Origin: Pelagibacteraceae bacterium
GTDB taxonomy: Bacteria; Pseudomonadota; Alphaproteobacteria; Pelagibacterales; Pelagibacteraceae
DNA: 48,219 bases
Assembly: GCA_017640245.1 (NCBI GenBank)
Contig: JAGFWA010000001.1
Coordinates: 1 to 48,219 of the forward strand
Direction: 5' to 3'
Position numbers and translations under genes: made by a program. Under the pieces are notes generated by a model. The model searched no databases. It saw only the letters and a program-made list of their open reading frames with translations, and was not told the origin of the DNA. The stretch's first letter is position 1; every line of letters begins with the position of its first letter. Below are positions 1 to 48,219 of the stretch, piece after piece.

Positions 1-74
1 GTTAAAAACCCTTAATTTTAGCCAAAAATAAGAATTTTACTTTTTTGAACTAGATGATCAAAATGAGGAAAAAT

Positions 75-1025
75 TCACTCCAAAATCCTTTTAGGTTTTC
101 CTTCTAAACAAGAATTAAGATTTTCTATCATTTGATTATAAAACAATGAGTAATTTTCTTCAGTTACATAGCCAAGATGAGGTAATAATAGAGTATTAGA
201 AAAGAATCTTAATTTATGATTTTGTGGTAAGGGTTCCACATCATAAACGTCTAAACCTACTCCAGCGATATCATCATTGTCTAAAGCATTTACTAAATCT
301 TCCTCATTGATAATTGGCCCTCTTGATGTATTTATTAAAAAACAAGTTTTTTTCATCATTTCAAAATCTTTTTTTGTGATAAGGTTTTTATATCTTTCTC
401 CTAAAACCACGTGCAAAGAAACAATGTCTGCATTTTTTAACAATTCTTTTTTGCTCATAGGTAATACACCAAGTTCATTTGCATGTGATAAATTTAAATT
501 TTCACTCCACGCTACAACTTGCATGCCGAAAGCCTTTCCTATCTTTGCCACTTGAGATCCAATTTTTCCAAGACCAATTAAACCTAAAATTTTTCCTTTT
601 AATTCAAAACCAACGGTAGTTTGCCAATAGCCTTGAAACATATTATCAATTTCTTGTTTCATATTTCTCATAAGCCCAAGTATTAAAGCCCAGGTAATCT
701 CAGCTGCAGGATTAGGGTTGATGTCTGTGCCACAAACAATAATATTTCTTTTTTTTGTCTCCTCTAAATCAATCGCTTTATTCCTCATCCCGCTAGTCAT
801 GATATATTTTAGGTTTTTTATGCCAGATATTAAAGACTTTGAAATTAGAGTTCTCTCTCTCATAACAAATAGCACCTCGAATTCCTCTAAAGCGGCCAAA
901 GCTTCATCTTTATTTGCAAAAGGTTGATTAAAAATTGTAAAATCATATTTATCCTTATGTTTATCAATATCAATAAACTCTCTAAAAATATTTTGATAAT
1001 CGTCCAAAACTGCCACTTTAATCAT
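75..1025 (-). CDS. D-isomer specific 2-hydroxyacid dehydrogenase
   Basis: Cytosolic NAD(P)-dependent oxidoreductase of the D-2-hydroxyacid dehydrogenase family (relatives include SerA, glyoxylate/hydroxypyruvate reductase and D-lactate dehydrogenase), interconverting a 2-oxoacid and a D-2-hydroxyacid. The 316-residue length is normal for the family. A Rossmann motif GLGKIG lies at about residues 151-156. The catalytic triad is visible: Arg235 in TSRGP, Glu264 in DVEP and His283 in LPHLG. There is no C-terminal ACT domain, so a regulated biosynthetic SerA is unlikely. The start overlaps the end of the upstream permease gene by 8 bp, so the two are probably co-transcribed with the DadA-like gene further upstream. 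The true substrate cannot be read from the sequence. The 74 bases downstream hold no recognisable feature. Confidence 0.9.
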   Translation of the reverse strand: MIKVAVLDDYQNIFREFIDIDKHKDKYDFTIFNQPFANKDEALAALEEFEVLFVMRERTLISKSLISGIKNLKYIMTSGMRNKAIDLEETKKRNIIVCGTDINPNPAAEITWALILGLMRNMKQEIDNMFQGYWQTTVGFELKGKILGLIGLGKIGSQVAKIGKAFGMQVVAWSENLNLSHANELGVLPMSKKELLKNADIVSLHVVLGERYKNLITKKDFEMMKKTCFLINTSRGPIINEEDLVNALDNDDIAGVGLDVYDVEPLPQNHKLRFFSNTLLLPHLGYVTEENYSLFYNQMIENLNSCLEGKPKRILE

Positions 1026-1917
1026 TGGCTACTTTCTTATTTGATAAATAAATACCTGTAATAATCAGTATTGCTCCAATTAAATGGTAGGTCATAAATT
1101 TTTCTTTAAAAATAATTATAGCCAATATCGTGCTAAAAATTGGCATTAAATGCAAAAATATTCCAGATCGATTTGAACCAATTATAGAGATCCCTTTAAT
1201 CCAAAAAATAAAAGATGCCAATCCTGGAAAGATAACAACATAAGTTAAAGTTAATACAAAAGGTAAATGAATGCTCACCTTATAACCCAAAGCTAATTCT
1301 ATCAAATATGTTGGTAACAAAAAAATTAAACCAGCAGAAATAATTGTTTGCAAAAGAGATAATTGTGATAATTCAAATTTTTTCTTCCTTAATAAAGCTG
1401 AGTATATAGCCCAAGAAAACATTGCAAAAACCATCCATAAGTCACCTTTGTTAAAGTTCAGATTTAATAGAATCTCCAAATCAGCCTTTGCAATTATTAC
1501 GACAACTCCCAAAAGAGAAAAAATTACACCTAATATTTGATAAATGTTTGTTTTTTCAATTTTAAATAGCCAACAAAAAAAAATTATCATTACCGGAATA
1601 GTCGAAATCGTTAAAACTCCACTGATGACTTGAGTAAAGTTTAATGAGTAATAAACAATTGAATTAAATATTGTAACACTTGTTATTCCCAAAATGATAA
1701 TTAATCCGATATTTTCTAATATATAATTTTTTTTTCTGATAATTTCTGGAAGTGTAAATGGTGCTAATATTAACCAAGCAAATACCCATCTATAAAAATT
1801 TAATGTAAATGGTGGAATTTCAAAAAGACTAGCAGCCTTGCCAACAATAAAATTTCCTGACCAAAATAAAGTTGTAAGTATTAAAAGAATATAAGCAATT
1901 TTATCTCTTGAAAACAA
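1018..1917 (-). CDS. EamA/DMT-family membrane transporter
   Basis: Inner membrane permease of the drug/metabolite transporter (EamA, RhaT-like) superfamily. The 299 residues form about ten hydrophobic segments arranged as two repeats, as the family requires. The N-terminal LFWSGNFIVGKAA and the following ...PPFTLNFYRWVFAW pattern are typical of the first EamA repeat, and the second repeat starts around residue 155 (DLWMVFAMFSWAIYSALLRKK). Members export amino acids, metabolites or drugs, and the substrate is unknown here. It begins 8 bp after the DadA-like gene and overlaps the hydroxyacid dehydrogenase gene, so it probably moves a substrate or product of those enzymes; this is inference from context. 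Confidence 0.88.
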   Translation of the reverse strand: MFSRDKIAYILLILTTLFWSGNFIVGKAASLFEIPPFTLNFYRWVFAWLILAPFTLPEIIRKKNYILENIGLIIILGITSVTIFNSIVYYSLNFTQVISGVLTISTIPVMIIFFCWLFKIEKTNIYQILGVIFSLLGVVVIIAKADLEILLNLNFNKGDLWMVFAMFSWAIYSALLRKKKFELSQLSLLQTIISAGLIFLLPTYLIELALGYKVSIHLPFVLTLTYVVIFPGLASFIFWIKGISIIGSNRSGIFLHLMPIFSTILAIIIFKEKFMTYHLIGAILIITGIYLSNKKVAND

Positions 1918-1925
1918 AATGACCT

Positions 1926-3179
1926 CTAACTAAATCTTGTTGAACTATAAGCGGACAAATCCAAATTTGTTTTTTCATTTGTCAAAATACCAGAAATTAT
2001 TTTTCCTGTTATTGCGCCCAATGTCCATCCTAAGTGTTGGTGCCCAAAAGCATAAATAATATTTTTATTGTGTTTTGAAGGCCCTAAAACAGGAAGAAAA
2101 TCAGGTAATGTAGGTCTAAAGCCTAACCACTCGTCTTCATGCTCACCTAGTTGAGGTAAAAGTTCTTTAGCACAATTAACGATATATTGAATTCTTTTTT
2201 TGGATGCTGGATTTTCTAACCCTCCCAGTTCAACAGTCCCAACAGCTCTCAAGCCTTGGTTCATAGGTGTCATACCAAACGCTCCATCTAAAAAGATAAC
2301 GGGCCTATTGAGTAATTTATCCATGCCTTTGAAATGAACATGATATCCTCTTTCTGTATCTAAAGGTATTTTTTCACCTAGTTGATCTGTTAATTTTTTA
2401 GAAAATGCACCGCCGGCAATTACAGATTTTTCAAACTTAAATTCTTTTGAATCTGTTTTAATTAACGTTTCTTTTGCACTAATTTGGCTTACCGATTTTA
2501 CATTTTCTTTAATAAATTTTCCCCCTCTTTGAATAAAAAGTTCAAATATTTTTTTTAAAAATTCGCCAGGATCTCTTGCGTGAGAAGCATAATCAAAGTA
2601 AACGCCTCCTGAAAAAACAGGTTTTAAATTTGGCTCTAGATCTAAAATTTCTTTAACGGATAATAACTTTTGCTTTACTCCTAAATCATCTCTGACTTTG
2701 ATCTCCAATTCTCTACTTTTTAGATTTCGATTTGTCCAAATGTATATAATGCCTTTTTTCTCTACTAAATTAGTTGTATCAATTTCTTGAAATATCTCTT
2801 CATAAGCTTCCATTGAAAGGTCTAAGATTTGATTCATGTATTTAGCGGTATGTAACATTGATTTTTTATTACAATTTTTTAGGTATCTTGCTATCCACGG
2901 CAACATTTTTGGAATGTAATTCCACTTTAACGCCAAAGGTCCGTTGGAACTGAACAGCATTCTCGGGATGTCATATAAAATATCTGGTCTATTTAATTGC
3001 AATACAGCATAGGGCGAAAAATGTCCGGCATTGCCATAGGACGCCCTTTCCTTAAGATCAGTAGAGTCGAATATCGTTGTTGGTATATCTTTTTTTAATA
3101 ATTGAAGACCTATACAAACACCTTGGATACCCGCGCCAACTACTCCAACTGATGAACAACTGCCAGTAGACATAAACAC
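1926..3179 (-). CDS. DadA-like FAD-dependent D-amino acid dehydrogenase/oxidase
   Basis: FAD-dependent oxidoreductase of the DAO superfamily (DadA, glycine oxidase and sarcosine oxidase relatives), expected to oxidise an amino acid to a 2-oxoacid with release of ammonia. At 417 residues it matches DadA length. The dinucleotide-binding motif GAGIQG is at residues 15-20, and the C-terminal FAD-contact region YAFGHQHLGWTLGA is conserved, as in D-amino acid dehydrogenases. A GGAF segment near residue 256 fits the second FAD contact. It is the first gene of a three-gene unit with a permease and a 2-hydroxyacid dehydrogenase. Met1 or Met3 could be the start. The exact substrate, such as a D-amino acid or hydroxyproline, is not determined. 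Confidence 0.85.
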   Translation of the reverse strand: MFMSTGSCSSVGVVGAGIQGVCIGLQLLKKDIPTTIFDSTDLKERASYGNAGHFSPYAVLQLNRPDILYDIPRMLFSSNGPLALKWNYIPKMLPWIARYLKNCNKKSMLHTAKYMNQILDLSMEAYEEIFQEIDTTNLVEKKGIIYIWTNRNLKSRELEIKVRDDLGVKQKLLSVKEILDLEPNLKPVFSGGVYFDYASHARDPGEFLKKIFELFIQRGGKFIKENVKSVSQISAKETLIKTDSKEFKFEKSVIAGGAFSKKLTDQLGEKIPLDTERGYHVHFKGMDKLLNRPVIFLDGAFGMTPMNQGLRAVGTVELGGLENPASKKRIQYIVNCAKELLPQLGEHEDEWLGFRPTLPDFLPVLGPSKHNKNIIYAFGHQHLGWTLGAITGKIISGILTNEKTNLDLSAYSSTRFS

Positions 3180-3232
3180 GTTCTAACTCAAATTCCTATT
3201 GATTAAAATATGATAGATTGTACTGCTTTTTA

Positions 3233-3700
3233 TTAGTTGCTAGCAACTATTTTTGGACGGCCTGACTTTTTAGATTGTTCCTTGTTCGAATCGGATTCTA
3301 TTGAGTCTAACCTAAACTCATTTTCTGCTGCTTCTAAACTTGTGCTCTCAGTTTTTTTGATATAACCAGTAATATCTGCGCCTGCTTCTGTTTTTAAAGT
3401 TTCGCTGAATAAAATATCGCCTTTTACAACTGCAGTGTTCCCAATAATGATAGTTTTTGCAACAACTTTGCCCTCTAGATGACCATAGATCTCTATTTTA
3501 TCTGTCTCGATAGGACCAACGATAGAGCCTGTTTCTTTAATTACTAAATCATTTGCGTAAACGCCGCCTTTTATTAAACCGGCTACGTCAATTGCACCTG
3601 AAGTTCTAAGCGTTCCTTCTAATGAAAAAGTTTCACTAACAAGCGACCTGCCGCTATCATTAAGAGGTCTTGGTTCGCTAGGTTTATTGTTTCCAAACAT
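3233..3700 (-). CDS. Bactofilin (polymer-forming cytoskeletal protein)
   Basis: Bactofilins polymerise without nucleotide into filaments that usually lie at the membrane and localise cell wall enzymes. The central part, about residues 20-110 of this call, shows the family's short beta-helical repeats rich in Gly, Val and Ile (GTLRTSGAIDVAGLIKGG, then VIKETGSIVGPIE, VKGDILFSETLKTEAGADITG). The tail is charged and disordered, as usual. I chose the ATG at 3700, giving MFGNNKPSEPRP, because bactofilins typically begin close to the beta-helix; a GTG nine codons upstream at 3727 is an alternative. Neither start has a clear Shine-Dalgarno sequence. It follows rodA after a gap of about 85 bp, so it may belong to the elongation machinery. 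Confidence 0.88.
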   Translation of the reverse strand: MFGNNKPSEPRPLNDSGRSLVSETFSLEGTLRTSGAIDVAGLIKGGVYANDLVIKETGSIVGPIETDKIEIYGHLEGKVVAKTIIIGNTAVVKGDILFSETLKTEAGADITGYIKKTESTSLEAAENEFRLDSIESDSNKEQSKKSGRPKIVASN

Positions 3701-3785
3701 GGCCGTGTATAACAACAAATTATTCACATATTTGCAAGAGTGAAAATAGATTTTTTTAGATTAAATTTCTCTATTTTTAGTTGAA

Positions 3786-4910
3786 TTATCCTATTACTTG
3801 ATCTTTGTGTATGCCGCAGCTCATCGCAATACCCAAACCTAGCATTATAGCCATCATTGAAGATCCGCCGTAAGAAAGGATGGGCAAGGGTGCTCCTACT
3901 ATAGGTATTAAGCCTAAAACCATTCCCATATTCACCGCAACATAGATAAAGAAAGCTGTGGCAAAACTGTAACAATAAAATTTTCCAAAACTACCTCTAA
4001 CCATATTGCCTATACTTACTATTCTCCAGGTGATTAGCATATAAAGTGTTAAAATCGAAATGGATCCAAAAAAACCAAATTCTTCCGAAAATAAAGTAAA
4101 AATAAAATCGGTATGTTTTTCGGGTAAATAATCAAGATAGCTCTGTGATCCATTTAAAAAACCTTTTCCAAATAGCCCGCCTGAACCAATCGCTATTTTA
4201 GACTGGGTAATTTGATATCCTGCGCCAAGTGGATCTCTAGAAGGATCTAAAAAAGTTAAAATTCTAGATTTTTGATAGGGCTTTAAAAAAGAAATTACAA
4301 CAGGTGCAGTAGACAAGAAAATGATGCCAAGATAAGCAAAAAATTGCATCTTAACTCCTGCAAGCCAGATCACAGCTATGCCCCCAACTGCAATTAAAAC
4401 AGATGTTCCAAGATCGGGTTGAATAACCACTAATAGAACTGGAGCTATTAAAGCTATAAGTGGTTGGAGCAAATATCTAAGTCTATTAACATCGGTTGAT
4501 GAAATTCTGTGATAATACTTTGCTAAAAATAAAATAAGCCCAATTTTCATTAACTCTGAGGGTTGTAAATTAAGAAAATAAAGATTCAGCCATCTTTGTG
4601 ATCCTGAAGAGGTTAGACCAAAATATTTTACTGAAATTAACAGAACAAGAACTATTAAATAAAAGATGGTGCTTGAATTGTACCAAAAAGTTGATGAAAA
4701 AAAAGAAACCACAAAAAATAAGAGAAAAAAAATAAAAAATCTTACGATATGACTTTTTGTATGATAGGCAAATTCTCCACCATCGGTAGAATACATTGCA
4801 AAGCAACTAATTATTCCAAGTAACAGAATAGAAACAATAAGAATTATATCTAAAGAAAAAACTTTATCTCTAAAAGTTAAACGAGATACAATTGCGCCTG
4901 GTTTAAACAT
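3786..4910 (-). CDS. rodA: RodA, SEDS-family peptidoglycan glycosyltransferase of the elongasome
   Basis: Multi-pass inner membrane protein that polymerises lipid II into glycan strands during cell elongation, working with PBP2. Its 374 residues contain about ten membrane segments. SEDS signatures are visible: GSQRWLNLYFLNLQPSELMK in the first half, QPDLGTSVLIAVGG after it, and the C-terminal PIVGAPLPILSYGGSSM. The catalytic Asp of the family lies in the large periplasmic loop (PEKHTDFIFTLFSEEFGF). The start codon overlaps the stop of mrdA by one base, which indicates translational coupling. FtsW, encoded at 41298-42437, is the division paralogue; the mre/PBP2 neighbourhood identifies this copy as RodA. 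Confidence 0.96.
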   Translation of the reverse strand: MFKPGAIVSRLTFRDKVFSLDIILIVSILLLGIISCFAMYSTDGGEFAYHTKSHIVRFFIFFLLFFVVSFFSSTFWYNSSTIFYLIVLVLLISVKYFGLTSSGSQRWLNLYFLNLQPSELMKIGLILFLAKYYHRISSTDVNRLRYLLQPLIALIAPVLLVVIQPDLGTSVLIAVGGIAVIWLAGVKMQFFAYLGIIFLSTAPVVISFLKPYQKSRILTFLDPSRDPLGAGYQITQSKIAIGSGGLFGKGFLNGSQSYLDYLPEKHTDFIFTLFSEEFGFFGSISILTLYMLITWRIVSIGNMVRGSFGKFYCYSFATAFFIYVAVNMGMVLGLIPIVGAPLPILSYGGSSMMAIMLGLGIAMSCGIHKDQVIG

Positions 4911-6841
4911 TATGCACTTTCACCCTTGATTTGTTGAACTTCTCTTAATGAGTGTCTTTCTAATAATTTTTTAATTACCTGTTTTGCAATTGGTGCCGCA
5001 CTACTGCTTCCTGAACCACCATGTTCAATAACAACACTTATGGCATATCTTGGATCATGGTACGGTGCAAATGCAACAAATAAAGCATGGTCTCTTTGTT
5101 CGTAAGGAAGATCTACGTTTTTAATTTCAAGTTCTCTTTGTAATGCGGTAAATTTCCTTATTTGAGAGGTTCCAGTTTTCCCAGCAAATATAAAACCTTT
5201 TTTTGTTAATCTCGAACGATATGAAGTTCCACGAGGTTCATTAGTAGCTTTAAAGAGTGCTTCCTTAACAAAATTTATGTTTTCTTGATTTTTAAAAAGA
5301 GTTTTATATTTTAATTTTCCAATGAACCCTTCGATTGCATTTAGATTTTCTCCGGAAGTTTCTTCGTTTCTAATAAACTCCTCTAATCCTTCGAAAGACT
5401 TATCTCTCAAAATAATTTTTGGTTTTATTTGATAACCTCCGTTGGCTATCTGAGCCATCACTAAACATAATTGCAAAGGTGTTGTTTGCCAGTAACCTTG
5501 CCCAATACCGCTGTGTAGAGTTTCTCCAAGATACCAGTTTTGGCCTATATTGGTTTTTTTCCATTTTGTATTTGGAACAACTCCTTGTTTTTCTTCAAGA
5601 AATCCTTCTAGGACTTTTTTACCAAGACCAAATTTTTTTGCAGTTTCTGAAAGTCGATCTACTCCCAACCTTCTTGCAACTTCATAAAAATATACGTCGC
5701 AAGATTGTTTAATCGCCTCTTTCATATCAACAAAACCATGACCTTTTTTCTTCCAACAATGAAATTTTTCTCCGTATAATTCAATATGCCCCTTACACTG
5801 TTGAACCATTTTTGGATTTACAACGTCATTTTCTAAAGCGCTTATAGTTACTAGTGTTTTTATAGTTGAGCCTGGAGGATACAGACCCGACATGGCTTTG
5901 TTCACTAAAGGTTTGCCTCTATGCTGAGTTAATTGCTTCCAATCCTTTTGACTAATACCATGAACAAATTTATTAGGATCAAAAGTTGGCGAAGAGGCCA
6001 TGATGACAATGTCTCCTTTATAAATGTCCATAACACAAACTGAACCTGTTTTATCTTTTAATAATTTAGTTGAAAGCTTTTGAAGTTCTAAATCTAAAGT
6101 TGTTTTAAAAGTTTTACCTGACTCTCCTTGGCTAATTGATATTTCTTTAATTCTTTTTCCAAAAGCGTTTACCTCATATCTTTTATAACCAATGGAACCA
6201 ACCATTTCTGGATCCAGTTTATTTTCTAAACCTGTTTTTCCAACTCTCATGCCTACCACATTCATGTTTCTTAAATACTCTTTGTTTTGTAAATCTTTTT
6301 TACTAATTTGTGAGACATATCCAATCACATGAGAGAAAGATTCTTGATGATAAACTCTTGCAACGGAAATGGTGGGTTCAACCCCTTGTAGTTCATGTAA
6401 AAATAAATTAATTCTTGAAAATTCTGACCATGTTAAGTTATCAGAAACAATAACGGGGTCCCATGGCTTTTGGGATGCAATTTTTCTTTTTAATCTAAAT
6501 ATGTCTTTGTCAGATAAATTCAAAATAGTCTTTAACCTAAAAAATAAACTATTTATATTTTCAGTATTTTCTGGAATGACATGAAGTTGATAAACTTGTT
6601 TATTAGATGCGATTTCATTTCCAAAATAATCTTTAATGATTCCACGAGGCGGGGCGAATTTCCATTCACGAAACCTATTTTTATCTGACAAGGTCTTATA
6701 CTTGTTGCTTTCATTAATTTGTAAAGAAATTAATCTTCCCACAATTCCTAAAATAACAACGGTTTTTGCTGCTGATATCACGAACATTCTTCTACTGATT
6801 AATTGTATTTTGCTTTCTCCTCCAGCTCTATCGCTAATCAT
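4910..6841 (-). CDS. mrdA: Penicillin-binding protein 2, elongation transpeptidase
   Basis: Class B penicillin-binding protein that cross-links peptidoglycan during lateral growth, anchored in the inner membrane with a periplasmic catalytic domain. An N-terminal membrane anchor lies at about residues 20-40. The dimerisation/pedestal domain follows (APPRGIIKDYFG at 63-74). The transpeptidase motifs are all present: STIK with catalytic Ser325, SCD at 380-382, and KTGTS at 555-559. The length of 643 is normal for PBP2. The start overlaps mreD by 4 bp (ATGA) and the stop overlaps rodA by 1 bp, so mreD, mrdA and rodA are tightly coupled. FtsI, its division counterpart, is at the other end of the window. 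Confidence 0.97.
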   Translation of the reverse strand: MISDRAGGESKIQLISRRMFVISAAKTVVILGIVGRLISLQINESNKYKTLSDKNRFREWKFAPPRGIIKDYFGNEIASNKQVYQLHVIPENTENINSLFFRLKTILNLSDKDIFRLKRKIASQKPWDPVIVSDNLTWSEFSRINLFLHELQGVEPTISVARVYHQESFSHVIGYVSQISKKDLQNKEYLRNMNVVGMRVGKTGLENKLDPEMVGSIGYKRYEVNAFGKRIKEISISQGESGKTFKTTLDLELQKLSTKLLKDKTGSVCVMDIYKGDIVIMASSPTFDPNKFVHGISQKDWKQLTQHRGKPLVNKAMSGLYPPGSTIKTLVTISALENDVVNPKMVQQCKGHIELYGEKFHCWKKKGHGFVDMKEAIKQSCDVYFYEVARRLGVDRLSETAKKFGLGKKVLEGFLEEKQGVVPNTKWKKTNIGQNWYLGETLHSGIGQGYWQTTPLQLCLVMAQIANGGYQIKPKIILRDKSFEGLEEFIRNEETSGENLNAIEGFIGKLKYKTLFKNQENINFVKEALFKATNEPRGTSYRSRLTKKGFIFAGKTGTSQIRKFTALQRELEIKNVDLPYEQRDHALFVAFAPYHDPRYAISVVIEHGGSGSSSAAPIAKQVIKKLLERHSLREVQQIKGESA

Positions 6842-7350
6842 TTAGCTCCCGCAATAATAAATTTTCTATAAAATTCAAAAAGCACCCAAAAAAATGGATA
6901 GAATATAAATGTAAAAAAAGAATTATAAAATATAGAAATGTATTCTACTTGCGCCCCTCCAAACTTGTTCATTAAAAAGAAATATAAAAAATTTCCAATT
7001 AATATGGCAATAATAAAAGTAAACCAATCTGTAAATAATGAGCTTCGAACGGTAGCATTTCTTACATATGCTGCAATAAGTGAAACAAATAAATAACAAA
7101 GTGCACTTGTTCCTAAAGGTAAACTTAAAACTACATCATTTATTAATCCTGATAAAAATACAAAGCCATACCCTAGAATATCTGGATTTCTTAAAACCCA
7201 ATAATAAATAATTATGAATTGAAGATTAAATGAAAAAATTTTCCAATAATAAAATTGTGTGTGAAACTCTGAAATACAGATATAAAAAAGTAATATTAGA
7301 GGCCCCATTTCAAGAATTAATTTTTTTAATCTTTTAAAACTTATTGCCAT
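6838..7350 (-). CDS. mreD: MreD, rod shape-determining membrane protein
   Basis: Small inner membrane protein of the MreBCD elongation complex. The 170-residue product is almost entirely hydrophobic, with five or six predicted membrane segments. A conserved GLINDVVLSLPLGTSAL segment (about residues 86-102) matches the MreD pattern in which a Gly and Asp pair precede a Pro-Leu-Gly. It follows mreC after 2 bp and overlaps mrdA by 4 bp, the standard alphaproteobacterial order mreB-mreC-mreD-mrdA-rodA. Sequence similarity among MreD proteins is low, so the order contributes much of the confidence. Confidence 0.9.
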   Translation of the reverse strand: MAISFKRLKKLILEMGPLILLFYICISEFHTQFYYWKIFSFNLQFIIIYYWVLRNPDILGYGFVFLSGLINDVVLSLPLGTSALCYLFVSLIAAYVRNATVRSSLFTDWFTFIIAILIGNFLYFFLMNKFGGAQVEYISIFYNSFFTFIFYPFFWVLFEFYRKFIIAGAK

Positions 7351-7352
7351 TT

Positions 7353-8207
7353 TTACATTGCCTCCGCATCTGAAGATTTGTCCAAGATAACATTGACAAA
7401 AGATATCTGATTGGGATCGGAAAATAATTTTACTTTTATTTTATTGTCTTCAAAAATTACATTGCCAACTGGGATTCCTTCAAAAAAAATACCGTCTTTT
7501 CCAGATGTAAAAACTAAATTTTTATCATTGAGTTCGAATTTTTCAGGTAGATATTCTAATTTTGGTTTATCTTCTCCACGTCCCGAGAGAATTGCTTGAG
7601 AACCTTTGGGAGAAATCATCACTGGAATCTTGCTGTTTAAGTCGTTGAGAAGTAAAATTCTGGCTGAAAAAAAATTGACCTCAACAACTCTTCCTACTAA
7701 ATTACCTTCGCTTAAAACCGGCATTCCTAATTTAATTCCAGAATTACTGCCTCTGTTTATGATGACTGAATTTAAATATGGACTATTCTTATCAAGAAGA
7801 ACTTTTGCGGCTACTGTTGTGAAAGTCGATTTTTTTTCTAACTGAATTATATCTTGTAATCTCTTATTTGCCGTTTGTAGATATAAAGTCTGAAAATCTT
7901 TATTCTTTAGCTCTTCAAGTTCTGTTTTTAGTTTTCGATTTTCTTTGTAAACAAAGATATGGGTAATAAAAAAATCCTTTACAGTTCCAGAAAATTTTAT
8001 TGGAGAAGAAGAAATTGCGGAGATTCTATAGACTCCATCGTTAAGTAAACTTCTTAATATTTTTACTGGTTTTAATTCGCTAATATCTAAAACGAAAATA
8101 GACAATGAAAGCAAAATTAAAACGAAGAGAGAAAATTTTTGTTTTGCGCCTCTTTGTAAAAGAGCCGAACGAATAGCTATTCCAAAATCATCTCGGCTTG
8201 TAGACAT
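7353..8207 (-). CDS. mreC: MreC, rod shape-determining protein
   Basis: Periplasmic scaffold of the elongasome that links MreB/MreD to PBP2. A single membrane anchor is at about residues 25-43 (FSLFVLILLSLSIFVLDI). A predicted coiled coil rich in Lys, Glu and Leu follows at about 85-115 (ENRKLKTELEELKNKDF). The rest is the beta-barrel pair typical of MreC, including the conserved VIINRGSNSGIKLGMPVL block near residue 150. The length of 284 residues is normal. It lies 18 bp after mreB and 2 bp before mreD. Confidence 0.94.
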   Translation of the reverse strand: MSTSRDDFGIAIRSALLQRGAKQKFSLFVLILLSLSIFVLDISELKPVKILRSLLNDGVYRISAISSSPIKFSGTVKDFFITHIFVYKENRKLKTELEELKNKDFQTLYLQTANKRLQDIIQLEKKSTFTTVAAKVLLDKNSPYLNSVIINRGSNSGIKLGMPVLSEGNLVGRVVEVNFFSARILLLNDLNSKIPVMISPKGSQAILSGRGEDKPKLEYLPEKFELNDKNLVFTSGKDGIFFEGIPVGNVIFEDNKIKVKLFSDPNQISFVNVILDKSSDAEAM

Positions 8208-8225
8208 GTTTCAATTAACAAAAAA

Positions 8226-9260
<1,035 letters not shown>

Positions 9261-10826
9261 TTATATTCCTTTCGTTTTTATCTGCTCGTACTCTTGTGGA
9301 GCAGTTTTTTTTCTTTTGATAATCATCTTATTTAATGCATTTAAATAAGCGTTCGCTGAGGCAACAAGAGTATCTGTGTCAGCTGCCTGACCAACAGTTG
9401 TTTTACCTTTTTCTTCAATTCTCACACTTACCGTAGCTTGGGCATCCGTTCCTTCTGTTACGGCGTGCACCTGATACAATTGGAGTTTTACTTCGTGAGG
9501 ATATATTTTTTTTATACATTTAAAAATGGCATCTACCGGTCCGTCTCCAGTTTCGCTAGCTTTTTTAATTTCACCATAAACTTCTAGTATCATATCTGCT
9601 TTTTGTGGTTCTCCCGTTCCAGCAAATACTCTAAGAGATTTCAAATTAATAACGTTGCTTTCCTTAATTAAGCTATCATCAACCAAAGCTACTATATCTT
9701 CGTCATAAACGTGTTTCTTTTTGTCAGCAAGAACTTTGAATTTACCGAAAGCAATTTGAATTACATCGTCAGTAATTCCTGTATAACCAAGATCGCTCAA
9801 TTTATCCTTAAAAGCATGTCTTCCAGAATGTTTTCCCATAACTAATGAAGTTTGTTTTACACCTACGCTTTCAGGAGTCATAATCTCATAGGTATTTTTA
9901 TGCTTTAACATTCCGTCTTGGTGGATGCCAGATTCGTGAGCAAAAGCATTTTTTCCAACGATTGCTTTATTAAATTGAACTGGAAAGCCAGTTGCATTTG
10001 ATACAATTTTTGATGCTTTGCTTAACAAGTTTGTATTAATTCCAGTTTTAAAAGGCATTAAATCGCTTCTGGTTTTCATTGCCATTACAATTTCTTCTAG
10101 AGCAGCGTTTCCAGCTCTTTCACCAATTCCGTTTATGGTACATTCCACTTGTCTAGCTCCAGCTATTACTCCTGCTAAAGAGTTTGCAACTGCCAAGCCT
10201 AAATCATTGTGACAGTGAGTTGATAAAATTGCCTTATCAATATTTGGAACTTTATTAATTAATGTTTCAATAATTTTTTTAAATTCTGAAGGAACAGAAT
10301 AGCCGACGGTGTCAGGTATATTGATTGTTCTTGCACCACATTTGATTGCAAGTTCAACTGTCTTACACATGAAATCCATGTCAGTTCTTGTCCCATCTTC
10401 ACATGACCACTCGACATCATCTGTAAATTTTCTAGCGTATGTGACGTGTTCTTTAATTGACTCTAACACTTCTTTAGAAGATTTATTTAATTTGTGCTTC
10501 ATGTGTAGTGGGCTTGTAGAAATAAAAGTATGAATTCTAAATCTTGGTGCTGCTTTCAAAGCCTCGTGGCAAGCATCAATATCTTTCTTTGTATGCCTTG
10601 ATAATCCTGCTGGAATAGAATTTTTTAAAATTTTGCTTATTGCTGTTACTGCTTCAAAATCTCCGGGAGAAGCAATTGGAAAGCCTGCCTCAATAACATC
10701 AATTCCTAATTCATCAAAAACTCTTGAGATTTGAATTTTTTCTTCAAGACTCATAGAGGCACCTGGAGACTGTTCTCCATCTCTTAGAGTCGTATCGAAT
10801 ATAATAATTTTATCCTTATCAGCCAT
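9261..10826 (-). CDS. leuA: 2-isopropylmalate synthase
   Basis: Condenses acetyl-CoA with 2-oxoisovalerate in the first committed step of leucine synthesis. The TIM-barrel starts with the signature [12 protein letters not shown] (residues 11-22). The metal-binding HCHNDLG follows near residue 203, and the [14 protein letters not shown] block near 233. The C-terminal part (about 390-510) is the regulatory LeuA dimer domain with a GDGPVDA motif, suggesting leucine feedback inhibition. The length of 521 residues is standard for bacterial LeuA. It lies 99 bp downstream of ilvC and abuts mreB. A candidate promoter at 10855-10882 suggests that it can be transcribed separately from ilvC. Confidence 0.97.
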
Positions 10827-10854
10827 ACCGTTTAGTAATAATTTAGTGCCTCGT

Positions 10855-10882
10855 ATAATACAATTTATACGTTAATTTGCAA
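10855..10882 (-). promoter_or_regulatory. Candidate sigma70-type promoter upstream of leuA
   Basis: On the minus strand, TTGCAA (10877-10882) and TATTAT (10855-10860) are separated by 16 bp, and the -10 ends 28 bases before the leuA ATG. It sits in the 99-bp gap between ilvC and leuA, the largest gap in this stretch. AT-rich DNA gives many chance matches, so support is moderate. The promoter could drive leuA plus the mre genes. Confidence 0.45.
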
Positions 10883-10925
10883 AATATTTATTACAAAAAA
10901 ATTAATTTTTAAAGATCAGACTGGG

Positions 10926-12509
<1,584 letters not shown>

Positions 12510-12510
<1 letters not shown>

Positions 12511-14279
12511 TAAACTAAGGTTTTCCCTTCATCAGAAACTTCTTCTTTTTCATCTCGAGAACCTAATAACATTTCATTATGAGGTTTTCCAGACGGGATC
12601 ATTGGATAACAATTTTCTCCTTTATCGACCTCACAATCAAAAATCACAGGTTTATCAACGTCGATCATTTCTTTTATTTTATTATCAAGTTCGCTAGGTT
12701 TTGTTGCTCTAATTCCAACACAACCATAGGCCTCAGCTAATTTTACAAAGTCGGGTAATGCAGCAGTGTAACTTTCTGAATAATTTTTTTCGTGCAAAAG
12801 TTCTTGCCATTGTCTAACCATTCCCATGTATTGATTATTTAGAATAAAAATTTTAATTGGCAAACGATGTTGCGCTGCTGTTGACATCTCCTGCATAGTC
12901 ATCAGAACAGATGCTTCACCGGCTATATCTATTACTAATTTTCCAGGATTTGCTATCTGAACACCAACTGCCGCTGGTAATCCGTATCCCATGGTTCCCA
13001 GTCCGCCCGAAGTCATTAATCTATTAGGTTTATTAAATTTATAATGTTGTGCCGCCCACATCTGATGTTGACCAACTTCTGTTGTAATAAATGTGTCTTT
13101 GTTTTTGGTTAGCTCATAAAGTCTTTTTACAGCATGCTGAGGCTTAATCACTGTATCGCTATTTATAAAATTTAGAGATCTTTTTTCTCTCCATTTTTCA
13201 ATTTTCTTCCACCAATTTGAAGTCTTTTGTTTATTTGAATTTAAAAAATTTTTATTTTTTTCTTTAAATGCCGTTGTTAAACTTTTTAGCAAACTACCTG
13301 CATCACTAATGATTGAAAGATCAACTTTTACATTTTTTCCAATAGAAGAAGGGTCAATATCTATATGAACCTTTTTTGACTTTGGTGAAAATTCATCAAC
13401 TTTACCTGTAATTCTATCATCAAAGCGTGCTCCGATGTTGATCATTAAATCACAATCATGCATTGCATTATTTGCTTCGTATGTTCCGTGCATACCTAAC
13501 ATTCCTAAAAATTGCGGATCATCCCCTGGATAAGCTCCTAAACCTGTTAAGGTTGATGTGATAGGAAAGCCGGTTAACGAAACTAGTTCTCTAACTAGCT
13601 TGCTTGCTTCAGGTCCAGAATTAATTACCCCGCCACCAGTATAAAATATTGGTCTGGATGATTGTTTCATCATTTTAATCAATTGGTCTAAATGTTTTGA
13701 ATTAATTTTCTTATTTCCTCCACCATTAAATGTTTTGTTCAAATTATTTTTTTTAAATTTATATTTGCCTTTTTTGAACTGAACATCTTTTGGAATATCA
13801 ACTAAAACTGGTCCGGGTCTTCCAGTTGTTGCCACCTCGAAAGCTTTGTGTATGGTGTTTGCTAAATCATTAACATCTTTAACTAACCAATTATGTTTTG
13901 TGCATGGTCTAGTAATTCCAGTTGTGTCACACTCTTGAAAAGCATCGGTTCCGATTAAATGGGTTGGAACTTGGCCGCTAATGCAAACGATAGGAATTGA
14001 ATCCATATATGCATCTGTTAATGCAGTAACCGCATTGGTAACTCCTGGTCCGGATGTAACAAACATCACGCCAGGTTTTCTCGATGAACGAGCATAGCCT
14101 TCTGCAGCATGACCAGCACCTTGTTCATGTCTTACCAAAATATGTTTTATTGATTTGTGATTTTTTAATTCATCATAAATCGGAAGAACAGCCCCTCCAG
14201 GATAACCAAAAACATGTTTTACTTTTTGGTCCTCAAGACACTTAAATACAATTTCTGCTCCAGAAAATACTTTTCCCAT
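12510..14279 (-). CDS. ilvB: Acetolactate synthase large (catalytic) subunit
   Basis: Thiamine diphosphate enzyme that condenses two pyruvates to acetolactate, or pyruvate with 2-oxobutyrate. The three domains are present: the N-terminal Pyr domain with the catalytic Glu52 in RHEQGAGHAAEGYAR, a central FAD-binding domain (about 190-350), and the C-terminal PP domain. The metal and ThDP motif, usually GDG or GDA, reads GEAS here at about residues 454-457, so an Asp-to-Glu change sits at a metal ligand. The following NNQYMGMVRQWQ is intact, which argues for an active enzyme. The length of 589 is normal. It lies 30 bp after miaA. Confidence 0.97.
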
Positions 14280-14309
14280 ATTTGTAATCTATCTTAGGAA
14301 AATTTAGGG

Positions 14310-15233
14310 TCAAGTTTTAGATAAATAACTCAGAACTTTTTTTAGTAAATCAAGATAATTGACATCAACAAATCCCTTCCAATCTTGCATCTGACCTCTT
14401 TGCCAAGTACGTTGTCTTTTGGCATACTGCCTAGTTTTTATAAGTACTTTCTCTTTTAATTCTTTCACTGAAATTTTTTTATCTAAGAACAATCCAATTT
14501 CTTTAAGTCCTATTATAGAATTTGAAGTATGTAACGTGTGCGAGGATAAACCTGATTTAATATATTTTTTAGTTTCCTCTATAGCGCCATTTTTCAGCAT
14601 ATCTAGAAATCTTTTTTTTATTCTCTTTTCTAACTCTGACTTAGGTGGAATAAGACAAATTTTTAAAAATTCACTAGGGTTAAAATATTTTTTATTTTTC
14701 TTTTTTTGCCATTCACTTAAAGTTATGCCCGTAGCATCATAGACTGAAATTGCACGAGAAACTCTTTGTATATCATTTCTGTTTATACCTTCAAAAATTT
14801 TTGGATATCTTTTGCCGTAGTGATTTTGCATCATCCATTTTCCTATCGGATTTAAATAGCTATAATCAATTTTTGGAACCTCAGGAATTTTCACTAGTCC
14901 ATCTATTAAAACCTTAAAATATAGACCTGTTCCACCAACTACTAATGCTGGTTTTCCTTTTTTATTTATGTCTTTAATTTTTTTTACAGCTAACTCATAC
15001 CAAGAACCAACTGAAAAGTTTTCTTTTACTGAAACAAATCCGTACAAATGGTGTTTAACACTTTTTTCATTAGGTCTTGCAGATAAAATTTTAACTTCTT
15101 TATAAACTTGCATACTATCTGCATTAACGATTTCACCATTAAATTCTTTAGCAATATCCACGGCTAACCTCGATTTGCCTGATGCAGTCGGCCCAAATAA
15201 AAGGATTATTTTTTTTTTAGTTTTTTTTGACAA
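14310..15233 (-). CDS. miaA: tRNA dimethylallyltransferase
   Basis: Transfers an isopentenyl group to A37 of tRNAs that read codons starting with U, using dimethylallyl diphosphate. A P-loop GPTASGKS is at residues 14-21. The family block VNADSMQVYKEVKILSARP follows at about 37-55 and carries the substrate Asp. The GGTGLYFKVLIDGL motif is near residue 100, and the C-terminal TRQYAKRQRTWQRGQ matches the tRNA-binding end. The length of 307 is normal. It is one base pair from the degP stop, so it is probably co-transcribed with the hfl-degP genes. Confidence 0.97.
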   Translation of the reverse strand: MSKKTKKKIILLFGPTASGKSRLAVDIAKEFNGEIVNADSMQVYKEVKILSARPNEKSVKHHLYGFVSVKENFSVGSWYELAVKKIKDINKKGKPALVVGGTGLYFKVLIDGLVKIPEVPKIDYSYLNPIGKWMMQNHYGKRYPKIFEGINRNDIQRVSRAISVYDATGITLSEWQKKKNKKYFNPSEFLKICLIPPKSELEKRIKKRFLDMLKNGAIEETKKYIKSGLSSHTLHTSNSIIGLKEIGLFLDKKISVKELKEKVLIKTRQYAKRQRTWQRGQMQDWKGFVDVNYLDLLKKVLSYLSKT

Positions 15234-15234
15234 G

Positions 15235-16650
15235 TTACTTTATTTTGACAGTCCCATAACTTGGTTGGTTATTTCGATTAATAAATCTAATTAATATTGT
15301 TTTCTTACCATTTGAAATTATTTGTTTTGCTACTTTTTTTAAATCCTCTGTATCTTTTATAGGTTTTTTTTGTAACTCAACAATTATATCGCCGGGTGTA
15401 AGCAATTTTGATAGAGAGCTTCTGGGTGAAATATCAACTACAATCACGCCTTTTAAATTTACGTCCAGTTTTCTTTTTTCGATTTCATCAGAACTTAAAT
15501 TTGACACAGTAATTTTTAAATCCTCTATTTCAACTTCTTTATTTTTTTTAGCAGGTTTGTTTTCAGCTATAAACTCCTTTGAAGATTCAAGTCTGCCTAA
15601 AACTAATTTTTTGTTAATTGATTTTTTATTTCTCCAAATTTTTACAGAAACATTTTTACCTACTTTGGTGTTAGCAACAATTTTAGGAAGATTTCTCATG
15701 GTATTTATTTCGTTTCCATCAAATTCTAAAATTATATCTCCAGGTTCAATGCCCGCTTTTTCAGCAGGACTATTTTGAGATACCCCGGCTACAAGTGCTC
15801 CTTTAGGTGTATCTAAATTTTGAACTTCTGCAATTTCTTTTGTCACTTCTTGAATTCTTACTCCCAACCAACCACGTTTCGTTTCCCCATATTTTATTAA
15901 TTGACTAATTATATTTGATGCTACATTTGAAGGAATCGCAAAGCCAATTCCGATTGATCCCGATTGTCCTGGCGCAATGATTGCTGTGTTAATTCCTATA
16001 ACCTTTCCCTCTAAATTAAATAGAGGACCTCCTGAATTTCCCTGGTTGATTGAAGCATCAGTTTGAATAAAATCGTCATATCGAGTCAAATTAATATCTC
16101 GATTTCTTGCAGAAATTATTCCAGAGGTCACTGTACCGCCTAAACCAAAAGGGTTTCCAATTGCCACTACCCAATCTCCCACTCTAGCTTTGTCAGAATT
16201 TCCGAACTCAACAGATGTAAACTTGCTCGAAGAATCAATTTTTAGCACAGCTAAATCTGCATATGGATCAGAGCCAATAACCTTAGCTTCATATTCTTTG
16301 CTGTCGATCTTTACTATTATATCGTCCGCATTTGCAATAACGTGATTGTTTGTAACTATAGTTCCATCTTTATCAATTATAAATCCAGATCCTAGTGAAG
16401 TGGCCTTTCTTTCTGTTGGTCTTTCAAATTCTTTAAACATGTCCTCAAATGGTGATCCTGGAGGAAACTGAAATGGAAAAGGATTAGCCTGAGTTTTTAT
16501 TGTTTGAGTGGTTGAAATATTGACCACAGATGGCATTAGTTTTTCAGCTAAATCAGCAAAAGAATTTGGGATTTGTTTCGCGTACAAATTACCATTAAAT
16601 AAAATAAGTAATACAAATAATTTTAATGTTATTTTTTTGAAAGTACTCAT
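15235..16650 (-). CDS. degP: DegP/DegQ-type periplasmic serine protease
   Basis: Secreted quality-control protease of the HtrA family. An N-terminal signal peptide of about 24 residues (hydrophobic LKLFVLLILF, cleavage near LYA) directs it to the periplasm. The trypsin-like domain carries the complete triad: His103 in TNNHV, Asp132 in DPYADLAV and Ser206 in GNSGGPL. Two PDZ domains follow, at about 260-350 and 390-470. The length of 471 is typical of alphaproteobacterial Do proteases. It follows hflK-hflC and the DUF2065 gene, an order common in alphaproteobacteria, suggesting a shared role in membrane and envelope proteostasis. DegQ or MucD would be equally fair names. Confidence 0.95.
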   Translation of the reverse strand: MSTFKKITLKLFVLLILFNGNLYAKQIPNSFADLAEKLMPSVVNISTTQTIKTQANPFPFQFPPGSPFEDMFKEFERPTERKATSLGSGFIIDKDGTIVTNNHVIANADDIIVKIDSKEYEAKVIGSDPYADLAVLKIDSSSKFTSVEFGNSDKARVGDWVVAIGNPFGLGGTVTSGIISARNRDINLTRYDDFIQTDASINQGNSGGPLFNLEGKVIGINTAIIAPGQSGSIGIGFAIPSNVASNIISQLIKYGETKRGWLGVRIQEVTKEIAEVQNLDTPKGALVAGVSQNSPAEKAGIEPGDIILEFDGNEINTMRNLPKIVANTKVGKNVSVKIWRNKKSINKKLVLGRLESSKEFIAENKPAKKNKEVEIEDLKITVSNLSSDEIEKRKLDVNLKGVIVVDISPRSSLSKLLTPGDIIVELQKKPIKDTEDLKKVAKQIISNGKKTILIRFINRNNQPSYGTVKIK

Positions 16651-16836
16651 TTAACTTTTCCCAAACCACACTATGATGAATCCTAATACCGCAAATATCA
16701 TACCAACTGTCCTTAAACTATTTGTTGGCATAACCTCAATTAACTTAGACATATTCTTGATTTTTGACGGAAACAAGGCGCAAAGAAGACCTTCGATAAA
16801 CAAAATTAAACCAATAGCAATGATAAATTCCTTCAT
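16651..16836 (-). CDS. DUF2065 (YjeT-like) small membrane protein
   Basis: A 61-residue protein of unknown function with two hydrophobic segments (about 3-21 and 41-58), separated by a short basic loop. The pattern of Gly-rich helices (GLILFIEGLLCALFP and LRTVGMIFAVLGFIIVW) matches the DUF2065/YjeT family, which is usually encoded next to hflC and degP, as here. The stop abuts the degP start (one base apart) and the start lies 10 bp after hflC. A role with the HflKC complex is inferred from position only. Confidence 0.85.
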   Translation of the reverse strand: MKEFIIAIGLILFIEGLLCALFPSKIKNMSKLIEVMPTNSLRTVGMIFAVLGFIIVWFGKS

Positions 16837-16846
16837 GCCTTAGCAT

Positions 16847-17713
16847 TTATTGTTTTTTGATGATTCCAGTTTTTCCAAAGAATTTAAAAAAGTCACTATC
16901 TGGTGACAAAATTAGTGAAGTATCTCCTCCAATTAAAGCCTTTTCATAAGCTTGCATAGCTCTGTAAAAAGAAAAAAAATTAGGATCTCTTCCAAAAGCA
17001 TCTGCGAAAATTTTATTTCTTTTCCCATCGCCTTCACCTTTCATAATTTCAGATTGTTTTTTTGCATTTGCCAAAATGACTGTTACCTCTTTATCTGCTG
17101 TTGAGGTAATTGTAACTGCCATCTCAGCACCTTTTGCTCTAAATTCCTTTGCTTCTCTTTCTCTTTCAGTCTGCATTCTCTTGTATATAGCTTCACTATT
17201 TGCTTGTGGAAGATCGGCTCTTTTAATTCTTACATCAATAATTGTTATACCAAAGCCTTCTGCTTCAGTATTAACGCCCTCTTGAATAATTGCCATTTGC
17301 TTTGTTCTATCTTCAGATAACAGTGTTGCAAGACTCTGTGTACCTAAAACACTTCTTAATCTTGAATTAATAATGGTAGCCAATCTTGATCTCGCTACTC
17401 TTTCGTCGCCCACTGAAATGTAAAATTTTAATGGATCAACAATCTTAAATCTTGCATAAGCATCAACGATTAATCTTTTTTGGTCGGATGCAATAACTTC
17501 TTCTGGTTGGGGATCTAAACTTAATATTCTACGATCTAAAAACACAACATTCTGAATAAAAGGAATTTTTACCTGAAGACCTGGTTTAGAAATGACCTTC
17601 TTGGGGTCACCAAATTGCAAAACAATAGCTTGGTTAATTTCTTGTACTACAAAAAGCGATTGGTATGCTATCACTCCTAGAACAACCAATATTGGAATCA
17701 AAAATTTTTTCAT
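16847..17713 (-). CDS. hflC: HflC, SPFH-domain membrane protease modulator
   Basis: Partner of HflK in a large inner membrane assembly that encloses and regulates the FtsH protease. There is one N-terminal membrane segment (about residues 4-22), then an SPFH/band-7 domain beginning with QAIVLQFGDPKKVISKPGL (about 29-47). A helical, Ala/Glu-rich C-terminal part follows, with QTEREREAKEFRAKGAEMA near 181-199. The length of 288 is normal. It overlaps hflK by 4 bp. Confidence 0.96.
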   Translation of the reverse strand: MKKFLIPILVVLGVIAYQSLFVVQEINQAIVLQFGDPKKVISKPGLQVKIPFIQNVVFLDRRILSLDPQPEEVIASDQKRLIVDAYARFKIVDPLKFYISVGDERVARSRLATIINSRLRSVLGTQSLATLLSEDRTKQMAIIQEGVNTEAEGFGITIIDVRIKRADLPQANSEAIYKRMQTEREREAKEFRAKGAEMAVTITSTADKEVTVILANAKKQSEIMKGEGDGKRNKIFADAFGRDPNFFSFYRAMQAYEKALIGGDTSLILSPDSDFFKFFGKTGIIKKQ

Positions 17714-18810
17714 TGTTTCTTTTCTTTGCTTCTAAGTTCTGGAAGAGGCAAGTAAGGAACAACGCCTGCACCAGAGCTTTTATCAATAATAACTTTATCT
17801 ATATCCGCTAAAACTTTTTCCATGGTTTCCAGATACATTCTTTCTTGTGTTACTTTTTTAGCTTTTGCGTATTCATTATATATAGCTACAAATCTGCTGG
17901 CTTCACCTTCGGCTTCAGCAACTACTTGTTTTTTATATGCCTCAGCTTCCTGTAAAATTTTAGCTGCTTCTCCCCGTGCTCTTGGTATAACGTCGTTCTG
18001 ATAAGCTTCGGCTTCATTTTTTGAACGTTCCATATCTGCCCTCGCTGCTTGAACATCTCTAAAGGCATCAATTACTTCATCGGGTGGATCAGCTTTTTGA
18101 GTTTGCACTTGAGTAATCTGTATTCCAGACTCATACTCATCCAAAAGACCTTGCATAATAGTTTGTGTTTCGGCTTCAATTTTAGATCTTCCTTCGGTTA
18201 ATATTGGTTGAAGTCTACTTTTTGCTATTACTTCTCTCATGGCTGTTTCAGCAGCAGCTTTTACTGTTACGACAGGACTTTGTATTTTAAATAAAAATTT
18301 TCCAGCATCTTTGATCACCCAAAAGACAGAATAGTCTATATTAACTATATTTTCGTCTCCCGTTAGCATTAAGCTTTCCTCAGGAACATCGTCAACTCCA
18401 GAAGTTCTTCCGGTATCACTAGCTGACCGAAATCCTACATCAATACGATTTACTTTTGTAACTTTTGGTGTCAAGACTCTTTCTACTGGAAAAGGTAAAT
18501 GATAATTTAATCCAGGCTGTGTTGTTTGAGTAAATTTTCCAAATCTAAGTACTACCCCTTGTTCATCTGGCAAAACTCTATAAAGACCGCTTAGTGCCCA
18601 AAGGATTAATAAAATTATAATTCCTAAAGCAATAGGTTTCTTACCTCCTGCTTTACCACCTGGAAAAATTTTTCCTATCTTGCCTTGAGCTTTTCTAATT
18701 AGATCGTCAATATTTGGTGGGGATGTTCTGCGCCCAGAACCATTTCCGTCTCCTCCTGGAGGTGAGCCCCAAGGAGATTGCTGTTTAAATATATCGTCTC
18801 TAGAAGGCAT
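17710..18810 (-). CDS. hflK: HflK, SPFH-domain membrane protease modulator
   Basis: Forms the HflKC complex with HflC around FtsH. The N-terminal 55 residues are Gly/Pro-rich and basic (SPWGSPPGGDGNGSGRRTSPP), as usual for HflK. One membrane segment follows at about 60-78 (LGIIILLILWALSGLYRVL), then the SPFH domain starting at DEQGVVLRFGKF, and a long Ala/Glu coiled-coil region around 250-310. The length of 366 is normal. It diverges from mrp across 54 bp. A weak minus-strand promoter match (TTGTTT, 16 bp, TATATA at 18818-18845) lies 7 bases before its ATG and is noted without firm support. Confidence 0.96.
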   Translation of the reverse strand: MPSRDDIFKQQSPWGSPPGGDGNGSGRRTSPPNIDDLIRKAQGKIGKIFPGGKAGGKKPIALGIIILLILWALSGLYRVLPDEQGVVLRFGKFTQTTQPGLNYHLPFPVERVLTPKVTKVNRIDVGFRSASDTGRTSGVDDVPEESLMLTGDENIVNIDYSVFWVIKDAGKFLFKIQSPVVTVKAAAETAMREVIAKSRLQPILTEGRSKIEAETQTIMQGLLDEYESGIQITQVQTQKADPPDEVIDAFRDVQAARADMERSKNEAEAYQNDVIPRARGEAAKILQEAEAYKKQVVAEAEGEASRFVAIYNEYAKAKKVTQERMYLETMEKVLADIDKVIIDKSSGAGVVPYLPLPELRSKEKKQ

Positions 18811-18864
18811 GACACTTTATATAATGACTTTTTGAATAAAAACAAGTTATGATAAAGCACCATA

Positions 18865-19692
18865 ATGTTCAAAAATAAAGCTAAAACAGGTGATAGTTTG
18901 AAGGAAAAAGTTTCTCCAAAAAATTTTACAAAAAATCCAATCAAAGGAACAAAATTTACAGTTATGATTTCAAGTGCTAAAGGAGGAGTTGGAAAATCTA
19001 CCTTTTCCATTAATTTACTCTTTGCTTTACAAAAACTTGGCTACAAAGTTGGTTTGCTTGATGCTGATATTCATGGTCCTTCTTTACCGAAAATGATTGG
19101 ACTAAATGAAAGACCAAAAACTAATAATGATAAATTTTTATTACCGTTAGAAAAATATGGAGCCCAATTTATGTCCTTAGGATTTTTAGTTGATGAAAAA
19201 ACTCCTATGATTTGGAGAGGTCCAATGGTTGCCGGTACAATCAAAACGCTTGCAGAAAAAGTCTTGTGGAAAGATTTAGATTTTTTAATAATTGATATGC
19301 CTCCAGGTACGGGTGATACTCAACTTACATTTGCCCAAGATGTTAAAATAGATGGAGCAATTATAATATCTACTCCACAAGAATTAGCGCTAATGGATGT
19401 AACAAGAGGAATTCAAATGTTTAATAAAGTTAAAATTAAAATTCTTGGTTTAGTAGAGAATATGAGTTTTTTCAAAGGTGATGATGGAAAGAGTTATAAT
19501 ATTTTTGGCGAAGATGGAGTTGAGAAAACGGCAAAAGAATTTGATAAAAAATTTTTAGGAAAAATTCCAATTAATACCGAGCTTAGAAAATCAGCAGATC
19601 TAGGTTTGCCCTTAACCTACAAAAAACCAGATCATGAAATATCAAAAATATTTGCTGATATTGCTTTAAAAATTAAACAAGATGTTCTCTAA
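18865..19692 (+). CDS. mrp: Mrp/ApbC family iron-sulfur cluster carrier ATPase
   Basis: P-loop ATPase of the Mrp/NBP35 family, which binds and transfers Fe-S clusters. The deviant Walker A motif AKGGVGKST is at about residues 38-46. [16 protein letters not shown] follows at about 63-78, and the family block [14 protein letters not shown] near 145-158. The 275-residue protein lacks the N-terminal DUF59/MIP18 domain of longer relatives. The usual CxxC near NMSYF is absent: the segment reads [20 protein letters not shown]. Its 3' end overlaps convergent thyX by 20 bp. It diverges from hflK. Confidence 0.94.
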
Positions 19693-20620
19693 AACCAAAG
19701 GACTCCATCAATTCATTCCATTCTCTTTTTGACAATCTAGAATCCTCAAACTTACATTTCTCTCCCTTGATCATTTTTTTCACAATAGATTTACCTTTCA
19801 AAGAAAGTTCTGTAACTCCAACTCTGTAATCCATAAAAGCTTCATACGTTATTGGAACCCATTTTTTTAAAGAATCTATCATCACATCTGCGTAGGCTCT
19901 AATTTCATATTGTGCATGACTATCTGCTCTTAAGGCTAAGAAGTTAAGAAGATTTAACAAATCAGTTTTCCAATACCACTGGGTATAAGCATTCAAAGTA
20001 AGATTCATTCTAGCAAGTTCTCTTGCTAATCCCTGTTTGTTTTCATCAATAACACTACCATCATATTTTTCGTTTAACATTTTTTCATAATCATCATAAT
20101 TTTTTTGAGCATCTTCTTTAAGAATTTTTAAGATCTCATCTGCTTGTTTTCCATTAATTAAATCTCCTCTTCCTTGACGATTATCTTTTGATTGGGCTGC
20201 CAAATGCTCTTTTTCTGGAATATAAAATTCTTTATCAAGAATTGAATATCTTGCGGAGTATTCGTTTACATTGGCGGTTCGATGTCTAATCCATTGTCTT
20301 GCAACAAATATTGGAAGTTTAACATGATATTTAATTTCACACATTTCAAAAGGTGTGCTGTGCCTATGTCTCATTAAATATTTTATTAAGCCGCTATCGG
20401 TAGAAACTTTTTTTGTTCCTTTGCCATATGAAACTCTAGCCGACTGAACAACAGAACTGTCATCTCCCATATAATCCACGACTCTGACAAAACCATGATC
20501 TAAAACTGGAAGAGCTTCATAAAGAATCTTTTCTAATTCTGGTGAAATAACTCTTTTTGTTACATTGCTTTGGGATTGTTGGTCCAAAATTTCTTGTTTT
20601 TGCTCTTTCGTTAATTTCAT
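19673..20620 (-). CDS. thyX: Flavin-dependent thymidylate synthase ThyX
   Basis: Converts dUMP to dTMP using methylene-tetrahydrofolate and FAD/NADPH, replacing ThyA and yielding tetrahydrofolate. The ThyX signature RHR-x7-S is seen at residues 112-122 ([16 protein letters not shown]). A second nucleotide and FAD-contacting block, [20 protein letters not shown], sits at 83-102. The C-terminal part includes [20 protein letters not shown], typical of the dUMP site. The length of 315 is as in alphaproteobacteria. The gene diverges from the tmRNA gene and converges with mrp. Confidence 0.97.
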
Positions 20621-20633
20621 TATGAAAAATCTA

Positions 20634-20663
20634 TTGAATCTTTGATAACAAGTTTTATATTAT
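20634..20663 (+). promoter_or_regulatory. Candidate promoter of the tmRNA gene
   Basis: TTGAAT (20634-20639) with TATATT (20656-20661, 16-bp spacing) or TATTAT (20658-20663, 18-bp spacing). Transcription would then begin around 20668-20670, at the GTTGG-TTTT-CCAAC hairpin that opens the acceptor piece. It lies in the divergent gap between thyX and ssrA. The match is moderate in AT-rich DNA, but its position suits the RNA well. Confidence 0.45.
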
Positions 20664-20664
20664 T

Positions 20665-20924
20665 ACTGTTGGTTTTCCAACTATGACGATAAACGAATTT
20701 CGTAATAAACATTGCGGACGTGGGGGCAGTACCCACCACCTCCACCATTTACAACTTATGGGGGTGAATCAGAATCGACGAGTGTCTAAAGGCTGTTCTT
20801 TCGTTCGAGATAGTTCCGACGTAACGGGCTAATTATAAATGCAAATGATAAATTTGCTCTTGCTGCTTAATTAACTTGTTAATTAAATAAGCACGGTCTG
20901 GGGCACCGGGTAACAGAACGCCCC
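20665..20924 (+). ncRNA. ssrA: Circularly permuted two-piece tmRNA (ssrA)
   Basis: Rescues stalled ribosomes by acting as tRNA and mRNA. The gene is permuted, as in alphaproteobacteria. The acceptor piece comes first and ends in CACCTCCACCA at 20747, with a T-arm GTGGG-GGCAGTA-CCCAC just before it. About 12 bases (20748-20759) of intervening sequence follow. The coding piece then opens at 20760 with GGGGGTGAATCAGAATCGACG. GGGGGTG (20760-20766) pairs with CACCTCC over seven base pairs, rebuilding the acceptor stem, and AGTGT (20781-20785) can pair with ACATT (20709-20713). The tag frame runs GCA at 20841 to TAA at 20868 and encodes ANDKFALAA. The 3' end contains CACCGGGTAACAGAACGCCCC, with GGGGC/GCCCC (20900-20904, 20920-20924) followed by T residues that could also serve as terminator. 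The outer ends are approximate. Confidence 0.93.
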
Positions 20925-20928
20925 TTTT
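20903..20928 (+). repeat. Copy 1 of a degenerate direct repeat: tmRNA 3' end
   Basis: The last bases of the tmRNA coding piece (GCACCGGGTAACAGAACGCC and following) recur in degenerate form at 21391-21416, 488 bp downstream. By eye, 19 of 26 positions agree and every mismatch is a transition. The two copies flank the MOSC-domain gene. Confidence 0.5.
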
Positions 20929-20936
20929 AATTTTTT

Positions 20937-21377
20937 ATGGGAAAAGTACTTGAAATAGGAATTTCTAAAAATAAAGGTGACAAAATAGTAAGCCTAAATG
21001 ATGTTGAGGCCATTAAAGGAAAAGGATTAGTAGGCGAGAGACATTTTAAAGAAAATAATGAAAAGAGACTCCAAATTACTCTTATTGAAATAGAAAATAT
21101 CAATCACTATAATAAAATAACCGGAACAGCAATTCAGGCAATAAACTTTTTAAGAAATATTGTTACAGAAGGAATTCGACTTAATGAATTGGTTGGTAAA
21201 GAGTTTTTTATTGGTGCAGTAAAAGTGAAAGCTCATGATTTATGCAAACCTTGTAAATATTTGCAAGAATCCTTACGGCAAAAAAATATACTGAAAGAGC
21301 TCTTGTACACAGGTGGTTTGAGATGTGAAATATTATCTAGTGGAAAAATCTATATAAATGATCAAATAATATCCTAA
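20937..21377 (+). CDS. MOSC-domain protein
   Basis: The 146-residue product looks like a stand-alone MOSC domain, the C-terminal beta-strand domain of molybdenum cofactor sulfurases, found also in YiiM- and YuaD-type proteins linked to sulfur or metal transfer and to detoxification of hydroxylated bases. Supporting features are the GLVGERHF stretch near residue 30 (family GD.H site), an INFLRNIVTEG block near 65-75, and a Cys pair in LCKPCKYL near 101-108; MOSC domains have one conserved Cys in this region. The ATG is only 12 bp after the tmRNA 3' end with no gap for its own promoter, so read-through from ssrA is possible. A degenerate copy of the tmRNA end follows the gene. The biochemical role is unassigned. 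Confidence 0.75.
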   Translation: MGKVLEIGISKNKGDKIVSLNDVEAIKGKGLVGERHFKENNEKRLQITLIEIENINHYNKITGTAIQAINFLRNIVTEGIRLNELVGKEFFIGAVKVKAHDLCKPCKYLQESLRQKNILKELLYTGGLRCEILSSGKIYINDQIIS

Positions 21378-21390
21378 ACAATAAAATTAT

Positions 21391-21416
21391 GTACCGGACA
21401 ACAGAGCGCCTCTTCC
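21391..21416 (+). repeat. Copy 2 of the degenerate direct repeat of the tmRNA 3' end
   Basis: GTACCGGACAACAGAGCGCC and following bases resemble the tmRNA coding-piece end at 20903-20928 in the same orientation. It lies in the 44-bp gap between the convergent MOSC and leucine-dehydrogenase-like genes and is much richer in G+C than its surroundings. It may be the remains of an original tmRNA end displaced by insertion, or an attachment-site scar. Confidence 0.45.
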
Positions 21417-21421
21417 TGTCT

Positions 21422-22438
21422 TTAACTATTTATTCGTTCCCAAGCTATTCGTTTAGCAATTAAATTAGTAGGTTCATTTTTTTTTTTACTTTCTTCAAGA
21501 ACAAATTTTAATCGATTACCAATTTTTTCTAACTGTTTTTCTAACAAATTTTCTGTCTTATTAATTTCTGAAGCAATTGCAATCACCCCGCCAGAATTAA
21601 CAAGATAATCAGGTGAATATACAATATTATTTTTAATTAACCATTCTCCCAGTGTTGAATTTTCAAGTTGATTGTTTGCCGCACCAACTATAGCCCGACA
21701 CTTAAGTTGATTTTTATTAGATTCATTAATAGCTCCTCCCAGAGCACAGGGTGAAATAATATCACATTTAGTTTTAAATAAATCTTGAGGATGTACTTCA
21801 GTAATATTAATTACACTTTTAAGTTTTTTAACAAGTTCATTGTTAATGCTTGCTACGGTAATTTTAGCATTTTTTTTTGAAAGTAATTTAGCAAGTTTAC
21901 CTCCAACTTTTCCAACGCCACTAATTGCAACATGAACATTTTCTAAATCGTTACTATTATTAATAAAATTTAATGCTGATTTCATTGCATAAAATAATCC
22001 TCTTGAAGTAGGTCCGGAAGTTTCAAGATTAATTCCATAAACGTATTTTGATACTTTGGAACATTCTATTAAATCTTCTTTAAAAGTATTTACATCTCCA
22101 GCTGTAAGATAAGTTCCATTTAAAGTTTCAACAGCTTCGGCATAACTTTGATAGAGTTCGGGAGTTTTTTTTATATTGCTTAAATTAATAGACGCTTTTC
22201 CACCTCCAAAATTTATACCACAAATACTATTTTTTAGAGTCATAGCCTCTGAAAGTCTAAGTGCATCCTTCTTTTGATCTTCAAAGCTATTATATTCCCA
22301 TGATCGAACGCCCCCTAAAGCTGGTCCAAGTTTAGTATTGTGAATTGCTATAATGCAATCAAGTTTGGTAATTTCATTTGTTGCATGAATTACTCTTTCG
22401 TAGCCTTTAATCTTAATATCTTTTATTTTTAATGACAT
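21422..22438 (-). CDS. Leucine/phenylalanine/valine dehydrogenase-like (Glu/Leu/Phe/Val dehydrogenase family)
   Basis: NAD-dependent oxidative deaminase of branched-chain or aromatic amino acids. The N-terminal catalytic domain has NTKLGPALGGVR at about 34-45 and the two key lysines: Lys69 in MTLKN and Lys81 in the GGGKA motif. The Rossmann fold follows with ISGVGKVGGKLA near 170-181, and a nucleotide-proximal VGAANNQL motif lies further on. The length of 338 residues is nearer to leucine dehydrogenases (about 350-370) than to glutamate dehydrogenases (410-450). It starts 1 bp after the MazG-like stop. The preferred substrate is not readable from sequence. Confidence 0.88.
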   Translation of the reverse strand: MSLKIKDIKIKGYERVIHATNEITKLDCIIAIHNTKLGPALGGVRSWEYNSFEDQKKDALRLSEAMTLKNSICGINFGGGKASINLSNIKKTPELYQSYAEAVETLNGTYLTAGDVNTFKEDLIECSKVSKYVYGINLETSGPTSRGLFYAMKSALNFINNSNDLENVHVAISGVGKVGGKLAKLLSKKNAKITVASINNELVKKLKSVINITEVHPQDLFKTKCDIISPCALGGAINESNKNQLKCRAIVGAANNQLENSTLGEWLIKNNIVYSPDYLVNSGGVIAIASEINKTENLLEKQLEKIGNRLKFVLEESKKKNEPTNLIAKRIAWERINS

Positions 22439-22439
22439 T

Positions 22440-22814
22440 TTATTTCTTTATAAATTTACTTAGATCGGGTTTAAAATATTTTGGTCCCTTCATAACTTTA
22501 CCCTGTTCATTATAAATTGGCTTCCCATCCTCGCCTAACTTACTCATATTTGATTTTTGAACCTCTTCGAAACATTCGTCTAAATTAATTCCAAATGCAT
22601 GACCGGCTCCATAAGTCACGTATAATATATCCGTCAGAGAATCTGCCACCTCTTTTAGATCCTTGTTTTTAACGGCCTCCTCAAACTCATCTAGCTCTTC
22701 TTTTATTAGATTGTATCTGAGTTTTGTGATTCGTTCTGATGGAAATTCGGACTTAGATTTTACTTCTTGTCCAAAAGTTTGCATAAATAGTTTAACACTC
22801 TGAAAATTACTCAT
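22440..22814 (-). CDS. MazG-like / PRA-PH superfamily nucleotide pyrophosphohydrolase
   Basis: A 124-residue all-alpha NTP pyrophosphatase candidate. The metal-binding pattern of the superfamily is present: EELDEFEEA (Glu39, Glu40 and Glu43) and EVADSLTDILYV (Glu55, Asp58 and Asp62). The C-terminal part (GEDGKPIYNEQGKVMKGPKY) resembles phosphoribosyl-ATP pyrophosphohydrolase-like proteins of phages and bacteria rather than true HisE. It probably hydrolyses a non-canonical or surplus nucleoside triphosphate. It precedes the dehydrogenase gene at 21422 by 1 bp and diverges from fumC across 70 bp. Confidence 0.8.
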   Translation of the reverse strand: MSNFQSVKLFMQTFGQEVKSKSEFPSERITKLRYNLIKEELDEFEEAVKNKDLKEVADSLTDILYVTYGAGHAFGINLDECFEEVQKSNMSKLGEDGKPIYNEQGKVMKGPKYFKPDLSKFIKK

Positions 22815-22884
22815 TTTTCTCCCTTAATTTATTTATTTCATATTGTCCTAAAAATAACATATTAATAAATTACTTTATAATAAA

Positions 22885-24276
22885 ATGAAATTTAGAAAAG
22901 AATTTGATAGTTCGGGAACAGTTTTAGTGCCTGCAGATAAATATTGGGGTGCTTCTACCCAAAGATCTAATAAATATTTTGATATTGGTGACTTTTTAGT
23001 AAGACCAATCGTTATTAAATCCATTGCAATGATCAAGAAAGCGGCAGCAATAGTACATAAAAAAAATGGAGACATGGATAAAAAGATAAGCGGAGCAATT
23101 GTCAAAGCAGCAAACGAAGTAATATCTGGAAAACTTAATGACCATTTTCCTCTCAAAGTTTGGCAAACTGGTTCTGGTACACAAACCAATATGAATGTTA
23201 ATGAAGTAATAGCTAATAGAGCAATTGAAATTCTTGGTGGAAAAAAAGGAACTAAAAAACCAGTACATCCAAATGACCATGTTAATAAATCACAGTCTAC
23301 AAATGACGTATTTCCATCTGCAATGCATATGGCTATAGCAATTAGAGCAAAAGGTAAATTAATACCTTGTCTCAAATTACTTAATGCAGAATTAAAAAAA
23401 AAAATCAAACAATTTAGTAAAATTATAAAAATTGGAAGAACTCACCTTCAAGATGCAACACCAATAACATTAGGACAAGAATTTTCAGGGTACCACTCAC
23501 AATTAACTAAATGTATTAAAAGGATAGAATTATCACTTGGAGAAATATATTTTTTAGCTCAAGGCGGAACTGCAGTAGGTACAGGTCTAAATACCAAAAA
23601 AGGCTTTGATAAAAAAATAGTGAACGAATTAAAAAAAATTACCAAACTTCCATTTAAACCAGCGCCAAATAAGTTTGCTGCACTAGCATCACACGACGCT
23701 ATAGTAAATTTTTCAGGAACAATGAATACAACCGCGGTTTGCTTAATGAAAATTGCAAATGATATTAGATTTTTAGGATCTGGACCAAGAGCTGGATATG
23801 GAGAATTAATATTACCCGAAAATGAACCTGGCTCATCAATTATGCCAGGAAAAATCAATCCTACACAATGTGAAGCTGTGACTATGGTTTGCGTGAAAGT
23901 AATTGGAAACCATAACGGTATAACAATGGCAGGTTCTCACGGACACTTTGAGTTAAATGTTTTTAAACCTTTAATTATCCATAACATTTTACAATCTATT
24001 CATATAATGGCTGACTCTTCGAAAAGTTTTGCAAATTATTGTATTAGAGGTTTAAAAGCTGACAAAAAAAAAATTAAAGAACTTTTAAACAATTCACTAA
24101 TGTTAGTTACAGCGCTAGCTCCTCATATTGGTTATGATAATGCTGCTAAGATCGCAAAAAATGCTTTAAAAAATGAAACCACTTTAAAAAAAGAAGCTGT
24201 AAGTTCAGGTCTTGTTACTGAAAAGGAATTTAATAAAATTGTAAATCCTGCAAAAATGGTAATGCCTGGTAAATAA
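22885..24276 (+). CDS. fumC: Fumarate hydratase class II
   Basis: Iron-independent fumarase interconverting fumarate and malate in the TCA cycle, active as a homotetramer. The length of 463 matches class II enzymes. The superfamily signature [15 protein letters not shown] is at about residues 316-330. The active-site [12 protein letters not shown] is near 96-107, and [10 protein letters not shown] carries the catalytic His near 186-195. The coding sequence contains an 11-A run at 23394-23404 that is read in frame as Lys codons. The gene is monocistronic: it diverges from the MazG-like gene and converges with the AsmA-like gene. Confidence 0.97.
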
Positions 24277-24285
24277 TTTTTTTAT

Positions 24286-25764
24286 TTATTCAACAAATGT
24301 TTCTTTAACAAATTTTTTAATTTTAAAAAAATCAAATAAATCTAAAATGCCATCAGATATAACATACTGATTAAAATTTTTTTCTATCTTTAGAACATCT
24401 TTTTTACTAATTTTTTGATTATTGTTTATTACTATATTTTTAAATTTTATTTTTCTTTCCCGTGTGTAAATTAATCCTTTTGCAACTAAAGAAAATTGTA
24501 CTTCATCAAAATCATATTCAAATTTTTTAAAAAATTTTTTAGGATCGTTAGAGAAAAACTTTATAGAAAATAGCAATTTAGGATCTGCATTACCCTCTTC
24601 AAACGAAACATTGAAACTTATATTGCTATCTTTACCTAAATTAACTGAACCATTTTCAATTTTTAAATCACCATTTTCTAATACTATTAACATTTTACTA
24701 TCGTTTATCTTGCCTATAAAAGAGCTAGAACTTTTGTTATAAATTTTTATTTTTCCATTAATTTTTTTACTAAGAGTTGAAATTACAGGAGGCTTATTTT
24801 GCTCCTGAGAAAAGTAGTATAGAAGAAATTTTCTTAAATGAATTTGATTAATCACCAGATTTAAATCAAATGAAAAATCATCTTTAAATAAAATTTTTCC
24901 GTCTATTTTAGAATTTATAAAATCATCTCTAAAAAAAGAATTAGAAATTAAAAAATCTCTTTTTCCTTCAAAATCTTTAAAGTTGAGTAAAAGAATACTT
25001 TTTATTAAATTTAGTTTTAGCTGACCTGACAAAGTTTTTAAATTACTTCCTTTGTTAAAAATAATGTCCAGTGATGCATCTGCATTGGGAATCTTAACTT
25101 TAAAATATTTTTTTCCTTTTAAGTGATTTAAAAATTTAATTTTAATTTTATTGTTTGAAAAAATAGCATTTAATTTAATTTGGTGTTTATCATTTTTAAA
25201 TTTTCCATCTAAATTGACATTGGAAAAAACAATTGTCCCTCCTCGACCATCTGCAAAAGAAAGCTCACAATTTTTCAAGATCATATTTTCTTTTTTTAAT
25301 ATTGTAAAATAAACAAAATAGTTTTTAAATTTTTCAGGATGAATTTTTATTTTTTCATTAGAAATCAAAAATTTTTTTAATTTTAAATTTTTAAAATTTT
25401 TTAGTTCAAAAGGAGAAAGTAAAATATAAGATTTATTTATTTCTGTTTTTTTTCCTTTTTCTTTATCAAAATTCAAACCTAGTTTATTAACTACAAGTCT
25501 CGGTGAAGGAAAAAACTTATACGATATATCTCCAATAATTTTAGCATCCATTTTGAAAGTGTTTTTAATTTTTTTTTCAATAATTTTTTTATTACCTAGC
25601 TTATAATCAAAAAAAATAGGTCTAATAAAATAAGAAGATGTGATTAGTACAAATAAGATTATAACTGCTAATGAAATTGTTTTTTTGTTTAAATTATTTT
25701 TTAACTTGTTAACATTTTTTTTATTAAACAAGGATTGAACTATTTTAATTGCTGAAGTTTTCAT
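24286..25764 (-). CDS. AsmA-family-like envelope protein
   Basis: A 492-residue, strongly lysine-rich protein with one N-terminal membrane segment at about 30-50 (TISLAVIILFVLITSSYFIRP), followed by a long beta-rich region. The segment after the anchor (KKTFKMDAKIIGDISYKFFPSPRLVVNKLGL in general character) matches the start of AsmA proteins, which act in the periplasm in phospholipid transport or outer membrane assembly. Similarity beyond the N-terminus is weak by eye, so the family call rests on architecture and that block. It converges with fumC and diverges from uvrD. Confidence 0.65.
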   Translation of the reverse strand: MKTSAIKIVQSLFNKKNVNKLKNNLNKKTISLAVIILFVLITSSYFIRPIFFDYKLGNKKIIEKKIKNTFKMDAKIIGDISYKFFPSPRLVVNKLGLNFDKEKGKKTEINKSYILLSPFELKNFKNLKLKKFLISNEKIKIHPEKFKNYFVYFTILKKENMILKNCELSFADGRGGTIVFSNVNLDGKFKNDKHQIKLNAIFSNNKIKIKFLNHLKGKKYFKVKIPNADASLDIIFNKGSNLKTLSGQLKLNLIKSILLLNFKDFEGKRDFLISNSFFRDDFINSKIDGKILFKDDFSFDLNLVINQIHLRKFLLYYFSQEQNKPPVISTLSKKINGKIKIYNKSSSSFIGKINDSKMLIVLENGDLKIENGSVNLGKDSNISFNVSFEEGNADPKLLFSIKFFSNDPKKFFKKFEYDFDEVQFSLVAKGLIYTRERKIKFKNIVINNNQKISKKDVLKIEKNFNQYVISDGILDLFDFFKIKKFVKETFVE

Positions 25765-25820
25765 TGGGTTGTTTTATAAGCATACAGAGTTAAAAATATT
25801 AAAAATAAAAGTATCTTAAT

Positions 25821-27857
25821 ATGCAAGAAAAAAGAAACTTTTTACAAGAGTTAAATGAGGAGCAAACAGTCGCGGTACTAAATACTGACGGTCCGACTTT
25901 AGTTGTTGCTGGGGCGGGGTCTGGAAAAACTAAAGTTCTAACTTCAAGATTGGCATATATAGTTAAGGAAAAAAAGGCATGGCCTAATCAAATTTTGTGC
26001 GTAACCTTTACGAACAAAGCTGCCAAAGAAATGAGGGATAGAGTTATTAAAATTCTAGGTGAAAAACTAAATTCACTTTCTTGGCTCGGAACTTTTCATT
26101 CGATAAGCGTAAAGTTTTTAAGAAGACATGCCGAAGCTTTAGGTTTTAAAAGTAATTTTACAATCTTGGATGTTGATGATCAAAAAAAATTAATTAGAAA
26201 TATATGTAAAGCCGAAAATATAGATGCAAAAAAAATTTCTCCCCAATTTATAATTGCTTTAATTGATCGGTGGAAAAATAAGGGGCTTCTACCTGATGAT
26301 GTTAAATTGTCTAAAAAACACATTTTTGAAAATCAAATTCTAAAAGTATACAAAATTTATCAAAAAAAAATTAAAGATCTTAATGCCTGTGATTTTGGTG
26401 ATTTGATACTTTATTGTGTAAAATTGTTTGAAAAAAATCATGATATAAGGAGTATTTATTCAAACAATTTTAAATATATTCTAGTAGATGAATATCAAGA
26501 TACAAATTTCATACAAAACAAGTGGTTAAATCTTATTGTTAATGAAAATAAAAATATTTGTTGTGTAGGAGACGATGATCAATCTATTTATAGTTGGAGA
26601 GGAGCTGAAATTAAAAATTTTTTAAGCTTTGATAAAGTTTATCCCGATTGCAAAATTTTCAGGTTAGAACAGAATTACAGATCTACCAAAAATATTTTGG
26701 ATACTGCATCTTATTTAATTTCCCATAATAAAGATCGTTTAGGAAAAAAACTATGGTCTGATGGACAAAAGGGAGATTTGGTAAAATTAAATTGTTATAG
26801 AAATGGCAAGGAGGAAGCTCAAGGAGTTGGTGATATTATTGAACAAAATATTAAAAAAAAGAATTCTTTAAACAATATTGCAATATTGGTTAGGGCTATT
26901 TATCAAACTCGTGAATTTGAAGAAAGATTTCTTAAAATAGGAGTCAACTATAGAATTATTGGAGGTACAAAATTTTATGAAAGGGCAGAAGTTAAGGATG
27001 CAATCTGTTATTTAAGAGTAATAAATCAAAAATTTGATGATTTAGCATTTGAAAGAATTGTAAATACACCTCGAAGAGGTTTGGGTGAAACCACGATAAA
27101 ACAATTGCATGAGTATTCATCCAAAAGCAATCTTTGTTTAGAGGACTCTGTACGCAAATTAATTGAACTAGATAAATTTAAACCAAAAATAAAAGCTGCA
27201 ATAAAACATCTTTTGGATTTTTTAACCAAATGGAGAGCTGATCTAAAGACCAATAAGCATTATGATTTATTAAAAATTATTCTAGACGAGTCTGGATATT
27301 CTGAAATGTTAAAAAATAAAAAAGATTTAGAGAATGAAAATAGATTAGAAAATTTAAAAGAACTTCTACGAGCAATGCGTGATTATGATAATCTGCAAGG
27401 ATTTTTAGAGCATGTTGCTTTGGCAACATCAATTGATCAAAAATGGGAAGATGAAAGAGTTAATATCATGACAATACATGCGGCAAAAGGTTTGGAATTT
27501 GATGTAGTTTTCTTACCGGGATGGGAGGAAGGTTTGTTTCCCCACCAAAAATCTTTAGAAGAAAAAGGGGATTTTGCCTTAGAGGAAGAAAGAAGGCTAG
27601 CGTATGTTGGAATAACAAGAGCAAAAAAAGAAGCCCACATATCCTTTGCCATGCAGAGAGCTTATCATGGAGAATGGATGGACAGTTTACCGTCCAGATT
27701 TGTAAATGAAATTCCTGAAGACAGTGTTGAGAAAAACGAAGATCCCATAAGAGAAGTGCCTGATGATTTTGATTTCAATCAAGATCAAAGCTTTGAGTCT
27801 GATGAGGAGTATCGTAGTCCAGGATGGGCTAGACTAAAAAAAAAATTGATTAAATGA
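25821..27857 (+). CDS. uvrD: UvrD/PcrA-type superfamily I DNA helicase
   Basis: ATP-dependent 3'-5' DNA helicase of nucleotide excision and mismatch repair. Motif I GAGSGKT lies at residues 31-37. Motif Ia FTNKAAKEMR is near 67-76, motif II VDEYQDTN near 222-229, motif III GDDDQSIYSWRGAE near 251-264, motif IV QNYRST near 283, and motif VI EERRLAYVGITRAK near 594-607. The 678-residue length is nearer to compact alphaproteobacterial UvrD than the 720 residues of E. coli. The C-terminal 50 residues are acidic. Downstream, a weak AGTC-loop-GACT hairpin followed by T residues (27858-27893) might end transcription. Confidence 0.95.
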   Translation: MQEKRNFLQELNEEQTVAVLNTDGPTLVVAGAGSGKTKVLTSRLAYIVKEKKAWPNQILCVTFTNKAAKEMRDRVIKILGEKLNSLSWLGTFHSISVKFLRRHAEALGFKSNFTILDVDDQKKLIRNICKAENIDAKKISPQFIIALIDRWKNKGLLPDDVKLSKKHIFENQILKVYKIYQKKIKDLNACDFGDLILYCVKLFEKNHDIRSIYSNNFKYILVDEYQDTNFIQNKWLNLIVNENKNICCVGDDDQSIYSWRGAEIKNFLSFDKVYPDCKIFRLEQNYRSTKNILDTASYLISHNKDRLGKKLWSDGQKGDLVKLNCYRNGKEEAQGVGDIIEQNIKKKNSLNNIAILVRAIYQTREFEERFLKIGVNYRIIGGTKFYERAEVKDAICYLRVINQKFDDLAFERIVNTPRRGLGETTIKQLHEYSSKSNLCLEDSVRKLIELDKFKPKIKAAIKHLLDFLTKWRADLKTNKHYDLLKIILDESGYSEMLKNKKDLENENRLENLKELLRAMRDYDNLQGFLEHVALATSIDQKWEDERVNIMTIHAAKGLEFDVVFLPGWEEGLFPHQKSLEEKGDFALEEERRLAYVGITRAKKEAHISFAMQRAYHGEWMDSLPSRFVNEIPEDSVEKNEDPIREVPDDFDFNQDQSFESDEEYRSPGWARLKKKLIK

Positions 27858-27893
27858 AAAAAAATAGTCCAATAGACTTTTTAATATTTTTTT

Positions 27894-29528
27894 ATGTCCT
27901 TAACAAAAAATATTAGTCAGTTCGTCGATAACACCCTTGTTGATTTAGGTAGACAGTTTCGTTGGTCTTATCTTCCTCCACTTATGATTTATGTTGCCGC
28001 TGGAGTTTCGGGATTAACCGGAATTGTCGGTATTTTTTTTATAAAGGATTATCTTAACTTATCGGCAGCATTTTTAGCAGGATTAGGATTTTGGGCAGGA
28101 ATTCCTTGGGCGCTGAAGATGCCTTTGGGACATCTCGTTGATTTAATTTGGTCAAGAAAAAATTATCTCGTTTTTGTGGGCGCCGGACTCATCGTATTGA
28201 GCATAATTATTATGCATAGACTCATTGTTCATACAGAGTCCATGGCGTCTATTTTAAAAGTTGAAACATGGTTTATCATAAGTGCATTACTCGCTCCGGT
28301 CGGATATGTAATACAAGATGTTGTTGCCGATGCCATGACTGTTGAGGCGGTGCCGAGCACAGACAATCGAGGAACAAAATATTCCACTCCACAAATAAAA
28401 ATTATGCATACCACCATGCAAACTCTTGGTCGATTTGCTATTATCGGTGGAACCGTCTTGGTAGCGCTAGTTAATGTTATTATGTTTGCAGGTGTTGGCA
28501 CTTTAAGTGAAGCTGAAAAAATTGAAATTTATGGCAGAATTTATCTTTATGCTTTAATCATTCCGCTTATCTCAGTTTCTGGAGTTTTTCTTGCAATGTA
28601 TCTTAAAAAAAGACGTTTAGAACAATTGAAAAAGTCAGGAATGGCGGCAGAAGAATTAAAAAAACTTATGACAGAATTTGGAACCAGCACTCAACCCAAT
28701 TGGTGGATTCTAGGAGGCAGTTTGGTTTTTGTAGTTTTTACACTTGGAGTTGGAATTCTAAAAGTTCCGTTTGCTCAGGAAATCGTATTTTTGGGTTCGA
28801 TGCTAATCATCTTGTTCTTGATGAAAAAACTGATTGTCGAACTACCCGAAGAATCACGCTTTATGATTGTGGGAACTGCTATCGTTATTTTTGTTTTTCG
28901 AGCAATGCCTGGTCCAGGACCTGGTTTAGGTTGGTTCGAAATAGATGTTCTTGGTTTTGATCAACAGTTCTTTTCATTGCTGTCGCTTATCGCTTCCGTC
29001 TTAACTTTGGTGGGTATTGTCATTTTTAGACCTTTCATGGCAAAAAATTCCATTGCTAAAATTATTGTAGTGTTATCAATTGCAGGATCAATTTTATTTT
29101 TACCAAGTGTCGGGATGTACTATGGGTTTCATAACTGGACATCTTCCTTAACAAACGAAGTGGTTGACGCACGATTTATCGCCATCGTCAATACTGCATT
29201 AGAATCTCCTTTGGGACAAATTTCTATGATTCCATTGTTGGCTTGGATTGCAAAAAATGCGCCAGCGCACTTAAAAGCAACTTTCTTTGCTATCTTTGCC
29301 TCCTTTACAAATCTTGCTTTATCAGCCAGTGCCTTGGGCACTAAGTATTTAAATAAAATATTCATCATTACAAGAGCTGTTAAAGATAAAGTTACTAATA
29401 CTGTTCTGGGCACCGCGGATTATTCTGAACTGGGGATTTTGTTAATCATTGTAACTTTGCTGACTTTGTGTACCCCTATAATGGCTGTATGGTTAGTTCA
29501 GAAAAGCAAATTTAAAACTGACGAATAG
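27894..29528 (+). CDS. BT1 (folate-biopterin transporter) family / MFS membrane transporter
   Basis: Inner membrane carrier of 544 residues with about 12 membrane segments. The first part (FFIKDYLNLSAAFLAGLGFW, then GIPWALKMPLGHLVDLIW) and QDVVADAMTVEAVP, with Asp142, Asp146 and Glu151, follow the BT1/PucC pattern of the major facilitator superfamily, whose members include folate and pterin carriers. The substrate is not proven. Base composition is clearly unlike its neighbours: one sampled 60-base line within it (28321-28380) is 31/60 G+C and another (28681-28740) is 25/60, against 11/60 for 30001-30060 in the next gene. Recent horizontal transfer is likely. It stands between uvrD and the aminopeptidase gene on the same strand, with a 36-bp gap upstream and 4 bp downstream. 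Confidence 0.75.
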   Translation: MSLTKNISQFVDNTLVDLGRQFRWSYLPPLMIYVAAGVSGLTGIVGIFFIKDYLNLSAAFLAGLGFWAGIPWALKMPLGHLVDLIWSRKNYLVFVGAGLIVLSIIIMHRLIVHTESMASILKVETWFIISALLAPVGYVIQDVVADAMTVEAVPSTDNRGTKYSTPQIKIMHTTMQTLGRFAIIGGTVLVALVNVIMFAGVGTLSEAEKIEIYGRIYLYALIIPLISVSGVFLAMYLKKRRLEQLKKSGMAAEELKKLMTEFGTSTQPNWWILGGSLVFVVFTLGVGILKVPFAQEIVFLGSMLIILFLMKKLIVELPEESRFMIVGTAIVIFVFRAMPGPGPGLGWFEIDVLGFDQQFFSLLSLIASVLTLVGIVIFRPFMAKNSIAKIIVVLSIAGSILFLPSVGMYYGFHNWTSSLTNEVVDARFIAIVNTALESPLGQISMIPLLAWIAKNAPAHLKATFFAIFASFTNLALSASALGTKYLNKIFIITRAVKDKVTNTVLGTADYSELGILLIIVTLLTLCTPIMAVWLVQKSKFKTDE

Positions 29529-29532
29529 ATAA

Positions 29533-34093
<4,561 letters not shown>

Positions 34094-34142
34094 GTATCTA
34101 TTAATAACAAAAAAAACACAAAGCGTAAAATGATGTTAAAAC

Positions 34143-35069
34143 TTAAGCGTTTACAACAAGTCCTTTTTGAACAGGGGAGATTTTCCTTATATTTAATGAA
34201 GAGTTTTGATTTTTAATTGTAGTGAAATTATTTTTATCAGACAAAACTTGTCTTAAAAAATCATTTGTCAACGAATGGCCGCCACGTATACAATTTATCG
34301 AACCGATAACTCTCTTTCCGACAAGCATAAAGTCTCCGACTAAATCTAAAATTTTATGATTTACAAATTCATTTTTAGATCTAAGACCTTTTCCATTAAA
34401 AACTTCATTTCCTTTTACCACAACTGCATTTTCCAATGATCCGCCTTTAGCAAGACCAAGATCTTTAATTTTCTCAATATCTTCATATAAACAAAAAGTT
34501 CTTGCTGAATAAATATTTTCCAGGTCTTTCTCTTGGAAGCTTGCTTTATTTGACTGGGTTTTTATTAATGAATTTTTATAACCCAATGTAAATTTTACAG
34601 TGAAAAAATTATCTGACGGCTCGATACTTATATATTTATCGTTTTGCTTAAGCTCTATTTTTTTTGTAATTTTTATAAATTCTCTTTTTTTATTTAAGAT
34701 TTTTAAACCAGAGTCTTTGATTCCATGAACGAAATCTTTTGCTGATCCGTCCATTGCTGGAATTTCCTGACCATCTACATTTACAACCACATTATCAACG
34801 CCGCAAATATAAAAAGCTGCCATTAAATGTTCTACGGTTGAAATATTTACTCCAAATTTATTTTGAATTTTTGTACAAAGCCTTGCAGAACAAACATTTT
34901 TAAAGTTTGCAATAATTTCGTTATTTTTATCTAAATCAATTCTTTGAAAGATCACGCCTGTATCGGATTTAGCGGGTAATAAGGTTAATTTTATCTCTTT
35001 GCCTGAATGCAAACCTATGCCAGTAAAGTTTACTGTGCTTTTAACCGTTTTTTGATTTTCATCCCACAT
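34143..35069 (-). CDS. lpxC: UDP-3-O-acyl-N-acetylglucosamine deacetylase
   Basis: Zinc hydrolase performing the committed step of lipid A synthesis. The zinc ligands are His81 in STVEHLMAAF, His238 and Asp242 in NHKILDLVGD. The catalytic His265 is in RGGHSLTN. The MDGSAKDF block is at 106-113. The length of 308 is normal. Its presence shows that the cell makes lipopolysaccharide. It directly follows ftsA across 72 bp, where ftsZ would be expected in relatives. Confidence 0.97.
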   Translation of the reverse strand: MWDENQKTVKSTVNFTGIGLHSGKEIKLTLLPAKSDTGVIFQRIDLDKNNEIIANFKNVCSARLCTKIQNKFGVNISTVEHLMAAFYICGVDNVVVNVDGQEIPAMDGSAKDFVHGIKDSGLKILNKKREFIKITKKIELKQNDKYISIEPSDNFFTVKFTLGYKNSLIKTQSNKASFQEKDLENIYSARTFCLYEDIEKIKDLGLAKGGSLENAVVVKGNEVFNGKGLRSKNEFVNHKILDLVGDFMLVGKRVIGSINCIRGGHSLTNDFLRQVLSDKNNFTTIKNQNSSLNIRKISPVQKGLVVNA

Positions 35070-35141
35070 CTCATGTTTTTATATAAAAATTAAAATTTAA
35101 CTTGAAAACAACTAATATTACAAAAAACTACTGGATTGATT

Positions 35142-36341
35142 TTAAAAAAAACGTGAAAAAAAACCCGAAATTACTGACTTTTTTTTATTGGTAAATGGGA
35201 TAGCCTCTTTATGCCAACCTTTAAGAATTAATTCCGCTGCACCTGACAAAGCTGAAAAATCATCAAGCGGGAACCATTTAGATAAAATCTTATTTTGTTC
35301 TATATTATTTAAAGAATTTTTAAATAGATCTCCTAAATTATTGAAAACACATTTGTCTTCAAAAAAAACGTAAATGAACGGAACTTTATTGTCTAGATAA
35401 TTTAAATTTTTATTTTTATTAAAAATATAATTTATCATTTCTTCTATTCTTGCATCAATAATGCTTTTTAAATGATTAACGCTTAACTTCGTAAAATCTG
35501 ATTTTATAAAAAATTTCTTATCTAGATGTTTGACTCTTTCTTTTTGTAGATTGTTAAAATTTAATTCATTAAATATTAATCTAATTTCATCTTTTTTTAA
35601 TGAGCATAGCTGAGCAATATCCCTATAGATTGAATTTGTTCCAAAGGGAAAAGTTTTTAGAAAAGTTAAAGAAGAGTCTTCATAAAGAGAAACGCTGCTC
35701 AACTCGCTATCAAAATGAATTATTGCAAAATTTTTTAAATCTTTATTTTTATTTAGTAAATCTAATCCAGAAACAAGGGGTTTGCTAATGATTCTATCAA
35801 CTTTTAAATCACTGTTATCAAAAAGAGCATTAATATTTTTTAAATTATTTTTCGGAAGAGAAAGAAATGTCATGTGCAAACTTAGATGGTCACCAAATAT
35901 ATTTAAAGGAATTTTTTCTTGTTTTGTTTTATCCAAGATAAAATTTGAATTTAGTATATGTAATACTGAATTTTTTTCTTGGTTTTTCATAACAGAACTT
36001 TTAGCTTCGTTTAAAATATAATCTAAATCACTTTTTTCAACTTTGGATCCGTTAAGTTGCTTAAACCCAGTTATATTTGTACAGAGAATTTCTTTTTGAT
36101 TAATTACGACAGATATCTTCCTAAAAATTTTATCAACTTCTTTTTCTATTTCTTCCAAATCTTTACTTATAAGTTTACCAGCATTTTTAATATCTAAAAT
36201 TTTTCCTGCTTGAATTTCTATATTGTTAGATATTTTTTTACTTAAAATCTCACAGTCCAATTTGTTGTTTAATCGAAAAACTGCATACTTAATTTGTTTA
36301 TCATCTATTTCTGCTATCAATTTTTCTTGGTTGGCTTCCAT
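35142..36341 (-). CDS. ftsA: Divergent FtsA-like cell division protein
   Basis: FtsA is the actin-like protein that tethers FtsZ to the membrane. This 399-residue product occupies the ftsA slot after ftsQ, and local patterns match: FPFGTNSIYRDIA at about 231-243 (family G-G-x-x-I-T-x-D-I-A), SGAAELIL at 366-373, and an amphipathic C-terminus ISGFFSRFF that would serve as membrane anchor. The nucleotide motifs are eroded. The phosphate 1 region reads AEIDDKQI without the usual Gly, the phosphate 2 region near 206-218 reads AIIHFDSELSSVS without a GGG pattern, and the adenosine motif near 322-335 reads FIYVFFEDKCVFNN without GG. ATP binding is therefore doubtful. The next gene downstream is lpxC, not ftsZ. 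Confidence is lower for function than for homology. Confidence 0.75.
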   Translation of the reverse strand: MEANQEKLIAEIDDKQIKYAVFRLNNKLDCEILSKKISNNIEIQAGKILDIKNAGKLISKDLEEIEKEVDKIFRKISVVINQKEILCTNITGFKQLNGSKVEKSDLDYILNEAKSSVMKNQEKNSVLHILNSNFILDKTKQEKIPLNIFGDHLSLHMTFLSLPKNNLKNINALFDNSDLKVDRIISKPLVSGLDLLNKNKDLKNFAIIHFDSELSSVSLYEDSSLTFLKTFPFGTNSIYRDIAQLCSLKKDEIRLIFNELNFNNLQKERVKHLDKKFFIKSDFTKLSVNHLKSIIDARIEEMINYIFNKNKNLNYLDNKVPFIYVFFEDKCVFNNLGDLFKNSLNNIEQNKILSKWFPLDDFSALSGAAELILKGWHKEAIPFTNKKKSVISGFFSRFF

Positions 36342-37022
36342 CTATTTTATTATTAGTTGTCCATTAACTCTAAAATCAAAAACTCTGAATTTTTTAAAAT
36401 TTTCTGTTTCATAAATAGATAAAAATTTTTTAAGTGATTTTTCATAATTTGTAGAAGGTAATTTGATTAATTTACCATCCTTTAAAATAATATCCCATCT
36501 TTTAATATCAAAATAGTTAAAATATTTTATTAATTCTATTTCAAAACCAGCGGCTTCAAGGGATGGGTAAAAAGTAAAAAAAATTTTGTCTGCATTTTCT
36601 CCAAATACTAACGGTAAATCATTAAACTGTTTTTTATTGTAGTTATTTATAATTTTCCCATGATCCGTCAAAATATATTCCTTTTGATTTTTTTCATCGA
36701 CAAAAATCCCAATTATTTTAAACTCTTTTATAGTTATTTTTATTTTATCTGGATAAATCTTTTTTACTTTGATTTCTTTAACTAGTTCTAAGTTGTCGAT
36801 TAACTTTCTGAATTGTTTTTGATTAGTAAAAATTATATTTTTTTCTTTGAGTGGATTAAATTTTTCTTCTATCTCTTTTCTATCTGAATTTTGAATACCT
36901 TCAATTTCTATTTTTTTTATTTTGAAAAAAGAACTGACTAAGTTTTCTTTTGAGTCAAAGTTATAGGTGGTAAGAACAATTAGTAAAAATAACCATAAAA
37001 AAAAGCTTTTTTTTCTTTTCAT
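36342..37022 (-). CDS. ftsQ: FtsQ/DivIB division protein
   Basis: Bitopic inner membrane protein that links early and late divisome proteins. One membrane segment lies at about residues 5-22 after a basic KRKKS start. A POTRA domain follows (IKKIEIEGIQNSDRKEIEEK, about 32-51), then the FtsQ beta domain (IYPDKIKITIKEFKIIG near 84-100). At 226 residues it is shorter than typical alphaproteobacterial FtsQ, mainly through a missing N-terminal cytoplasmic region. It overlaps ddl by 4 bp and abuts ftsA. Confidence 0.87.
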   Translation of the reverse strand: MKRKKSFFLWLFLLIVLTTYNFDSKENLVSSFFKIKKIEIEGIQNSDRKEIEEKFNPLKEKNIIFTNQKQFRKLIDNLELVKEIKVKKIYPDKIKITIKEFKIIGIFVDEKNQKEYILTDHGKIINNYNKKQFNDLPLVFGENADKIFFTFYPSLEAAGFEIELIKYFNYFDIKRWDIILKDGKLIKLPSTNYEKSLKKFLSIYETENFKKFRVFDFRVNGQLIIK

Positions 37023-37945
37023 CTATTCAAACTAGAATCATTGACCATCCATTTTACCAATTTCACAAATGAAATTTTGGAATATTTGGCTATCTCAGGA
37101 ACAAGTGACAAACTAGTCATTCCTGGTTGAGTATTTGCTTCTAAAGCATAAAACTGATTTTTATAAAACCTAAAGTCGCATCTTACAATGCCCTTGCATT
37201 TTAAGATTTTATTAATTTTTTCCGAAATTTTTAACACTTCTTTGTACTTATTTTTCGGAATTTCCGCAGGCATAATATGTAAAGTTTTGGCTGATTTTTT
37301 ATATTTTGCATCATAATCATAAAATTCTCTCCTCGGTCTTAATTCTATGGCTCCTATTGACCTGCCACCCATAAGAGCAACCTGAATTTCCTTTCCCGGA
37401 ATAAATGTTTCAAATATTAAATTTTTATATTTTTTCTTCAGCTTATTAAAATGATTTTTTAATGAACTTAAAGTTTTACATATTTTTACTCCAACGCTTG
37501 ATCCTTCGTCATTTGGTTTTATAACCACAGGAAATTTAAGTTTATTTTTTTTAATTTTACTTTTTAAATTTGCGTCAGAATAATCTCTTTCACTTAAAAA
37601 AAAATAATTTGGCGTTCTAATCCTATGTTTAATAAACAGTTGTTTGGAAAGAAACTTATTCATTGCAATCATTGAAGATAAAACGCCAGAATGAGTATAG
37701 GGTATTCCTAGATATTCGAAAAAACTTTGAATCTGACCATCTTCTCCATTTTTTCCATGAAGAGCATTAAATATTACATCTGCTTTATGCTTCTTTATAT
37801 CGTTTAAAGATGAAAATTTTGGATCAAATTTTTTAACACGATAACCTATTTTTTTTAAAGCCTTTATGCATGATTTTCCAGTTTCCAAACTCACTTCTCT
37901 TTCTTTAGAAGTGCCACCTAAAATAACAAGAATTTTTTTAGACAA
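37019..37945 (-). CDS. ddl: D-alanine--D-alanine ligase
   Basis: ATP-grasp ligase producing the D-Ala-D-Ala dipeptide for peptidoglycan. The N-terminal GGTSKEREVSLETGKS (about 10-25) binds D-Ala. NALHGKNGEDGQIQ follows near 59-72, and KPNDEGSSVGV near 145-155 is the ATP-grasp loop. The metal-binding RCDFRFY and EANTQPGMT blocks lie near the C-terminus. The length of 308 is normal. It lies 2 bp after murB and overlaps ftsQ by 4 bp. Confidence 0.97.
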   Translation of the reverse strand: MSKKILVILGGTSKEREVSLETGKSCIKALKKIGYRVKKFDPKFSSLNDIKKHKADVIFNALHGKNGEDGQIQSFFEYLGIPYTHSGVLSSMIAMNKFLSKQLFIKHRIRTPNYFFLSERDYSDANLKSKIKKNKLKFPVVIKPNDEGSSVGVKICKTLSSLKNHFNKLKKKYKNLIFETFIPGKEIQVALMGGRSIGAIELRPRREFYDYDAKYKKSAKTLHIMPAEIPKNKYKEVLKISEKINKILKCKGIVRCDFRFYKNQFYALEANTQPGMTSLSLVPEIAKYSKISFVKLVKWMVNDSSLNR

Positions 37946-37947
37946 TT

Positions 37948-38820
37948 TTATTTCTCTCCAATTATTTTTATTTCTAACTCTAAATTTATACCTGTTTTTA
38001 AAAACACTTTTTTTCTAACTTCTTCAATTAAATTTTCGATATCTGATGAGGTGGCACTACCATTGTTTAAAAAAAAGTTACTGTGTTGTGATGACATTCG
38101 AGCTCCTCCTATATTTAAATTTGAACAATTTGACGATCTTATAAGCTTCCATGCCTTTTTATCTTGAGGATTTTTAAATGTGCTACCACAAGTTTTAATT
38201 TTGTTTGGTTGACTTTCTTTCTTTTGATTTATTAATTTCATTTGTCTACTTTCTATTTCTCTTTTATTTAATGCCCCCCCTTCAAATACTGCGCTTAAAA
38301 TTATTAAATCCTTTGGTAAATTATTTCCTCTGTAAAAAAATTTTACATCGTCTTTATTAAATGATTTTAAATTTCCGCTAAAATTTATACCTTTTAGTGA
38401 AAAAAAAATTTGAGATATATCGTAGTCATAACAGCCACTATTCATTGTTATTGCACCACCAATACTGCCTGGTATACAGGACAAAAATTCAAATCCTGTT
38501 ATGGATTTTTGTTTAGCAAAATCAGAAAGTTTTTTATCCAAAGTAGCTGCTCCTACTTCAATTTTGTTATTATTTAATAACTTGATGTAATTAAAACCGG
38601 CTCCAAGTTTAATTATAACTCCGTTAAAACCAGAATCTCGAAAAAGAGTATTTGAACCAGCTCCTAGAATATGAATTTTTTTATTTTTTTTATTATATTT
38701 TTCTAGAAATTTTTTAAGATCTAATGCAGATTTTGGTTTAAAGAATATTTTTGCAAATCCTCCCAGGCCAAACCAGCTATATTTTGAAAGTTTTTCATTT
38801 TTATAAACTAAATTGTCCAT
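37948..38820 (-). CDS. murB: UDP-N-acetylenolpyruvoylglucosamine reductase
   Basis: FAD-dependent reductase that forms UDP-MurNAc. FAD-contacting blocks are visible: LGAGSNTLFRDSGFNG (about 52-67) and CIPGSIGGAITMNSGCYD (about 111-128). The substrate-site CGSTFKNP supplies the catalytic Ser, and the C-terminal ELEIKIIG the catalytic Glu. The length of 290 is typical of type II MurB. The gap to murC is one base and to ddl two. Confidence 0.97.
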   Translation of the reverse strand: MDNLVYKNEKLSKYSWFGLGGFAKIFFKPKSALDLKKFLEKYNKKNKKIHILGAGSNTLFRDSGFNGVIIKLGAGFNYIKLLNNNKIEVGAATLDKKLSDFAKQKSITGFEFLSCIPGSIGGAITMNSGCYDYDISQIFFSLKGINFSGNLKSFNKDDVKFFYRGNNLPKDLIILSAVFEGGALNKREIESRQMKLINQKKESQPNKIKTCGSTFKNPQDKKAWKLIRSSNCSNLNIGGARMSSQHSNFFLNNGSATSSDIENLIEEVRKKVFLKTGINLELEIKIIGEK

Positions 38821-38821
38821 T

Positions 38822-40216
38822 TTATAAATTCATCTCTCTTATCCATTTTGAAATAGATCCGGCCCCCAAACATATTACTATTTCGTTACTTAATAAATTT
38901 TTTATAAAAAACTTTCTCAAATCGATCTCATTTTTAATCGTTATTACCTGAACTTTAGAATTTCTGGATATTAATTTAGCAAAATTCATTTCGTCATATT
39001 GTTTGTCAATTTTTTCTCCAGCAGAGTACACTGGAGACAAAATCACTAAATCGGAATTTTTAAAGGATGAAGCAAATTCATTTTTTAATAATTTTAATCT
39101 TGAATATCTATGTGGTTGAAAAACAGCAATTATCTTTCTTTTCTTATCAGAAGTTATTTTAATGCTTTTTAATACAGATTGAATTTCTGTTGGATGGTGA
39201 GCATAGTCATCGAAAAATTCTCTTCCATTAATTTTAAAAACTTTTGTTAATCTCCTTTGAATGCCGCTAAATTTTTTCAATGAAGTTTTTATAACATTTA
39301 TGCTGATTCCTATATGCAAACAAAGAGCTATAGAGGCTGCTGAGTTTAAAACATTGTGTGAACCAATTAAATTTAATTTTATTTTTTTTATAGTAATTTT
39401 TTTTACTCCTGGCAGTGATATCCTTAGGTCAAAGATTGAATAATTTTTTTTATAAATTGCATTAAAAACTTGAAAATTTGCTCGTGTAGAAAATCCATAA
39501 GTTAAAAAGTTTTTCTTATTAATTTTTGGAATTATTTTTTTCAACTGATAGTCATCTATGCAAACAAATGCTTTTCCGGCAGCTGGAGTTTTATTTAAAA
39601 ATTTAATAAAAGAGTTTTTTAAATTATTAAAATTTTTATAAAAATCAATATGCTCTTTGTCAATATTTGTTACCACTGAATAATTAATTGGCAAATTTAA
39701 GAAACTGCCATCAGATTCATCCGCCTCTAAAACCGCCCAATCGCTTTTGCCTAATCTTGCGTTGCTATTTAAAGAATTAATTACTCCTCCGTTTATAATT
39801 GTAGGATCTAATTTAGCCTCTGATAATATTTTTGAAATTAAAGATGTGGTAGTAGTTTTTCCATGAGAGCCTGTGATTACAATATTTTTTTTTAATGAAA
39901 CTACGTGCGCTAACATTTCTCCTCTTTTCAAAATGGTTAGTTTTCTCTTTTTTGCCGCTATAATTTCTGGATTATTGTTCTTAATGGCTGATGATTTAAC
40001 AACAATTGTGCAATTGTTAATATTTTTTTTGTTATGAGAAGAAAATATTTTGATACCAATTTTTTTACATCTTTCGACATTTTTACTTCTCGATATATCG
40101 CTACCTTGAATTTTAAATCCTAAAGTATTCATTACTTGAGCTAGGCCACTCATTCCTATGCCTCCGATTCCAATAAAATGAATTCTCTCGTTTAATCCTA
40201 TTGCAGTTTTATACAT
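38822..40216 (-). CDS. murC: UDP-N-acetylmuramate--L-alanine ligase
   Basis: Adds L-Ala to UDP-MurNAc. The N-terminal Rossmann-like GIGGIGMSGLAQVM is at about 16-29. The ATP-binding loop GSHGKTTTT lies at 116-124, with EADESDGSF near 184-192. The C-terminal domain has DDYAHHPTEI near 345, as in all MurC. The length of 464 is normal. It overlaps murG by 8 bp. Confidence 0.98.
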   Translation of the reverse strand: MYKTAIGLNERIHFIGIGGIGMSGLAQVMNTLGFKIQGSDISRSKNVERCKKIGIKIFSSHNKKNINNCTIVVKSSAIKNNNPEIIAAKKRKLTILKRGEMLAHVVSLKKNIVITGSHGKTTTTSLISKILSEAKLDPTIINGGVINSLNSNARLGKSDWAVLEADESDGSFLNLPINYSVVTNIDKEHIDFYKNFNNLKNSFIKFLNKTPAAGKAFVCIDDYQLKKIIPKINKKNFLTYGFSTRANFQVFNAIYKKNYSIFDLRISLPGVKKITIKKIKLNLIGSHNVLNSAASIALCLHIGISINVIKTSLKKFSGIQRRLTKVFKINGREFFDDYAHHPTEIQSVLKSIKITSDKKRKIIAVFQPHRYSRLKLLKNEFASSFKNSDLVILSPVYSAGEKIDKQYDEMNFAKLISRNSKVQVITIKNEIDLRKFFIKNLLSNEIVICLGAGSISKWIREMNL

Positions 40217-41297
40217 TTAAAGTTGTTTTAATTAATTTATGAATTTTTGAAATTGCATCTTTGTCTGAATGTTCGCTCATTTTTTTTTTTAATGAAAGCA
40301 ATTTTTTCCTATCTTTATTTAAATCTTTAAGAATTTTAAAGAGTTTATCATGAATAAATTTTTCCTCTAACAAAAAACAATATCCTTTGTTTTTGAAATA
40401 AAATGCATTTTCAAATTGATGATTGTCAGTTGAAGAAGGCAAGGGTATTGCGACAAACGGAATTCTTAAATTTATTAATTCGGCTATAGACGAAGCTCCA
40501 GATCTCGTGATCGCCAAGTCTGTTTTTTGATAATATTCAAATAAATCGTCAGAAAAAGAAAATAATTTAAAATCTATATTGAGTTTTGTATAGGTTTTTT
40601 TTATTTCATTTCTATCTACATCTGAACATTGTTGATATATTTTAAATTTAATATTGTTTTTACAACAATTTTTAATAACAATTGGTAGCACCTCAGAAAA
40701 AATTTTAGCCGATTGACTTCCTCCAATTATTAAAATTGACAGTTCTTTTTTATCTAATTCGAAATCATTTTTTTCTAAATTAAAAATTTGACTCCTTAAT
40801 AAATAGCCTGAAAAAAAAACCTTGTGTTTATATTTAGAATCTATACCGCTAATACTATTAGTGGAAACTAATATTTTTTTTACGAATGGCAGAAGAAATT
40901 TATTTGCTCTTCCTAAAATTAAATTATTTTCATAAATTAGTACTGGCACTCTAAGAAAACAAGCGGCCAAACAAACTGGAAAAGATGAGTACCCGCCCAT
41001 ACCAATGACTATTTTAGGTTTTAGTTTGATAATCATGGCAAAAGAATAAATTGTAGAAAAAATAATATTTACAACTGCAGTAAAAATTTTGAGTATATTT
41101 TTATTAAAAATTGTATTTGAATTAATTATTTTAATATTAATATTGTCAAGATTTTTCAAATATTTAAGTCCTCTTCTATCCGTAGTGATTTCAATGTCAT
41201 ATTCTTCTTTTAAAAAATCTGCCAAACTAAGTGAGGGAAAAATATGACCCCCTGTGCCTCCAGTAGCTATAATAATTTTTTTATTGTTTTGGCTCAT
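40209..41297 (-). CDS. murG: UDP-GlcNAc:lipid I N-acetylglucosaminyltransferase MurG
   Basis: GT-B glycosyltransferase that makes lipid II on the cytoplasmic face of the membrane. The first Gly-rich loop GGTGGHIFPSLSLA is at about 13-26. The second domain shows IIGGSQSAKIF near 190 and the donor-site ITRSGASSIAEL near 265, with a PLPSSTDNHQ motif close behind. The length of 362 is normal. The start adjoins the ftsW stop with no gap, and the end overlaps murC. Confidence 0.97.
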   Translation of the reverse strand: MSQNNKKIIIATGGTGGHIFPSLSLADFLKEEYDIEITTDRRGLKYLKNLDNINIKIINSNTIFNKNILKIFTAVVNIIFSTIYSFAMIIKLKPKIVIGMGGYSSFPVCLAACFLRVPVLIYENNLILGRANKFLLPFVKKILVSTNSISGIDSKYKHKVFFSGYLLRSQIFNLEKNDFELDKKELSILIIGGSQSAKIFSEVLPIVIKNCCKNNIKFKIYQQCSDVDRNEIKKTYTKLNIDFKLFSFSDDLFEYYQKTDLAITRSGASSIAELINLRIPFVAIPLPSSTDNHQFENAFYFKNKGYCFLLEEKFIHDKLFKILKDLNKDRKKLLSLKKKMSEHSDKDAISKIHKLIKTTLNV

Positions 41298-42437
41298 TTA
41301 GTTTTTTACTCCCAAAGATGTATAATTTAGTATGACTCCAGCAAGAACTCCGCTGGATAATAAAGATGAACCACCATAACTTAAAAACGGAAGTGTCATT
41401 CCAGTTGTTGGTAACAAGTTTGCATTAACACCAACGTGAATAAAGGTTTGAAAAACTAATAATGAACTTAAACCACAAAGAGAAAGCTTATAAAGATTAT
41501 TTGATGAATTTATAATTTTTTTAACTATCCTGAATGTAATAAAAAGAAAAATTGAAATAACAAATATTGAAACTATTGAACCAAATTCTTCACTTATAAC
41601 CGCAATGATATAATCGGTGTGTGCTTCGGGTACACTCTCCTTTAATATACCTTCGCCCATGCCCTCCCCTTTAAGACCTCCTTGTTTAATAGCCTCAATA
41701 GCTTTTTGAGATTGAGAATTATCTGTTTTGGTTGGATCGAAGAAAGATGTGATTCTCGTAATAATATAACTAAATTTTTCTGGAGCCAGGTATAGTAAAA
41801 TGAGAAATAGAAAAATAACAAAAATAAAAAGTAAGAAAAGAAATAAAATGTTTACACCTGAAACAAAAATTAAAGAAATCCAAGTACAAATTAATAGAAT
41901 AGATTGTCCTAGATCTGGTTGTAGAATAAGTAATAAAACAATAGCTGATAATAAGATAAAAGAAATAAAATATGATAAATTCATATTTTTTATCCATTTT
42001 AAACCAATAATTTGTGCAACAATCAGAACAAAAAATGGTTTGGTAAATTCAATTGGTTGAAAACGTAAGCTAAAAAAATTTAACCATCTTTTTGCACCTT
42101 TAATTTCAACTCCAACAAAAGGTACAAGCATTAATATTACAAAAAAAATTAAAAAAATTGGTAGCAGGCTTTTGTTTACTAAATCAGTATTAAGTGCTGA
42201 TATAAAAATCATTATAGAGAAAGAAATAGTTGCATATAAAAGGTGTTTTTGAAAAAAAAAATAATATTCTTTACTTAATCTTTCATCGGCCAAAAAAGAT
42301 GTGGAAGAGAAAGAAAAAAAAGATCCAAGAATAAATAATAAAAAAAAACTCACTAAGATTTGCTTGTCTACATTTCTCCAATAGTTTTTAATTTTAAAAA
42401 AACTAAATTTTGATTTTTCAGAAATACTTTCTTGCAT
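41298..42437 (-). CDS. ftsW: FtsW, SEDS-family peptidoglycan glycosyltransferase of the divisome
   Basis: Multi-pass membrane polymerase that works with FtsI in septal wall synthesis. There are about ten membrane segments in 379 residues. SEDS blocks are GAKRWLNFFSLRFQPIEFTK near 114-133, QPDLGQSILLICTW near 175, PEAHTDYIIAVISEEFG near 270, and LPTTGMTLPFLSYGGSSL near the C-terminus. It overlaps murD by 20 bp and adjoins murG. The murD-ftsW-murG order identifies it as FtsW rather than RodA. Confidence 0.97.
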   Translation of the reverse strand: MQESISEKSKFSFFKIKNYWRNVDKQILVSFFLLFILGSFFSFSSTSFLADERLSKEYYFFFQKHLLYATISFSIMIFISALNTDLVNKSLLPIFLIFFVILMLVPFVGVEIKGAKRWLNFFSLRFQPIEFTKPFFVLIVAQIIGLKWIKNMNLSYFISFILLSAIVLLLILQPDLGQSILLICTWISLIFVSGVNILFLFLLFIFVIFLFLILLYLAPEKFSYIITRITSFFDPTKTDNSQSQKAIEAIKQGGLKGEGMGEGILKESVPEAHTDYIIAVISEEFGSIVSIFVISIFLFITFRIVKKIINSSNNLYKLSLCGLSSLLVFQTFIHVGVNANLLPTTGMTLPFLSYGGSSLLSSGVLAGVILNYTSLGVKN

Positions 42438-43731
42438 AATTTATAATTAATTTTTTAAACTGATTTCCTCTTTCTTCAAAATTATTGAACTGATCATAGG
42501 AAGCGCTTGCCGGACTAAAAATAATAAAAATTCTTTCTTTCTTTTTTTGAAGATTAATAAATTTTAATTCTTGATAAATATGTTTTACCGTATTTTTTAA
42601 ATTTAATGTTTCTTTATAATCGATCTTTCCCCTTAATTGTTTCTTAAAAAAACTCCTGTCTTTTCCAATTATGAAAGCCTTAATGATATTTTTCTTTATA
42701 CGATTTAAAAAAAATCTATCTCCATCTTTTTTAAGTCCTCCAAGAATCCATATTATGTTTTTGTAATTTGTTAAACAGCTTTTAGAGGCTTCGAAACTAG
42801 TCGCTTTAGAATCATTTATAAATGATATTTTATTTTTTTTTAAAAATACTTCCTGTCTATGTGGTAAACCCTTAAACTTCTTCAGTGATGAAAAAAAAAA
42901 CTTATCAGCAATCTTAAATTTTTTCATCAAGAGATAGATGAATGATAAATTTTCTACATTATTGCTTGATTTTAAATAATTATTTTTAATTTTGTTCTTT
43001 ATAAATTTCTTAATATTTTTTTTAACAACAAGCAGCGATGCTTTAAATTTTCTTCTTTTGTAAAGATTAACAATTCTTTGATCGTCAAAAACATATGCAA
43101 AATCATTTGTGTTCTGGTATGAAAAAATTTTAAATTTAGCGTTAATGTAATTCTTCATTGTTCCATGCCAGTCTAGATGGTCTTTGGATATATTTAACAA
43201 AATTGCATAGTTTGGTCTTAGATATTTTGAATATTCCAGTTGAAATGAAGACATTTCAATAACTGCTATAGTATTTCTTTGAAAATTGTAATCTAAGATA
43301 GGCTTGCCAATATTTCCTACTGCAACTATGTTATGACCCGAACTTTCCAAAACTCTTTTAATGATGCTGCAAGTTGTGGATTTTCCATTGGTTCCCGTAA
43401 CAATTATAGATTTAAAAAATTTCTTTGTTAAAAAAAATAAGTCTATATCTGTAATAACTTTGTTTTGGTTTTTAAGAAGAGTTTTTTTATATTTAGATTT
43501 CCTTAAACTAATCCCTGGACTAAGTATGATAAAATCAGCTTCATTAATTTTTTTTTTTAATATTCTGGAGTTTTCCTTTATTTTAAATTTTTTCCGTAAA
43601 TTACGGTTGTCATCCCATAAAAAAATATTTTTGGTTCTAGATTTTTTTAAAAATTGACAAACTGACCGGCCTGTTAAACCAAGTCCATAAATTAAAAAAT
43701 TTTTACTTTTTAAAATATTTTGTGACAGCAT
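42418..43731 (-). CDS. murD: UDP-N-acetylmuramoylalanine--D-glutamate ligase
   Basis: Adds D-Glu to UDP-MurNAc-L-Ala. The N-terminal GLGLTGRSVCQFL is at about 16-28. The ATP loop GTNGKST is at 113-119, and the NISKDHLDWH block follows near 181-190. The C-terminal FSPASASYDQFNNFEERG is the family end motif. The length of 437 is normal. It lies one base from mraY and overlaps ftsW by 20 bp. The protein is very lysine-rich, in line with the strong AT bias of this end of the window. Confidence 0.96.
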   Translation of the reverse strand: MLSQNILKSKNFLIYGLGLTGRSVCQFLKKSRTKNIFLWDDNRNLRKKFKIKENSRILKKKINEADFIILSPGISLRKSKYKKTLLKNQNKVITDIDLFFLTKKFFKSIIVTGTNGKSTTCSIIKRVLESSGHNIVAVGNIGKPILDYNFQRNTIAVIEMSSFQLEYSKYLRPNYAILLNISKDHLDWHGTMKNYINAKFKIFSYQNTNDFAYVFDDQRIVNLYKRRKFKASLLVVKKNIKKFIKNKIKNNYLKSSNNVENLSFIYLLMKKFKIADKFFFSSLKKFKGLPHRQEVFLKKNKISFINDSKATSFEASKSCLTNYKNIIWILGGLKKDGDRFFLNRIKKNIIKAFIIGKDRSFFKKQLRGKIDYKETLNLKNTVKHIYQELKFINLQKKKERIFIIFSPASASYDQFNNFEERGNQFKKLIINYARKYF

Positions 43732-43732
43732 T

Positions 43733-44818
43733 TTATCTAAGTTTTAAAGTAGCAAGACCAATCAATGCTAGAATTATTGATATAATCCAAAATCTAATAA
43801 CGACGGTAGATTCTGACCATCCTTTTTTTTCAAAATGGTGGTGAATTGGAGCCATTTTAAAAACTCTTTTTCCTGTAAGTTTAAAAGAAATTACCTGAAT
43901 AATTACTGACGCCGTTTCTAAAACAAACAGTCCTCCAACAATTGCAAGAACGATTTCATGTTTTGCTATAATTGCTACTGACGCAAGAGAACCGCCTAAA
44001 GATAAAGATCCTGTATCGCCCATAAATATTTTAGCCGGCGGTGCGTTGTACCATAAAAAACCTAGACATGAGCCAACAATAGAACCACAGAAAATTGATA
44101 GCTCACCAACATTAGATATGTATTGAATTTGGAGATAGTCAGAAAAAATTGTATTTCCAACTACATAACAAATTAAACTAAAGGATAATGCAACCAACAT
44201 TACCGGTACAGTAGCCAAGCCATCCAGTCCATCAGTTAAATTTACTGCGTTAGATGATCCAATTATTATAAAAATGCCAAACGGAATAAAAAACAAGCCC
44301 ATCTGTAAAACAAGATTTTTAAAAAAAGGAAAGTATAAATTTAGGATATTTTCGTGATCAGAAAAATAAATTAAAATTAAAATAGCAACTAAAGCAATTA
44401 ATAATTGTCCAAAAAGTTTTAATTTAGCATTAATTCCAGAAGAATTTTTAAATTTAATTTTTAAATAATCGTCTGCAAAACCTAGCAACCCAAGGCTGGT
44501 ACAGACAAAAAGTACTATCCATATGTAAATATTTTTTAAGTCCGCCCACATGAGAGTGGAAACAATAATTCCAATTAAGATCATTAACCCTCCCATGGTA
44601 GGTGTTCCCGTTTTTTTTATAATATGATCAATGGGTCCATCTTGCCTAATTGGCCCGGTTATTTGTTTTTTTGAAAAATATTTTATTAACGGATTCCCAA
44701 TTAAAAAAACAATGGTTAAAGATGTGACAACTGATAATCCAATCCTAAATGTAATGTATTTAAACACATTTAAAAAAGAAAAGGTATCAACCAAGGAAGT
44801 TAAAAAACTATAAAGCAT
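43733..44818 (-). CDS. mraY: Phospho-N-acetylmuramoyl-pentapeptide transferase MraY
   Basis: Integral membrane enzyme that transfers phospho-MurNAc-pentapeptide to undecaprenyl phosphate, making lipid I. There are about ten membrane segments over 361 residues. Conserved blocks are KTGTPTMGGLMIL near 50-62, the catalytic DD pair in GFADDYLK near 113-120, NAVNLTDGLDGLA near 190-202, and MAPIHHHFEKKGW near 322-334. It follows the murE-murF fusion gene by one base and precedes murD by one. Confidence 0.98.
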   Translation of the reverse strand: MLYSFLTSLVDTFSFLNVFKYITFRIGLSVVTSLTIVFLIGNPLIKYFSKKQITGPIRQDGPIDHIIKKTGTPTMGGLMILIGIIVSTLMWADLKNIYIWIVLFVCTSLGLLGFADDYLKIKFKNSSGINAKLKLFGQLLIALVAILILIYFSDHENILNLYFPFFKNLVLQMGLFFIPFGIFIIIGSSNAVNLTDGLDGLATVPVMLVALSFSLICYVVGNTIFSDYLQIQYISNVGELSIFCGSIVGSCLGFLWYNAPPAKIFMGDTGSLSLGGSLASVAIIAKHEIVLAIVGGLFVLETASVIIQVISFKLTGKRVFKMAPIHHHFEKKGWSESTVVIRFWIISIILALIGLATLKLR

Positions 44819-44819
44819 T

Positions 44820-47651
44820 TTAATTACTCCTTAAAAATCTTTTTGATATTTCATGTAATTTCATAGCATTAGAACCTTTGATCATTAAAAAATCGCCATT
44901 TTTTAAAATTTGAGAAATTCTATTATCGAAGGATTTAAAATTCTTAACTATTGCTCCTCTTTTACTTTTTCTCAAAAGTTTATATGTTTCAGTTGCTTTG
45001 TCTCCGTAAACAAATGTTTTATCAATATCACTATTGTTTATAAATTTTGAGATTTTTTTGTGGTAAATGTATGAATTTCTGCCTAATTCCAACATATCCC
45101 CAAAAAGAAAGTATTTTCTTTTCCCTTTCTTTTGAAGATTTGAAAAATTTTCTATTGCAGATCTTACTGACAAAGGATTTGCATTGTAACTTTCATCAAT
45201 TAAAAAAAACTTTTTATAAAATTTATTCACTTTGTTAATTTTTCCTCTGCCCTCTAGAAAGTTTAAAGTTTTAAAAAAATTATTTATTTTTTTTAGATTT
45301 AGATTTAGTTCGCTTAAAACAGCTACGCAGCAAAGTATATTCATTATATAGTTGCGGTTAATATTATTAATTTTAAGTAAAATATTTTTATTATTGACAG
45401 ATAATTTTAATAATAAATATCCTCTATTTTTTTTAATATTTATAAATCTAACATGCGCTTGTTTTGAATAACCAAAGGATTTTATTTTTATATTGTTTTT
45501 TTCAGCAATTTTTTTAAAATAATGAAAAAATTTATCATCCCTATTTAAAATAACGACTCCTCCTCTTTGGATGTTATAAATAATTTCACTTTTTGCCTTA
45601 GCTATATCTCGAATATTTTTAAAATTTTCTAAATGAGCTTCAGAAATATTAGTTATTATTGCTATATCTGGTTTAACTAATGACGAAAGATTAAAGATTT
45701 CTTTAAATTTACTCATTCCAATTTCAAAAACTCCAAAATCATCCTGAGGCGCAATGTTGCAAATACTCAAAGGAACTCCGTACTGATTGTTGTATGACTG
45801 TGGTGAAAAATAACTATTCGAATATTTTTTCAGTAAATTTCCTAACATAGTTTTTACAGTTGTTTTTCCGGAACTTCCTGTAACAGCTATAAATTTGGCT
45901 GAAGATAGATCGCGTTTATTTTGAGCTAAAATTTTTAAAAACTTCATAGTATTTTTCACTTTAATAAAATTTGATTTTTTTTTAATTTTTTTAGATATCA
46001 CACAATAACTTGCACCACCTTTTATTGCTTCGTTTAAAAAGTTATGACCATCATTTTTCTTTCCTTTAATTGCAACAAATAAATTATTACTTTTAATTTT
46101 TTTAGAATTGATTGAAACATTGTTGAAAAAATATTTTTTTTTATCTTTTAGAACTTTTTTTAAAATTGCTCCATTATATTGAAGATTATTTTTTTTCTTA
46201 TCAAAAGAGTTGTGGATATTAAAATTTTTTACAATTTTTTTATCACTTAAAAAAATTTTTCTTTTACCTAAGTCTTGATAGGCTTCATGCCCTTTTCCAG
46301 CAATTAAAATTATTTCATATGGATCTGAGTTTTTTAGAGCAGTATGAATTGCTTTTTTCCTATTTGGTACTTCATTAACTTCAAAACCCCTAAGGCCTTT
46401 GATTATATCATTTCTTATTTTTTTTGGATTTTCATTTCTTGGATTATCATCGGTCACATATATTTTATTACAAAGATTTTTTGTAATTTTTCCCATTAAT
46501 CTTCTTTTTCCTTTATCTCTTTCTCCTCCACAGCCAAAAATAATAGTAATTTTTTTGCGAAAATGTTCTTGTAAAGACAAGATAGCATTTTTTAATGCGT
46601 CCGGTGTATGGGCATAATCTAAAAATATTTTTGATTTGTTGGGCAAATTTCTTATTAATTCTAATCTTCCATCTACACTATGAATTTTGTTAATTTTTTT
46701 AAAAATATTTTTAATATTTAAACCACAAGTTTTGCAGGCCAAAATAGCCATTAATAAATTTTTTATTTGAATAGAACCATATAAATTAATTTTTAAATGA
46801 TAAATTTTTTTATTATATTTAATTTCTAATAATTGAAAGTTTTTGAAAATTTTGTGATTCAAAACTTTAAAAAGATTACCTCTATGTCCAATGGTATAAA
46901 TTTTTAATTTCTTTTTTTTCTGTATGTTTTTAAGTGTACCGTACTGCTTAATATCAGAATCAGTAATTATCGTAGATCTTTTTTTCAAAATATTTTTAAA
47001 TAGTATTAATTTTGAATTAAGATAGTTCTTCATGCTTTTATGGTAGTCTAGGTGGTCATGACTTAAATTTGTAAAAATTCCAGTTTTTATATTTAAAAAA
47101 TTTAATCTACTTTGATGTAATCCGTGACTTGACGCTTCAATTATAGCGTTGTCTATACCGGTTTTCTTCATTTCGTTTAAATCTCTATTTAGGTTTAATG
47201 AATCCAAGGTTGTAAGTTCTCTTTTTTTTAAAGACTTATTTTTTTTAAAACCAAGTGTTCCTAACGCACCAACCTTTTTTTTTTCCAATAAAAAAATCTG
47301 ATAAAAAAAATCTGATACAGATGTTTTTCCATTTGTGCCCGTTACAGCAACTATGTTTTTCGGTTTGTTTTTATAATACTTGGTAGAAAGTTCAGCTAAT
47401 TTTTTTCTAGTATCTTTAACTTTTATTAATATTATATTTTTATATTTTTTTTTTACAGAACCTGAATAAATTACAGCTTTGGCACCTTTGGAAATTGCCT
47501 CTTCTATATAATTGTTGGCGTTAAATTTGTTACCCTTAATAGAAATAAATAAATCACCTTTTTTTACGTTTCTGCTATCTAATGATAACCCCCTAATTTT
47601 TAGTTTGCCAACATCGGGGCTTAAGTTATTAATCAGATTTTTTAACAACAT
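44820..47651 (-). CDS. murE-murF: MurE-MurF fusion: UDP-MurNAc-tripeptide synthetase and UDP-MurNAc-pentapeptide ligase
   Basis: One uninterrupted 943-residue reading frame carries both enzymes. Residues 1 to about 480 are MurE: LSLDSRNVKKGDLF near the start, ATP loop TGTNGKTSV at 104-112, and DNPRNENP at 402-409, the signature of enzymes that add meso-diaminopimelate. Residues from about 488 are MurF: VSINSKKIKSNNLFVAIKG (512-530), ATP loop TGSSGKTTVK at 591-600, and DESYNANPLS in the third domain. The linker around 478-492 is short. The fusion would couple addition of DAP with addition of D-Ala-D-Ala. MurE and MurF are normally separate neighbouring genes of about 480 and 460 residues. Its start overlaps ftsI by 23 bp. 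Confidence 0.95.
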   Translation of the reverse strand: MLLKNLINNLSPDVGKLKIRGLSLDSRNVKKGDLFISIKGNKFNANNYIEEAISKGAKAVIYSGSVKKKYKNIILIKVKDTRKKLAELSTKYYKNKPKNIVAVTGTNGKTSVSDFFYQIFLLEKKKVGALGTLGFKKNKSLKKRELTTLDSLNLNRDLNEMKKTGIDNAIIEASSHGLHQSRLNFLNIKTGIFTNLSHDHLDYHKSMKNYLNSKLILFKNILKKRSTIITDSDIKQYGTLKNIQKKKKLKIYTIGHRGNLFKVLNHKIFKNFQLLEIKYNKKIYHLKINLYGSIQIKNLLMAILACKTCGLNIKNIFKKINKIHSVDGRLELIRNLPNKSKIFLDYAHTPDALKNAILSLQEHFRKKITIIFGCGGERDKGKRRLMGKITKNLCNKIYVTDDNPRNENPKKIRNDIIKGLRGFEVNEVPNRKKAIHTALKNSDPYEIILIAGKGHEAYQDLGKRKIFLSDKKIVKNFNIHNSFDKKKNNLQYNGAILKKVLKDKKKYFFNNVSINSKKIKSNNLFVAIKGKKNDGHNFLNEAIKGGASYCVISKKIKKKSNFIKVKNTMKFLKILAQNKRDLSSAKFIAVTGSSGKTTVKTMLGNLLKKYSNSYFSPQSYNNQYGVPLSICNIAPQDDFGVFEIGMSKFKEIFNLSSLVKPDIAIITNISEAHLENFKNIRDIAKAKSEIIYNIQRGGVVILNRDDKFFHYFKKIAEKNNIKIKSFGYSKQAHVRFINIKKNRGYLLLKLSVNNKNILLKINNINRNYIMNILCCVAVLSELNLNLKKINNFFKTLNFLEGRGKINKVNKFYKKFFLIDESYNANPLSVRSAIENFSNLQKKGKRKYFLFGDMLELGRNSYIYHKKISKFINNSDIDKTFVYGDKATETYKLLRKSKRGAIVKNFKSFDNRISQILKNGDFLMIKGSNAMKLHEISKRFLRSN

Positions 47652-48219
47652 GGTTGTTATAAAAATCGTTTTTATTTATGGCTAAAATAGGACCAATTTT
47701 TTTTATAATTTTGCCAACTGTGTAGACAGAATTCCAACCAGAGTCATTTCTGCGAATTCCCGATATCTTTTTTCCTTTATAATTATAAACAATTTGAGGA
47801 GCAGAGTGCGGTTCATCTATTAAAACCAATAAAATATATTTCGGACTTACTGACGGAAAAACTGAGATAAATGATGTCAATTTTTTATTAGTATATTGTC
47901 CGTCAATATTTTTTTTTGCTGTACCAGTTTTGCCAGCAACATAATATCCATCTACTTCAGCCAAAGTGGCTGTTCCTTTATCACTGGTCACAACAGCCCT
48001 TAAAATTGAATTGATTTTTTTACTTGTCTCAAATGTAATGATTCTTGTTTTATTCAAATTTGAATTTTTGTCTTTAATCAATGTAGGATTAATAATAAAT
48101 CCGCCATTTAAAATAGATGCATATGCTGTGGCCGCTTGTAAAGGAGTCGTTGTAATACCGTGTCCATAAGACACTGTTTCAAGCTTACATTTATTCCAGA
48201 CAAAATGTAAAGGAGATCC
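47629..48219 (-). CDS. ftsI: FtsI (PBP3) division transpeptidase, C-terminal part, cut by the window edge
   Basis: Class B penicillin-binding protein that cross-links septal peptidoglycan. Only the C-terminal 196 residues or so are inside the window. The frame stays open past the GTG at 48174 to the last base, and the extra residues (GSPLHFVWNKCKLETVS) run smoothly into SYGHGITTTPLQAA, a conserved FtsI block, so 48174 is not the real start. The KTG box is present as VAGKTGTAKK, followed by the family FISVFPS and VLIDEP segments. The serine SxxK and SxN motifs lie upstream, outside the window. It overlaps the murE-murF gene by 23 bp. Confidence 0.95.
   Translation of the reverse strand, partial: GSPLHFVWNKCKLETVSYGHGITTTPLQAATAYASILNGGFIINPTLIKDKNSNLNKTRIITFETSKKINSILRAVVTSDKGTATLAEVDGYYVAGKTGTAKKNIDGQYTNKKLTSFISVFPSVSPKYILLVLIDEPHSAPQIVYNYKGKKISGIRRNDSGWNSVYTVGKIIKKIGPILAINKNDFYNNHVVKKSD

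Follow-up and report, generated by a model that had tools for sequence, protein, structure and literature searches.

The division and cell wall (dcw) cluster of the Alphaproteobacteria includes the gene order ddl-ftsQ-ftsA-ftsZ-lpxC-bamD-recN-ligA, and few gene neighbourhoods in bacteria are as conserved as ftsA-ftsZ. FtsA is an actin-family protein that tethers FtsZ to the membrane (structures 1e4f, 4a2a, 7q6d, 7q6f and 7q6i), and its domain 2B carries the site for the FtsZ tail, as in 4a2a. In the mraZ-rsmH-(ftsA)-ftsZ clusters of the Mollicute type, ftsZ lies in one short operon with mraZ and the whole cluster is reduced. SAR11 bacteria (Pelagibacterales) rank among the most abundant of marine bacteria, and of all cell groups on Earth; to our knowledge their division has been little studied.

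Here we describe the dcw cluster of a SAR11 draft genome of 905,828 bases (91 contigs, 75.8% complete), in which the window, the whole stretch of 48,219 nucleotides that was analysed, is contig C1. SAR11 has the same genes in the same order as other Alphaproteobacteria from rsmH through ftsA, followed by lpxC-bamD-ligA, but ftsZ is located between mraZ and rsmH rather than between ftsA and lpxC, and recN is missing after bamD. The association of ftsZ with mraZ resembles that of the Mollicutes, from which SAR11 differs in having kept the full dcw cluster with only ftsZ displaced. Our search of the open-access literature found no account of the position of ftsZ or of the erosion of FtsA in SAR11.

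ftsA is followed directly by lpxC

The cluster occupies the minus strand of the window. It begins with the C-terminal part of ftsI (47629..48219), which is cut by the contig end, and a single 943-aa frame in which murE and murF are fused (44820..47651; two Mur ligase M and C domains). These are followed by mraY (43733..44818), murD (42418..43731), ftsW (41298..42437), murG (40209..41297), murC (38822..40216), murB (37948..38820) and ddl (37019..37945), assigned from their order in relatives, and by ftsQ (36342..37022), which matches the Pfam families POTRA_1 and FtsQ_DivIB_C. Next comes ftsA (35142..36341), encoding a 399-aa protein with a predicted actin fold and a C-terminal membrane helix, KKKSVISGFFSRFF. 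Only 72 AT-rich base pairs (35070..35141) separate it from lpxC (34143..35069; 308 aa, PF03331, E 6e-95), after which bamD (33242..34093) and, directly, ligA (31222..33249) were assigned from the order in other Alphaproteobacteria. This junction is the former place of ftsZ and, as the initial annotation had pointed out, it contains neither the gene nor any reading frame. The spacing is similar in 122 related genomes (median 63 bp, range -25 to 77), and ftsA is likewise followed by lpxC, with no ftsZ between them, in ten closed genomes.

Several other features of this region vary amongst relatives. The murE-murF fusion is found in the genus of the window and in most of the genomes examined from the largest SAR11 genus; members of the second SAR11 family and of other SAR11 genera have the two genes as separate frames. 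Most Alphaproteobacteria carry recN between bamD and ligA; SAR11 has no recN there (window junction 33242-33249). Two closed genomes from a single SAR11 genus showed no murG between ftsW and murC, where there is a gap of only about 40 bp (L162 11686-11725, L165 11716-11756). Elsewhere in the window, positions 20630-20927 encode a tmRNA of the permuted two-piece alphaproteobacterial type, which is ordinary for the class.

ftsZ is the second gene of its own dcw cluster

A search of the whole genome for the tubulin/FtsZ family returned one match, on contig C41, consistent with the earlier observation that nothing in the window encodes an FtsZ. This single-copy ftsZ (L032:2230-3684, minus strand) encodes a protein with the GTPase domain (PF00091, E 7e-48), the C-terminal domain (PF12327, E 2e-33) and, as EIPAFLRNQKF, the conserved C-terminal peptide to which FtsA and other tethers bind. 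The gene order of the contig is ampD-rnpB-mraZ-ftsZ-rsmH-ftsL-ftsI, in which only the N-terminal part of ftsI (L032:3-887) is present before the cut at the contig start. The interval from ampD to mraZ (L032:3681-4145, minus strand), just upstream of the relocated ftsZ, is taken up by the RNase P RNA gene rnpB (L032 4300-4651). The end of mraZ shares 4 nt (ATGA) with the start of ftsZ and includes, within its last codons, the sequence AAGGAGG. FtsZ is therefore probably the second protein made from the mraZ transcript and coupled to MraZ.

The sequence of C1 stops within the C-terminal part of ftsI and that of C41 starts inside the same gene, which indicates that these contigs, unjoined in the draft, each hold one half of a single dcw cluster split within ftsI, approximately 250 bp of which is missing as judged, like the link itself, from relatives. 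In the relatives, which include ten closed single-contig genomes, the cluster is contiguous and reads mraZ-ftsZ-rsmH-ftsL-ftsI-murE-murF-mraY-murD-ftsW-murG-murC-murB-ddl-ftsQ-ftsA-lpxC-bamD-ligA. Apart from the inserted ftsZ, the familiar series from mraZ-rsmH-ftsL-ftsI through the mur genes to ftsQ-ftsA is preserved, which makes the change a shift of ftsZ, within its own cluster, from the final position to the second. The initial annotation held that a normal copy elsewhere in the genome would reduce the finding to a simple relocation; a relocation it is, but one that did not take the gene to an unrelated place.

The relocation is order-wide and shared with a second order

The closest named relatives of this FtsZ are from uncultured Pelagibacteraceae (SAR11), and mraZ-ftsZ was found at all 23 such loci. 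Other alphaproteobacterial loci with upstream context carried ftsA-ftsZ, and the loci compared support the premise of the initial annotation that ftsA-ftsZ-lpxC is the usual order in the class. In the order of the window, exactly one FtsZ was detected in 133 of 147 genomes, the mraZ and ftsZ matches lay 266-608 bp apart in every genome that has both (126/126), and, in place of the usual adjacency, ftsZ and lpxC were separated by 15.6-17.6 kb wherever both were on one contig (86/86). The relocation is order-wide and not a quirk of this one genome.

For comparison across the class we used a sample of 115 alphaproteobacterial genomes representing about as many families, 72 of which (approximately 70 families) have mraZ and ftsZ on one contig. 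The two genes are 10-25 kb apart in 65 of these 72 genomes and adjacent in only three: the window's genome, another SAR11 genome and a member (G178) of a second order with genomes of 0.9-2.0 Mb. In this second order, ampD-mraZ-ftsZ was observed at 20 of 20 ftsZ loci, rsmH comes next in the same direction at 19 of them, and the dcw cluster ends in ftsA-lpxC-bamD-recN, so that bamD-recN is retained. At the remaining locus (L297, genome G304), rsmH lies beside ftsZ in the reverse orientation, where the contig ends; this is possibly an assembly joint. The class sample also contains a 0.9-Mb genome rated 100% complete (G238) that has mraZ, adjoined by neither rsmH nor ftsZ, and gave no FtsZ match; this organism may divide without FtsZ.

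One further genome (G200), which we take to be HIMB59, the former SAR11 subclade V, is like SAR11 that of a small AT-rich marine alphaproteobacterium, but differs in having rsmH immediately after mraZ, with ftsZ at a distance of 865 kb; on these grounds we rejected HIMB59 as a member of the relocated clade. This arrangement agrees with the argument that HIMB59 is not SAR11 (PMC3815206), a paper in which ftsZ, ftsA and the cluster are unmentioned. In our nine-gene tree the second order and SAR11 form a clade (support 99), and HIMB59, represented by three genes only and on a very long branch, is placed within that clade with a support of 90. This position may reflect attraction, or the relocation may have been reversed there. 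One relocation in the common ancestor of SAR11 and the second order is the simplest reading, although the place of HIMB59 is unsure.

SAR11 FtsA lacks nucleotide-binding motifs and retains a predicted FtsA fold

The initial annotation missed the more surprising part of this locus, namely that the ftsA left behind is degenerate and, in related SAR11, is without its whole second domain. SAR11 FtsA shares with the known proteins its place in the cluster, its domain order, the fold of its full-length copies, the SHS2/1C domain and the C-terminal amphipathic helix. It differs from them in that the phosphate-2 motif is gone from all full-length SAR11 copies, all three nucleotide motifs (DxG, DxGGGT and GG) are gone in the genus of the window, and domain 2 is wholly absent from a short form, mini-FtsA. 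In a reference set of 45 ordinary FtsAs, nearly all from Alphaproteobacteria, DxG is kept in 45, DxGxG in 43 and GG in 45, compared with DxGxG in none of 78 full-length SAR11 FtsAs; in the second SAR11 family, DxG and GG have also disappeared from all 35 copies. The window FtsA has no phosphate-1, phosphate-2 or adenosine motif, the corresponding sites reading EIDDKQI, HFDSELSS and FFEDKC, and its sole Pfam match is SHS2_FTSA (PF02491, E 1.8e-8).

The AlphaFold model of this protein (pLDDT 80, pTM 0.79) found its best structure match in 7q6f (E 3.7e-21, TM 0.76), and domain 2 (2A/2B) is predicted by fold to be present, with low model confidence at residues 264-279. The model thus indicates a protein that has kept the FtsA fold and not the nucleotide motifs. 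A C-terminal amphipathic helix is present in mini and full copies, with a mean hydrophobic moment of 0.57 in mini-FtsA against 0.40 for shuffled sequences; that of the window FtsA is weaker (0.48). Pairwise dN/dS values of 0.14-0.29 for mini-FtsA, 0.09-0.23 for full-length copies and 0.17 for the window FtsA against its nearest relative argue that SAR11 ftsA genes are under purifying selection and are not debris.

In the second order, FtsA largely keeps its nucleotide motifs (DIGTDK, DIGAKTSK and TGGAS). Since that order shares the relocation, the relocation appears to have come first and the decay of FtsA, confined to SAR11, to have followed.

Mini-FtsA appears to have lost domain 2

FtsA lengths at 122 SAR11 loci are bimodal, with 44 proteins of 174-244 aa (mostly 232-236), 78 of 368-410 aa and none between. 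All 44 mini-FtsAs belong to one genus; the FtsA of G046 has 369 aa, and G047 and G053 carry mini-FtsA. In profile comparison, mini-FtsA aligns to residues 1-200 of the full-length SAR11 protein (E 1.4e-29), and against the PDB it matches FtsA residues 54-194 only. Run over the mini-FtsA genomes, the full-length FtsA profile matched residues 1-200 and 355-399, both within the mini gene, and detected no separate domain 2 outside it. We therefore rejected a split ftsA with domain 2 encoded elsewhere in the genomes searched. As judged from these alignments, mini-FtsA is a protein from which domain 2 appears to have been deleted, leaving domain 1 (1A and 1C) together with the amphipathic helix at the C-terminus (GFFEKFFQLFS).

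The FtsZ tail peptide is kept in every complete SAR11 copy and reads LEIPAFLRRQ in mini-FtsA genomes, which implies that some partner for the tail must persist. The alternative tether SepF was rejected as a replacement, as no PF04472 protein was detected in any of 12 SAR11 genomes in a search that found the controls. On two-gene trees, mini-FtsA needs three changes of state and a single loss has a p-AU of 0.106, so that a single origin is neither shown nor rejected. The mini-FtsA of one closed genome is only 174 aa long, and the profile there crosses several in-frame stops (L171 16770-16938), perhaps representing further decay or an odd start.

DISCUSSION

The shift of ftsZ in SAR11 is a real, fixed and clade-wide relocation, modest by itself. 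Our joint reading, to which we assign a probability of roughly 0.88, is that ftsZ was transposed within the dcw cluster in a common ancestor and that SAR11 FtsA then eroded while still under selection. In the ancestor of the Pelagibacterales and one other small-genome order, ftsZ would have left the ftsA-lpxC interval and been inserted between mraZ and rsmH. FtsZ would since have been made as a second product of the mraZ transcript, coupled to MraZ, and its output would follow the mraZ promoter. FtsA would have stayed with ftsQ and lpxC as a selected protein and, in SAR11, would then have lost its nucleotide pocket, after which, in part of the largest genus, domain 2 would have gone entirely and only a 1A/1C module with its membrane anchor would have remained. 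The sequence from relocation through pocket loss to domain loss is supported by the distribution of these states amongst genomes and implies no causal link between the steps. The structural features are well supported by the comparisons, and from them we infer the functional consequences: SAR11 FtsA is most likely an ATP-independent membrane and divisome adaptor between the ring and the septal machinery, and in mini-FtsA strains either a different protein or a new surface on domain 1 would hold the FtsZ tail. Pelagibacter is without CtrA, the controller of ftsZ and ftsA in Caulobacter (PMC2877005); this fits a rewired control of ftsZ and proves nothing.

The initial annotation left it that ftsZ had either moved or been lost, and only the former stands. 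That the cell divides without FtsZ has nothing in its favour beyond the absence of the gene from the window, and it is refuted by the one intact copy on C41, complete with both domains and the EIPAFLR tail peptide, as well as by the single FtsZ in most genomes of the order. It could be rescued only if C41 were a contaminating contig, which is unlikely given the 89-92% identity of its FtsZ to those of the same genus and the matching gene order; the probability of loss is accordingly negligible. We attach equally little weight to a misassembly or binning artefact, the former being a possibility raised in the initial annotation: the draft is fragmented and incomplete and the window ends inside ftsI, but the related and closed genomes agree on the junction, and the same junction with the relocated ftsZ recurs in closed single-contig genomes and some 126 independent assemblies, the closed genomes by themselves refuting misassembly.

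The remaining alternatives concern how the relocation arose and what became of FtsA. Independent, convergent relocations in SAR11 and the second order, favoured by benefits of expressing ftsZ first, would explain why HIMB59, placed between them in the small tree, is without the arrangement. We consider convergence unlikely, since the insertion point and the flanking neighbours (ampD, mraZ and rsmH) are identical in both orders, no other case occurs among the 72 genomes of the class sample, and the two orders form a clade, the doubtful place of HIMB59 aside. Slightly less likely again is that SAR11 FtsA is a drifting relic without a role and mini-FtsA a decaying remnant. The graded loss, of motifs and then of domain 2, points in this direction, as do the stops upstream of the 174-aa frame in L171, but the low dN/dS of mini-FtsA pairs, the open frame in 44 of 44 mini-FtsAs and the strong conservation of the C-terminal amphipathic helix and of residues argue against it.

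With transposition in a common ancestor followed by erosion of a selected FtsA as the preferred reading, the ftsA-ftsZ pair would have been broken once, in a nameable clade, and a graded dismantling of FtsA follows the split. The chances are evenly balanced that in a large part of the Candidatus Pelagibacter-like SAR11 division proceeds with an FtsA from which the actin half has gone, one that would be selected and membrane-anchored and would bind neither ATP nor the FtsZ tail in the known way; another tether or a new surface of domain 1 would then serve the tail, and FtsA polymerisation would be dispensable. In the dispute over where SAR11 belongs, the relocation may also serve as a rare marker that is independent of composition, uniting SAR11 with the second order and leaving HIMB59 outside. 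Finally, FtsAs that occur naturally, are under selection and have no nucleotide pocket or no domain 2 would provide a test of which parts of the protein are needed (ATP binding, polymerisation, FtsZ binding and 1C signalling), and the occurrence of relocation and stepwise FtsA dismantling in the same lineage offers a clear experimental handle.
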